Assembly (NCBI GenBank): GCA_021324635.1
Contig: JAJPIS010000037.1
Location: 1 to 48,597, forward strand
Reading direction: 5' to 3'
DNA from: Gemmatimonadota bacterium
GTDB taxonomy: Bacteria; Gemmatimonadota; Gemmatimonadetes; Gemmatimonadales; Gemmatimonadaceae
Length of the DNA stretch: 48,597 nt
In this document: positions 1 through 48,597 of the stretch, piece by piece
Numbering within the stretch: position 1 is the stretch's first letter
How the letters are laid out: every line of letters starts with the position of its first letter
The notes under the pieces: generated by a model
Databases searched by the model: none
What the model saw: the letters and a program-made list of their open reading frames with translations, nothing else
What the model was told of the DNA's origin: nothing
Translations under genes and position numbers: made by a program

Positions 1-1
1 C

Positions 2-907
2 GCCCCGGGTGGCGCCCCGGGTGGCGCGACCGCCGATCGGGGACCGCTCGGGGCCCACGTCTCGAGCGCCGGCGGGGTCGCCGAGGCGCCGGCCCGGGCC
101 AGGGCGATCGGCGCGACCGCGCTGCAACTGTTCACCAAGCAGGCGAGCCGCTGGGCGGAACGAGTCTGCGGGGACGACGAGTGCCGTGCCTTTCGCCAGG
201 CGCTGGCGGCGACCGACGTGCGCATCACGGCCGCCCACGGCAGCTACCTGATCAACCTCGCGTCGCCGGACCCGGTCCTCCGCCGCCGGTCCGTCGACGC
301 GTTCGTCGGCGAGCTGCGCCGGAGCGAGGCGCTGGGCCTCGATGTCATCGTCGCGCACCCGGGCAACTACATCGACGACCGGGCCTCGGGGCTCGCGCGG
401 AACGCCGAGTCGCTGGCCGAAGCGCTCGAGGCGTCGCCGGGCCGGGTCCGCGTGCTCCTGGAGACGACCGCCGGCGCGGGCACCGTGCTGGGCGCCACGT
501 TCGCGGAGCTGGGCACCCTGATCGAGGCGGTCGGCCCGGCGCACCGGGCCCGCCTCGGGGTCTGCGCCGACACCTGCCACCTGTTCGCCGCCGGCTACGA
601 CCTGGTCGGCGATTTCACCGGCGTGTGGCGCGAGGCCGGCGACGAGCTGGGGTGGGATCGGCTCGGGTTCCTCCACCTGAACGACTCGAAGTTCGGCCTG
701 GGCTCCCGCCGCGACCGGCACGAGCTGATCGGCGAGGGACAACTCGGGCCCCCGGTGTTCGAGCGGATCATGATGGACGACCGGCTCGCCGCCCTTCCCA
801 AGGTCATCGAGACCCCGAAGCTGGGGGACGCCACGGCGACCGACGCCCGGATGCTGGCACGCCTCCGCGCCTATGCCGGGGGGGGTGTATCCCCCATCTT
901 TTCCTGA
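2..907 (+). CDS. nfo: Endonuclease IV (AP endonuclease), 5' end outside window
   Basis: Zn-dependent AP endonuclease of base-excision repair, which cuts 5' of abasic sites. The reading frame is open from the window edge and has no ATG, GTG or TTG before the family's N-terminal 'GAHVSSAGGV' stretch (about residue 18 of the visible part), so the true start lies just upstream. Family metal-ligand motifs appear in order: AHPGNYI (His), LETTAG (Glu), CADTCHLF (Asp, His), LHLNDSK (His, Asp), DRHELIGEG (His) and VIETPK (Glu). The stop is the TGA at 905-907. Nearly the whole TIM barrel is present. The next gene follows closely on the same strand but belongs to a metal-efflux operon, so a functional link is unlikely. 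Confidence 0.93.
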   Translation, partial: APGGAPGGATADRGPLGAHVSSAGGVAEAPARARAIGATALQLFTKQASRWAERVCGDDECRAFRQALAATDVRITAAHGSYLINLASPDPVLRRRSVDAFVGELRRSEALGLDVIVAHPGNYIDDRASGLARNAESLAEALEASPGRVRVLLETTAGAGTVLGATFAELGTLIEAVGPAHRARLGVCADTCHLFAAGYDLVGDFTGVWREAGDELGWDRLGFLHLNDSKFGLGSRRDRHELIGEGQLGPPVFERIMMDDRLAALPKVIETPKLGDATATDARMLARLRAYAGGGVSPIFS

Positions 908-937
908 ATGTCGGAACGCCTCGGGCCGGTAGCGCGT

Positions 938-1378
938 ATGAGAGACGTGCGCGGTTGCGGATCGGGAGACGACAGCGGCGCGGGCTGCCCCCAGGACGGG
1001 GGAGACTCCGGCCGCCGTCGGCCCGCCGGACGGCCCCGGCCCCAGGGAGCGGGACGTCGCCGCTGGCGGGTGCTCGTCAGCCTGCTGGCGGTCGTGGGTC
1101 AGCTCACCCTCGTCCTGGCTCCGCTGGCGCACGCATCGCGTGGCCGGAGCGCCGCGGCGCACGTGGAGCGGGGCGGCACGCAGACGCACCATGCGCACAA
1201 CGAGGCGACCTGTGTCGCCTGCGCGACCCAGGGGCTCCAGGCGCTCGCGTCCGCGCGACCCTCCCTCGCGCTGGGCGCCCCGGACCCGCGGCACGACGGC
1301 CCCCGCGGCCGCACCGATCCTCACCCCGCCACGGGGACCATCGGCTCCAACGGGCCGCGAGCGCCGCCCCTGACGTGA
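938..1378 (+). CDS. Small membrane-anchored or exported His/Cys-containing protein leading the efflux operon
   Basis: 146 residues from the ATG at 938; an in-frame ATG at 908 would add ten. A basic N-terminus rich in Arg and Gly is followed by one hydrophobic helix (VLVSLLAVVGQLTLVLAPLAHA), then a polar segment with HV..THHAHNEATCVAC. The His cluster and C-x-x-C could bind a metal ion. This resembles the small exported proteins (DUF2946-like in layout) often found at the head of heavy-metal RND operons, but family membership is not established. It ends 47 bp before the TolC-like gene and is probably co-transcribed with it. The inferred role is periplasmic metal binding or sensing. Confidence 0.6.
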   Translation: MRDVRGCGSGDDSGAGCPQDGGDSGRRRPAGRPRPQGAGRRRWRVLVSLLAVVGQLTLVLAPLAHASRGRSAAAHVERGGTQTHHAHNEATCVACATQGLQALASARPSLALGAPDPRHDGPRGRTDPHPATGTIGSNGPRAPPLT

Positions 1379-1425
1379 GGATCCGCCGCTCCCACGGGGG
1401 AGCGGCCCACTCACGCCAGGGGACC

Positions 1426-2886
1426 ATGCGTTCTTCGATTGCACTGTACGCAGCCGCGCTGATCGCGCAGGCCGCACGTGCTCAACAGACGACCAACCCG
1501 CCGCCTCCGCGCGACACGGGTCGGGTTCGCGACACCGTCGCCGTCGGCCGGCCGGGCCTCCGCGCGGCCACCGCGCTCCCGCTCGTCGACACGGCGACGA
1601 TGGTCCGGGAGCTGAGCGCCGGCAACGCGTCGCGCGCGGCGCTGGCGGGCTTTCGGGCCGCGGACACGAGTAGCCGAGACACACTCCAACTGACCCGGGC
1701 GCAGGCCGTCGCTCAGGCGCTCGCCAGGAACCCACAGCTCGCGGTCGCCCGCGAGCAGTCGGCCGAAGCGCGCGCGCAGCGGGTCCAGGACATCGCCATC
1801 CCCGACCCCGTGGGCACCGCGTCGATCACCAACCAGGCAGGGTCGCCGGCCTACAAGCCGGTCGGCGCGACGCTGAGCATCCCCTTCCCCGACAAGTTCC
1901 GCCTCCAGTACTCCATCGGGACGGCCGGCGTGCGGGCCGCGGAGTTCAACGTCGCTGCGCTCCGCCAACAGATCGCCTCGCAGACGGCCCAGACCTACGA
2001 CTCGTTGCGCGTCGCGCTCCGCCATCGGGCCGATCTCCTCGAGAGCCGAGCACTCTCGGCCGATTTCCTCCAGAAGACGCAGGCCCGCTACACCGCCGGC
2101 ACCGCCGCCAAGCTCGACGTCGTGCGGGCGCAGGTGCAGCTCGGGCAGGCGGAGAACGCGCTCCTGGCCAACGCCCTGTCGATCGCCACCGCTCGGGCGT
2201 CGCTGAACCGACTCCTCGGCCGTCCGTTGCCGGCCCCGGTCACGCCGACCGACACCCTGATCGTCCCGCCGCCGCTTCCCGATCTCGCGCCGCTCGAAGC
2301 CCACGCGCTGAGCGGCCGGCCGGAGCTCGCCGGGCTGCGCGCACAGCAGTCGGGCGCCCATGCCTCGACCCAATTGCTCGGCGAGTACTGGATTCCGGAC
2401 CTCTTCTTCGGGGTCGTCAAGGACTACGGCGCGCCCGACCCGTACATCCCGAACCAGAATGTCACCTGGCAGTACGGGCTCAGTGTCCCACTGCCGGTCT
2501 TCTTCTTCGAGCACACCTCCGGCGACCTCGCTCAGGCGCGGCACCACGAGCGGGAGCTCGAGGCCTCGTACCGTGATCTGCGGGCGCAGATCGACCAGGA
2601 CGTGCGCGGGGCCTACGCGACGGCGGCGACGAGCCGCCAGCAACTGCTCTATCTGCGCGATCAGGTCCTCCCCGCCGCGCGTGAGGAGTACCGCATCGCA
2701 TCGGTGAGCTATGGGCTCGGCGGCTCCTCGGCGCTCGACGTCCTCCAGGCCCGGACCGATCTGGTCGCCGCCGAAAGTCAGTACACCGACGCGCTGGCCG
2801 CGGCCGACGCGGCCCAAGCCGATCTCGAACGGGCGGCGGCCGCTCCGCTGTCCGACTTCCGTACCGGAGAGACTCATGACCGATAG
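1426..2886 (+). CDS. TolC/CusC/CzcC-family outer-membrane efflux channel
   Basis: 486 residues. The ATG at 1426 opens a clear signal peptide (MRSSIALYAAALIAQAARAQ). A Pro- and Asp-rich linker to about residue 85 is followed by two outer-membrane-efflux-protein repeats, with helices such as LTRAQAVAQALARNPQLAVA and the 'RYTAGTAAKLDVVRAQVQL' hairpin typical of the family. The second repeat ends with 'YGLGGSSALDVLQARTDL'. The frame stays open far upstream (from 181) across nfo, but that stretch is a shadow of nfo and has no signal peptide. The stop overlaps the next start by 11 bp, so this gene is translationally coupled to the adaptor. It forms the outer-membrane duct of the tripartite RND pump. 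Confidence 0.92.
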   Translation: MRSSIALYAAALIAQAARAQQTTNPPPPRDTGRVRDTVAVGRPGLRAATALPLVDTATMVRELSAGNASRAALAGFRAADTSSRDTLQLTRAQAVAQALARNPQLAVAREQSAEARAQRVQDIAIPDPVGTASITNQAGSPAYKPVGATLSIPFPDKFRLQYSIGTAGVRAAEFNVAALRQQIASQTAQTYDSLRVALRHRADLLESRALSADFLQKTQARYTAGTAAKLDVVRAQVQLGQAENALLANALSIATARASLNRLLGRPLPAPVTPTDTLIVPPPLPDLAPLEAHALSGRPELAGLRAQQSGAHASTQLLGEYWIPDLFFGVVKDYGAPDPYIPNQNVTWQYGLSVPLPVFFFEHTSGDLAQARHHERELEASYRDLRAQIDQDVRGAYATAATSRQQLLYLRDQVLPAAREEYRIASVSYGLGGSSALDVLQARTDLVAAESQYTDALAAADAAQADLERAAAAPLSDFRTGETHDR

Positions 2887-4099
2887 CCGGCCGTGCGGCA
2901 CACCGTCGGCGACCGTCCGGGTGGCCGTCCTGGCCCCGCTGGTCGCGGCCGCGCTCGCGGCGAGCGCCTGCACCGCCGCCGCACCCTCCTCGCGCGACCC
3001 GTCGGTCGCGGCGGCGACCCCGCCGGCCGGCGTGGCGCGGACCTCACCGGGCGCGGGCCCGAGCTCGGCGTTCTTTCTCACCGAGGAACAACGGGCGCGC
3101 ATTCACACCGTCACCGTCGAGCCATCCGTCTTCCGGCCGACGATCACCACCACCGGGACGGCGGCCTTCAACGCCGACCGCTCGACCCCGGTCATCTCAC
3201 AGATCTCGGGCCCGGTCGCGCAGATTTTGGTGACCGCGGGAACGACCGTCCACCCGGGGTCGCCGCTCGCCACCGTCACGTCGCCGGATTTCGCCCAGGC
3301 GATCGCGAGCTATCAGAAAGCGCAGACCGCGCTCCATAACGCCACCCGCATCGCCACGCTCGACGAGCAACTCTTTCGGAACGACGCGATCGCGCGCAGC
3401 GACCTGGATCAGGCCCGCGCCGACTCGGCGTCAGCGTGGGCCGACCGCGAGGCCGCCGTCCAGCAGATGGTGGCGCTCGGGGTCGATTCCTCGGCCATCG
3501 ACGCGATCCGCGAGGGCCGGCCCGTCCCGCCGACACCCGGCGTCATCCGGGCGCCGATCGGGGGCGTGGTCGTGGAGAAGCTCATCAACCCCGGACAGGT
3601 GCTGCAAGCCGGCCAGACGCAGGCGTTCACGATCGCCGACCTCTCGACCATGTGGGTCATGGCGAACGTGTTCGAGTCCAACCTGTCGGCGGTCACCAAG
3701 GGTGAGACCGCGCTCGTGACGACCGACGCGTGGCCCGACACGCTCCGCGGGCACGTCGACTACGTCGCCGCGCTCGTGGATACCGCCACCCGCGCGACGG
3801 CGGTGCGCGTCGTCGTCCCCAACCCGCACGAGCTGCTCAAGCGGGACATGTACGTCACCGTCGCCATCCTGGCAGCGACGCCCAAGACGGGGCTGCTGGT
3901 CCCCGTCTCGGCCGTTCTCCGCGACGAGCAGAACCTCCCGTTCGTCTTCGTGGCCCAGCCGGACGGCGGCTTCGACCGACGCGCGATCACCCTTGGATCC
4001 CGCGTCGGGGATCGGTACGAGGTCGTGGATGGCATTCGGGCCGGCGACCGGATCGTGAGCGAGGGCGCGCTGTTCATTCAGTTCGCTGAGAGCCAGTGA
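2876..4099 (+). CDS. RND periplasmic adaptor (membrane-fusion protein) lipoprotein, CusB/CzcB family
   Basis: 407 residues. The ATG at 2876 lies inside the end of the channel gene. The N-terminus is a lipoprotein signal with lipobox LAASAC. It is followed by a barrel-sandwich half motif (SGPVAQILVTAGTTVHPGSPL), a short helical hairpin (about residues 145-200), the second lipoyl half (IRAPIGGVVVEKLINPGQVL), and the beta-barrel and membrane-proximal domains. It links the inner-membrane pump to the outer-membrane channel and, in Cus/Czc systems, passes metal to the pump. Its stop overlaps the pump's GTG start (GTGA), indicating tight coupling. No long C-terminal metal-binding extension is present. 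Confidence 0.9.
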   Translation: MTDSRPCGTPSATVRVAVLAPLVAAALAASACTAAAPSSRDPSVAAATPPAGVARTSPGAGPSSAFFLTEEQRARIHTVTVEPSVFRPTITTTGTAAFNADRSTPVISQISGPVAQILVTAGTTVHPGSPLATVTSPDFAQAIASYQKAQTALHNATRIATLDEQLFRNDAIARSDLDQARADSASAWADREAAVQQMVALGVDSSAIDAIREGRPVPPTPGVIRAPIGGVVVEKLINPGQVLQAGQTQAFTIADLSTMWVMANVFESNLSAVTKGETALVTTDAWPDTLRGHVDYVAALVDTATRATAVRVVVPNPHELLKRDMYVTVAILAATPKTGLLVPVSAVLRDEQNLPFVFVAQPDGGFDRRAITLGSRVGDRYEVVDGIRAGDRIVSEGALFIQFAESQ

Positions 4100-7000
4100 C
4101 GCCGCCATCGGAGGTGCCTGGCGCGGGGAGCCAGGGCGGGCGACGCCCCGACCGCGACAGCGCCACCGACCCGCCGATCCCGTATCCGCTGGAGATGCCC
4201 TCGGAAACGGCCGGCGGCCGGGCACCGATCGGAGTTGCCGACCGCCTCGTGCGGGCAGCGCTCGGCCAGCCGCTGCTCATCAGTCTCCTCGTGTTCGCGC
4301 TGATCGGCACCGGCATCTGGTCGTTCACGCGGCTCCCGGTCGACGCCTACCCGGACCTGTCGCCCCCGATGGTCGAGGTGATCACGCAGTGGCCCGGGCG
4401 CGCGACCGAGGAGGTCGAACGGCTGATCACGGTGCCGACGGAGATCGCGATGAACGGCGTCCCGCGGCTCCGCATCGTGCGGTCGATCTCACTTTACGGG
4501 TTGTCGGACGTCAGGATGACGTTCACCGACGGCACCGATCCCTACTTTGCTCGCCAGCAGGTGTTCGAGCGGTTCCAGAGCATCAACCTCCCGACGGGAG
4601 TCACGCCGTCGCTCGCGCCGATGTCGTCGCCGTCCGGGCTCGTGTACCGCTATGTGATGCGGAGCCCGGATCGGAGCCCGATGGAGCTCAAGACGATCGA
4701 CGACTGGGACATCGCGAAGGTCTATCGCGCGGTGCCCGGTGTCGCCGACCTGTCGGCGCTCGGCGGGCCGACGATGCAGTACCAGGTGCTGATCGACCCG
4801 GCGAAGCTTGCCGGCGCCGGCCTGACCGTGCCGCAGGTGGCCGCGTCGCTCGGTGCGAACAACGACAACGCCGGCGGCGGCTTCTACTCCGAGGGCGGGC
4901 AGTTCTACTACGTGCGCGGCCTCGGGCGGGTCGTCACCACTCAGGACATCGGTCGGATCGTCCTCGCGGTGAAGGACGGCACGCCGATCCTCGTCAAGGA
5001 TGTGGGTCAGGTGGTGATCGGCTACGCGCCGCGGCTGGGGCAATTCGGCTACGACAGCGCGAACGACGCCGTCGAGGGCGTGATCCTGATGCGGACGGGG
5101 GAGCAGGCGCAGACCGTCCTGCGCCGGGTGGAGGCCGCGACCGCGCGGCTCAACCGGACGCTGCCCAGGGACGTGCACGTCGAGCCGTTCTACGATCGCA
5201 GCGACCTGATCCACCTCACGACCCGCACGGTCGAGGACAACCTCCTCCGCGGCATCCTGCTGGTCGTGGTGGTGCTCGTCTTCTTCCTCTACGACGTGCG
5301 CGCCGGGCTGATCGTCGCGATCACCATCCCGCTGTCGCTGCTGTTCGCGTTCATTTGCCTCGACCTCCGACATATCCCGGCCAATCTCCTCTCCATCGGG
5401 GCGATCGACTTCGGGATCCTCGTCGATGCATCGGTCGTGATGGTAGAGAACATCCATCGACAGCTCGCGCTGCGTCAGGGGCAGCGCTACTCCGTGCGCG
5501 ACGTCATCGCCGGCGCGGCGGCGCAGGTCGATCGGCCGATCGTCTACGCGGTGGGCGTGATCGTGGCGGGCTTCCTGCCGATCTACGTGCTCTCGGGCCC
5601 CTCGGGACGCCTGTTCCAGCCGATGGCGGATACCATGATCTACGCGCTCATCGGCGCCCTGCTGGTCACGCTCCTCGTGATCCCGCTGCTCTGCCAGGCG
5701 GTGCTCGGGCGCGGGGTCCGCGAGCGTCGGAACCCCGGGTTCGAGTGGCTCCGCCACCAGTACTCGCGCGCGCTCCGGTGGTGCCTCGACCGGCCGCGGC
5801 TGACGCTGGCCCTCTCGCTCGCCGTGCTCGTGCTGACGGCGCCGCTCTGGGTCGCGCTCGGCGCCGAGTTCATGCCCAAGCTCGACGAGGGCGCGCTGTG
5901 GGTGCGGGCGACGATGCCGTACACGATCTCGTTCGACGAGTCGTCCCGGATCGTGCCGCAGGTCCGCGCGATTCTGCACTCCTTCCCGGAAGTCACCATC
6001 GTCGCCGACGAGCACGGACGTCCCGACGACGGCACCGACCCGACCGGGTTCTTCAACGCCGAGTTTTACGTCGGGCTCAAACCGTACGGCGAGTGGCGGG
6101 GCCCCTATCGCACCAAGGCGCAGTTGATCGAGGCCGTCAACCGCAAGTTGCAGGCATTCCCCGGGATCACCTTCAACTACACCCAGCCCGCCGAGGACGC
6201 CGTCGACGAGGCCGAGACAGGTCTCAAGAGCTCGCTCGACGTGAAAGTGTTCGGACCGGACCTCGCCGTGCTCGAGGAACGCGGGAAGCTGATCAAGCGC
6301 GCGATGGAGCAGGTGCGAGGCATCACGCACACGACCCTCGTGCAGGAGCTGGGGCAGCCGGCGTTGACGGTCGGGATCGACCGGGACAAGATCGCCCGCT
6401 ACGGGATCAACGTCGCCGACGTCAACGGCCTGATCGAGGCGGCCGTCGGCGGACAGGCGGCGACGCAGGTCGTGCAGGGGGAGAAAGTGTTCGACCTCGT
6501 GGTCCGTCTGGCGCCGCAATTCCGGGAGACCCCGCAGGCGATCGGGAACATCCTGGTCGCGACCCCGGGCGGGCAGCAGATCCCGATGCGTGACCTGGCG
6601 ACGATCGGAATCTCGAACGGCGCCGCGTTCATCTATCGGGAGGATAACTCGCGCTACATCGGCGTGCAGTACTCCGTCGAGGGGCGCGATCTGGCCAGTG
6701 CGGTCGAGGAGGCGCAGGCGGCCGTCGCGCGCCAGGTGCCGCTCCCGGCGGGATACCGCGTCGTCTGGGGTGGCGAGTACCGGGAGTACACGGCGTCGCG
6801 CGCGCAGCTCCAGATCGTGCTGCCGGTGACGCTGGCGCTCATCCTGGCGGTGCTGTTCGCGCTGTATCGCAACTTCAAGTTTCCGCTCATCACGCTGCTG
6901 GGCGTCGTCCTGTCGGATCCGATCGGTGGCGTGCTGGCGCTCGCGATCACGCACACGCCGATGTCGGTCTCATCGGGGATCGGCTTCCTGGCGCTGTTCG

Positions 7001-7308
7001 GCGTCTCGGTGCAGACGGCGGTCGTCTACATCTCGTACGCCAACGAGCTGCGGCTGGCGGGCTACTCGGTGGCCGACGCGACCCGTCAGGCGGCCCTGCT
7101 CCGGCTGCGGCCGATCATGATGACAGCGCTGGTGGCCGCGTTGGGCCTGCTGCCCGCGGCGCTGGCCACCGGCGTGGGCACCGACACCCAGCGGCCGTTC
7201 GCGCTGGTCATCGTCGGCGGCCTCTTCTCCCGGCTGCTGATCAGCATCTTCCTCATGCCGGTGCTGTACGAGATGGTCGCGCGGCCTGGCGATCATCTCG
7301 CGGTCTGA
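4096..7308 (+). CDS. Heavy-metal RND efflux pump, CzcA/CusA family
   Basis: 1070 residues from a GTG overlapping the adaptor stop. The ATG at 4195 is an alternative that would remove a 33-residue Pro-rich extension. Visible features are TM1 at about 60-78, two large periplasmic loops, a TM4 motif DFGILVDASVVMVEN with D438, D444 and E451 spaced exactly like the CzcA proton-relay D402/D408/E415, and the C-terminal 'SSGIGFLALFGVSVQTAVVY' segment of heavy-metal RND pumps. Where I can align the periplasmic cleft by eye, the methionines that bind Cu/Ag in CusA are not conserved (LWVRATMP; VDEAETGLKS). Divalent ions such as Zn, Co, Cd or Ni are therefore at least as likely as copper. Last gene of the operon. 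Confidence 0.93.
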   Translation: MTPPSEVPGAGSQGGRRPDRDSATDPPIPYPLEMPSETAGGRAPIGVADRLVRAALGQPLLISLLVFALIGTGIWSFTRLPVDAYPDLSPPMVEVITQWPGRATEEVERLITVPTEIAMNGVPRLRIVRSISLYGLSDVRMTFTDGTDPYFARQQVFERFQSINLPTGVTPSLAPMSSPSGLVYRYVMRSPDRSPMELKTIDDWDIAKVYRAVPGVADLSALGGPTMQYQVLIDPAKLAGAGLTVPQVAASLGANNDNAGGGFYSEGGQFYYVRGLGRVVTTQDIGRIVLAVKDGTPILVKDVGQVVIGYAPRLGQFGYDSANDAVEGVILMRTGEQAQTVLRRVEAATARLNRTLPRDVHVEPFYDRSDLIHLTTRTVEDNLLRGILLVVVVLVFFLYDVRAGLIVAITIPLSLLFAFICLDLRHIPANLLSIGAIDFGILVDASVVMVENIHRQLALRQGQRYSVRDVIAGAAAQVDRPIVYAVGVIVAGFLPIYVLSGPSGRLFQPMADTMIYALIGALLVTLLVIPLLCQAVLGRGVRERRNPGFEWLRHQYSRALRWCLDRPRLTLALSLAVLVLTAPLWVALGAEFMPKLDEGALWVRATMPYTISFDESSRIVPQVRAILHSFPEVTIVADEHGRPDDGTDPTGFFNAEFYVGLKPYGEWRGPYRTKAQLIEAVNRKLQAFPGITFNYTQPAEDAVDEAETGLKSSLDVKVFGPDLAVLEERGKLIKRAMEQVRGITHTTLVQELGQPALTVGIDRDKIARYGINVADVNGLIEAAVGGQAATQVVQGEKVFDLVVRLAPQFRETPQAIGNILVATPGGQQIPMRDLATIGISNGAAFIYREDNSRYIGVQYSVEGRDLASAVEEAQAAVARQVPLPAGYRVVWGGEYREYTASRAQLQIVLPVTLALILAVLFALYRNFKFPLITLLGVVLSDPIGGVLALAITHTPMSVSSGIGFLALFGVSVQTAVVYISYANELRLAGYSVADATRQAALLRLRPIMMTALVAALGLLPAALATGVGTDTQRPFALVIVGGLFSRLLISIFLMPVLYEMVARPGDHLAV

Positions 7309-7547
7309 TGCGGAGCGCGGCTCGGAGCTGTCTCGCGCGCCCACCGGTGCACCCCACCCGTGCGGCCCACCCGTGCGCCCGCGCGTGCCGGCCGCGTGCG
7401 CGTCGCCCACGCCGGGCGCGTCTCCCGGGGTGGCGGCCACACTTCTTGCAGTCGAGGTCTCTCCTCCTTTCACGCGCGCGATCGACGGCGCATCCAGCAG
7501 CGGCCGGCGCCCGCCGCCGCCGTCTGGTGTCGCGCCCGCTTGGTCGC

Positions 7548-7553
7548 TAGCCT
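7548..7553 (+). promoter_or_regulatory. Putative -10 hexamer (TAGCCT) placing the pckA transcription start at its ATG
   Basis: TAGCCT fits TANNNT and ends exactly 6 nt before the pckA ATG at 7560. There is no purine-rich Shine-Dalgarno sequence in between (CTTAAACA region). This is the spacing expected for a leaderless mRNA. No convincing -35 was seen, and the rest of the 250-bp gap after the efflux operon holds only GC-rich CACCCGTGC-type imperfect repeats. Confidence 0.4.
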
Positions 7554-7559
7554 TAAACA

Positions 7560-9197
7560 ATGACGACCCATATCCGAGCACCAGGCTCGGCGGAGATCAA
7601 AACCGCCGAGCGCGAACCGTTGCAGGGGCTTCAGCGCCAGGGGATCGAGCCGCGGGGCGCCGTGCATTGGAATCTCTTGCCGCCCAGTCTCGTCGAGGCG
7701 GCCGTCCGGCGTGGCGAAGGGCATATTGCCGAGATGGGCCCGTTCGCGGCCGTCACCTCGCCGCACACGGGGCGCTCGCCCAAGGACAAGTTCATCGTTC
7801 GCGCCGGGGCATCGGCGGCCGACGTCGAGTGGGGATCGGTGAACCAACCGCTCGACCCGCGCCATTTCGAGACGTTGCTGAGCGACGTGCGCGCGTACCT
7901 CAGCGACACTCCCGAGCTGTTCGTCCAGGACCTCTACATCGGGGCCGATCCGGCGCACCGGCTCCGCGTGCGGTATGTCACCCCGAACGCCTGGCACGCC
8001 CTGTTCGTTCGGAACATGTTCATCCGGCCGGCCCCGAGCGATCTGCCCGGGTTCGAGGAGAACTTCACGGTGCTGCACGCGCCGGAGTTCCAGGCCGAGC
8101 CGGCGCGGCACGGCACGCGGACCGGCACGTTCATCGTGCTCGACCTCGAGCGCCGGATGATTCTCATCGGGGGCACGCGCTACGCCGGCGAGCTGAAGAA
8201 GTCGATGTTCACGGTCATGCACTATCTCATGCCCAAGGCCGGCGTGCTGTCGATGCACTGTTCGGCGAACGTCGGCCCGACCGGCGACACGGCGCTCTTC
8301 TTCGGCCTCTCTGGCACCGGCAAGACCACGCTGTCGGCCGATCCGGAGCGGCGGCTGGTCGGCGACGACGAGCACGGGTGGTCGGACGAGGGCGTCTTCA
8401 ACTTCGAGGGCGGGTGTTACGCCAAGGTGATCAACCTGTCGCCCGAGGGCGAGCCTGACATCTATCGAACGACCAGGATGTTCGGGACGGTGCTCGAGAA
8501 CGTCGTGCTCGATCCGACGACGCGGGCCGTGCGCTACGCGGACCAGTCGATCACCGAGAACACGCGCGCGTCGTACCCGCTCGAGTACATCCCGACGCAC
8601 GTGCCGAGCGGGCGGGCGGGACATCCCACACACATCGTGCTCCTCACCGCCGATGCGTTCGGCGTGCTCCCGCCGATCGCCCGGCTCACCCCCGAGCAGG
8701 CCCTGTACTACTTCCTCTCCGGCTACACGGCCAAGGTCGCGGGGACGGAGCGCGGGGTGACCGAGCCACAGGCCACGTTCAGCGCCTGCTTCGGCGCCGT
8801 GTTCCTCGTCTGGCCGGCCGCCAAGTACGCGAAGATGCTGGGGGAGCGGCTGGCCCGACACGGCTCGCGGGTGTGGCTCATCAACACGGGGTGGACGGGC
8901 GGCCCGTACGGGGTCGGGTCGCGGATGTCACTCGCGCACACGCGGAGCATCGTACGCGCCGTGCTCGCCGGCTCGCTCGACAACGCGGCGACGATCACCG
9001 ATCCGCTCTTCGGCCTGGCGGTCCCGACGCACGTGGCGGCGGTGCCGGACACGGTCCTGCACCCGCGGGATGCGTGGGCCGACAGGGCGGCTTACGACAC
9101 CCAGGCGCGGAAGTTGGCGGGCATGTTCCGGTCCAATTTCGAGAAGTTCGCCGGGAGCCTCGATCGCCGAGTGGTCGAGGCGGGGCCGCGCGCCTGA
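7560..9197 (+). CDS. pckA: Phosphoenolpyruvate carboxykinase (ATP)
   Basis: 545 residues, full length for the ATP-dependent family. It converts oxaloacetate plus ATP to PEP, CO2 and ADP (gluconeogenesis, anaplerotic balance) in the cytosol. Motifs: SPHTGRSPKDKFIV near the N-terminus, the PEPCK-specific region LSMHCSANVG, the P-loop GLSGTGKTT at residues 249-257, the metal/ATP motif around DDEHGWSDEGVFNFEGGCYAK, and the C-terminal NTGWTGGPYG..RMSLAHTR. It stands alone, with its own promoter region. A GC-rich hairpin follows at 9203-9221. Confidence 0.97.
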   Translation: MTTHIRAPGSAEIKTAEREPLQGLQRQGIEPRGAVHWNLLPPSLVEAAVRRGEGHIAEMGPFAAVTSPHTGRSPKDKFIVRAGASAADVEWGSVNQPLDPRHFETLLSDVRAYLSDTPELFVQDLYIGADPAHRLRVRYVTPNAWHALFVRNMFIRPAPSDLPGFEENFTVLHAPEFQAEPARHGTRTGTFIVLDLERRMILIGGTRYAGELKKSMFTVMHYLMPKAGVLSMHCSANVGPTGDTALFFGLSGTGKTTLSADPERRLVGDDEHGWSDEGVFNFEGGCYAKVINLSPEGEPDIYRTTRMFGTVLENVVLDPTTRAVRYADQSITENTRASYPLEYIPTHVPSGRAGHPTHIVLLTADAFGVLPPIARLTPEQALYYFLSGYTAKVAGTERGVTEPQATFSACFGAVFLVWPAAKYAKMLGERLARHGSRVWLINTGWTGGPYGVGSRMSLAHTRSIVRAVLAGSLDNAATITDPLFGLAVPTHVAAVPDTVLHPRDAWADRAAYDTQARKLAGMFRSNFEKFAGSLDRRVVEAGPRA

Positions 9198-9202
9198 GCG
9201 CG

Positions 9203-9221
9203 GCCGTGCCGGGGACGGCCT
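9203..9221 (+). terminator. GC-rich stem-loop just after pckA
   Basis: GGCCGT and ACGGCC are separated by 7 nt immediately after the pckA stop. There is no T-tract, so if it terminates transcription it does so as a GC hairpin or as an RNA 3'-end stabiliser. Confidence 0.35.
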
Positions 9222-9265
9222 GAGACGTCGCGCCCGGCACGACTCTCGCTCGTCGTCTCCGACCG

Positions 9266-9847
9266 ATGCCGCTCCCCCTCTCGATCGTCCCCGCCGCCTG
9301 CCTCCCCCTCCTGGCGGGCACGCTCGCCTTCCCGCCGGCGTGCGCGGCCGGCGGGGCCGCGCCGGCGTCCGCCGCCGCACGCGCCGACAGCACGCCGGTC
9401 AATCGGTTCGTCTCGTACGACGCCGGCGCGAAGTCGGTCTCGATCCGACTGATCGCGGCCCTCAACGGCGCGCGCGGCGGATTCAACTTCAACGGCGGAT
9501 CGGCCGGGGATCAGACGATCTCGGTGCCGCTCGGGTGGAAGGTCCACTTCGACGTGCGCAACAACGATGCGATCCCGCACTCGGCCATCGTCATCGCCGA
9601 CCAGACGCCGGTCCCGAACGCGCCGGACCAGCCGGCGTTCCCGGGGGCGTACACCGCCCATCTCGGGGACGGGCTGGCGCCGCAGACGGGGCACGACACG
9701 ATGAGCTTCGTGGCGGCGACGGCCGGGAACTACCTCATCGCCTGCGGTGTGCCCGGCCACGCACCGAGCGGGATGTACATCAGGTTCGTCGTCTCGCCGA
9801 CCGCGACCGCCCCGAGCAACACGGGCACGATCGCGGCCGGCGGCTGA
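9266..9847 (+). CDS. Sulfocyanin-like blue copper protein (cupredoxin), exported
   Basis: 193 residues. A signal peptide and Ala-rich spacer (to about residue 40) precede a single cupredoxin domain. Type-1 copper ligands are visible: His105 (IPHSAIVI) and the C-terminal C-x4-H-x4-M loop at C160, H165 and M170 (YLIACGVPGHAPSGMYIRF). The 'FNFNGG..G..TISVPLGWKV' strand and the overall layout match sulfocyanin-family electron carriers rather than plastocyanin. Likely role: periplasmic one-electron carrier for a copper oxidase or another terminal pathway. No oxidase is encoded in the window. It sits convergent to the HD gene with an 18-bp gap. Confidence 0.85.
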   Translation: MPLPLSIVPAACLPLLAGTLAFPPACAAGGAAPASAAARADSTPVNRFVSYDAGAKSVSIRLIAALNGARGGFNFNGGSAGDQTISVPLGWKVHFDVRNNDAIPHSAIVIADQTPVPNAPDQPAFPGAYTAHLGDGLAPQTGHDTMSFVAATAGNYLIACGVPGHAPSGMYIRFVVSPTATAPSNTGTIAAGG

Positions 9848-9864
9848 GCGGAGCGCGCGAGCGG

Positions 9865-11196
9865 TCAGGTGGCGCCGATCCGGGCGCGGACGCGGTCGGC
9901 GGGCTGGGTGACGAGCGCGAGCACGTCCTGCGCGTCGATCCGGACCGGACGGGCGACGAAGACGCGGAGCCAGCGCGCCGACTGGTACAGGGCGTGTGAG
10001 AGGAGCGGGAGATTGATGGACCCGTCGAGTCCGGCCGCGGTGAGTCGCTGGATGGCGCCGTTCCGCCGGCGCACGGGGATGTCCAGTCCCAACATCTGCG
10101 TCTTGGCGGGATAGTCGAGCAGGAGCTCGCCCGGTGCGAGACCCGCGGCGCGGGCGAGGTAGTCCTCGACGGCCACCGCCAGGGCCCTGTCGGTCGCGAT
10201 CCACTCCGCCGGGCCGCTTCCAGTCCCCCCCTCCCCCCCCTCCCCCCCTTCCCCCACTTCCCCCGCGTCCCCCGCGTCCCGTGCTTCGCCGGGCAGCTCG
10301 GCGGCCGGGCACTCGAGCCCGCGCTTGTAGAGGCGCCGCTCGCGCAACGCGTCGAGCAGTGGGTGCGGCCGGACCTGGCGAAGGTGGTCGAGGAGCCCCT
10401 CATCGGTGAGCTCGACGATCGTCCGCGGGTGCAGGGCCCCGGCGGCGAGCGCGTCTCCGACCAGCCGCTTGTACATGGCGGTCGCGCTACGCACGGCGTG
10501 ATGCCAGTACACGTTCCGGTACATCTGATACTTGGCGAAGAGGAGCGACTCGAGCGCGGCCAGACCCTTCTCCACGACGCCGATCGTGCGCGCGCCCGTG
10601 TCCGGGTCGGGCACGACGACCAGCGAGTGGGTCAGGCGATCGACGTCGATCTCGCCGTAGGGCACACCGCACATGAGAGCGTCGCGCTTGAGGTACTCGA
10701 TCTTGTCGAGGTCCAGCGACCCGGAGATGAGTCCCTGAAGCGGGCTCGCGCTCCGGCCGCGGATGAGATCCAGCACGCGGCCGGGCGCATCTGCACCGAG
10801 CTCGGCGGTGAGGATGGCGGCGACGTCGCCCCGGGTGACGAGCGGTGCCGCCACGACTTCGTGGTGCGGCGCGCCGATCTCCTCCAGGGCGTGGGAGAAC
10901 GGGTAGTGCCCGACGTCGTGGAGGAGCGCGGCCGCGCGGACGACCCCGCATTCGCCGGCGTCGAGCGCCGAGTCCTGCCGCTCCTCGAGCAGGGCGAGGG
11001 TTCGTCGGGCGAGATGGTATGTCCCGAGCGCGTGCTCGAAGCGGCAGTGCGTGGCGCCCGGATAGACGAGAAAGGCGAGGCCGAGCTGACGCACGTACCG
11101 CAGGCGTTGCACGACACGGGTGTCGAGCAGCCGCATCGCGCACGGGTCGACACGGATGTTGTTCCACAGCGGATCCCGAATGATCTCGAAGTCCAC
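9865..11196 (-). CDS. HD-superfamily phosphohydrolase (SAMHD1/dGTPase-like)
   Basis: 443 residues. Metal-binding HD residues are His55 (RFEHALGTYH), His93-Asp94 (LLHDVGHYPFSH) and a later Asp in SLDLDKIEYLKRDA. This is the signature of the uncharacterised bacterial relatives of dGTPase/SAMHD1 (YwfO-type), which hydrolyse dNTPs or related nucleotides. The substrate cannot be read from the sequence. A low-complexity Gly/Glu insert at about residues 309-325 is encoded by homopolymeric runs of 7, 8 and 7 G on the coding strand (10225-10248). That makes it a slippage-prone tract and a strong G-quadruplex candidate. It lies downstream of, and co-oriented with, the nucleotidyltransferase gene (30-bp gap). 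Confidence 0.85.
   Translation of the reverse strand: MDFEIIRDPLWNNIRVDPCAMRLLDTRVVQRLRYVRQLGLAFLVYPGATHCRFEHALGTYHLARRTLALLEERQDSALDAGECGVVRAAALLHDVGHYPFSHALEEIGAPHHEVVAAPLVTRGDVAAILTAELGADAPGRVLDLIRGRSASPLQGLISGSLDLDKIEYLKRDALMCGVPYGEIDVDRLTHSLVVVPDPDTGARTIGVVEKGLAALESLLFAKYQMYRNVYWHHAVRSATAMYKRLVGDALAAGALHPRTIVELTDEGLLDHLRQVRPHPLLDALRERRLYKRGLECPAAELPGEARDAGDAGEVGEGGEGGEGGTGSGPAEWIATDRALAVAVEDYLARAAGLAPGELLLDYPAKTQMLGLDIPVRRRNGAIQRLTAAGLDGSINLPLLSHALYQSARWLRVFVARPVRIDAQDVLALVTQPADRVRARIGAT
10225..10255 (-). repeat. Homopolymeric C/G runs inside the HD phosphohydrolase gene
   Basis: On the plus strand there are C7 (10225-10231), T, C8 (10233-10240), T, C7 (10242-10248), TT and C5. The coding strand therefore carries four G-runs within 31 bp. 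In frame they give Gly/Glu repeats. A 1-nt slip in any run would frameshift the last ~120 codons. Confidence 0.85.
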
Positions 11197-11226
11197 CCGG
11201 GGAAAGATACGAAGGGATCCGAGCCG

Positions 11227-11982
11227 TCAGTCCAGCCGGCCCGCGAGATAGCGCTCGTAGGCCTCTGGCGTGTCGAGATCGATCGCGCCCAGTGGGAACG
11301 GAACGGTGAGCGTGCGCTCCGGGTCGAGCGCGATCAGCGTGCGTGCGCCGTCGCGGTCGCCGAGGGCGCGCAGCTCGGGGAAGACGGCCCGGTCGAAGAG
11401 GGCGGGCACGCCGGCGACGCGGGTGTAGGCGGAGGCGACGATCGCCGCCGAGGACCCGCGGTAGGCGCGGCCGAGCCGAGTCAGCACCGACGACGAGAGG
11501 TGCGGCTGGTCGCAGACGGCGACGATCACGGCGTCGGTGCCCGGGGCGAGCGCCGTCAGGCACTCGAGCCCGACTTTCAGGGACGATCCGATCCCGCGCG
11601 CCCACCCGGAGTGCGCAACCGTGTGCACGGGGAGATCCGAGAGCTGGCCGGCCAGCAGGTCGGCGTCGGGGCCGAGGACCACCACGATGGGCCGCAACGC
11701 GGCTTCGACCGCCGCGCGCGCGGCATGTCGCACGAGCGACTCGCTCGGACGGCCGCCCACCGGCGGTGCGTGCGGGAGCGCTTGCTTGAGCCGCCCCATC
11801 CGGGTCGAGCCGCCCGCGGCGAGCAGGATGAGCCCGAGGGCCGAGCGGCGCGGCGGCCGTTCGGGCGGAGGCCGGCGGCGCCGGCCACCGAACGCGCCGG
11901 CGGGCGGCGGCGCGCCGCCTGGCCCGCGCGCCAGGTCCTCCGCCGGCCCCCGTCCGTGGGAGCGTGGCCGCCCGGGTGACAC
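11227..11982 (-). CDS. MobA-like NTP transferase (molybdenum cofactor cytidylyl/guanylyltransferase-like)
   Basis: 251 residues. The nucleotide-binding signature LILLAAGGSTRMGRLKQALP starts near residue 49. It is followed by VVVLGPDADLL, the 'SGWARGIGSSLKVGL' segment and the metal-binding AVCDQPHLS motif. This layout matches MocA/CoxD-like molybdopterin nucleotidyltransferases. The first ~48 residues (Arg/Pro/Gly-rich) are not part of the fold and the true start may lie inside them, but no better ATG was found. No molybdoenzyme gene is nearby, so the cofactor role is inferred from family alone. The gene lies 2 bp downstream of the DinB-like gene. Confidence 0.8.
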   Translation of the reverse strand: MSPGRPRSHGRGPAEDLARGPGGAPPPAGAFGGRRRRPPPERPPRRSALGLILLAAGGSTRMGRLKQALPHAPPVGGRPSESLVRHAARAAVEAALRPIVVVLGPDADLLAGQLSDLPVHTVAHSGWARGIGSSLKVGLECLTALAPGTDAVIVAVCDQPHLSSSVLTRLGRAYRGSSAAIVASAYTRVAGVPALFDRAVFPELRALGDRDGARTLIALDPERTLTVPFPLGAIDLDTPEAYERYLAGRLD

Positions 11983-11984
11983 GG

Positions 11985-12518
11985 TCAGGCCCAGCCTTCC
12001 CGCGCCCGGAGGGCCGTGACGTGAGCGACGTGGTGTCGACTGTGCCAGGCATAGAGGACGAGCGCCTCCCCGAGCGTGTACTCACGCCCGTGCTCGGGAT
12101 GCCGATAGCCGCGCCGCACGAACGCGTCGTCGGGCATGGCACGGAGCACCGCCAGCCAGCGCGTGTGCACCGCGTCGAGCAGGGCGAGCGACACGTCGAT
12201 CGGGACCGCCTGCACGTCGGACAACTGGGCCCACTTGGCCTCGTCGTAGGGCATGATCGTCGGCATGTCGACCGTCAGCGCCTGCTTGAAGCGGATGTAC
12301 CCGTTCGCGTGACTGTCGGGCACGTGGTGGACGACCTGTCGGACCGTCCAGCCGCCCGGGCGGTACGGCGTATCCAACTGCGCCGGCGACAGCCCGGCGA
12401 CGGCGCCGCGGAGGGCGGCCGGGCCGCGGGCGATGTCCTCGATCCAGCCGGCGCGCCGCTCGGGTGTCTGGGGCGCGGAGAGATCGGGCTTGCCGATCGG
12501 ATACCGGAGGTCGGTCAT
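11985..12518 (-). CDS. DinB/YfiT-like putative metal-dependent hydrolase or thiol transferase
   Basis: 177 residues from ATG 12518; in-frame sequence continues upstream but is Pro/Arg-rich shadow. The four-helix DinB fold is indicated by 'GGWTVRQVVHHVPDSHANGY' (His64/65 region) and the C-terminal AWHSRHHVAHV, whose H-x3-H (159 and 163) plus the first His form the YfiT metal triad. The family includes bacillithiol transferases (BstA). Whether this organism makes bacillithiol is unknown, so only the fold is assigned. Its stop lies 2 bp before the next gene's start, suggesting one transcript with the MobA-like gene. Confidence 0.8.
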   Translation of the reverse strand: MTDLRYPIGKPDLSAPQTPERRAGWIEDIARGPAALRGAVAGLSPAQLDTPYRPGGWTVRQVVHHVPDSHANGYIRFKQALTVDMPTIMPYDEAKWAQLSDVQAVPIDVSLALLDAVHTRWLAVLRAMPDDAFVRRGYRHPEHGREYTLGEALVLYAWHSRHHVAHVTALRAREGWA

Positions 12519-12585
12519 TGACTCGGGGGGTTGGCGGGGGAAGGGAGAAACGGGCGAGGGGCAGGAGAGAACGTATCGACGAACG

Positions 12586-13305
12586 TCAGGGATCGCCGGG
12601 GCCGGCCGGGAAGGCGGGAGGGCCCGTGGCGGCGGCGGTGAGCGCACCGGCGAGGTGGCGGAGGGTCGCATCGTCGAGCCGGTGACCGCCCTCGAAGGTG
12701 ATCTGCTCCGACGGCACGCCGGCCGCCGCCAACTGCGCGCTGGCGTGGGCGAGCCGCTCGGCGGTCGCGAACTCATCGGCGTTCCCGGTGACGAGACAGA
12801 TCGAGGCCTGGCGCAGGCTCCGCGCGTCCTGGACCCGGACATCGTCCGGCACCACCGCCCCCCAACAGATGACCCGGTCGACGCGAACGGCGGAGTGCGC
12901 GAGCCACCGCCAGACCGTCGCGGCCCCTTGCGAGAACCCGAGCGCCGTCGTCCGGACGTGGGCGCGGTCGACCTGCGACAAAATGGTCTCGCTCAGGGCG
13001 TCGAGGTACGCCACCTGATCCGCGATCTCGGCCGCACGGTCCTCCCGCGTCATCCACGACGCGCCGACGGCGCTTGCAGCGTGGGATCCGCCGTGCGCCC
13101 GGTCCAGGTAGAAGCGTGCGAGCGCCTCGGGCGCGACGACGAGACGCTCCGGCGCCGCGACCGGCACGAAGCGCCTGACGAAGGACGCGGCCATCTGGCC
13201 GTAGCCGTGACAGACGATCCACACGTCGCGCACGGCAGGCCCAGGCTCACCCAGTGTGTAGAACCGGGCGGTCCGGGAGACCGTGAGGTGATGCTCGTGC
13301 ACCAT
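12586..13305 (-). CDS. Alpha/beta hydrolase (carboxylesterase/phospholipase type)
   Basis: 239 residues from ATG 13305 (MVHEHHLTV); an upstream in-frame ATG at 13326 adds seven residues. The oxyanion segment is VCHGYGQMA, the nucleophile elbow GFSQGAA gives Ser125, and Asp176 (GNADEF) and His208 (EGGHRLD) complete a consistent triad. The layout fits small bacterial esterases related to YpfH and phospholipase/carboxylesterase proteins. The substrate is unknown. It heads the minus-strand group DinB-like / MobA-like / HD, with a 67-bp gap to the DinB-like gene, and is divergent from the histidine kinase. Confidence 0.82.
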   Translation of the reverse strand: MVHEHHLTVSRTARFYTLGEPGPAVRDVWIVCHGYGQMAASFVRRFVPVAAPERLVVAPEALARFYLDRAHGGSHAASAVGASWMTREDRAAEIADQVAYLDALSETILSQVDRAHVRTTALGFSQGAATVWRWLAHSAVRVDRVICWGAVVPDDVRVQDARSLRQASICLVTGNADEFATAERLAHASAQLAAAGVPSEQITFEGGHRLDDATLRHLAGALTAAATGPPAFPAGPGDP

Positions 13306-13671
13306 GGCGGGCACCGTGGTCGGCACTGTGGTGGCACTGTGGGCACCGTGCGCGCCGCGGGCCCTGCGGGCGGAACCACGGCGCGACCGGCCGCGATGTC
13401 CTGCGAGGTGCCCCGACGTGGCGCGGACGTGCGGATCCGGGTGGAAGCGGGCGTGGATAGACGCGGCGATACCTGCGGCGGTACGTGCGGCGGTTCGTGC
13501 GGCGGTACGAGACGCAATTTACCGGACGCGCCACCGGCTGGCACGTGGTCACCCCATGGAATGCCTCTTGCCTCAGCAATCGGCATGGGAGCCGGCCCTG
13601 GGCGATCGCATCGAACCGCGATCGCGTGACGGGGGAGCCTGCGTTGGGCGGTGGCACGCGAGAGTGCGAGG
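13306..13671. other. Divergent intergenic region with short tandem repeats and two GCGATCGC sites
   Basis: 366 bp between the hydrolase and the kinase without a supportable gene. It has imperfect GGCAC(C/T)GTGG repeats at about 13310-13350, three 12-bp units TGCGGCGGTACG (13474-13509, the middle one with one change), and two copies of the palindrome GCGATCGC (13602-13609, 13618-13625). No clear promoter hexamers were seen for either gene. Confidence 0.5.
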
Positions 13672-14880
13672 ATGGATTCCACAGTAGTGTGCCCGCTCGC
13701 CGGCCTGGTCGCGCAGCATCTGCGTGACGCCCGCACCGATCTCACCAGCCGCTGGCTGGCGCGGATCAGTGAACGGGTGGCGCTCGACCCGACTCGTGTG
13801 TTCCCGAGCGACGATCCGCTCGACCACATGCCGATCCTGATCGACGGCGTCGCCGACTATGTCGCCGAGCCGGCGCTCGCGATCGGTGCCGACGCCGCCG
13901 TGATGCTCAAGGCGCGTGAGCTGGGGGCACTCCGACACGCGCAGGGGTTCGACGAGTACGAGATCCTGAAGGAGTTCGAGATCTTCGGCAGCATTCTGTT
14001 CGCGTTTCTGTCGCGGACGGTCGATGCGTTGCCGCCGGCCAGCATCCGCGGCGAGCTGGCGACCTGCTGCCAGCGGCTCTTCCATGCGGTGACCCTGATC
14101 CAGCAGGCGGCGTTGGTCCAGTTCCACCAGCTCATGCGCGCACGGGTCGCCGAGCGCGAGCAACGGCTACGGCTCTTCAGCCGGGCGCTGAGTCACGAGG
14201 TCCGCAACCAGGTCGGCGCGGCGCTCGGCGCGGGCGAGCTGCTCGCGGGTCAGCTCGTGACCGAGCCGAAGCGCCTCCAACTGGCCGGGATCGTTGTCCG
14301 CAACCTCACGGGGACGCGCGTCGTGCTCGACAACCTCCTCGAGCTGACGCGGCTCGCCGACTCGGACGCGCGGCACCAGCGGCATGTCCGGCTGCCGGAG
14401 GCGGCGGCGGAGGCCGCCCGCGAGCTGCGGGATGCGGCGCAGTCGGCCGGCGTCGACGTGCAGATCGACGACCGGCTGCCCAATGTGGAGGTGAGCGCGG
14501 CGGCGGTCGAGCTCTGCCTGACGAACCTCCTGTCGAACGCCACGAAGTACGCCGATCCGGCGCAGGCGCACTGCTGGGTGCGCGTCACCGGCCATGTTGT
14601 CGGGCACCGTCCGGGCGTGGCCGGTCAGGTGGTGGTCGAGGTGCACGACAACGGGCTCGGCGTTCCACCGGACGACCGGCCGCGCCTCTTCGAGCGGCAC
14701 TTCCGGGCGCAGGCGGAGCAATCGGCCCGGATCCGCGGGACCGGACTCGGGCTCAGCATCGTGCGCGAGACGGTCGAGGCACTCGGCTGCCGCGCCTGGG
14801 CCGAGTTCCCGGAGCACGGCTCGATCTTCTGCTTCACTCTTCCCTGTCGCCGGGCGTCGGACGCCACCCCCGAGGGGTAG
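13672..14880 (+). CDS. Soluble sensor histidine kinase with RsbRD-like N-terminal domain
   Basis: 402 residues, with no membrane segment. The N-terminal ~155 residues (LVAQHLRDARTDLTSRWLAR ... HAQGFDEYEILKEFEIFGSI) resemble the RsbRD-type sensory domain of stress signalling proteins. A HisKA domain follows with phosphoacceptor His175 (ALSHEVRNQVG), then a HATPase domain with N-box LTNLLSNATKYA, G1 DNGLGVP, F-box LFERHF and G2 GTGLGLSIV. ATG 13672 was chosen over the in-frame GTG at 13651 because GAGAG lies 7 nt upstream. No response regulator is adjacent, so this is an orphan kinase. The signal is probably cytosolic. The RsbRD assignment is by pattern only. Confidence 0.85.
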   Translation: MDSTVVCPLAGLVAQHLRDARTDLTSRWLARISERVALDPTRVFPSDDPLDHMPILIDGVADYVAEPALAIGADAAVMLKARELGALRHAQGFDEYEILKEFEIFGSILFAFLSRTVDALPPASIRGELATCCQRLFHAVTLIQQAALVQFHQLMRARVAEREQRLRLFSRALSHEVRNQVGAALGAGELLAGQLVTEPKRLQLAGIVVRNLTGTRVVLDNLLELTRLADSDARHQRHVRLPEAAAEAARELRDAAQSAGVDVQIDDRLPNVEVSAAAVELCLTNLLSNATKYADPAQAHCWVRVTGHVVGHRPGVAGQVVVEVHDNGLGVPPDDRPRLFERHFRAQAEQSARIRGTGLGLSIVRETVEALGCRAWAEFPEHGSIFCFTLPCRRASDATPEG

Positions 14881-14884
14881 CCGG

Positions 14885-14934
14885 GGCGACCGCTGGCGAC
14901 CGGGGGCGACCGGGGGCGACCGGGGGCGATCGCC
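14885..14934 (+). repeat. Five tandem 10-bp units (GGCGACCGGG)
   Basis: Units start at 14885, 14895, 14905, 14915 and 14925. The middle three are identical and the outer two diverged. The array begins right after the histidine kinase stop and precedes the 14-bp array. Confidence 0.85.
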
Positions 14935-14950
14935 GAGCGCCCGCGGCCGA

Positions 14951-15090
14951 ACGCACCTGCCCGGACGCACCTGCCCGGACGCACATGCCCGGACGCACGC
15001 GCCCGGACGCACATGCCCGGATGCACATGCCCGGACGCACATGCCCGGACGCACATGCCCGGACGCACATGCCCGGACGCACATGCCCGG
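14951..15090 (+). repeat. Minisatellite: ten tandem copies of ACGCACATGCCCGG
   Basis: Ten contiguous 14-bp units from 14951. Six match the consensus exactly. Units 1 and 2 have CCTG, unit 4 has CGCG and unit 6 has ATGC. Because 14 is not a multiple of 3, all frames read as a 14-residue repeat, so the long minus-strand frames crossing it are artefacts. It is intergenic, between the kinase and the Gly-rich exported protein, upstream of the latter's promoter. Confidence 0.95.
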
Positions 15091-15166
15091 AGCCGCGTGG
15101 CCGGACCGGTCGAGGGCATGACCGGGGGCTGACCCTCGCCTCTGTCACATCGGCGGGACGGTGGGG

Positions 15167-15172
15167 TATAGT
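15167..15172 (+). promoter_or_regulatory. Putative -10 (TATAGT) for the Gly-rich exported protein
   Basis: TATAGT lies in otherwise GC-rich DNA about 32 nt upstream of the ATG at 15205, with GGGGAG as ribosome-binding site between. A weak -35 (CTGTCA) lies 19 bp upstream. Confidence 0.5.
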
Positions 15173-15204
15173 CGGGCGGACTCGATTCGGGGAGATGCCA
15201 GACG

Positions 15205-15999
15205 ATGGGGATTGCCAGGCGACAGGCGTTGCGGGTGAGCGACCGAGGGCCACGCGACGACCGGCCGGGACGGGTACGCGCGCCCGCGCGGCGGCTGATG
15301 GGGGTGGCGGGGCTGGCGGCGACCGCCGTGCTCGGCGGCTGGGGCGGGGGTGGCGGGGGTGGCGGGGGCGGCGGGGGCGGCACGGGCGCGCCCGCGCCGC
15401 GCGCGCGGGCGATGCGGACCTATACGGTGAGTGTGCCGACGGCCGACCTGACGTCGCTCATGGCGCGGGAGGTGTTCACCGATTCCGGGCGGTTCTATCC
15501 GTGCCGGGCGAACCCATCGTGCGCCGCGTGGGGCCACGACATCGCGCTCAGCCGGCCGAGCGTGGCGGTCGAGGGGCCGCGGCTCGTCTTCTCGGTCCAC
15601 CTCGATGGCAGCTACGCGATCAACCAGTTCTTCACTCCGACCGTGGCCGGTGATCTCGTCGTGTCGGGGGTGCCGATCGTCCGCGGCAACAAGGTGGGGC
15701 TCGCGGAGACCCGCGCGGCAGCGGGTCCGGCGAGCGATGTCGCATTCAAGGCGTTCCTCGAGGCCACGCACTCCCGCATCGAGTCGATGCTCGAGCAGTC
15801 GTCGGGGTTCGACCTGGCGCAGTATCTCGCGCTCGCGTCCTCGGATCCGCAGCTCCCGCCGCCGCGACTCCCCGATGTCCGGTGCGTCGATCCGGCGCAG
15901 ATTCAGGTGCAGTCGGTGTCGACGGTCCCAGGGTCGGCCGCGGTGGACGCGGTGGTGACGGTGAGCCCGGCGGCCGCCGGGACACGCGCGCGCTGCTAG
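15205..15999 (+). CDS. Exported or anchored protein of unknown function with poly-Gly linker, possibly TULIP/DUF4403-like
   Basis: 264 residues. A basic N-terminus is followed by a short hydrophobic segment (LMGVAGLAATAVLGGW) and a run of about 13 glycines encoded by GGCGGG repeats (also G-quadruplex-prone). The mature part alternates short beta strands. The segment AGDLVVSGVPIVRGNKVGLA followed by FKAFLEATHSRIESMLEQ resembles the strand pair plus C-terminal helix of YceB/DUF4403-type lipid-binding proteins, but only loosely. Two Cys (YPCRANPSCAAW) could form a disulphide. I do not recognise a specific family. It has its own promoter (TATAGT) and stands alone. Confidence 0.6.
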   Translation: MGIARRQALRVSDRGPRDDRPGRVRAPARRLMGVAGLAATAVLGGWGGGGGGGGGGGGGTGAPAPRARAMRTYTVSVPTADLTSLMAREVFTDSGRFYPCRANPSCAAWGHDIALSRPSVAVEGPRLVFSVHLDGSYAINQFFTPTVAGDLVVSGVPIVRGNKVGLAETRAAAGPASDVAFKAFLEATHSRIESMLEQSSGFDLAQYLALASSDPQLPPPRLPDVRCVDPAQIQVQSVSTVPGSAAVDAVVTVSPAAAGTRARC

Positions 16000-16170
16000 G
16001 GCGACGGGGAGCGTGGACGCGCAGCGAGGCGTCGGTGGGGGCTTACGGTCGGCCGATCAGGGCGGCGACCGGGAGTCGGACACCGACGCGCGATGCAACC
16101 GCGCCCGAGCGTAGACACCAGGGCGGCGGCCCGCACAAACTCCGGGACGCGGGGCGCTGTCCAACGGGCC

Positions 16171-17412
16171 ATGCGGGGTCAGACGCACCTGTCTAAGAAC
16201 CGAGGACCGGACCAGCAGCACAGCCCGGCTCGTGCCGCCGCGTATCTCGGGGCGATGACAGCCGCCATCGTCCTGCTCGGTGGCGGGTGCCGGCACGCCA
16301 CGATGGAATCCGCCGGCGATCGCCGCCTGTCGATCCGCTTCGATGCGACGGCGGCGACCGCGCTGACCGACGCCCTCGATCGGCGGTCGCTCACGGACAC
16401 CGACGTCGCGGCACTGCTCCGCATTCCCGGCGTCGGCGCGATGGTGGACAACACGGTCAAGTACGTGCCCTCGCTGAGCCGGGGGGCATTTCGGTCAGCG
16501 CTCGAGCACTTCGTCGCGACGCGGGTCCCGCCGTCGGACACGTCGGCCGCGAGCGCCTTCGACCTTGCCGGCGTCTACGCATCGCGGAGCGTCACGCGGT
16601 CGCTGCTGGAGCGACTGCGCACCGATGAGCCATTGATCGCCGCTCGCATGCGGACGGTCCTCGAGCGATACCGGCCGGTGGGGCCCCCGGTCGCGGTCAC
16701 CATATATCTCGTTGCGGGCGGCGCATCCGACGGGTTCGTGGTCGACGGTACCGGCGAGCCGTCCCTGTTCGTCGCCGTCGACAAGGCACACGGCGACCTC
16801 CCGGGTCTCGTACAGAACACGACGCACGAACTCTATCACGTCTTGCAGCGCGCCTCGGCGTCGGCTGACCCACGGGCGGCGGCGGCGGTGAATAACCCGC
16901 AGACTCTGAGCCCTCCGTTGCGCCTCCTGGAGTTGACGACGCTGGAGGGCACGGCGAACTTCGTCGTCGATCCGACTGCCTCAGCCGCACACGGCCCGTA
17001 CATCGACATGTGGCGTGCGCGGTACGAGCGGAACGCGTCGGCGGGGCGGATCCGCGACAACTTCGCCCTGTTCGACAGTGTGCTCGCCGGTGTGCGCCGC
17101 GGAACACTCCCGTGGAGCAGGGCGGACAGCATCGGCTTCTCCGGCGACAATGACGCGCGCTTCTATTTCGTGGGCTCCGAGATGGCGCGGACGCTGGTGG
17201 ATCGGTACGGGGCCGGGTATCTCGACTCCCTGTTCCGGCAGCCGCCGTGGCGCCTGGCAGCGGACTACAGCGCCTACTGCCGCACGGCGACCTGTCCCGC
17301 GCGGTTCGACGACGAGACCGGGCGCTGGTTGGCCCAGCTCCGCCGAGCCCCCACTTCGCCGCGTGACTCGTCGGTGACCACTCGTGCGTCGGACGCCCAT
17401 GGTCAAGCCTGA
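16171..17412 (+). CDS. Predicted lipoprotein gluzincin metallopeptidase (DUF5700/DUF2268-like)
   Basis: 413 residues from ATG 16171; an in-frame ATG at 16093 would add 26. A hydrophobic segment ends in a lipobox-like LLGGGC. The zinc motif HELYH is at residues 219-223, with catalytic Glu220, and a downstream EGTANFV supplies the third ligand Glu259, the gluzincin arrangement. The region between resembles putative zinc peptidases of the DUF5700 kind. Likely a surface or periplasmic protease; the substrate is unknown. Most of the remainder is helical. No Shine-Dalgarno sequence is evident for either start. It is convergent with the ABC operon across a 304-bp gap. Confidence 0.75.
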   Translation: MRGQTHLSKNRGPDQQHSPARAAAYLGAMTAAIVLLGGGCRHATMESAGDRRLSIRFDATAATALTDALDRRSLTDTDVAALLRIPGVGAMVDNTVKYVPSLSRGAFRSALEHFVATRVPPSDTSAASAFDLAGVYASRSVTRSLLERLRTDEPLIAARMRTVLERYRPVGPPVAVTIYLVAGGASDGFVVDGTGEPSLFVAVDKAHGDLPGLVQNTTHELYHVLQRASASADPRAAAAVNNPQTLSPPLRLLELTTLEGTANFVVDPTASAAHGPYIDMWRARYERNASAGRIRDNFALFDSVLAGVRRGTLPWSRADSIGFSGDNDARFYFVGSEMARTLVDRYGAGYLDSLFRQPPWRLAADYSAYCRTATCPARFDDETGRWLAQLRRAPTSPRDSSVTTRASDAHGQA

Positions 17413-17716
17413 CCGGGCGCACTGGCCTCGTCGCCCGGCAGTTGGCGGGCCGGCCGATGGGTCGGCCGGCGAGTCGGGAAGCGCTCGAGCGGCGCGGTCT
17501 GCCAGGCGACGGGGCGCGCGCGAACGGGGTGATGTCGCTCGCCGTGGCGATCGCCGATGACGTCGGGCTGGGCGACATCTTTCACCGCCTGCCGGCCACC
17601 CCCCCGGCGGCGGCGGGTGATGCTCCCCGGAACGTGCCGGTCCCCTGATCACGCCCGGGCGCCCGGCACTGCTCCGTAGCCGGACGAGGGGGCGAACGGG
17701 CCCGGGCCGAGTGTCT
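17413..17716. other. 304-bp convergent intergenic region, no confident gene
   Basis: Between two convergent genes. A 68-codon plus frame (17442-17648) is open and fairly protein-like in its middle (VMSLAVAIADDVGLGDIFHRLP), but it has no ribosome-binding site or recognisable family. It could be a remnant. GC-rich inverted sequence (GGCCGGCCGATGGGTCGGCC) occurs at about 17451-17470. Confidence 0.35.
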
Positions 17717-18472
17717 TCAGTCCTCGAGCGTCGGCATCGTCGCCAGGACGTCGCGGGCGAGCGGGCGGGTGCGGACCGGCTCGTCGCGCCGCACGCGGCC
17801 GTCACGAAAGACGACGATGCGGCGCGCGAACTGGGCGATGTCGGGCTCGTGGGTCACCATGACGACGGTGAGGCCCGAGTCGTTCAGGCGCTGAAAGATG
17901 TCCATGATCTCGACCGACGTTCGGCTGTCGAGGTTCCCGGTCGGCTCGTCGGCGAGGAGGATCGACGGACCATTGACGAGCGCCCGGGCGATCGCCACAC
18001 GCTGCTGCTGTCCGCCGGACATCTGCGATGGGAAATGGTCCACGCGGTCGGCGAGCCCCACCATCGTCAGTGCATCCGTGGCGCGCCTCGTCCGCTCGGC
18101 CCGGTCGAGCGACGAGTACAGCGTCGGCAGGAGGGCATTCTCGAAGGCGGTGGTCCGGGCGAGCAGGTTGAAGCCCTGGAAGACGAAACCGAGCTTCCGA
18201 TTCCGGATCGCGGCGAGGGTCCGCTTGTCGAGCCCCGAGACATCGGTCCCGTCCAGCAGGTACCGGCCGGCGCTCGGGCGGTCGAGACACCCGAGGATGT
18301 GCATGAGGCTCGACTTCCCGCTGCCGCTCGCCCCCATGATGGCGACGAACCCGCCGCGGTCGATCGTGAGGCTGACGCCCCGGAGCGCGTGGACGCGGGT
18401 CTCGCCCAGCTCGTAGTACTTGTGGACGTCCTCGATGGAGATGACGGCGCCCGGGTTGACGGCCTGGTCCAT
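17717..18472 (-). CDS. ABC transporter ATP-binding protein, MacB/LolD type
   Basis: 251 residues. Walker A is GASGSGKSS, the Q-loop FVFQGFNLL, the signature LSGGQQQR(V) reads MSGGQQQRVAIARAL, Walker B is ILLADEPTGNLDS and the switch His is in MVTHEPDIA. The 'PTGNLD' and 'HILGCLDRPS' stretches are typical of MacB/LolD/FtsE ATPases. It is the last gene of the permease-adaptor-ATPase operon (45-bp gap after the adaptor). It powers export by a MacAB-TolC-like machine. No TolC is encoded in the operon, so it would have to borrow one. Confidence 0.93.
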   Translation of the reverse strand: MDQAVNPGAVISIEDVHKYYELGETRVHALRGVSLTIDRGGFVAIMGASGSGKSSLMHILGCLDRPSAGRYLLDGTDVSGLDKRTLAAIRNRKLGFVFQGFNLLARTTAFENALLPTLYSSLDRAERTRRATDALTMVGLADRVDHFPSQMSGGQQQRVAIARALVNGPSILLADEPTGNLDSRTSVEIMDIFQRLNDSGLTVVMVTHEPDIAQFARRIVVFRDGRVRRDEPVRTRPLARDVLATMPTLED

Positions 18473-18517
18473 CCGACGTCCTCGGTGAGTGAGCGCGCCG
18501 CCGGGCGATCGGGCCCG

Positions 18518-19840
18518 CTACCGCCGGGCGCCGGACGCGGCCGCGATGAACGACCCGGTCACGACCTCGTCGCCGGGGCCCAGGTGGCCCGCGAGCACGC
18601 CGGCGAGCTGCGTGAACGCGTGGTCGGTGATGCCGAGTGCGATGCGGACCGGCTCGACAGTGTCATCCGGGTGGCGCTTCCAGACGACCGCCTCCTCACT
18701 GGGTCGCGCGCGCCGGACCGCCGGCTCGTCGATCCCATACTTCTCGTAGAGCGCGCGGATCGCCTCGGCGGGGAGCGCCGGGCGGTAGCGGAGCGCGCTG
18801 TTGGGCACCTTCACCGCATCCTGGACGCTGGCGACGGGAATCGTGACGTAGGCGGTCATTCCCGGAAAGAGCTTCAACGCCGGATTCGCGAAATCGATGA
18901 TCGCGTCGTACGTGACGACATTCTGCACCGTGGTCGCGTTCATCCGGATCTGGCTGACCACGCCGTGGAAGACATCCTGCGGGAACGCATCCACCTTGAA
19001 CGTCACGCCCTGGCCGACGCGGATCCGGCCGACATCCGACTCGTCCGCCTTGGCGTAGAGCTGCATCTTCGTCAGATCCTGTGCGATCGTGAAGATCGTC
19101 GGGGCCTGGAGCGACGCGGCGACCGTCTGGCCGACATCCACGTTGCGGGCGACGACGATCCCGTCGATCGGCGACCGGATCACGGTGTAGTCGAGGTTGG
19201 TGCGCGCGACGGTCACGGCCGCCGCCTTGAGGTCGACCTGGGCCCGCGCCACCGCGACCGCCGCCCGGGCCTCGCCGACGGTGGCGACCGCGATGTCGTA
19301 ACTGGCCTTGGAGGCGACCAGCGCCTGCTGGGTCACGTAGTCGCGCTTGACGAGCGGCGCGTTCCGGTCGTAGTCATCCCGCGCCTGGACGAGCGTCGCC
19401 TCGGCCTTCGCGAGGTTGGCCTCCGCGGCCGTCAGGTTGGCCTTCGCGCTCGCGAGGTCCGCGGTCGCCTGCTCGAGCGCGGCCCGAAAGAGTGCCGGGT
19501 CGATGAGCGCGATGACGTCGCCGCGATGGACGCGGGAGTTGAAGTCGGCGTGGAGCTTGGCGATCTGCCCCGAGACCTGCGACCCGACCTGCACGGTGGT
19601 CACGGCGTTGACGGTGCCGGTCGCCTCGACGACATCGTGGATCGCCCCGCGGTCGAGCCGACTGGTGAAGTACTGCGGATGCCCGCCGCGATGGACGCGG
19701 AAAGCGGCGAAGAGGGCGACGGCGAGGAGCACGCCGGCGGCGATCGTCCAGCGTGCCCGCACCGACGTGCCGGCAACCCAGCGGTGGGTTCGGTCTCCGA
19801 AGGAGTCGCTCACCCGCTCAGGCATGGGCGCCACGCTCAC
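18518..19840 (-). CDS. MacA-like periplasmic adaptor (HlyD family)
   Basis: 440 residues. One N-terminal TM helix (about 30-50: RWTIAAGVLLAVALFAAF) is followed by lipoyl half motif TVQVGSQVSGQIAKLHADFN, a long coiled-coil hairpin rich in Ala/Glu (FRAALEQATADLASAKANLT..), the second half motif VIRSPIDGIVVARNVDVGQTV, and beta-barrel and membrane-proximal domains. In MacAB pumps this protein joins the permease to TolC and stimulates the ATPase. Its ATG overlaps the permease stop by 4 bp (ATGA). A later ATG (MPERVSDSF) is a possible start. Confidence 0.92.
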   Translation of the reverse strand: MSVAPMPERVSDSFGDRTHRWVAGTSVRARWTIAAGVLLAVALFAAFRVHRGGHPQYFTSRLDRGAIHDVVEATGTVNAVTTVQVGSQVSGQIAKLHADFNSRVHRGDVIALIDPALFRAALEQATADLASAKANLTAAEANLAKAEATLVQARDDYDRNAPLVKRDYVTQQALVASKASYDIAVATVGEARAAVAVARAQVDLKAAAVTVARTNLDYTVIRSPIDGIVVARNVDVGQTVAASLQAPTIFTIAQDLTKMQLYAKADESDVGRIRVGQGVTFKVDAFPQDVFHGVVSQIRMNATTVQNVVTYDAIIDFANPALKLFPGMTAYVTIPVASVQDAVKVPNSALRYRPALPAEAIRALYEKYGIDEPAVRRARPSEEAVVWKRHPDDTVEPVRIALGITDHAFTQLAGVLAGHLGPGDEVVTGSFIAAASGARR

Positions 19841-21054
19841 TCATACCGCAGGGCCTCGATCGGATCGAGGCGCGCGGCCTTGCGTGCCGGATAGTAGCCG
19901 AAGAACACGCCGACGGCGACGGAGAAGAGCGCCGCGAGCACGACCGCTTCGACCGACAACTGCATCTGCCAGCCGAGCGTCCGCCCGCCGACGCCGGTCC
20001 CGACGACGCCAAGGACCACCCCGGCCGCGCCGCCGACGAGGCTCAGCATCACCGACTCGCCGAGGAATTGCAGTTGGATGGCCTCCTCGGTCGCGCCGAC
20101 CGCCACCCGCACGCCGATCTCGCGCGTCCGCTCCGTGACCGAGACGAGCATCACGTTCATGATGCCGATGCCCCCGACGACGAGCGAGATCGAGGCGATC
20201 GCGACGAGCAGGATCGCGAGGGTGTGGCTGGCCTCGAGCTGCGCCTGGATGATGTCCTCGGGGTTCCGGATGTTGAAATCGTCCTCCTCGTCCGGGCGCA
20301 GGTGGTGCCGGTCGCGCAGGAGCGCGGCCGCCTGTTGCCCGGCCGGCTTGACCGCGGTCGGGGAGATGGCCGAGCAGAGGATATCGTCGAGCCAGGAGAT
20401 GCCGCTGATCTTCTTCTGAGCGGTCGTGTAAGGAAGGATGACCGTGTCATCCTGGTCCTGACCGGAGACGGAGAGCCCCTTGGGTCGAAGCGTGGCGACC
20501 ACCTGACAGGGGAGGTCCCTGACCCGGATCACCTTGCCGATCGGGCTCTCGGCGCCGAAGAGCTGATCGCGGACGGTGCGGCCGATCACGCAGACGTCGG
20601 CCGCGCGGTCGACATCATCCGATGAGAAGACCGCGCCCTCGTCGACCGTCCAGCGCTTGATGTCGAAGAACTCCGGGGTCACACCGCGGTAGCCGGTATA
20701 CCAGTTCTGGTTGCCGTAGACGATCTGGATCGAGCCGTCGACATTGGGCGAGGCGGCCTTGATGAGTGGGATCTGGCTGCGGATGGCGATCGCGTCCGCC
20801 ATCGTGAGCGACTTGGTCCCGTGCGTGCCCGTGCGGACGCCGTTGACGGCGCGCCCGCCGGCCTCGATCCAGACGAAGTTGTCGCCCAGGTTGTTGAGCT
20901 GCGCCTCGACCCGTGCCTGCCCGGCCTTCCCGATCGCAACGACGCAGATGACGGCCGCGATCCCGATCGTGATCCCGAGGACCGTCAGGAGGCTCCGCAG
21001 CTTGTTTCGCAGCAGCGCCCAGACGGACGACCCGAGCAGCGCCACATGATTCAT
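19837..21054 (-). CDS. MacB-like ABC transporter permease
   Basis: 405 residues from ATG 21054 (MNHVALLGSSVWALLRNKLRS). An upstream in-frame ATG is ignored because it reads into the control region. TM1 (LLTVLGITIGIAAVICVVAIG) is followed by a large periplasmic domain (MacB_PCD), then three TM helices at the C-terminus of the FtsX domain (ending YYPARKAARLDPIEALRYE, the family's closing motif). The ATPase is encoded separately, two genes downstream. A TAGCTT hexamer 7 nt before the ATG and no ribosome-binding site suggest a leaderless transcript. A dyad (21077-21096) lies just upstream. Substrate unknown: peptide, lipid or macrolide-like. Confidence 0.92.
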   Translation of the reverse strand: MNHVALLGSSVWALLRNKLRSLLTVLGITIGIAAVICVVAIGKAGQARVEAQLNNLGDNFVWIEAGGRAVNGVRTGTHGTKSLTMADAIAIRSQIPLIKAASPNVDGSIQIVYGNQNWYTGYRGVTPEFFDIKRWTVDEGAVFSSDDVDRAADVCVIGRTVRDQLFGAESPIGKVIRVRDLPCQVVATLRPKGLSVSGQDQDDTVILPYTTAQKKISGISWLDDILCSAISPTAVKPAGQQAAALLRDRHHLRPDEEDDFNIRNPEDIIQAQLEASHTLAILLVAIASISLVVGGIGIMNVMLVSVTERTREIGVRVAVGATEEAIQLQFLGESVMLSLVGGAAGVVLGVVGTGVGGRTLGWQMQLSVEAVVLAALFSVAVGVFFGYYPARKAARLDPIEALRYE

Positions 21055-21061
21055 CGCGTCC

Positions 21062-21067
21062 AAGCTA
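21062..21067 (-). promoter_or_regulatory. Putative -10 (TAGCTT, minus strand) of the macB-like operon
   Basis: Reading the minus strand, TAGCTT is followed by GGACGCG and the ATG at 21054: seven nucleotides, leaving no room for a Shine-Dalgarno sequence if transcription starts about 7 nt after the hexamer. Confidence 0.4.
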
Positions 21068-21076
21068 GTGCCCGAA

Positions 21077-21096
21077 GCTGTCACCCACATGACAGC
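21077..21096. promoter_or_regulatory. Operator-like dyad GCTGTCA-N6-TGACAGC
   Basis: A perfect 7-bp inverted repeat with a 6-bp spacer, placed at roughly -10 to -35 of the macB-like promoter and between it and the divergent MerR-type promoter. It is a candidate binding site for a dimeric repressor of the efflux operon; the protein is unknown. Confidence 0.45.
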
Positions 21097-21167
21097 GCGA
21101 CGCGGGCACGGTCGGCAAGCCGAATGCCGCCCTGGCGCCGGCGTCACGGCCGTACCGGCGAGGGGGC

Positions 21168-21198
21168 TTGAACCTCAAGCTACTTGAAGGATTACCCT
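21168..21198 (+). promoter_or_regulatory. MerR-superfamily (SoxR/CueR-like) promoter with 19-bp spacer
   Basis: -35 TTGAAC (21168-21173), a 19-bp spacer and -10 TACCCT (21193-21198). The spacer carries the interrupted dyad TCAAG-CTA-CTTGA. The overlong spacer with a dyad between the hexamers is the hallmark of MerR-family activators. The CCTCAAG...CTTGA(A)GG core strongly recalls the SoxR box. It drives the small Cys-Cys protein at 21244. No MerR-family gene is present in this window. Confidence 0.65.
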
Positions 21199-21243
21199 CC
21201 GACCAGGCGCGAGGACGCACCCATCCACGAGAGGAAGCCGACA

Positions 21244-21594
21244 ATGCCGGACCACGCATCCACACCGATCGCGTGCACGCTCCAATCCGCGGACTATGCG
21301 ACGCGGCTGGCCTGGATCGCAGCGCTCATGGGCGATGCACTCGTCGAGTGTACGCGGCGCGACCTGACGCTCGGCCTCCGCTTTGCGCCGGAGGCGCGGG
21401 ACCGCGTCCGCGAGTTGGTCGCCCGCGAGCGGGCCTGCTGCGGGTTCCTGACGTTCGACCTCCGGGCGGAGCCGGACGCCATCCGCCTCATGATCACGGT
21501 GCCCGAGGCGGCCCGCGAGGCGGCCGACGCCTTGCTCGAGCAGTTCGTCCCGTCCGGCCGGCCGGGCGCCCGACCCACCCCTGCCACGCGCTAG
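21244..21594 (+). CDS. Small Cys-Cys protein under a MerR-type promoter
   Basis: 116 residues from ATG 21244, preceded by GAGAGGA; an in-frame ATG at 21184 lies inside the promoter and is rejected. A compact alpha/beta protein with N-terminal TPIACTLQSADYATRLAWI, then LGLRFAPEARDRVRELVARE, the vicinal pair ERACCGFLTF (Cys65, Cys66), then LMITVPEAAREAADALL. Other Cys are at 11 and 36. I recall similar short proteins beside, or fused to, MerR-type metal or redox regulators, which fits the promoter. Function unknown; the vicinal cysteines suggest soft-metal or redox-thiol binding. Cytosolic, with no signal peptide. Confidence 0.75.
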   Translation: MPDHASTPIACTLQSADYATRLAWIAALMGDALVECTRRDLTLGLRFAPEARDRVRELVARERACCGFLTFDLRAEPDAIRLMITVPEAAREAADALLEQFVPSGRPGARPTPATR

Positions 21595-21718
21595 TCGCTG
21601 GGAACCGCGGCCGGGCTCGTGGCGGTCGCCGTCGTCCGGCCCCGGATCGCGCCGCGGGTCCGGAGGGCAGTGCAGACCCTTCCTGATGCGCTCCGCCCCA
21701 CCGGTGCCGCACGCGCCC

Positions 21719-21769
21719 TTGCGGCACGACCAGGGCCGACGTATACTGGAGGGTACTCACGCGTACCCT
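21719..21769 (+). promoter_or_regulatory. Sigma70-like promoter with overlapping dyad for the methyltransferase gene
   Basis: -35 TTGCGG (21719-21724), a 17-bp spacer and -10 TATACT (21742-21747). At the expected +1 begins an inverted repeat AGGGTAC-N6-GTACCCT (21750-21756 / 21763-21769), placed to act as an operator or as a 5' hairpin. The ATG at 21789 is about 35 nt downstream. Confidence 0.65.
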
Positions 21770-21788
21770 TCGGATACGAGGCCGTACC

Positions 21789-22496
21789 ATGGACACGGGA
21801 CGAGTGCGGGGGGTGGAGATCCTGGATCAGCCGGGGGTCGACCCGGTGGTCGTGCGGCGGGCCATGCGCGACGTCGTGCGCGCCAATCGCCTGTTCGGCG
21901 GCGCGGGGGCGGTGGCGGCCGAATTTGCGGCCCTGGTGCCGGCATTGCCGTGCCGAGCGACGCTGCTCGACGTCGGGACCGGGATGGGCGACATCCCGGC
22001 GCTCGCCCGCCGGATCGCGGCGAGCGGGGGGGTGACGCTCGAGACCGTCGGGCTCGACGCCTCGGAGACGTGCGTGCGCTCGGCGGCCGCGCACACGGCG
22101 CGGGCCGTGTGTGGCGACGCCCGGGCGCTGCCGTTCGCCGACAAGAGCGTCGACGTCGTGATTTGCTCCCAGGTGCTGCACCACTTCTTCGACTCGGATC
22201 TCGTGCGCCTCGTGCAGGAGCTCGACCGGGTCGCGCGGGTCCGGGTGATCATCGGCGACCTGCTGCGGAGCCGCCTCGCCGCCGCGCTCTTTCGGGGGGC
22301 CGCGTATGCGCTACGCTTTCATCCGATCAGCCGCCACGACGGGTTGGTGTCGATCGGCCGTGGGTTCACGCCCCGGGATCTCGCGTCGTCGATCGTCGGC
22401 GCGATCGGCACCCGGCCGCGCGTCGAGAGCCGGCTCGGCTGGCGGGTGACGGCGAGTTGGGCGCCCGAGTCGCCGCACCTCGACGCGGCCGCGTGA
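21789..22496 (+). CDS. Class I SAM-dependent methyltransferase
   Basis: 235 residues. Motif I is LLDVGTGMGDIPALA, an acidic residue ends strand 2 (VGLDAS), then GDARALPFADKSVDVVICSQVLHHF (motifs II and III). This is a Methyltransf_11/25 fold. The N-terminal 'VRANRLFGGAGAV' is found in small-molecule methyltransferases that accompany type III polyketide synthases, but no synthase is present here, so the substrate is open. GAGG lies 7 nt before the ATG. A strong promoter with a dyad precedes it. The TetR gene follows 25 bp after its stop and may be co-transcribed. Confidence 0.88.
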   Translation: MDTGRVRGVEILDQPGVDPVVVRRAMRDVVRANRLFGGAGAVAAEFAALVPALPCRATLLDVGTGMGDIPALARRIAASGGVTLETVGLDASETCVRSAAAHTARAVCGDARALPFADKSVDVVICSQVLHHFFDSDLVRLVQELDRVARVRVIIGDLLRSRLAAALFRGAAYALRFHPISRHDGLVSIGRGFTPRDLASSIVGAIGTRPRVESRLGWRVTASWAPESPHLDAAA

Positions 22497-22521
22497 TCGC
22501 GCCCACGGCACGCCTCCCCCG

Positions 22522-23217
22522 ATGACTCGCGAGCGACTCGCGGGATCGGGCTCACCGCGGGCCGCCGAGCCGCGCGCCTTTCGCGCCCGCCAGCGCGCGG
22601 TGCGCGCCGAGGCGATCCTCGCCGCGACCGCCGAGCTGGTGGGACGGGTCGGCTACGAGGCGATGAGCACGGACGACGTGGCGGCGCGCGTCGGCATCTC
22701 CAAGCGAACCCTCTACGGGCATTTCCCGTCGAAGGAGCTGCTCGTCGTGCGCGTGGTCACGAGCGAGATGGAGGCGATCGAGCGGGCGTTCGACGCCGCG
22801 AGCCCCGCGGCGCCCGCCATCGATCGTCTGACCGACATGCTGACCCGGGCAGTGGCGCGCCGGATGGCGCTCTGGAGCTGGGGTCAGCCACTGCCGCGCT
22901 CGACGCTCGAGCGGCACGCCGAGTATCTGACCGTGCGCCGCCGGATCGCCGAGCGGGTGGCGGGGATCCTCGAGGTGGGGAAGCGCGAGGGCACGGTCAC
23001 GCGCGCGTTGCCGACGCCGCTGCTGGTGCGCCTCATCATGCAGTGGTTCTCGATGGATCTCTCCGGGCTGGCGCAGATGACCGGGCTACCCGAGGCCGAG
23101 GCGCCGGCCGCGATCGTCCACTTCATGCTTCACGGCGTGAGCCGGCCCGCGCCGCCTCCTCCAGCGCCCGTCCGTGCTCGCGGGTCCACTCGCACAACTG
23201 CCGCAGCGGCCGATTGA
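22522..23217 (+). CDS. TetR/AcrR-family transcriptional regulator
   Basis: 231 residues. Helix-turn-helix at about residues 30-75: ILAATAELVGRVGYEAMSTDDVAARVGISKRTLYGHFPSKE. The C-terminal ligand domain is helical and resembles TetR_C (AefR-like), with LVRLIMQWFSMDLSGLAQM. The last ~30 residues are Pro/Arg/Thr/Ala-rich and coincide with the antisense end of the HxlR gene: the two reading frames overlap tail to tail by 95 bp (23123-23217). It probably controls its own transcript, the methyltransferase or a distant target. Confidence 0.87.
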   Translation: MTRERLAGSGSPRAAEPRAFRARQRAVRAEAILAATAELVGRVGYEAMSTDDVAARVGISKRTLYGHFPSKELLVVRVVTSEMEAIERAFDAASPAAPAIDRLTDMLTRAVARRMALWSWGQPLPRSTLERHAEYLTVRRRIAERVAGILEVGKREGTVTRALPTPLLVRLIMQWFSMDLSGLAQMTGLPEAEAPAAIVHFMLHGVSRPAPPPPAPVRARGSTRTTAAAAD

Positions 23218-23506
23218 TCGACCGGCCCAGCGGCGTCAGACTGTACTCGACGCGGGGCGGCACTACCGGGAACACCGTGCGCTCGACCAGGCCGCGCTGC
23301 TCGAGCATGCGGAGCGTCTTGGTGAGCATCTTCTGCGAGACGCCGGCGATCTGGCGCCGAAGCTCACCGGTCCGCGTGGCCCCGTGTCCGAGCGCGTGAA
23401 TCACCGGAATCGTCCACTTGTCCGCGAGCAGCGCCACGACGACCGCGCTCCCCGGGTAGCGCACGAAGCCGTCGGCCGGTGCCGTCGGACGTCCAGCAGA
23501 TTTCAT
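23123..23506 (-). CDS. HxlR-family winged-helix regulator without the usual N-terminal cysteine
   Basis: 127 residues. The winged helix is DKWTIPVIHALGHGATRTGELRRQIAGVSQKMLTKTLRMLEQRGLVERT, then VPPRVEYSLTPLGRSI, the standard HxlR pattern. The family's conserved Cys just before the first helix (CPV..L in YodB/HypR/HxlR) is replaced by Tyr17-Pro18. The only Cys is Cys105 near the C-terminus (LRQLCEWTRE). GGGAGA precedes the ATG. It is divergent from the DJ-1/PfpI gene with 157 bp between, so it is the probable regulator of that gene. Confidence 0.9.
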   Translation of the reverse strand: MKSAGRPTAPADGFVRYPGSAVVVALLADKWTIPVIHALGHGATRTGELRRQIAGVSQKMLTKTLRMLEQRGLVERTVFPVVPPRVEYSLTPLGRSINRPLRQLCEWTREHGRALEEAARAGSRREA

Positions 23507-23591
23507 CCCATCTCCCGTGTGTGTTCGATTGCGTCAGCGCGTGCGCCGGAACGGGAACCTCCGAGTGCCTACGGTGCCGTTCGGTGCGTAC

Positions 23592-23621
23592 TTGTTCGGG
23601 GCGTTCGCCGCTGACTATGGT
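23592..23621 (+). promoter_or_regulatory. Putative promoter of the DJ-1/PfpI gene
   Basis: -35 TTGTTC (23592-23597), an 18-bp spacer and -10 TATGGT (23616-23621), about 43 nt before the GTG start. GAGGAG serves as ribosome-binding site at about 23651. Confidence 0.5.
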
Positions 23622-23663
23622 TGCTCACGCCAACATCGACAACGCACCAGAGAGGAGTGACCC

Positions 23664-24443
23664 GTGGCAGCGACGAAAGAAAGTGTACAGAGCGCCGATC
23701 AGCATCACGAGGTAGTCGACGTCACGACGAGCAGGCGCCCCAGGATCCTGATGGTCGTGGCCAATCCGACGACCGCGACGACGACCGGCTGGCCGGTCGG
23801 CTTCTGGGCGTCCGAGCTGACCCACCCGTACTACGCCTTCCGGCGCGTGCGGTACGATGTCGTGATCGCCAGCCCGGACGGCGGCAAGGTCGAAATCGAT
23901 CAGCTCTCCGACCCGCGGGACACGTCGAAGTGGTCGGCCGAGGACCTGATCTCGATGGGCTTCCTCAACACGCCCGAGCTGGCGGCACTCCTCGAGGACA
24001 CACCCAAGCTCGCCGACCTCCGCCTGGCCGACTTCGATGCGCTCGTCGTCTGCGGAGGCCTCGCGCCGATGTTCCAGTTCCGCCAGAACGAGGACCTCAA
24101 GCGGACCATCGCGACGTTCTACGAGGCCGAAAAGCCCACGGCGGTCCTCTGCCACGGGGTTTCCGCCCTCATCGATGTCCGGCTCTCGGATGGATCGTAT
24201 CTCGTGCAGGGCAAGACGGTGACCGGCTTCGCGAATGTCGAGGAAGACTTCTCCGACCGCGCGGTCGGCCAGAAGGTGATGCCGTTCCGAATCGAGGACG
24301 AGCTGCGGCGGCGCGGCGCCAACTACGTGCAGGGCGGACTGTTCAAGGCGTTCGTCGTGCGGGACGGCCGGCTGATCACGGGGCAGCAGCAGTATTCCGG
24401 CGCCAAGGTCGGCGATGCGGTGATTGCGGCGCTGGGCGTCTGA
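23664..24443 (+). CDS. DJ-1/PfpI-family protein (Hsp31/ThiJ-like)
   Basis: 259 residues from a GTG with GAGGAG 8 nt upstream. Class I glutamine-amidotransferase-like fold: RPRILMVVANP, acidic GFWASELTHPYYAF, YDVVIASPDGG, then the nucleophile elbow AVLCHGVSAL with Cys163-His164. The long insert between strands (LAALLEDTPKLADLRLADF) matches the Hsp31/YDR533C subgroup, whose members act as holdases and glyoxalase- or aldehyde-linked stress proteins. Divergent from, and probably controlled by, the HxlR regulator, so an electrophile or quinone response is plausible but inferred. Cytosolic. Confidence 0.9.
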   Translation: MAATKESVQSADQHHEVVDVTTSRRPRILMVVANPTTATTTGWPVGFWASELTHPYYAFRRVRYDVVIASPDGGKVEIDQLSDPRDTSKWSAEDLISMGFLNTPELAALLEDTPKLADLRLADFDALVVCGGLAPMFQFRQNEDLKRTIATFYEAEKPTAVLCHGVSALIDVRLSDGSYLVQGKTVTGFANVEEDFSDRAVGQKVMPFRIEDELRRRGANYVQGGLFKAFVVRDGRLITGQQQYSGAKVGDAVIAALGV

Positions 24444-24525
24444 TCCCGACCCATCCGGCGCCGGCCAGCCGGCGGCGCGCGGGGCCGCTCCCGGCGCGCC
24501 GTCGGCGTTCGGTACGCGATCCACG

Positions 24526-25380
24526 CTATCCCTCGATGCCGCTGACGGCGTGCACGACGGCGTCGCGCCGGGACCGGCTGACGGCGATCCGGGAGCCGTC
24601 GGCCATCGCCAGCACCAACCGGCCGGCGCCGGCGCGCTCGATGCTCCGGACGGCGGTGATGCGGACGATCACCGACCGATGGACACGCAGGAACTCTGCG
24701 GGGTCGAGGCGCGCCTCGAGGCGCTCGAGGGACTCGCGCAGGACATACCGCGATCCGGCGGTCACGACGGTGACGCAGTAGCCGTCGGCCTGGAACGACA
24801 CGACATCGGCGATCGGCACGATGATCCCGCGAGCGCCCACGGACACGATGAGCCGCTCGGCGAAACGGGCGCCACGGGTGGCGCGGTCGGACGCCCCTCG
24901 CGGCTCCGACCGCGCTCCCGCCGACGCGGCATCGGCGAGCGCCGCCAGCAGACGCTCGTGCGCGGCCGTGACGCGGTGCTCCCGCAGCCGAGCGAGTGCC
25001 CGATCGATCGCCGCGTCGAGACGCTCCCTGGAGTAGGGCTTCACGACGTAGTCGACGGCCGCCATCTCGAACGCCTGCACGGCGAACCGATCGAAGGCCG
25101 TCACGAAGATGGTGGCCGGCATGGCGTCGGCGCCGATCGCCCGCAGGACCGCCAGCCCGTCGAGGCCGGGCATCTGCACGTCGAGGAGCACGAGGTCCGG
25201 ACGCTCCCCGCGGATGGCGAGCACCGCCTCCCGTCCGTTCCGGCACTCGCCGGCCAGCGCCACGTCGGTTCGCGACGCCACCACGCCGCGAAGCCCGGCC
25301 CGTGCGACCGGCTCGTCATCGACGATCAGCACGCGGGTGAGCGGGTCGCCGCTCGTGCGGTCAGCTGGATGCAGGTCCAT
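24526..25380 (-). CDS. LytTR-family response regulator
   Basis: 284 residues. Receiver domain at about 15-135: acidic pair VLIVDDEPVA, phosphoacceptor Asp in LVLLDVQMPGLDG, Thr in IFVTAFDRFA and Lys in YVVKPYS. A linker of about 45 residues is rich in Ala/Arg. The LytTR DNA-binding domain occupies about 180-284 (DVVSFQADGYCVTVVT, LRVHRSVIVRITAVRSIE, IAVSRSRRDAVV). It starts 17 bp after the kinase stop and forms a two-component pair with it. LytTR regulators typically bind direct repeats; no target was identified here. Confidence 0.94.
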   Translation of the reverse strand: MDLHPADRTSGDPLTRVLIVDDEPVARAGLRGVVASRTDVALAGECRNGREAVLAIRGERPDLVLLDVQMPGLDGLAVLRAIGADAMPATIFVTAFDRFAVQAFEMAAVDYVVKPYSRERLDAAIDRALARLREHRVTAAHERLLAALADAASAGARSEPRGASDRATRGARFAERLIVSVGARGIIVPIADVVSFQADGYCVTVVTAGSRYVLRESLERLEARLDPAEFLRVHRSVIVRITAVRSIERAGAGRLVLAMADGSRIAVSRSRRDAVVHAVSGIEG

Positions 25381-25397
25381 GGTCCGTGTCGGGCAGA

Positions 25398-26636
25398 CTA
25401 CGCCGAGCAGGCCCGGTCGAGAGCGCCACTGCCCGCCAGCCGCCCGGCCGTCCAGATCCGAAACGGAATGGTCACATCGGCGCGCGTGCCGCCACCGGGC
25501 TCCCGCCAGAGGTGAACCGAGGAGCGGCCCGGATAGAGCTGCTCCAGTCGCTTGCGCGTGTTGCTCAGGCCGAGCCCGGTCGTGGCCGGGCCTCGGGCAG
25601 CCGGGCCGGCCTGGGCCCCTACAGCCTCCGGGCCGTTGTCCCAGACCCAGAGCCGCAAGACACCGGCGTCGACCCGCGCGCCGATCTCGAGGACTCCAGA
25701 CTCCTCGACGTGTGCGATCCCGTGACGAAGGGCGTTCTCCACGAGCGGCTGGAGGAGGAGCACCGGCACGGCGGCGCCGAGCGCGGCGTCGGCGATGCGC
25801 CAGCGGACCGCCAGTCGATCGCCGAACCGAACCTGCTCGATATCGAGGTACGCGCGCAGGAACGCGAGATCCTGGGCGAGGGCCGCCTCGTGCTCCGCGG
25901 AGCCGCTCAGGAGTTGCCGCAACAGGTCACCGAGCTGCGTCACCAGTCGCTCGGCGACGGTCGTCTGCCGCTCGCGGATCAGGATGGCGATCGTGTTCAG
26001 GGTGTTGAACAGGAAATGGGGGTGCAGCTGCATGCGGAGGGCGTTGAGCTCGGCGCGCACGACCTGGCCGCTCATCTCCGCCTGCTGTCGCTCGCGGGCC
26101 CGCTCGCGGTCGCTCGACGCGCTCCAGTGCGCCACGCCGACGACCGCGGTGTAGATGAGCAGGGAGCTGGGGAGCCAGGAGACGGCGACGACGCCCATCT
26201 GCCGTGCAACCGAGAGGTCCGGCGGCCGCCACCCCGTCGCCCGAGCCACGGCGGTGGCCGCCATCGCGTGGAGCGCCAGGCAGGTCGCCCACCCGCCGAC
26301 GTACGCGGCGATCAGACGGGGGGACATCCCCGGCCGCAGCGGGTGCCGAGCCGCGAGCCAGAGGATCCCTGGCGTGAGCGCGGCCCAGACATACCATGTC
26401 GGCATCTCCGCCGCGGCGATCGCCCAGAGCGACTGCGCATGGCCGCCGGGCGAGTACACGAACCGCCGCTGGAGGGTGGTGATGAGACCGAGCACGGTCC
26501 ACACCGTGAACACCAGGGCCGCCCGTCGATAGCGGTCCCCATTGCGCCTGGCGCCCGCCGACTCGGCGGGTTGCCATGCGAGCGACGCGATCACCGGCGT
26601 CGGCCTGGCGCCAAGGACCTCGCCGGAGCGTTCCAC
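25398..26636 (-). CDS. LytS-type sensor histidine kinase (His_kinase family), membrane-bound
   Basis: About 412 residues from a GTG at 26636, chosen because AGGGGGG lies 8 nt upstream; in-frame ATGs at 26690 and 26744 are alternatives. Four TM helices span roughly residues 30-175 (FTVWTVLGLITTL; TWYVWAALTPGILWLA; AYVGGWATCLALHAM; SWLPSSLLIYTAVVGV). A coiled coil (SSDRERARERQQAEM) leads to the phosphoacceptor motif LNALRMQLHPHFLFNTLN. The ATPase domain has LLLQPLVENALRHGI and GLGLSNTRKRLEQLYP. It partners the adjacent LytTR regulator. The signal is unknown; no large extracytoplasmic domain exists, so membrane state or a small ligand is likely. Confidence 0.9.
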   Translation of the reverse strand: MERSGEVLGARPTPVIASLAWQPAESAGARRNGDRYRRAALVFTVWTVLGLITTLQRRFVYSPGGHAQSLWAIAAAEMPTWYVWAALTPGILWLAARHPLRPGMSPRLIAAYVGGWATCLALHAMAATAVARATGWRPPDLSVARQMGVVAVSWLPSSLLIYTAVVGVAHWSASSDRERARERQQAEMSGQVVRAELNALRMQLHPHFLFNTLNTIAILIRERQTTVAERLVTQLGDLLRQLLSGSAEHEAALAQDLAFLRAYLDIEQVRFGDRLAVRWRIADAALGAAVPVLLLQPLVENALRHGIAHVEESGVLEIGARVDAGVLRLWVWDNGPEAVGAQAGPAARGPATTGLGLSNTRKRLEQLYPGRSSVHLWREPGGGTRADVTIPFRIWTAGRLAGSGALDRACSA

Positions 26637-26787
26637 GATCACGACCCCCCTTGACGCGCGCCTGCCTGAACGCCCCGTGCTGCGCATCATCGCTGCGACC
26701 GGCGGCCCGGAGGCGCAAATGGACCCCTCAACGATCCTGAACATTGCCGGGAAACACCCGCCGTGCCAGTCGGAGGGGTGGCCGCCC

Positions 26788-27369
26788 TCAGCGCACGCGC
26801 CGCGAGGAGCCGTGCGCACCCACGGTCCAGGTCGTGCCGTCGGACGACGACTCGGCCCGCCAGGTGTACGTCGTGCCGGCGGTGAAATCATTGATCGTTC
26901 GGTACCACTTACCGTCCTGGCTGGGCGCGTCCCCGCCGTAGGTCCAGATGTGCCCCTGAATCGCGAGCGGGACGGGCTGCATCGGCCCGCCGCGCGGCGA
27001 TAGGTGATAGAGCGCGTATTTGCCGGTCGCTGCGGCGAAGGTGAACAGGTTGAGGTCGGCGCGGTCGCCCGATGGCGTGCGGATGGCCTGATCGCACACG
27101 ACGGCAAGGTGCCCCGGCGTCCAGGCGCACTGCGACCGCGCGGACACGCCGTCGACGGTGTCGCTCTGCCAGACGCCGGTGATGGCATCCAGCGCGTCGA
27201 GCCCCTGAGGGGGAGCCGTTCTCGCAGCCGCGGGTGGGTGGATCGGCGCGGCCGAGGCACCGGCGATGACCGGGCGACCGAGGATGCGCGGGATGCCAGG
27301 ATTGGCGTATACCGCCGCGCCGATCACGGTCAGAGACGTGAGGTATGGAACGAGAGGTGGGATGCGCAT
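26788..27369 (-). CDS. Secreted lipocalin-like protein (DUF1579-like), unknown function
   Basis: 193 residues. The N-terminal hydrophobic stretch (LVPYLTSLTVIGAAVYANP) acts as signal peptide or anchor. The mature part begins with DAITGVWQSDTVDG, then beta strands (SQCAWTPGHLAVVCDQAIR, GKYALYHLSPRGG, HIWTYGGDA, KWYRTINDFTAGTTYTWRAE, SDGTTWTVGAHG). The 'G.W' start and the strand pattern recall the lipocalin-like DUF1579 proteins. GGAG lies 6 nt before the ATG. It is co-oriented with the LytS/LytTR pair and upstream of it (about 150 bp), so it may share their transcript or be a target. Confidence 0.75.
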   Translation of the reverse strand: MRIPPLVPYLTSLTVIGAAVYANPGIPRILGRPVIAGASAAPIHPPAAARTAPPQGLDALDAITGVWQSDTVDGVSARSQCAWTPGHLAVVCDQAIRTPSGDRADLNLFTFAAATGKYALYHLSPRGGPMQPVPLAIQGHIWTYGGDAPSQDGKWYRTINDFTAGTTYTWRAESSSDGTTWTVGAHGSSRRVR

Positions 27370-27676
27370 TCGGGGCTCCGGGAGTGGCGTCGGACGCGAG
27401 AGTACGCGCCGGGCCCGGGTGGCGCGAGCGTGATGCTCCGAACAGCGACTCCAGGGCGTCGAGACGCGAAGCCGGCGCGGCGGGCGGTCGCTGGCCGTAC
27501 GGCGGGGTGCGGGCCTCTGGCGCGCGCCTGGCGGGATCTGGTATACTGGAAACCCGCACCGCAGGGTGCGCCCCGTCCGCGGAAAGGGATCATCCCACCT
27601 GAGCCAGACCGTAGGGCCACCGCATCCTCTCTTCTGCCCGGCATAGCGGACATCGGGCGTCTACGAAGGAGGAGCG
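27370..27676 (+). promoter_or_regulatory. Divergent region with extended -10 promoter and leader hairpin for the ankyrin gene
   Basis: 307 bp without a gene. An extended -10, TGG-TATACT (hexamer 27542-27547), points towards the ankyrin gene at 27677. Downstream of it, CGCACC-GCAG-GGTGCG (27555-27570) forms a 6-bp stem that would sit at the very 5' end of a ~125-nt leader. The ribosome-binding site GGAGGAG lies just before the ATG. Nothing clear was seen for the divergent gene at 27369. Confidence 0.5.
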
Positions 27677-29191
27677 ATGTCACCCGTCCTACCGGCTCAG
27701 CCGAACCTCGAGCATCTCCGTAAGCAGGCGAAGGCCCGGCTTCGCGCCTGGCGACGACTCGACGCCGCCACACCCCGGCAGCTGGCCGACGCGCAGCACG
27801 AGGTGGCGCGCGAATACGGGTTCGCCACCTGGTCCGCCCTGAAGGCGCACGTCGAGGCGGTATCCGAGTACCAGGACCCTGCACTCGCGCTGAGGCGCGC
27901 GATCGCTGCGCACGATCCCGCCGCGATGCATCGCGTGCTCGAGTCGTCTCCGGCGCTGCGGGCCGCCATCAACGACCCGCTACCGGGCTCGGGCACGTTC
28001 GGCGAGACGGCGTTGCTGGCCGTCGTGCAGCGCGGCCATGCCGGCATGACCGATGTGTTGCTGGAATATGGGGCCGACATCAACCAGAAGAACCACTGGT
28101 GGGCGGGCGGGCTCGGGGTGCTCGACGAGGCGAGCGCCGACTTCGCCCCCTACCTCATCGCGCGCGGCGCGAGGCTCGAGGCTCCGGCCGCTGCGCGGCT
28201 CGGGATGGTCAACGAGCTCCGCGCCATGATTCGCGCCGACGCCGGGGTGGTCCACGCGCGCGGACCCGATGGACAGACGCCACTCCACATGGCCTCGACG
28301 ATCGAGATCGCTCGACTGCTGCTCGAGCACGGGGCGGCGATCGACGCCCTCGACATCGATCACGAGTCCACGCCCGCGCAGCACATGCTTCGCGTGACGC
28401 AGCCGCGGCATTACGCGCGGGACCGGCAGGACATCGCCTGGGAGCTGGTCGCCCGCGGATGTCGGACCGACATCCTGATGGCCGCCGCGCTGGGCGATGT
28501 CACGCTCGTGCGGCGGCATCTCGACGCGGACCCCGAGTCGATCCGGACGCGGGTGTCGGACCGTTACTTCCCCAAGCGTGACCCCAGGAGTGGCGGCACG
28601 ATCTACATCTGGACGCTCGGGAAGAACCGCACCGCGCACACCGTCGCGCGCGACTTCGGGCACGAGGATGTCTACGAGCTGCTGATGGCGCGGACCCCGG
28701 ATGACCTCAGGCTGTCGCTCGCCTGCGAGCTCGGGGACGACGCGGCGTTCGAGCGGCTCCGCGCGCGGCGCCCCGATCTCGTCGCCAACCTGTCGGACGA
28801 CGAGCGGCGCAAGCTCGCCGACGCGGCGGAGGACAACAACCCCGCGGCCGTCCGGCTGATGCTGCATGCGGGGTGGCCCGTCGATGTACGCGGCGCGCAT
28901 GGTGGGACAGCGCTCCACTGGGCGGCGTTCCACGGCAACGCCGAGATGGTCAGCGAGATCCTGCGCTACCACCCGACGGTCGACGACGTGGGGAACGAGC
29001 ATGGCATGACCGCGCTCGGCTGGGCGTGCTATGGCTCGGAGAACGGCTGGCACCGCGACACCGGGGACTACGGTGGGGTGGTCGAGGCCCTGCTCGATGC
29101 GGGGGCGGCCGCGCCGCCCAGGATGGAGGAGTTCGTCGGCAGCGATGCCGTCCGCGATGTGTTGGACCGCCACGGCGTGGTTGTTCCGTAG
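27677..29191 (+). CDS. Ankyrin-repeat protein
   Basis: 504 residues with a strong GGAGGAG site. The N-terminal domain (PNLEHLRKQAKARLRAWR..LADAQHEVAREYGFATWSALKAHVE) is the helical module that precedes ankyrin repeats in many soil bacteria. Repeats follow: GETALLAVVQRGHAGMTDVLLEYGADI, GQTPLHMAST..ARLLLEHGAAID, a middle degenerate part, and GGTALHWAAFHGNAEMVSEILRY and GMTALGWACYGS..GVVEALLDAGA at the end. No signal peptide; probably a cytosolic protein-binding scaffold. Partner unknown. Convergent with nrdJ across 106 bp. Confidence 0.9.
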   Translation: MSPVLPAQPNLEHLRKQAKARLRAWRRLDAATPRQLADAQHEVAREYGFATWSALKAHVEAVSEYQDPALALRRAIAAHDPAAMHRVLESSPALRAAINDPLPGSGTFGETALLAVVQRGHAGMTDVLLEYGADINQKNHWWAGGLGVLDEASADFAPYLIARGARLEAPAAARLGMVNELRAMIRADAGVVHARGPDGQTPLHMASTIEIARLLLEHGAAIDALDIDHESTPAQHMLRVTQPRHYARDRQDIAWELVARGCRTDILMAAALGDVTLVRRHLDADPESIRTRVSDRYFPKRDPRSGGTIYIWTLGKNRTAHTVARDFGHEDVYELLMARTPDDLRLSLACELGDDAAFERLRARRPDLVANLSDDERRKLADAAEDNNPAAVRLMLHAGWPVDVRGAHGGTALHWAAFHGNAEMVSEILRYHPTVDDVGNEHGMTALGWACYGSENGWHRDTGDYGGVVEALLDAGAAAPPRMEEFVGSDAVRDVLDRHGVVVP

Positions 29192-29260
29192 GTGGCGTGC
29201 GTCGCGGGATGACCGATCGGTCGTCGCGCCCGGCCGTGACCGGCGGGCGCGACGTGACCG

Positions 29261-29304
29261 CTCGCTATCGGCTCGCTATCGGGTCGCTATCGGCTCGCTA
29301 TCCG
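29261..29304. repeat. Four tandem 11-bp units (CTCGCTATCGG) overlapping the nrdJ stop
   Basis: Units at 29261, 29272, 29283 (first base changed) and 29294 (last two bases diverged). The last unit contains the nrdJ stop codon (29298-29300, minus strand). The array lies in the convergent gap between the ankyrin gene and nrdJ. Confidence 0.9.
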
Positions 29305-31859
29305 CACTCCGAGAAGCCGCAGACGTGGCACTTCACGCAGCCTTCGGCGAACTCGAGCTGCGAGCCGCAGTCCGGGCAGGTGCCGATGAAGGACTCAGCG
29401 TCCCCGGTGTAGCGCTCGATGGCCGGCTGGCCGGCCATGCCGCTGTCGGCGGACGACCCCCTGGTCGCGGTCGCCGGGACGAGCGTGGCGTCGCCCGCGG
29501 TCGACTCGCGGGGCGCGGGACGCGAGGCGGTGTCGAGCAGGTCCTGCTGCACGCCCTGGGTATGGTCGCGCCACCAATCCTCGAGCGCCATGCCGATCGC
29601 GTCGGGTACCGAAAGGATCTTCTTCGGGCCGAGTCCCACGACGCGGTCCGACGCGATCCCACGGAGCTGGCGGTGGACCTCCATGAGGGGAATGCCCGAC
29701 CGGAGGGCGAGTGAGATCAGGCGACCCATCGCCTCGGCGTCGGCCATCGCCGAACCGCCGGCCTTGCCGAGATTGATGAACACCTCGAACGGCTGTCCGC
29801 GATCGTCCTCGGTGATGTTGACGAACATCGTCCCGAGCGGCGTCTCGTAGCGCGCCGTCGTGCCGCGCAGCTTGTCGGGACGCGAGCGCTTCGCCCGCCG
29901 CTGGAGATTCTCCGCCTCGGTCTCGAACAGCGCCTTCCGCAGGCGCTCCAGCTCCGCATCGCGCTCGGCCAACGTGCCGAGCAGCTCCCCGACCGCCCGC
30001 TTGTCCGACACCGCGCCGCTCTCGCCGCCCGTCTGCGCGCCGTCCCGCACCGCCTTGGCCTTGTCGGTCGCGCCGGTCGACAGCACCTGGTTGTCCCGCG
30101 ACCCGTCGCGATACACCGTCACGCCCTTGCAGTGGAGATCGTACGACAGCTCGTAGATCGCGCGGACATCGGCGACCGTCGCCGTGTGGGCGAAATTGGT
30201 CGTCTTCGAGATCCCCGCATCGCAGTGCTCCTGAAAGGCCGCCTGCATGCGAACGTGCCACTCGGGCTTGATGGCGTTGGCCGTCACGAAGACCCGCTGC
30301 CACTTGGCCGGCACGTCCGGGAAGTCGATCCGTCCCTCGCGCGCGATGCGCTCCATCAACGCGTCGGAGTACCAGCCCTCGCGCCTGGCGACGGCCACGA
30401 AGTCCTCGTTGACGTCGGGCATCATGACACCCGCCTGGTTCCGCATGAACGCCACGGCGAAGAGCGGCTCGAGCCCGGAGGAGCATCCGGCGATGATCGA
30501 GATCGTCCCCGTGGGCGCGACGGTGGTCACGTTGCAGTTGCGGAGCAGCTTCATCGGCCGGACGCGCTTGCCGCCGGCGTCGCGCGCACATGTCTCGTCC
30601 GGCCCCCAGATCGACCGCGCCCACTCGGGGAACGCCCCCCGCTCGTGCGCGAGTCGCTCACTCTCCCGCTTCCCTTCCGTGTCGAGGAACGCCATCACCT
30701 TGCGCCCGAACTCGACACCCTGCGGCGAGTCGTAGGCGATCCCGAGCCGGACGAGGGCATCGGCGAAGCCCATCACGCCGAGCCCGATCCGCCGGATGCG
30801 GCGCGCCAGCGCGTCGATCTCCGGCAGCGGGTACTTGTTGGCATCGATGATGTTGTCGAGGAAGTGCGTCGCGAGATGGATGTCACGCCGGAACGCGTCC
30901 CAGTCGAGCTTCGCATCGTGCACGTAGTGCCCGACGTTGACGCTTCCGAGGTTGCAGACGTCGTACGGCAGCAGGACCTGCTCGCCGCACGGGTTGGTCG
31001 CCTCGTACGGGCCGAGGTGCGGCACCGGGTTGTGGCGATTGGCCTCGTCGATGAAGAAGCAACCCGGCTCCCCGGTGCGCCACGCGCCGAGGATCATCTT
31101 GTCCCACACCATCGTGGCGTCGAGCTGGCCGACCACCGTGCCGTCACGCGGATCCTTCAGGTCGTACGACGTGCCGGCCTTGACCGCCGCCATGAAGGCG
31201 TCAGTGACGGCGACCGAGATGTTGAAGTTCGTGATCTTGGTGATGTCTTCCTTGCACGTGATGAAGTCGAGGATGTCCGGATGGTCCACCCGGAGGATCC
31301 CCATGTTGGCGCCCCGACGCGTCCCCCCCTGTTTCACCGCATCCGTCGACGCGTCGTAGAGCTGCATGAACGACACGGGCCCCGACGCGACGCCCGTCGT
31401 CGAGCGCACCATCGCTCCCTTCTGACGCAAGCGAGAGAACGAGAAGCCGGTCCCGCCCCCGCTCTGGTGGATGAGCGCCATCGACCGCAGCGTGTCGTAG
31501 ATGCCATCCTTCCCGTTCGACAACGCGTCGGCGACCGGCAACACGAAGCAGGCGCTCAACTGACCCAAGGGACGCCCCGCGTTCATGAGCGTCGGCGAGT
31601 TGGGCTCGAAGCGCCGCTCGGTCATGAGTCGGTAGAACTCCTCGGCAGTCGCCTGGACCGCGGTGTCGCTCGCCCCGTACCGGCGGTCGGCCTCCGCCAC
31701 CACCGACGCCACCCGCCAGAACATCTCCTCCGGACTCTCGGTCGGCTTCCCCGACGCGTCCTTCCTGAGATAGCGCTTCTCCAGCACCGTGCGCGCGTTC
31801 GCGGAGAGCGGGGCCGACCCGGCGGGCGGCGCCGAGGCGGGGGTCGAGGGCAACGGCAT
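29298..31859 (-). CDS. nrdJ: Vitamin B12-dependent (class II) ribonucleotide reductase
   Basis: 853 residues. It reduces ribonucleotides to deoxyribonucleotides using adenosylcobalamin, independently of oxygen. Key cysteines: the first redox Cys in LGQLSACFVLPVAD, the thiyl-radical Cys in NPCGEQVLLPY and its redox partner 11 residues later in DVCNLGSVNVG. A C-terminal extension ends with a zinc-ribbon CPDCGSQLEF..CVKCHVCGFSECG, a family feature. The N-terminus lacks an ATP-cone. GGAG is 7 nt before the ATG. It stands alone; the 500-bp upstream region contains DnaA-box-like sequences but no cobalamin riboswitch that I could recognise. Confidence 0.96.
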   Translation of the reverse strand: MPLPSTPASAPPAGSAPLSANARTVLEKRYLRKDASGKPTESPEEMFWRVASVVAEADRRYGASDTAVQATAEEFYRLMTERRFEPNSPTLMNAGRPLGQLSACFVLPVADALSNGKDGIYDTLRSMALIHQSGGGTGFSFSRLRQKGAMVRSTTGVASGPVSFMQLYDASTDAVKQGGTRRGANMGILRVDHPDILDFITCKEDITKITNFNISVAVTDAFMAAVKAGTSYDLKDPRDGTVVGQLDATMVWDKMILGAWRTGEPGCFFIDEANRHNPVPHLGPYEATNPCGEQVLLPYDVCNLGSVNVGHYVHDAKLDWDAFRRDIHLATHFLDNIIDANKYPLPEIDALARRIRRIGLGVMGFADALVRLGIAYDSPQGVEFGRKVMAFLDTEGKRESERLAHERGAFPEWARSIWGPDETCARDAGGKRVRPMKLLRNCNVTTVAPTGTISIIAGCSSGLEPLFAVAFMRNQAGVMMPDVNEDFVAVARREGWYSDALMERIAREGRIDFPDVPAKWQRVFVTANAIKPEWHVRMQAAFQEHCDAGISKTTNFAHTATVADVRAIYELSYDLHCKGVTVYRDGSRDNQVLSTGATDKAKAVRDGAQTGGESGAVSDKRAVGELLGTLAERDAELERLRKALFETEAENLQRRAKRSRPDKLRGTTARYETPLGTMFVNITEDDRGQPFEVFINLGKAGGSAMADAEAMGRLISLALRSGIPLMEVHRQLRGIASDRVVGLGPKKILSVPDAIGMALEDWWRDHTQGVQQDLLDTASRPAPRESTAGDATLVPATATRGSSADSGMAGQPAIERYTGDAESFIGTCPDCGSQLEFAEGCVKCHVCGFSECG

Positions 31860-32370
31860 GACTACGCTCCAACGAAAGGGATGCAGGGCCGTGGCGGCCG
31901 TTCGGGAAAGCTAGCCGGAACCGACCTCGGGCTTCCGTACCGCCACACACGACCCACGAAGGGCGCGGCATGCAGACGCGGATCAGCAGAGAAACGGGAG
32001 CGGGATGGTAGCCGTCATCGTGAAACCGCGCCAGTAGCGACGTAACCCACGGTAGCAGAGCACGTTGCGTTTCCCACATCACAACGGCCAGTTTTCCACC
32101 GCCTTATCCACGGTGACGCGCTCACCGTCGCTTGGCCCCGCGACATCGCCGACGATCCCTCCCGGCGGCCGGGTCAGCCGCCCGCGGGCCCCACTCCCAT
32201 CCGTCAGCCCCGTATGCACTTGTGACGCTCCGACGTCACCCGCCGCAACGCCACGCTCGGCCACGGAACGACGGCGAACTCGACGGGGATCCGCCTCGCG
32301 CCAGCGGGTCCGCCCGGCCGCTTGCCTCCTTTCACGTCGCGCAAGTGGAGGGCCACGACGCCGCTCGGCG
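31860..32370. other. 511-bp region upstream of nrdJ, with DnaA-box-like cluster
   Basis: Spacer between the nrdJ start and the 3' end of the surface-protease gene (both minus strand). It should hold the nrdJ promoter, though no convincing -35/-10 pair was found. It contains three DnaA-box-like 9-mers (32070-32112) and the end-of-gene hairpin at 32357-32372. No cobalamin riboswitch core was recognised. A short minus frame near 32204-32360 looks mildly protein-like but has no start signal. Confidence 0.5.
32070..32112 (+). promoter_or_regulatory. Three DnaA-box-like 9-mers upstream of nrdJ
   Basis: TTTCCCACA (32070-32078), TTTTCCACC (32092-32100) and TTATCCACG (32104-32112), all on the plus strand. 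Each is one base off the consensus TTWTNCACA. Such AT-containing 9-mers are rare at this base composition, so the cluster stands out. Confidence 0.4.
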
Positions 32371-32372
32371 TC
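32357..32372 (-). terminator. Stem-loop overlapping the stop codon of the surface-protease gene
   Basis: GACGCC-GCTC-GGCGTC (extendable to a 7-bp stem) includes the TGA stop at 32371-32373. It is the only hairpin at the 3' end of the amidase / surface-protease operon. No T-tract follows. Confidence 0.4.
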
Positions 32373-35300
32373 AGAAAGACATGCCGAACGTCGCGTAGAG
32401 GTCCACCCGACCGGCGCCGTAGTAGGTCCGGCTCGACGTCGGGACGGCGACACCGAGCCGGAGCCGGTAGGGGATGTCGTACTGGAGGGATGTGTCGAAG
32501 TTGAGCTCGGCCCCCGCCGAGCTGAGGAGCCGACGCTGGGCATCGCGCGCCTGACAGACGCCCGGAAGCACCGGGTCGGCGGCCGGGCACCAGGCCTCGG
32601 CGGCGTCGGCGAACGCCGAGATCGACGTCTTGCCGAGGAAGAGCGGCAGCAGGTGCCAACCACGGCCCGCCTCCAGGAGCGGCGCGCGGTACTCGATCGA
32701 GCCCGCGAATGCGCGCGTCCCCTGTGCGGCACCGAGCGGAAAGCCGCGCACGCTGAACACGCGCGGCTGATCGCCGACCGCGACCCCCGGGACCACCAGC
32801 ACCGACTGGCCGCTCAGCCCTCCGGCCGTGAAGGTCGAGATCGCCCCGGCGTTCTCGAGCCCGACGGCAGCGCGGGCGGCGATCACGTGATGCGCGAACC
32901 CCGGCAGGTCGAGGGCCCGGTACGCCGACGCCACGCCGACGAAGCTCTGCTCCGTTCGCTCGGTCGCCGCCTGCTGCCAGCGCACCCGCCCCGTCCCCGT
33001 CAGGGTCAGGCCGTTCTCCGGGGAGATGCTGAGCGCCGGCGACTCGGCGTTCGTCCAGGTGGCGGTCGTGAAGAGCGACGGGAAACTGGAGCTCGAGGCG
33101 TAGAAGGATCCGATGCTCGCGAGCAGCGGACCGGGCTCGGTGTGGTACGAGCGGAACTCGTAGTCGCCGCCCACCGTCCAGGAGGCGTTCGTGCGTACGC
33201 GCGGCCGCACGAGCGTCGCCGCGAGCGTCGCGGTGATCGTCCGGTGGACGAGGAGCCCGACGGTCGTGCCGCTGAGGGTCGCGATCGCGTCGTGCGTCCA
33301 GTACGCCGTCGCGCCGACGTCGATCACCGGCTGCGTGAACCCACGATACTCGTAGGAGCCGGACGCCTCGACCTCCGACGGGCGCCGAAAGTCGTAGAGC
33401 GCCTCCGCCTCGTAGGCGTGCCGTTGCAGCACGTCGTAGCCGGACGTGAACGCACCGAGCTGGAAGTACCCCTGGTCGGAGGTGTTCGCGACCGGCATCC
33501 AGTAGCGCGGCACGAGCCCGCTCCAGGGCGAGTATGGGGTCACGGCGCCGTCGACCCGCTCGACCGGCGGAACGACCACCGTATCCGCCGCATCGTCGCC
33601 CGGCGGGTCGGGCTCGGCGACCCCGCGTGCCGTGTCGAACGGCGCCACGGCGACGTGCATCCCATCACCACGCAGCACCGAGACGGCGAGGCGCGAGCCA
33701 TCCGGCGAGACGGCCGGCCACATCGCCCCCCCGGCGGCCCCGCCGATGAGTCGGATCGCCGTGTCCGCCGATCTCGTGTCGGCCGATCTCGTGTCGGCCG
33801 ATGTCGTGTCGCCGGGGACTCCCCCCTCCCCCGCGCGGATCGCCCGCTCGTACACGTCGAAGCGACCCGATCGGTCCGATGTGAAGACGAGGTGTCGGCC
33901 ATCGGGCGTCCAGGCAGGATCGGCGGCGACGGCCCGCCCGCGCACGACCACCTGCTCGACCCGACCGGTCGTATCCAGCACGACGATCGACCGGTAGCCG
34001 CCGCGCTCCCACCGCACGGCCGCGAGGCGCGCGCCGTCCGGGGACCACCGCGGCTGGGTCCACTGCGTGTCGGACGCGAACGGCGTGATGGCGTCCCGCC
34101 GGCGCCCGTCGGGGGAGAGCAGCACGAGTTGGGTCGAGGCGTTGTGACTCCAGACGGCGACCAGGCGGCCGTCGGTGACCCGCGCGTCCGGGTCGCTGAG
34201 CCGCGCGCCGTGCGTGAGCCGGACCGTGCGCCCGCCCACGCTCCGATAGAGATCCGACCGGATGTCGTAGGGCGAGGTGTACTCGAGGTCGGCGTAGACG
34301 ACCCCGCGCGCCGTCGGCGCGTTGGGCGTGAGCGCGTTCCGCCGATCGACGCGGCGCACCCGGCCGCCGAGGGTGACGCGGTATTCGCCGGGCAGGTCGC
34401 GCTCCGTGTTGGCCGCGTAGACGAGCGTGTTCGAGTCGGCCCAGCGCGGGAAATCCGCGTCGTAGCCCGCGCGCGTCAACTCCCGGAGCGGCAGGCGGTG
34501 GGCCTCCGGGTGCGTCCACACCTCGTGCTCGACGGAATCCCGCCAGTGACGCCAGGCATCCTCGAACGAGATGCCGAACGCCTGGCGTGACGTTCGGTCG
34601 AGCAGGAAGGGGATCGTGGCGCCACTCGACCGCTCGATGAACGCGGGGACCGATGCGGGGCCGCGAGTGGCCGCGAGGTACTGGAACAGGAGCGACCCGT
34701 AGACGTATGGGCCCTCGCCGTTGGGCCACTGGGGCGCCATGAGGCTCAACTGGTCGAGCCGGGGGAGCGCGCTGTCCTGGGCCGCCGCGTCGGCGATCGT
34801 GCGGTGCGCCGTTCCCGTGAGTCGGCCAAAGCCCGTCAGCCGCGACTCGTAGTACACGGCCAGTCCTTCGGTCAGCCAGGCCGGAGTGTACAGGTTGGGC
34901 ATGAAGATCGGGTTGCGCCCGAAGATGCGCTGCGCGACGCGCCACCACCCCCGCGCCCGATCGAGGTGGAACGCGTGCGTCAGCTCGTGCTGGACGAGCA
35001 ACGCGTTCCAGTCGCCATAGTACCGGAGGGCGGTCGCGTCGACCGGCGGGTAGGCGTACAGGATGATGCGGTTGGTCGGAAAGGGCGTCGTCTGGCCGTT
35101 GGAGTCGTCGATGTTGTCCGCGAGGACGATGTCGATGGGCCCGCGGGGCGGCACGAGCTCGCGCGCGAGCAGGCCGTACGCCCGCTCGGCGTTCGCGGCG
35201 GCGCGACGTGCCTGATCCTCGAGCCGCGGATTGAAGTGGACCCGGAAATGCCGCGTGCGGAGCGTCACCCAGCGCGCGCTCGGGTCGACCTGCGCGAGCC

Positions 35301-35373
35301 CCGCGTTGACGGCCGTGAATGTGGCGAGCAGTGCGGCGCCCAGCGCCGCCGCGCGCAAGCGGCCCGCCAGCAC
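32371..35373 (-). CDS. Surface protein: peptidase-MA domain, TolB-like propeller and C-terminal outer-membrane barrel
   Basis: 1000 residues from a GTG at 35373, one base after the amidase stop, with GGAGG upstream. Signal peptide (MLAGRLRAAALGAALLATFTAV..). The gluzincin domain has HELTH at 129-133 and third ligand Glu169 (WLTEGLAVYYES), the Peptidase_MA_2 pattern. A middle section with PD40/TolB repeats follows (RWSPDGARLAAVR, WTPDGRHLVFTSDRSG, VSPDGSRLAVS). From about residue 690 to the end come amphipathic strands with alternating aromatics, ending in VDLYATFGMSF, a classical outer-membrane beta-signal. Likely surface-exposed or periplasm-facing and barrel-anchored; the substrate is unknown. 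A short DTTSADTRSADTRSAD repeat lies in the propeller. Confidence 0.82.
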   Translation of the reverse strand: MLAGRLRAAALGAALLATFTAVNAGLAQVDPSARWVTLRTRHFRVHFNPRLEDQARRAAANAERAYGLLARELVPPRGPIDIVLADNIDDSNGQTTPFPTNRIILYAYPPVDATALRYYGDWNALLVQHELTHAFHLDRARGWWRVAQRIFGRNPIFMPNLYTPAWLTEGLAVYYESRLTGFGRLTGTAHRTIADAAAQDSALPRLDQLSLMAPQWPNGEGPYVYGSLLFQYLAATRGPASVPAFIERSSGATIPFLLDRTSRQAFGISFEDAWRHWRDSVEHEVWTHPEAHRLPLRELTRAGYDADFPRWADSNTLVYAANTERDLPGEYRVTLGGRVRRVDRRNALTPNAPTARGVVYADLEYTSPYDIRSDLYRSVGGRTVRLTHGARLSDPDARVTDGRLVAVWSHNASTQLVLLSPDGRRRDAITPFASDTQWTQPRWSPDGARLAAVRWERGGYRSIVVLDTTGRVEQVVVRGRAVAADPAWTPDGRHLVFTSDRSGRFDVYERAIRAGEGGVPGDTTSADTRSADTRSADTAIRLIGGAAGGAMWPAVSPDGSRLAVSVLRGDGMHVAVAPFDTARGVAEPDPPGDDAADTVVVPPVERVDGAVTPYSPWSGLVPRYWMPVANTSDQGYFQLGAFTSGYDVLQRHAYEAEALYDFRRPSEVEASGSYEYRGFTQPVIDVGATAYWTHDAIATLSGTTVGLLVHRTITATLAATLVRPRVRTNASWTVGGDYEFRSYHTEPGPLLASIGSFYASSSSFPSLFTTATWTNAESPALSISPENGLTLTGTGRVRWQQAATERTEQSFVGVASAYRALDLPGFAHHVIAARAAVGLENAGAISTFTAGGLSGQSVLVVPGVAVGDQPRVFSVRGFPLGAAQGTRAFAGSIEYRAPLLEAGRGWHLLPLFLGKTSISAFADAAEAWCPAADPVLPGVCQARDAQRRLLSSAGAELNFDTSLQYDIPYRLRLGVAVPTSSRTYYGAGRVDLYATFGMSF

Positions 35374-35374
35374 G

Positions 35375-37168
35375 CTACGGCGCCGCCTCCGCCGCGGCGT
35401 GACCCCCGCCGGCGGCCGCCAGGGCGGGATGCGTGGTGCCGGCCAGGTCGCGGAAGAAGTGCTCCAGCCCGTCGGCGACCCCGCGCGCATAGGCAGCCTG
35501 GAAGGCCGGGACGCGGAGCGCGGCCTCCTGCTCCGGGATGATGATGAAGGCGCCCTCGCACAGTACGGCGGGCATCCAGGTGCCGCGCACGACGGCCAGG
35601 TTGTCGTAGTGCACGCCGAGGTCGCGCAGGCCGAGCGCGCGGACCATACCCGCCTGGACGTCGCGGGCGAGCGCGATCGAATGCGGGTGGAAGTAGTAGC
35701 TCCCCGTTCCATGGGAGGTGAAGGGATTCAGGCCGTCGGGGAGCGCATTGAGGTGGATCGAGACGAAGGCATCGGCGTTCACGCGCCGCGCGGTCACCGG
35801 ACGGCTGGTGAGCGTCACGGCGTCGGCGGTCCGGCGGGTCATGATCACCGCCGCCCCGCGCGCCGTGAGCTGGCGTTCCAGCTCCTGGGCGATGGCGAGG
35901 GTCGCCACCGGCTCGTACAACCCCGTGGGTCCCGTCGAGCCGGCGGGCGGGTGCCCGGCATCGACGACGATCGTGCGGCCACGGAGCGGCCCGGACGGAT
36001 CGACGACCGGCGTCCGCCGCACCCGGAGCACGAACGAGCTGCCGGTCCAGAGGACGAGGTAGCCGAAGGGCGGCCGCGAGAGATGAACCGTGTAGCGGGC
36101 CCGATCGGTCGTCGCCTGCGACCACGTGACCGACCGCACGAGGGTGTCCGGTGGCGCCGGGGGACCGGACAGGTGGCCGACGTACTGAATCAGGTCCGTC
36201 GATGCCTGCGTGCTGTAGAAGGTCACCACGAGATCCTGATTCTCCTCCTCGATGAGAAACGGCGGCCGTTCACCGACGGAGAAGACGACGTCCACCCAGT
36301 CCGGCGCGGGGACGACTCGCACCCGCTCGACCACCCGATGCGGCGGACTCGCGCGCGGCGGAGCGGCGATGATGGGGACGGCGGGGACCACAGTCGGCAA
36401 CGCCGCGGCGGGACGGATGTCGCTCGTCGATACCCAGGCGTCGAGGGCCGCGTCCAGACGGATGCGCTCGTATCCGGGACTGCGCCCGGTGACCTGAACG
36501 ACCGTGCCCGGCAGCAGGAACCACTTGTACGTCCCCGACGGCACGGGGCGCACGATCACCGTCCGGTCGGTGTCGGGCACGGTGCTGTCATGGGGCTCGA
36601 GCGTCACGTACTGCCCGCTGTCGGGGAAGGGCCTGCGGAGCTCGGCGAGCGTGTCGGCCAGCGCGGAATCCTGCTGGGCGAGGCGCGACGGTGGCAGCCT
36701 GACCGGCGACGCCAGCCGCACGGTGTCGGCGCCGACGGCAGCGACCAGATCGTACCGCGATGAGGCGCTGTCGGGGACAGGGAGCCAGGCCAGGAACGCG
36801 CCGTTGGGCTCGACCGGGACATTGAAGCCGTTGATCGTGAGGGTGGCGTCTCCGGTGCCGACCGACCCGAGGATGAAGTTCGAGTCCCGGGAGGTGATCA
36901 GCGCGCCCGGCCTGGGATACACGACCGTGATCGCGAGCGGCCCGGTGACGTGCGGGATCGGGGGAAGCGCCGGGCCCTGCGCGCCGGCCGCCCCCACGTT
37001 GCCCGCCCGAGCGCCCGCCGGCGCATTGGCGGGAGCGGGAGCGCCGCCCGGCGCCGGCTGGCGAGCGCCGGTGCATGCGGCGAGGCCGACCAGGAGCGCG
37101 GCGGCGAGCGTGGCCGCCGATCCCGCTCCCCCCCGTCTCCCCTCGGCGCGGGGATACTGTCCCGACAT
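35375..37168 (-). CDS. N-acetylmuramoyl-L-alanine amidase (Amidase_3), lipoprotein
   Basis: 597 residues. Lipobox LVGLAAC with a Pro/Ala-rich tether. The middle region (about 70-380) holds beta-rich modules: an Ig-like early segment (TLTINGFNVPVEPNGAF), an SH3-like part and an AMIN-like part. The Amidase_3 domain starts near residue 398: zinc ligands His406 (IVVDAGHPP, where most relatives have GHGG), Glu419 (GLYEPVA) and His472 (SIHLNA), and a catalytic Glu in VLCEGAFIIIPEQE. It cleaves the amide between MurNAc and L-Ala in the periplasm (daughter-cell separation, turnover). Co-transcribed with the surface-protease gene. A TAGTTT hexamer sits 7 nt before the ATG. Confidence 0.9.
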   Translation of the reverse strand: MSGQYPRAEGRRGGAGSAATLAAALLVGLAACTGARQPAPGGAPAPANAPAGARAGNVGAAGAQGPALPPIPHVTGPLAITVVYPRPGALITSRDSNFILGSVGTGDATLTINGFNVPVEPNGAFLAWLPVPDSASSRYDLVAAVGADTVRLASPVRLPPSRLAQQDSALADTLAELRRPFPDSGQYVTLEPHDSTVPDTDRTVIVRPVPSGTYKWFLLPGTVVQVTGRSPGYERIRLDAALDAWVSTSDIRPAAALPTVVPAVPIIAAPPRASPPHRVVERVRVVPAPDWVDVVFSVGERPPFLIEEENQDLVVTFYSTQASTDLIQYVGHLSGPPAPPDTLVRSVTWSQATTDRARYTVHLSRPPFGYLVLWTGSSFVLRVRRTPVVDPSGPLRGRTIVVDAGHPPAGSTGPTGLYEPVATLAIAQELERQLTARGAAVIMTRRTADAVTLTSRPVTARRVNADAFVSIHLNALPDGLNPFTSHGTGSYYFHPHSIALARDVQAGMVRALGLRDLGVHYDNLAVVRGTWMPAVLCEGAFIIIPEQEAALRVPAFQAAYARGVADGLEHFFRDLAGTTHPALAAAGGGHAAAEAAP

Positions 37169-37174
37169 CGCGCG

Positions 37175-37271
37175 GAAACTAACGGCGGGGGTCGTCGGGG
37201 GTTAGGGAGCGCGGCGGGACGCCCCGCCGGTGTCGGCACGGTCCCTAAGCAGCACGTCTGACGTTAGTTTC
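37175..37271. promoter_or_regulatory. Symmetric divergent promoter region (nested inverted repeats) between amidase and PP2C genes
   Basis: Outer arms GAAACTAACG (37175-37184) and CGTTAGTTTC (37262-37271), middle arms TTAGGGA (37202-37208) and TCCCTAA (37242-37248), and an inner stem CGGCGGG-ACGC-CCCGCCG (37212-37229), all centred near 37221-37225. In each direction TCCCTAA is followed after 13 (plus) or 17 (minus) nt by CGTTAGTTTC, whose TAGTTT fits a -10. On the minus side TAGTTT ends 7 nt before the amidase ATG. Confidence 0.6.
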
Positions 37272-37406
37272 ACCTTCCTCACACCGCATGCCGAGCGCGC
37301 CCGAGCCCACCTCCCTGCTCATCACTCCCGCGTCGCGGACCCGCGCCCGGGCCGCCGGTCCATCGCGCGGCGCGTCGCCGGCGGCGAGGCGGGGAGTGGA
37401 CGCGAC

Positions 37407-38516
37407 GTGAGCGCGACGCCGCCGGTCATCGTTCACGTCTACGGCTGCACCGACGTCGGCCGCACGCGCGAGCACAACGAGGACGCGTTCGCCGTCGCCG
37501 ATCTCGATACGGCCTCACCGTTCTCCTTCCCCGCCGAGCGGACGGAGACGCCCGGGGAGCGCGGGACGCTCTTCATGGTGGCGGACGGGATGGGGGGCGC
37601 GGCGGCCGGCGAGATCGCCAGCTCGATGGCGGTCGATGTCGTGCTCGGGGAGCTCCGGTCGATCTGGGTCCGGTCGCCGAAGACCGATCCGCTGACCTTC
37701 GCGCGGGCGCTCGTCGCGGCCACCGCGACCGCCAACACGCGGATCCACCGCTTCGCGACCGAGCACCTCGAGTACCGGGGAATGGGAACGACGGCGACGG
37801 TCGCCGGGATCCTTGGCGACACGCTCTACATCGCACAGGTCGGCGACAGCCGCGCCTACCTCGTGCGCGGGGGCACGGCGTGGCAGCTCACGAAGGACCA
37901 GTCGCTCATGCAGCGGCTGATCGAGGCCGGCGAGATCACGGCCGAGGAGGCCGAGGTCAGTGAGCGGCGCAACATCATCCTCCAGGCGCTCGGCCCCGAA
38001 TCCACGGTCAAGGTGGACATCACCAGCCAGCCGCTCCGGCGCGGCGACACGCTCGTCCTGTGCAGCGACGGGCTCTCAGGGCTCGTCCGCGATACGGAGA
38101 TCGCGCGGCTCGTCACCGAGGAGCCGGACCTGCGGAAGGTGTGTACGCAGCTCGTCGACGAGGCCAACGCGAGGGGCGGCCCCGACAACATCACGGTCGT
38201 CGCGGCCCGGTTCGAGGGCCCGGGCCTGCCCATGCCGGCGCCCGACGAGGCGATCGGACACCGCGTCTTCCCGCTCGGTGACGAGGCCCTCGCCGAGGGT
38301 CAGGCGGCGACGTCCGACCTGCCGCCCGAGCGGCCACCGGAGGAGCCGCCGACGAAGCCGATGAAACCGCGCGGCGCGGGCGCCACGGACGCCGGTGCCG
38401 TGGTGGCGGGGGTCGGTCCGTCCGGCCCGTGGCGACGCCTCGCGCGCGTGCTGGTGGTGGCCGCCCTCGTTGCCGTCGTCGCCGCGCTGGTGCTCATCGC
38501 ACTCGGCCGACGCTGA
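37407..38516 (+). CDS. PP2C-type protein serine/threonine phosphatase with C-terminal membrane anchor
   Basis: 369 residues from a GTG with GGGGAG 10 nt upstream; in-frame upstream sequence reads through the divergent promoter and is excluded. PP2C motifs: DVGRTREHNEDAF, MVADGMGGAAAGE, GMGTTATVA, GDSRAYLVRGG, LVLCSDGLSGLV and GGPDNITVVAARF, supplying the metal-binding aspartates. The catalytic domain ends near residue 250, followed by a Pro-rich linker and one C-terminal TM helix (VLVVAALVAVVAALVLIAL). Dephosphorylates Ser/Thr-phosphoproteins at the membrane. No Hanks-type kinase is encoded in the window. Its 3' end overlaps the anmK 3' end by 23 bp. Confidence 0.93.
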   Translation: MSATPPVIVHVYGCTDVGRTREHNEDAFAVADLDTASPFSFPAERTETPGERGTLFMVADGMGGAAAGEIASSMAVDVVLGELRSIWVRSPKTDPLTFARALVAATATANTRIHRFATEHLEYRGMGTTATVAGILGDTLYIAQVGDSRAYLVRGGTAWQLTKDQSLMQRLIEAGEITAEEAEVSERRNIILQALGPESTVKVDITSQPLRRGDTLVLCSDGLSGLVRDTEIARLVTEEPDLRKVCTQLVDEANARGGPDNITVVAARFEGPGLPMPAPDEAIGHRVFPLGDEALAEGQAATSDLPPERPPEEPPTKPMKPRGAGATDAGAVVAGVGPSGPWRRLARVLVVAALVAVVAALVLIALGRR

Positions 38517-39789
38517 GCTTTCCGAGGACACGCGGCCCCAGTGCGCCGGTCGCCCCGGGCACGTTGGAGGGGAGCCCGGCGACGTGGAGGGCGGCCAGCA
38601 GGGCGAACGCCACCGCCTCCTTGGCCTCGCCATCGAAGTAGGCCGCATCGAAGACCCGCACGACCCGGGGCGCGAGCGCGCGGGCGATCGCGTCGCGCAG
38701 CGCCGGGTTGCGGGCGCCGCCGCCGGAGAGGAGCACGTCGTCCACGGGCTCGGGGATGAACCGGGCATAGGCGTCGGCGATGCTCCGCGCGGTGAGGGCG
38801 ACGGCGGTGGCGACGATGTCGGCATCGCCCGAGGCGCCGGCCCGCTGGCATCGCGCGATCAGGTCGGTCACGTAGGCCGCCGAGAAGTGCTCGCGGCCGG
38901 TCGACTTCGGCGGTGGGGCGGCGAAGTAGGGGTCGGCGAGCAACGCGTCGACGACCGGGCCGAGCGGGCGGCCCTGACGCGCGAGCGCGCCGTCGATGTC
39001 GTACGGAAGATCCGGACGCAGCCGCCGGACGACGGCGTCGATCACCACCACGCCGGGCCCGGTGTCGAACCCGCGCGTGGCCGCGAGCCGGCCGTGGGGG
39101 GCGGCGCCCGGCCGCCCCGACAGCGCCCCAATCGGCGCGACAGCCGGCGCGCCGCGACCGTGGACGATGGTGACATTGGCGATGCCGCCCACGTTCTGGA
39201 GCGCCCGCGCGCCACGATCCGGGGCGAACAGGAGCGCGTCGGCCACCGGGACGAGGGGCGCCCCCTGCCCGCCGGCCGCGACGTCGGCGACTCGGAAGTC
39301 GCTCACGACGTCGACCCCCATCCGCTCGGCGATGACCGCCGCCTCGCCGATCTGCCAGGTCGATCGGCCGGGCGCGTGCCAGACCGTCTGGCCGTGGGAG
39401 CCGATCGCCCGCACGGTCCGGCGCGGGATCTGGCCGGCTGCGAGGAGCGCGCGGGCGGCGTCGGTCAGCCAGGCGCCCACGTCGAACCCCAGCTGGCACC
39501 ACTCGGCGGTCGACGCCCCGTCACGGAGCGCGCGCTCGAGGCGGTTGCGCTCCGCCACCTCGTAGGGGCGGGTCAGGTGCGCGAGCAATTGACACGCGGA
39601 AGGGTACCCGTCGGAGTCGATGGCGAAGCGCACGGCGGCCGCCGTGATCCCGTCGAGCGACGTCCCCGACATGAGCCCGACGTAGACGTCCGGCTCGGCC
39701 CGACGCGGATCTTCTCCGAGCGCCGCGGCGAGCGACCGCCCCGGTCCGGCCAGCCGCACCGGGCGCCCTCCGCGGGCGGGGCGGCTCAT
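38494..39789 (-). CDS. anmK: Anhydro-N-acetylmuramic acid kinase
   Basis: 431 residues. Converts 1,6-anhydro-MurNAc plus ATP to MurNAc-6-phosphate in peptidoglycan recycling. Motifs: YVGLMSGTSLDGITAA (phosphate-1), GSHGQTVWH, NVGGIANVTIV, RGFDTGPGVVVIDAVVR (catalytic Asp region) and LLSGGGARNPALRDAI. The length is somewhat above the family's ~370-390 because of Arg/Ala-rich insertions. Its start overlaps murQ's stop by 4 bp (ATGA), so kinase and etherase are translationally coupled and catalyse successive steps. Confidence 0.95.
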   Translation of the reverse strand: MSRPARGGRPVRLAGPGRSLAAALGEDPRRAEPDVYVGLMSGTSLDGITAAAVRFAIDSDGYPSACQLLAHLTRPYEVAERNRLERALRDGASTAEWCQLGFDVGAWLTDAARALLAAGQIPRRTVRAIGSHGQTVWHAPGRSTWQIGEAAVIAERMGVDVVSDFRVADVAAGGQGAPLVPVADALLFAPDRGARALQNVGGIANVTIVHGRGAPAVAPIGALSGRPGAAPHGRLAATRGFDTGPGVVVIDAVVRRLRPDLPYDIDGALARQGRPLGPVVDALLADPYFAAPPPKSTGREHFSAAYVTDLIARCQRAGASGDADIVATAVALTARSIADAYARFIPEPVDDVLLSGGGARNPALRDAIARALAPRVVRVFDAAYFDGEAKEAVAFALLAALHVAGLPSNVPGATGALGPRVLGKLSVGRVR

Positions 39790-40736
39790 GACGTCCGGGG
39801 GACGGGGGGCGGCGGGCCCGGCAGTACGCGGCGCACGATCCCACCGGCATCGGCCAGCCGCGACTCCGCTTCCTCGCGCCCGACCCCGAGCGTCTGCATG
39901 ACGATCGCCGTCTTGACGCGGCCGCCGGCCTCGCGCAGGACGTCCGCCGCCCGGCCGCGATCGACCCCGCAGATCTCCGTCACCATCCGTTCGCTCCGGG
40001 CGCGGAGCTTGGCGTTCGTGGCCTGGAGGTCGACCATGAGATTGCCGTACGTCTTGCCCAGTCGGATCATCGCACCGGTGGTGATCGCGTTGAGCACGAG
40101 CTTCGTCGCCGTGCCGGCCTTGAGCCGCGTCGACCCGGTCACGACCTCGGGGCCGACGATCGGCACGATCGCGGCATCCACGAGCGCGAGGAGCTCCGGG
40201 GGTGGCGGTGAGCAGGCGACGATCGCCGTGCGTGCGCCGATCGTGTGGGCGTGGATGAGGGCGCCGCGCACGTATGGCGTGGTGGCCGAGGCGGCGATCC
40301 CGACCACGAAGTCGCGAGCCGACAGGCCGCGCGCGTCGAGGTCGCGCGCGCCGTCCTCGGCCCGATCTTCCGCACCTTCCTGGGCGCGGGTGAGCGCCGG
40401 CGTCCCGCCGGCGATCACGCCCTGGACGAGTGACGGGTCAGTGCCGAACGTCGGCGGGCACTCGCTGGCATCGAGCACCCCGAGTCGACCGGACGTGCCC
40501 GCGCCGACGTAGAACAGCCGGCCGCCGGCTCGGAATGTCATCTCGGCGAGCTCGATCGCGCGCGCGACCGCCGTCCGCTGCGTGGCGACGGCGGCCGGGA
40601 CGGTCGCATCCTCGGCGGCCATGCGATCGACGATCTCCAGCGGCGAGGCGAGATCGATGTCGGCCGTGCGCGGATTGCGACGCTCGGTGAGACTCAGGTC
40701 GGCGGCGTGCGCCGGGCGGTTCGCCTGTCGCGGCAT
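39786..40736 (-). CDS. murQ: N-acetylmuramic acid 6-phosphate etherase
   Basis: 316 residues. Cleaves the D-lactyl ether of MurNAc-6-P to give GlcNAc-6-P. SIS-domain signature RLFYVGAGTSGRLGVLDASECPPTFG including the catalytic Glu; second acidic region AQEGAEDRAEDG; GSTRLKAGTATKLVLNAIT; helical C-terminus. It is the first gene of murQ-anmK and lies only 28 bp from the divergent ggt start. On the minus strand a TAACTT hexamer ends 15 nt before the ATG, leaving an 8-nt leader at most. Confidence 0.96.
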   Translation of the reverse strand: MPRQANRPAHAADLSLTERRNPRTADIDLASPLEIVDRMAAEDATVPAAVATQRTAVARAIELAEMTFRAGGRLFYVGAGTSGRLGVLDASECPPTFGTDPSLVQGVIAGGTPALTRAQEGAEDRAEDGARDLDARGLSARDFVVGIAASATTPYVRGALIHAHTIGARTAIVACSPPPPELLALVDAAIVPIVGPEVVTGSTRLKAGTATKLVLNAITTGAMIRLGKTYGNLMVDLQATNAKLRARSERMVTEICGVDRGRAADVLREAGGRVKTAIVMQTLGVGREEAESRLADAGGIVRRVLPGPPPPVPRTS

Positions 40737-40764
40737 CGGCGTGTGCGGGCTAAGTTACCGGTCG
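40737..40764. promoter_or_regulatory. 28-bp divergent murQ/ggt promoter with symmetric -10 (TAAGTTA)
   Basis: TAAGTTA at 40751-40757 reads TAAGTT on the plus strand (8 nt before the ggt ATG) and TAACTT on the minus strand (15 nt before the murQ ATG). Both fit TANNNT. No ribosome-binding site exists on either side, so both mRNAs would be leaderless or nearly so. If ggt instead starts at 40795, its leader is about 30 nt. Confidence 0.45.
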
Positions 40765-42603
40765 ATGAACGCCAACCGCAAGAAAGTACGCGCGATGCGC
40801 GCACTCTCGTGTGTGCTCGCGGTGAGCGCGGCGTGTCACCCACACCGTCCGCAGCCGGCGCCGTCGGCCGGGCCGTCCGCCGGCCCGTCGGCCGCCGATC
40901 TGGCGGCGGGGACGGTGGGTGGCGCCACCGGGAGTGGGCCGGCGCCGATGTCGCGGGCGGCGGGGCCGCCGGGGTTTCCGCCGGATTGGACCCTGGGCGC
41001 CGGACGGCGCGCGACGGTTGCGCCGCACGCGATGATCGCGAGCAACAGCGCGCTCGCGAGCGCGGCCGGCGTCGAGATCCTGCGGCAGGGTGGAAACGCC
41101 GTCGACGCGGCCGTGGCGGTGGGATTCGCGCTCGCCGTGGCGCTCCCCGAGGCCGGGAACATCGGCGGCGGCGGGTTCATGGTGATCCGGATGGCCGATG
41201 GTCGGACGGCCGCCTTCGACTACCGGGAGGTCGCGCCGCTCTCGGCGCGTCGCGACATGTACGTGCGGGCGGACGGGTCGACCACATCCGAGAGCGTCGT
41301 CGGGCCCAAGGCGTCCGGCGTGCCGGGTGCGGTGGCCGGGCTGGCCGAGGCCGAGCGGGCGTTCGGGCGACTGACGCTGCGCCAGGTCCTGGCGCCCGCG
41401 ATCCGACTCGCGCGCGACGGCTTCGTCGTGGACTCGGCATTCGCCCGCTCGGTGGCGGCGTCGCGTGGCCGGATCGCGCCGTTCGCGGGCGCGGCGGTGT
41501 TTCTGGCCGGCGGCGAGCCACCGCGCGTCGGGTCGCGTTTCGTGCAGCCCCGGCTGGCGGAGACCCTGGAGGCGATCGCCGACGGTGGCCCGGAGGCGTT
41601 CTATCGGGGTGCGATCGCCGACGCGATCGTGCGCGAGATGCGCGCGGACGGCGGGCTCATCTCGGCCGAGGATCTGGCGCACTACCACGCCGTGCGACGG
41701 AGTGTGCTCGAGGGGAGCTATCGCGGGTACCGCCTGCTCACCATGCCGCCGCCGTCATCGGGTGGGGTGACGCTGCTCGAGGTGCTGAACATCCTCGAGA
41801 CCTTCGACCGGCTCCCGCCGTTCGGGAGCGCGGAGTACGCCCACGTCCTGGGCGACGCCTTCCAACGCGCGTTCATCGACCGCAACGGGCAGCTCGGGGA
41901 CCCGGACTTCGTCGACGTGCCGGTCGCCCACCTGACCGACAAGGCGTACGCGCGACAGGTGCGGGCGACGATCGCCGACCGGGCGCGCCCGACGCGGACG
42001 CTGGCGGCGCCGCCGGTCGAGGGGACGGAGACCACGCACTACTCCGTCGTCGATTCGGCGGGGGACGCGGTCGCGACGACGACGACGCTCAACGCGCTCT
42101 ATGGGTCCGGGGTGTACGTCCGCGACGCCGGCTTCTTTCTGAACGACGAGATGGACGATTTCGCGGCGCGTCCGGGGGTCCCCAACCAGTTTGGGCTGGT
42201 CGAGGGGCCCCGCAACGCGATCGCGCCGGGCAAGCGCATGCTGAGCTCGATGTCGCCGACGATCGTGCTCGACCCCGCGGGCGCGCTGCTCCTCGTGGTG
42301 GGGGGCCGTGGCGGCCCGCGCATCATCACCAGCACGGCACAGGTCATCCTCGACGTGATCGACAGCCGGATGGGCCTCATGGACGCGATGGCCGCGCCGC
42401 GCCTGCACGATCAGGCGCTGCCGGATACGCTCCGGTACGACGTCCGCGGGCTCACGGCGGCGGTGCGCGACTCGCTGGTCGCCATGGGGTACGCGGTCGC
42501 GCCGGGCGGGGCCAGCGGCACGTGCACGGCGGTGATGCGGGTGGCCGGCGGGTACGCGGGAGCGGTCGACCCTCGCGCGACGGGCGGCGCCGTGGGGTAC
42601 TGA
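40765..42603 (+). CDS. ggt: Gamma-glutamyltranspeptidase (lipoprotein)
   Basis: 612 residues from ATG 40765 (alternative 40795). Lipoprotein signal with AVSAAC lipobox and a Pro/Ser/Ala-rich tether to about residue 75. Large-subunit motifs: ASNSALASAAGVEILRQGGNAVDAAVA, NIGGGGFMVIR and PGAVAGLAEA. The autocatalytic cleavage site is TETTHYSVVD, making Thr424 the N-terminal nucleophile of the small subunit. Later motifs are MLSSMSPTIV and the VGGRGGPRIIT loop. It hydrolyses or transfers the gamma-glutamyl group of glutathione and gamma-glutamyl peptides in the periplasm. Divergent from murQ. A strong hairpin follows the stop. Confidence 0.95.
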   Translation: MNANRKKVRAMRALSCVLAVSAACHPHRPQPAPSAGPSAGPSAADLAAGTVGGATGSGPAPMSRAAGPPGFPPDWTLGAGRRATVAPHAMIASNSALASAAGVEILRQGGNAVDAAVAVGFALAVALPEAGNIGGGGFMVIRMADGRTAAFDYREVAPLSARRDMYVRADGSTTSESVVGPKASGVPGAVAGLAEAERAFGRLTLRQVLAPAIRLARDGFVVDSAFARSVAASRGRIAPFAGAAVFLAGGEPPRVGSRFVQPRLAETLEAIADGGPEAFYRGAIADAIVREMRADGGLISAEDLAHYHAVRRSVLEGSYRGYRLLTMPPPSSGGVTLLEVLNILETFDRLPPFGSAEYAHVLGDAFQRAFIDRNGQLGDPDFVDVPVAHLTDKAYARQVRATIADRARPTRTLAAPPVEGTETTHYSVVDSAGDAVATTTTLNALYGSGVYVRDAGFFLNDEMDDFAARPGVPNQFGLVEGPRNAIAPGKRMLSSMSPTIVLDPAGALLLVVGGRGGPRIITSTAQVILDVIDSRMGLMDAMAAPRLHDQALPDTLRYDVRGLTAAVRDSLVAMGYAVAPGGASGTCTAVMRVAGGYAGAVDPRATGGAVGY

Positions 42604-42604
42604 G

Positions 42605-42636
42605 GCCACCCGCGGCCGCCGGCAGCCGCGGGTGGC
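42605..42636 (+). terminator. Strong GC hairpin after ggt
   Basis: GCCACCCGCGG and CCGCGGGTGGC form a perfect 11-bp stem with a 10-nt loop, starting 2 nt after the ggt stop. There is no T-tract. By symmetry it can also serve the convergent lipoprotein gene ending at 42696. Confidence 0.7.
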
Positions 42637-42695
42637 GCGGAGCAGGCGTCGGGCGCCGATCCGCGCGTCAGCGGTGGGTCAGGGCGAGGGACCGA

Positions 42696-43499
42696 TCACG
42701 AGGTCGACGCGGGGACCTTCTCGTCGCTCGTCGTCTTGATCGCGATGTGGCCGTTCTGCGGGATACAGAAGTCGTACTTGGTGGTCGCGGCCGCGACGCC
42801 CCCGCCCGCGGCGGCACCGGCGGCGGCGCCGATGATGGTGGACTTGGCGTCATGGCCGATCACCTGGCCGAGGATACCGCCGGCGGCCGCGCCGATCCCG
42901 ACCTTGGTCGCTTCCTGTCCCATGCTCGTCGAGCGGACCTTGTTCGTCGTGGCCGAGGTGATCTGGGCGTCGAGCGGGTAGGTCACGCCGTTGACGACGA
43001 TGGAGTCGACCGAGACGCCGATCTGGCCCGCCTGGGTCATGTTGTTGCTCGCCTTGACCTTGGTCACCGTGAGGTCGACCGGCGACCCGGCGGGGATCAT
43101 CGCGCCGTTCGTTCCCATCACCGCGTCCGTCGTCGTGGCCGTGAACTGATCGCCGACGTGGTGCGTGTTGGTGCAGACGCGCGTACTCGACGCGAGCGTC
43201 ATCGCCGTGCCCGAGGGGATCGTCCCCATGTGCGTCGCGCCGGGGGCCGCCCCGCCGCTCGTCGTGGTGGATTCGCTCGCCGTCCGCCGCCGCCCGCTCT
43301 CCGTCTCGCCGGCCGACGCACGCCGCCGCGGCTGATCGTTCAACTGCGGGTTGCCGGCGTTCGGCTGCGCCATCTGCATCGTCGTGTCCTGGGCGGTGTT
43401 CGAGGCGGCGTTGTTCCCGCCCCCGCACCCGGCCGCGACGAGGAGCGCCACTGCGCACATCGCCGGTGGGAGGATCGACATTCTGGTATATTGAGCCAT
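42696..43499 (-). CDS. Glycine-zipper lipoprotein of unknown function
   Basis: 267 residues from ATG 43499 with a strong GGAGGCAGGAGA site; ATG 43481 is an alternative. Lipobox LLVAAGC followed by a Gly/Asn/Gln-rich, then Arg/Ser/Thr-rich, low-complexity tether. A folded domain (about 100-190: IPSGTAMTLASSTRVCTNTHHVGDQ ... IPAGSPVDLTVTKV ... GVTYPLDAQITS) resembles a beta-sandwich. A classic glycine zipper follows (GIGAAAGGILGQVIGHDAKSTIIGAAAGAAAGG), of the kind found in envelope lipoproteins that insert into or stiffen membranes. Two Cys remain in the mature chain. Divergent from the ABC exporter. Confidence 0.8.
   Translation of the reverse strand: MAQYTRMSILPPAMCAVALLVAAGCGGGNNAASNTAQDTTMQMAQPNAGNPQLNDQPRRRASAGETESGRRRTASESTTTSGGAAPGATHMGTIPSGTAMTLASSTRVCTNTHHVGDQFTATTTDAVMGTNGAMIPAGSPVDLTVTKVKASNNMTQAGQIGVSVDSIVVNGVTYPLDAQITSATTNKVRSTSMGQEATKVGIGAAAGGILGQVIGHDAKSTIIGAAAGAAAGGGVAAATTKYDFCIPQNGHIAIKTTSDEKVPASTS
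43484..43492 (+). promoter_or_regulatory. Possible extended -10 (TGG-TATATT) facing the ABC exporter
   Basis: It lies inside the first codons of the divergent lipoprotein gene, about 90 nt before the exporter ATG. It may simply reflect the Gln-Tyr-Thr codons on the other strand; no -35 was seen. Confidence 0.25.
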
Positions 43500-43584
43500 T
43501 CTCCTGCCTCCTTCTTCGAGACGGCGGACCGGGAGCCCACGAGCCGCGCGAGGTGATGGTGCCGGGCACAAGCGGGCAAGGCAC

Positions 43585-45450
43585 ATGCCAGGTATGAACG
43601 TGGCCGCCGCGCCAGGGCTGCGGTCGCTCCTGCCCCTCTGGGCGTACCTGCGTCCGTACCGGCGGCGGCTGGTGTTGGGGCTGCTGTGCGTCATCGCCGC
43701 CTCGGCAATGTCGGCCATTGTGCCGTTGTTCCTTGGGACGGCGATCGACAGCATCCTCACGGCGCCGCTCCGGCGCGCCTACGGGCTTGCGGCGCTCATG
43801 ATCGGCGCATCGATGGTCGGCGGCGTGTTCCGGTACGCCATGCGCGAGCTCCTCAACGGCGTGAGCCGCTACGTCGAGTACGACCTCCGCAATGCGCTCT
43901 TCGCGCATCTGGAAGGCCTGGATGCGGCCTACTACGGCCGTACGCGGACGGGCGACATCATGGCCCGGCTGACGAACGACCTGAGCGCGGTCCGGATGGC
44001 GGCCGGCCCGGCCATCATGTACCTCGCCAGCACGATCGTCGGCGGCGTGATGGCTCTCGCGCTCATGCTGCGCATCAGCCCCCGGCTCACCGTCCTGGCG
44101 GTGCTCCCGATGGCCGTCCTGCCGGTCGTCATCGTGCGGCTCGGCCGCGTGATCCACCGCCGCTTCGAGGCCGTCCAGGACCACTTCGGCGCGCTGACGA
44201 CGCACGCGCAGGAAAATCTGTCGGGCACCCGCATCGTGCGGGCGTATCGCCAGGAGCCCCGGGAGCTGGTCCGGTTCGGGGCGCTCAACGAGGCCTATCT
44301 GACGAAGAACATGAGCCTCGCCACGCTGTACGGGGCGATGAACCCGGCGTTCTCGCTGCTGGCCGGCCTGGCGGCGGTGGTGGTACTCGGCGTGGGTGGC
44401 GCACTCGCCCTGCGCGGCGTCATCACCATCGGCGAGTTCGTGATGTTCGGCATCTACCTGAGCTTCCTCACCTGGCCGCTCATCGCGCTCGGATGGGTGA
44501 TCAACCTGTTCGAGCGGGGCGCGGCGTCGATGGGACGGCTCAACGAGATCTTCGCGGCCCGCTCGGCCGTCGTCGAGCCCGCGCACCCGCGCACGCTCCC
44601 GCCACTCGCGCCCGGCGTTCGCGGGCGATCGATCGAGTTCCGGCACGTGGGCTTCCACTATCCGCCGCGCGAGGGTCAGACGCCGCGCTGGGTGTTGCGC
44701 GACATCTCGTTCACGATTCCCGCCGGGGCGACCCTCGGCGTGGTCGGGGCGATCGGCAGCGGCAAGACGGCGCTCATCGACCTCATCCCCCGGATCTTCG
44801 ATCCCCAGGAGGGGGAGATCCTCATCGACGGCGTCCCGATCCGTGAGCTGCCGGTGGAGGTGCTGCGTCGAGAAGTCGGGGCGGTGCCGCAGGAGAGCCT
44901 CCTGTTCAGCGACACTGTCGCCTCGAACCTCGCCTACGGCCGGCCGGCTCCCCTGCCGGCCGCGGGGGTGTCGGCCGACGGAGCGGGGGCAGCGTCCGGC
45001 GAGGCGTCCGCGGTGGACGCGGACACGCGCTGGGCGGCGCGTGTGGCGCAGCTCGATGAGACGATCGGGGAGTTCCCCGGTGGTTACGGCACGATGCTGG
45101 GCGAGCGCGGGATCAATCTGTCGGGCGGGCAGAAGCAGCGGGCGGCGCTCGCCCGCGCGCTGGCCAGGCGGCCGGCGATCGTCCTGCTCGACGACGCGCT
45201 ATCGGCGGTCGACACGCACACCGAGGCCGAGATTCTCCACGCGCTCCGGGATGCGGTCACGGGGCGGACGGCGGTGATCGCGTCACACCGGGTGAGCGCG
45301 ATTCGCGAGGCGACCTGGATCGTCGTCCTCGACGAGGGGCGGATCGTCGAGCAGGGCCGGCACGATGAGTTGCTCGCGCGTGGCGGCCGCTACTGGTCCC
45401 TGCTCCGCCGGCAGCAGCTCGTCGATGCCGTCGAGGAGGCCGCGGCGTGA
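43585..45450 (+). CDS. ABC exporter, fused permease and ATPase (MsbA/MdlB-like)
   Basis: 621 residues. Six TM helices in the first ~320 residues (LVLGLLCVIAASAMSAIVPLFLG; LAALMIGASMVGGVFRY; and so on). The nucleotide-binding domain has Walker A GAIGSGKT at 388-395, signature LSGGQKQR from 512, Walker B IVLLDDALSAVD (Asp in the catalytic position, as in the MdlB/YheH subgroup) and H-loop IASHRVSAI. An Ala/Gly-rich insert (about 455-480) lies before the signature. As a half-transporter it must homodimerise unless a partner lies elsewhere. GTGA overlap with the receiver gene. Lipid, peptide or drug export is possible. Confidence 0.93.
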   Translation: MPGMNVAAAPGLRSLLPLWAYLRPYRRRLVLGLLCVIAASAMSAIVPLFLGTAIDSILTAPLRRAYGLAALMIGASMVGGVFRYAMRELLNGVSRYVEYDLRNALFAHLEGLDAAYYGRTRTGDIMARLTNDLSAVRMAAGPAIMYLASTIVGGVMALALMLRISPRLTVLAVLPMAVLPVVIVRLGRVIHRRFEAVQDHFGALTTHAQENLSGTRIVRAYRQEPRELVRFGALNEAYLTKNMSLATLYGAMNPAFSLLAGLAAVVVLGVGGALALRGVITIGEFVMFGIYLSFLTWPLIALGWVINLFERGAASMGRLNEIFAARSAVVEPAHPRTLPPLAPGVRGRSIEFRHVGFHYPPREGQTPRWVLRDISFTIPAGATLGVVGAIGSGKTALIDLIPRIFDPQEGEILIDGVPIRELPVEVLRREVGAVPQESLLFSDTVASNLAYGRPAPLPAAGVSADGAGAASGEASAVDADTRWAARVAQLDETIGEFPGGYGTMLGERGINLSGGQKQRAALARALARRPAIVLLDDALSAVDTHTEAEILHALRDAVTGRTAVIASHRVSAIREATWIVVLDEGRIVEQGRHDELLARGGRYWSLLRRQQLVDAVEEAAA

Positions 45451-45836
45451 CGTTGCCGCCCGACCTGCCGACCGGGAACGCCGCCGTGCTGATCGTCGAG
45501 GACTACGCCTACGCCGCCGACGCGCTCCGCCTCCTCTTCGAGGCGACCGGCTACCGCGTCCGGGTGGCGGGGACCGCGGCGGCGGCCGTCCAGGCCTGCG
45601 CCGAGCAACGGCCCGACCTCATGTTGCTCGACCTGACACTCCCCGACGGCAACGGGATCGGCGTGCTCGCGGAGACGGCCGCCGCGGGTACCTCGCCCCG
45701 CGTGACCGTCGCGCTGACCGGCCACGACGATGCCAAGATCCGCGACGCGTGCAAGAGCGCCGGGTGCGTCGCCGTGCTCGTCAAGCCCGTCCCGCCGCGC
45801 GATCTGCTCGTGCGGGCGGCCGCATGGCTCGGGTGA
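45447..45836 (+). CDS. Stand-alone response-regulator receiver
   Basis: 129 residues from a GTG overlapping the exporter's stop. Receiver fold: acidic pair VLIVEDYAYA, phosphoacceptor Asp in LMLLDLTLPDGNG, Thr in VALTGHDDAK and Lys in VLVKPVPPRDLL. No output domain, so it acts as a phosphate sink or protein-protein switch. It is embedded between an exporter and a phosphatase-superfamily enzyme with overlapping frames on both sides, suggesting control of one of them. No kinase is in this transcript. The orphan kinase at 13.7 kb is a conceivable but distant partner. Confidence 0.9.
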   Translation: MTLPPDLPTGNAAVLIVEDYAYAADALRLLFEATGYRVRVAGTAAAAVQACAEQRPDLMLLDLTLPDGNGIGVLAETAAAGTSPRVTVALTGHDDAKIRDACKSAGCVAVLVKPVPPRDLLVRAAAWLG

Positions 45837-47806
45837 CGGAGCCGGTCGAGCGCCGCCGATACCCGCGGGCGGGGCCGTGGCTCCGGTGGTACTACAACCT
45901 CAAGTATCGACCCTTCGCGCGGGAGCGGCGCCCCCGCGACGGCCGCCGTGGCCTGCTCGCGCTTCAGGTCGACGCCCTGGCCTACGCCGATCTGCGACGC
46001 GCGATCGCCCGCGGCTACTGTCCCACGCTCGCCCGACTGCTCCGTGACGACGGGTTCACGCTCCGCCGCTGGTTCTGCGGCCTGCCGTCGGCGACGCCGT
46101 ACTGCCAGGCCGGCTTCTTCTACGGGACCAACGCCGGCATCCCCGCCTTTCGCTTCTACGACAAGGCGCTCCGCCGCGTCGTGACGTGCAACGCGCCCGA
46201 GGGCGTGCAGTACATCCACGACCGGATCACCGTTCCCGGCGCCCTCGCGGGCGGGTCGAGCTACGTCAACCTGCTCGACGGCGACGCGCAGACGGTCGCG
46301 TTCACCGTCGCGACGCGCCAGCGGATGTCGATCTACCGGCGGCTCGGCGGCACACGGATGCTGCTGCTGATCGCGCTCCATCCCATCCGCGTGCTGCGCA
46401 TGGGCGGGCAAGCGGCGCTCGAGTGGCTGCGTGAGGAGTGGGAGCGCCTCCGGGGCGAGCTGACGGGCCAGGTCACGCACGCCGAGGGGATCTTCCCGTT
46501 CCTGCGGATCCTCACCAACGTCGTCGTGCGCGAGCTTCAGACGATGGCGATCGTGCTCGACCTGTACCTCGGCGTGCCGGTCATCTACAGCACCTTCATG
46601 CAATACGACGAGCTGGCGCACCACTTCGGGCCGCGCAGCCGGCAGGCACTCTCGGACCTCAAACGCACCGACGCGCGCATCCGCGAGATCGTGCGGATGA
46701 TGCGGATCGCCGCGGGGCGGGGCTACGATCTGGTCGTCCTCTCGGACCATGGCATGACGCCGGCGATCAGCTACCGGGTGGCGTTCCGCGAGTCGCTCGG
46801 CACGACCGTGGAGCGCATCCTGGCGGGGGTCGGCGTGCGTCCGGCGCGCACCCCCGCGGGCATCGCCGCCGTCCACGCGGGTGGGACCGCGGGTGGGACC
46901 GCGGGTGGGACGTCGGGTGGGACAGCCGGTGGCGGTGGTCGCGGTGGTGCCATGGGGGATCTTCGGGCGGGCGGCCCGCTCCAGACGGTCGCCAGCTTCG
47001 CCGAGGCGAGCGAGTACGCCGACGTCGGCGCGCAACTGTTCGACGCGGCCGCGCTCGTCGCGCCGCCCCGCTACGATCGGGTGCGGCGCACCCTCCGCCG
47101 GTGTCGCGACTGGGTGCGGCGCCACTACGGTCTCCGCGAGATCCTCCTCCCCGAGAAGTACCGGATCGACACCCGCAATGCGGTCGTCGTGACGTACAGC
47201 TCCTGCCTTGCGCACCTCTACTTCGCCGACGATCCGCGGCCGCTGACGCTCGCCGACCTCGCCCGCGACGGGCGGCGAGCGCACCTCTACGCCTCGCTGC
47301 TCTCCCATCCGGGGATCGGGCTCGTGGCGACGCGGAGCACCGACGGCGTCCACCTCGAGAGCCGCGAGGGACGGGCGCTTCTGCGCCAGGGCATCGTCCG
47401 GGTGACGGCGGGTGCCGACCCGCTCGCCCGCTACGGGTCGGACGGGCGGACGGCGCGGGCGGTGGAGTCGCTGGTGCGGCAGCCCAACGGCGGCGACCTC
47501 GTGCTGTTCGGGGCCTACGACGGGCGCGAGATCGTGTCGTTCGACGACCAGGTGGGCGCCCACGGCGCGGCCGGCGGCGACCAGGTGTTCCCCTTCCTCA
47601 TCGCCCCCGAGCACCTCGGCACCCGCGAGGCCGTCCTGGACGACGCCCGCGACATCCACCGCGTGGTCATGTCGCGATACGCCGCGCCGGCGGCGACCGC
47701 CGCAGCCACCCCGGCCACCCCGGCCACCCCCGTCCCCCCCGCCGCGTCGTCGTTGTCGTCGCCGTCGTCATCGTCGCCGTCGTCATCGTCGTCATCGCCG
47801 TCGTAG
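45824..47806 (+). CDS. Alkaline-phosphatase-superfamily enzyme (type I phosphodiesterase-like)
   Basis: 660 residues from ATG 45824, 13 bp inside the receiver gene; GTG 45833 is possible. No signal peptide. N-terminal GLLALQVDALAYADL supplies the first metal Asp (with TPYCQAGFFYG in the nucleophile region). STFMQYDELAHHFGP and VVLSDHGMTP supply further metal ligands of the superfamily. A 12-bp repeat (46877-46930) encodes a Gly-Gly-Thr-Ala insert just after the active-site part. The C-terminus degenerates into Pro/Ala then Ser/Pro repeats (SSLSSPSSSSPSS). The TAG stop coincides with the start of a dispersed-type palindromic element. Substrate unknown; phosphodiester or sulfate esters are possible. 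Confidence 0.82.
   Translation: MARVTEPVERRRYPRAGPWLRWYYNLKYRPFARERRPRDGRRGLLALQVDALAYADLRRAIARGYCPTLARLLRDDGFTLRRWFCGLPSATPYCQAGFFYGTNAGIPAFRFYDKALRRVVTCNAPEGVQYIHDRITVPGALAGGSSYVNLLDGDAQTVAFTVATRQRMSIYRRLGGTRMLLLIALHPIRVLRMGGQAALEWLREEWERLRGELTGQVTHAEGIFPFLRILTNVVVRELQTMAIVLDLYLGVPVIYSTFMQYDELAHHFGPRSRQALSDLKRTDARIREIVRMMRIAAGRGYDLVVLSDHGMTPAISYRVAFRESLGTTVERILAGVGVRPARTPAGIAAVHAGGTAGGTAGGTSGGTAGGGGRGGAMGDLRAGGPLQTVASFAEASEYADVGAQLFDAAALVAPPRYDRVRRTLRRCRDWVRRHYGLREILLPEKYRIDTRNAVVVTYSSCLAHLYFADDPRPLTLADLARDGRRAHLYASLLSHPGIGLVATRSTDGVHLESREGRALLRQGIVRVTAGADPLARYGSDGRTARAVESLVRQPNGGDLVLFGAYDGREIVSFDDQVGAHGAAGGDQVFPFLIAPEHLGTREAVLDDARDIHRVVMSRYAAPAATAAATPATPATPVPPAASSLSSPSSSSPSSSSSSPS
46877..46930 (+). 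repeat. In-frame 12-bp tandem repeat in the phosphatase-like gene
   Basis: GCGGGTGGGACC occurs at 46877 and 46889, with one-change copies at 46901 and two-change copies at 46913, then a degenerate fifth. Each unit encodes Ala-Gly-Gly-Thr, so copy-number change would keep the frame. Confidence 0.9.
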
Positions 47807-48090
47807 GGGCGGCATTCATGCCGCCCGCTACTGTCATTTCGCACCAACGCCTGGCCCGGAATGTCACGCCATTCGCCGTTGCCGGTCGGCATCCGCGCCA
47901 CCGGCGTGGGCGCGGAATGCCACACCCGGGGCGGCATCCCGGGTCGGCCGGCATCGGTGTGGATGCATTTCGCGGGCGGCACGACGTGCCGGTCACGCAT
48001 CGGTGTGGGATGCGGGTCGCGGGCCGCATGAATGCCGGGCCAGGCATTCGTGCGGGTGCGAGGGGCGGGCGGCATGAATGCCGCCCCCAA
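47803..48090. repeat. Palindrome-bounded ~280-bp repeat element
   Basis: The left boundary GGGCGGCATTCATGCCGCCC (47807-47826) and right boundary GGGCGGCATGAATGCCGCCC (48067-48086) are each near-perfect palindromes and exact reverse complements of one another. Inside are further GGAATG/CATTCC hairpin halves and two near-copies of GCATCGGTGTGG(G)ATGC (about 47957-47972 and 47998-48014). The outer edge GTAGGGGCGGC resembles widespread dispersed repeats beginning GTAGGGGCG. No coding capacity is credible; the minus frame reading GRHECRPY is the usual translation artefact of such elements. Confidence 0.65.
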
Positions 48091-48097
48091 CGACGGC

Positions 48098-48175
48098 GAC
48101 GACGGGGCGGCGACGACGGGGCGGCGACGACGGGGCGACGACGACGGGGCGGCGACGACGGGGCGGCGACGACGG
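48098..48175. repeat. Tandem 14-bp array (GACGACGGGGCGGC), about 5.5 copies
   Basis: Units at 48098, 48112, 48126 (two changes), 48140 and 48154, then a partial. It lies between the palindrome-bounded element and the 3' end of the minus-strand partial gene. Confidence 0.9.
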
Positions 48176-48182
48176 GCGACGA

Positions 48183-48597
48183 TTACGGCGACGTTTGCGG
48201 GGGCGCGGGGGGGGCCAGGCGATCGCGAAACGCGTCGCCGGTCAACCGATCCGCATCGGCAGCGGCGTCACCGCCGGCCCGGCGCTGCACGCCCCGGACG
48301 ACGGTCGCCACGGTCGCAAGCGGCGCATCGGCCTCGACGACCACATCGACCGCCCACGCCCCCCGCTCGGGTCCTTTCCGGGTATGTCGATACGTCGCGG
48401 TATAGACGGCGTGACGCTCGCGCCGTACACCCGACCGCTCGGCATCGGCGCCCGACAGAGCGGGGTCCCGTTCTCCGGACGGTGATCCGGGCCATGATCC
48501 GTCCGAAGATCCGGCCGATGATCCAGGTGGTGACCCGGGTCGCGTGCCGGGTGTCGACCCGGGCGGTGACGCGTCGGATGACGCGTCGGATGACGCG
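48183..48597 (-). CDS. Hypothetical protein, C-terminal part only (5' end beyond window)
   Basis: A minus-strand frame is open from the window edge to the TAA at 48183-48185 (137 codons). It contains a well-composed stretch: VTTWIIGRIFGRIMARITSG, then RERHAVYTATYRHTRKGPE, WAVDVVVEADAPLATVATVV and ADADRLTGDAFRDRLAPP. The far N-terminal visible part is a repeat (ASSDASSDAS) from tandem GCGTCGGAT units. No family recognised. Composition and strand pattern suggest a real gene end, but without its start this is tentative. Confidence 0.45.
   Translation of the reverse strand, partial: ASSDASSDASPPGSTPGTRPGSPPGSSAGSSDGSWPGSPSGERDPALSGADAERSGVRRERHAVYTATYRHTRKGPERGAWAVDVVVEADAPLATVATVVRGVQRRAGGDAAADADRLTGDAFRDRLAPPAPPQTSP

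Follow-up and report, generated by a model that had tools for sequence, protein, structure and literature searches.

Metalloid sensing is classically ArsR territory. ArsD, an arsenic metallochaperone, is small, cytosolic and encoded in ars clusters, and has a vicinal cysteine pair plus a third cysteine. SoxR sites are even-centred dyads. At CueR/CadR sites the dyad is odd, and 7 bp separate its centre from the 3' end of the -35 box (PMC5045206). Here we examined a 48.6-kb window of a soil bacterium, the whole stretch of DNA analysed, in which a site of the latter kind precedes a gene for a three-cysteine protein (Table 1). Like the CadR/PbrR and CueR/HmrR regulons, this site has a 19-bp spacer and an odd dyad centred 7 bp from the -35 box (PMC1526738, PMC5045206). 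Relatives of the locus share with these regulons a divergent regulator with sensor cysteines at the CadR/PbrR positions. Where these regulons have a P-type ATPase as target, this locus has a small soluble thiol protein, and the regulator is missing here. The half-site, (Y)TCAAG, also differs from the published HmrR CCTTCCAG (PMC1526738, PMC5045206).

Table 1. Coordinates of features in the window
Feature	Position	Strand	Remarks
MerR-type promoter (predicted)	21168..21198	+	direct reading; 51.7 bits against matrix of other-genome operators
-35 box TTGAAC	21168..21173	+	direct reading
19-bp spacer	21174..21192	+	direct reading
-10 box TACCCT	21193..21198	+	direct reading
Operator dyad TCAAG-CTA-CTTGA	21175..21187	+	same dyad between MerR and gene in most relatives
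Half-site TCAAG	21175..21179	+	direct reading
Half-site CTTGA	21183..21187	+	direct reading
Three-cysteine protein gene, 116 aa	21244..21594 (stop included)	+	ATG at 21244
MacB-type permease gene	19837..21054	-	PF12704, PF02687
14-bp tandem repeat CCGGACGCACATGC	14947..15091		10.4 copies, 93% match; GC-rich short repeats on both sides

The earlier note had proposed that a MerR-superfamily promoter drives a thiol protein, and its coordinates are confirmed. We scored the site with a matrix of 65 distinct operators from other genomes, leaving the window out (training range 32.5-58.5 bits). The window operator reached 51.7 bits. None of 4e7 random positions scored as high (best, 12.7 bits), and the runner-up in the window, excluding the reverse reading of the same site, scored -4.5 bits. 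The pattern TTGAACN{15,22}TAYCCT had one match in the window and 0 in 100 shuffles. The 19-bp spacer falls in the 19-20-bp range of MerR-activated promoters of the CueR/CadR-PbrR class. The dyad has an odd, 3-nt centre, and seven bases separate its central base (21181) from the end of the -35 box (21173), which is the geometry of the CueR/CadR class. The operator YTCAAGTTACTTGA, characteristic of the three-cysteine-protein module, lies within TTGNNN-19-TANNNT. Its distance to the ATG matches that in relatives, and a Shine-Dalgarno-like stretch, AGAGGAAG, lies directly 5' of this ATG. Judged by sequence, positions 21168-21198 are a real, intact MerR-type operator. We rejected the odd 3-nt centre as an argument against a MerR protein, as HmrR, CueR and CadR sites are odd too. 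Of the SoxR/CueR-type dyad originally suggested, the odd-centred CueR/CadR half stands and the even-centred SoxR half is not supported.

The 116-aa protein carries C65-C66 in its ERACCGF motif, as the earlier note had it; a third cysteine, C11, is equally invariant. Across 58 aligned sequences, including the window protein and one from an archaeon, C11, E62, C65, C66 and F68 do not vary. The protein matches no Pfam or NCBIfam family; the three-cysteine family, for which neither database has a model, is undescribed but widespread. In general terms it resembles ArsD, which is also small, cytosolic, found in ars clusters and built on a vicinal cysteine pair plus a third cysteine. Unlike ArsD, it is not recognised by the ArsD models of Pfam or NCBIfam at E values up to 1, and no ArsA partner was seen. 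It also resembles the mercury accessory proteins MerT, MerF and MerB, which are cysteine-based, under MerR control and occasionally its neighbours, yet it matches no Mer protein model in Pfam or NCBIfam. A confident structure model of the window protein (pLDDT 84.6) retrieved only ArgR C-domain-like and other common alpha/beta arrangements, from which we draw no inference (best match, Z 8.6, rmsd 2.6 over 78 residues, 12% identity; best Foldseek E 0.015). The family profile found nothing significant among the sequences of solved structures. A C-terminal CxC tail, present in many relatives, is absent from the window protein. The operator preserves nearly every consensus position, although the identity of the protein is down to about 55%.

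A pattern scan of GTDB representatives confirmed 170 relatives, 80 of which were fetched. They occur in Alphaproteobacteria, Burkholderiales, the Lysobacter group and mycobacteria. Plasmid-borne copies are known from Rhizobium, Paracoccus, Cupriavidus, Sphingomonas and others. More distant copies, also on plasmids, come from Firmicutes (Cytobacillus), Bacteroidota (Adhaeribacter) and a halophilic archaeon (Halorussus). Within the order of the window organism, 11 of 151 genomes have a family member. Searches of the openly accessible literature on the operator string, GDCCVxC, YnfA-arsenic, CadR-PbrR-like and ars-operon themes returned no account of such a module.

A MerR regulator is encoded within 1.2 kb of the gene in 85 of 98 relatives, mostly in divergent orientation. 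These regulators belong to a single clade, here called clade A, which is related to CadR, PbrR and CueR. The intergenic DNA of relatives contains CTTGAACYTCAAGTTACTTGAAG-N3-TANNNT or a close variant. The operator is present in about 77 of 89 non-redundant relatives and the cysteine pair in all aligned ones; homologues without both features, which would have refuted the earlier note, are thus not the rule. Clade-A regulators score best against the CueR and CadR-PbrR models (about 1.5e-27, yet below the cut-offs) and far less well against SoxR (4e-8), and their best solved relatives are CadR and PbrR. They carry C86 (85/85), C121 (76/85), C125 (84/85) and C133 (84/85), three of which align with CadR/PbrR cysteines. 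They differ from CadR in the extra Cys125 and in the recognition helix, where 76 of 85 have Pro in place of the Glu of CadR. As far as sequence comparison shows, merR and the three-cysteine gene are neighbours sharing one operator with a 19-bp spacer in most relatives.

Some distant members of the family are arranged differently. In Gemmatimonadota loci L018 (about 1000-1760) and L020 (814-1713), they are divergent from a second, SoxR-like MerR type and have even-centred operators. One target family thus has two different MerR partners, and because the operator is even where the regulator is SoxR-like, dyad parity follows the regulator. On a Halorussus plasmid (L109, 3477-4351), a gene for a MerB-like organomercurial lyase shares 4 bases with that of a distant family member, and a bile-acid:sodium-symporter-type gene and an HTH gene adjoin this pair. 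In L034, L043, L094 and about 20 other loci, a gene beside that of the three-cysteine protein encodes a small membrane protein whose first helix contains CxxCC or CAACC; in L028, L047, L076, L085 and L104 the two proteins are fused. This membrane partner has a weak match to MerT (E 0.026).

In relatives, the modules form part of resistance islands for arsenic, mercury and other soft metals. At least one metal or thiol marker is present in 70 of 89 non-redundant loci, which fits the soft-metal role first suggested. Arsenic or ACR3-like genes occur in 31 of these loci and mercury genes in 10 (MerT/MerP in 6, MerA in 5 and MerB in 2). An ACR3-like carrier is encoded in 19, thioredoxin and CcdA in 15 each, and ArsH, ArsC, GDCCVxC and a P-type ATPase in 10 each. 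Among Gemmatimonadota, the gene comes last in an arsR-arsM-arsC-metallophosphoesterase-gene series (L144), is followed by ACR3 and a metallophosphoesterase (L143), or sits beside YnfA with arsR-ACR3-arsC about 5 kb away (L142). YnfA/UPF0060 is the commonest neighbour overall (37/89; for example, L025 3099-3440), and an unrecognised metal(loid) link of this uncharacterised SMR-like family is suggested. The neighbours indicate mercury as well as arsenic, and we infer the ligand: arsenic-type ligands are favoured, with mercury the chief rival, because of these neighbour genes and because three invariant cysteines in a small protein would suit a three-coordinate soft ion.

The genome of the window organism (4.09 Mb, 127 contigs) is 96.8% complete. 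MerR-family genes of the two types tested are absent from the 48.6-kb window contig, as the earlier note had stated for the gene's surroundings. Its proposal of a distant sensor is not supported, as no regulator of the right clade was found in the assembled genome. Of the three MerR-fold genes in the genome, none is in the window contig and none belongs to clade A, the best match to which (35%) is a SoxR-like gene on contig C119. Where relatives have their divergent merR, the window has the MacB-type permease gene. On the evidence of the assembled sequence, the locus is a MerR-type target orphaned from its sensor.

The C119 gene (L002, 1399-1960; about 63.49-64.05 kb of C119) is the best SoxR candidate in a genome in which no SoxR with CX2CXCX5C was found. 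It encodes CXCX5C without SoxR's first cysteine and scores 76.2 bits against the SoxR model (cut-off 116.9). Its operator, with an even 4-nt centre, occurs just twice in the genome, before the gene itself and before the gene that follows. The latter, behind the second of these promoters, is DinB-like and putatively secreted. L002 is a closed regulon and does not fit the window operator. We rejected SoxR and L002 as sensors of the window site on dyad parity and on this two-operator regulon.

We also asked where the window copy came from. In a rough tree built on few columns, the window protein falls among copies from Alphaproteobacteria, including Bradyrhizobium and Dongia (97/89), apart from the Gemmatimonadota copies. 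Among 395 genomes of the phylum, that of the window organism is the only one with the operator; a 1-mismatch occurrence in another (L141) lies inside a long coding sequence and was dismissed as chance. A horizontal origin of gene and operator, from a donor of alphaproteobacterial type, is probable. The GC content of the gene equals that of its neighbours, so any transfer was not recent but old enough for amelioration. A binning error is unlikely, because the gene is inside the contig and close relatives of the gene after it occur in the genus. The merR side may have been lost, or may lie within the few per cent of sequence missing from the assembly.

We favour, with a probability of about 0.6, an orphaned MerR-type target as the reading of this locus. 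Its product would be a cytosolic trithiol protein that binds soft metal(loid)s, with As(III)-type ligands most likely. In the proposed mechanism, the sensor MerR would use its conserved cysteines to bind a soft metal(loid), and the metal-bound sensor would untwist the over-long spacer to switch the gene on. C11, C65 and C66 would jointly hold a soft three-coordinate ion, for which As(III) or an organoarsenical is the likeliest candidate and Hg(II) or Sb(III) a possible one. The protein may buffer this ion or, like a metallochaperone, hand it to an efflux or reduction partner, for which the ACR3-like carrier, YnfA, thioredoxin/CcdA and the MerT-like membrane protein are candidates. The window organism has no acr3 in its genome, so a usual partner is absent. 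Without an activator, the window promoter would be weak and hardly inducible. The chaperone role and this present silence, like the ligand and the horizontal origin, are what we infer.

The same module could instead serve Hg(II) or an organomercurial, the protein being a cytosolic mercury carrier fed by the MerT-like membrane partner. Homologues of MerA, MerT, MerP or MerB near 10 of 89 relatives speak for this, as do merA-merP-merT adjoining the Janthinobacterium copy, the MerB-like gene overlapping the Halorussus copy and the weak MerT match of the membrane partner. Arsenic-type genes are commoner, however, and all three closer Gemmatimonadota relatives are in or near ars clusters; we consider a mercury ligand rather unlikely. 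SoxR or redox control of an oxidant-buffering protein, with MacAB as co-target, is far less probable still. The half-site TCAAG resembles the SoxR box, and the spacer length is similar, but dyad parity, offset and regulator clade all differ: the centre is odd (3 nt, not 4) and 7 bp from the -35 box, and clade-A regulators side with CueR/CadR-PbrR over SoxR. The genome's one SoxR-like regulator has different operators, so the earlier note's SoxR-type control is not supported. Nor is its tentative inclusion of the MacAB-like pump in the same response: no MacA or MacB homologue is near any of the 89 relatives, and we rejected MacAB as a part or co-target of the module.

Two readings concern the state of the window copy itself, and we hold each to be quite improbable. 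The gene might still respond to a MerR-type protein of this organism, encoded either in the few per cent missing from the assembly (a clade-A MerR) or on C119 (the SoxR-like regulator). A completeness of 96.8% in 127 contigs leaves room for the former, and an operator kept intact while the protein fell to about 55% identity suggests selection until lately. Against this, the assembled genome lacks a clade-A MerR, and the two even-centred operators of the C119 regulator are both local. Alternatively, the locus might be a relic, its promoter dead and its gene passively decaying after loss of the sensor and the C-terminal cysteine tail. The sensor not found, the missing tail and the lack of acr3 are consistent with decay, whereas the open frame, the invariant residues and the operator are all intact, and third-position GC is that of the neighbours.

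What the earlier note described is one part of a larger module. A doubtful extension is that relatives represent an unnamed, widespread arsenical-handling module, in which a MerR clade with four conserved cysteines and a recognition-helix Pro would sense trivalent arsenicals. It would induce arsenic chaperones of a new class, cytosolic and with three thiols, and the window would then hold a stranded chaperone gene with its operator. The nearly invariant operator and its regulator partner provide a direct experimental handle on the family's ligand, and the window offers a natural case of a MerR target that appears stranded from its sensor.
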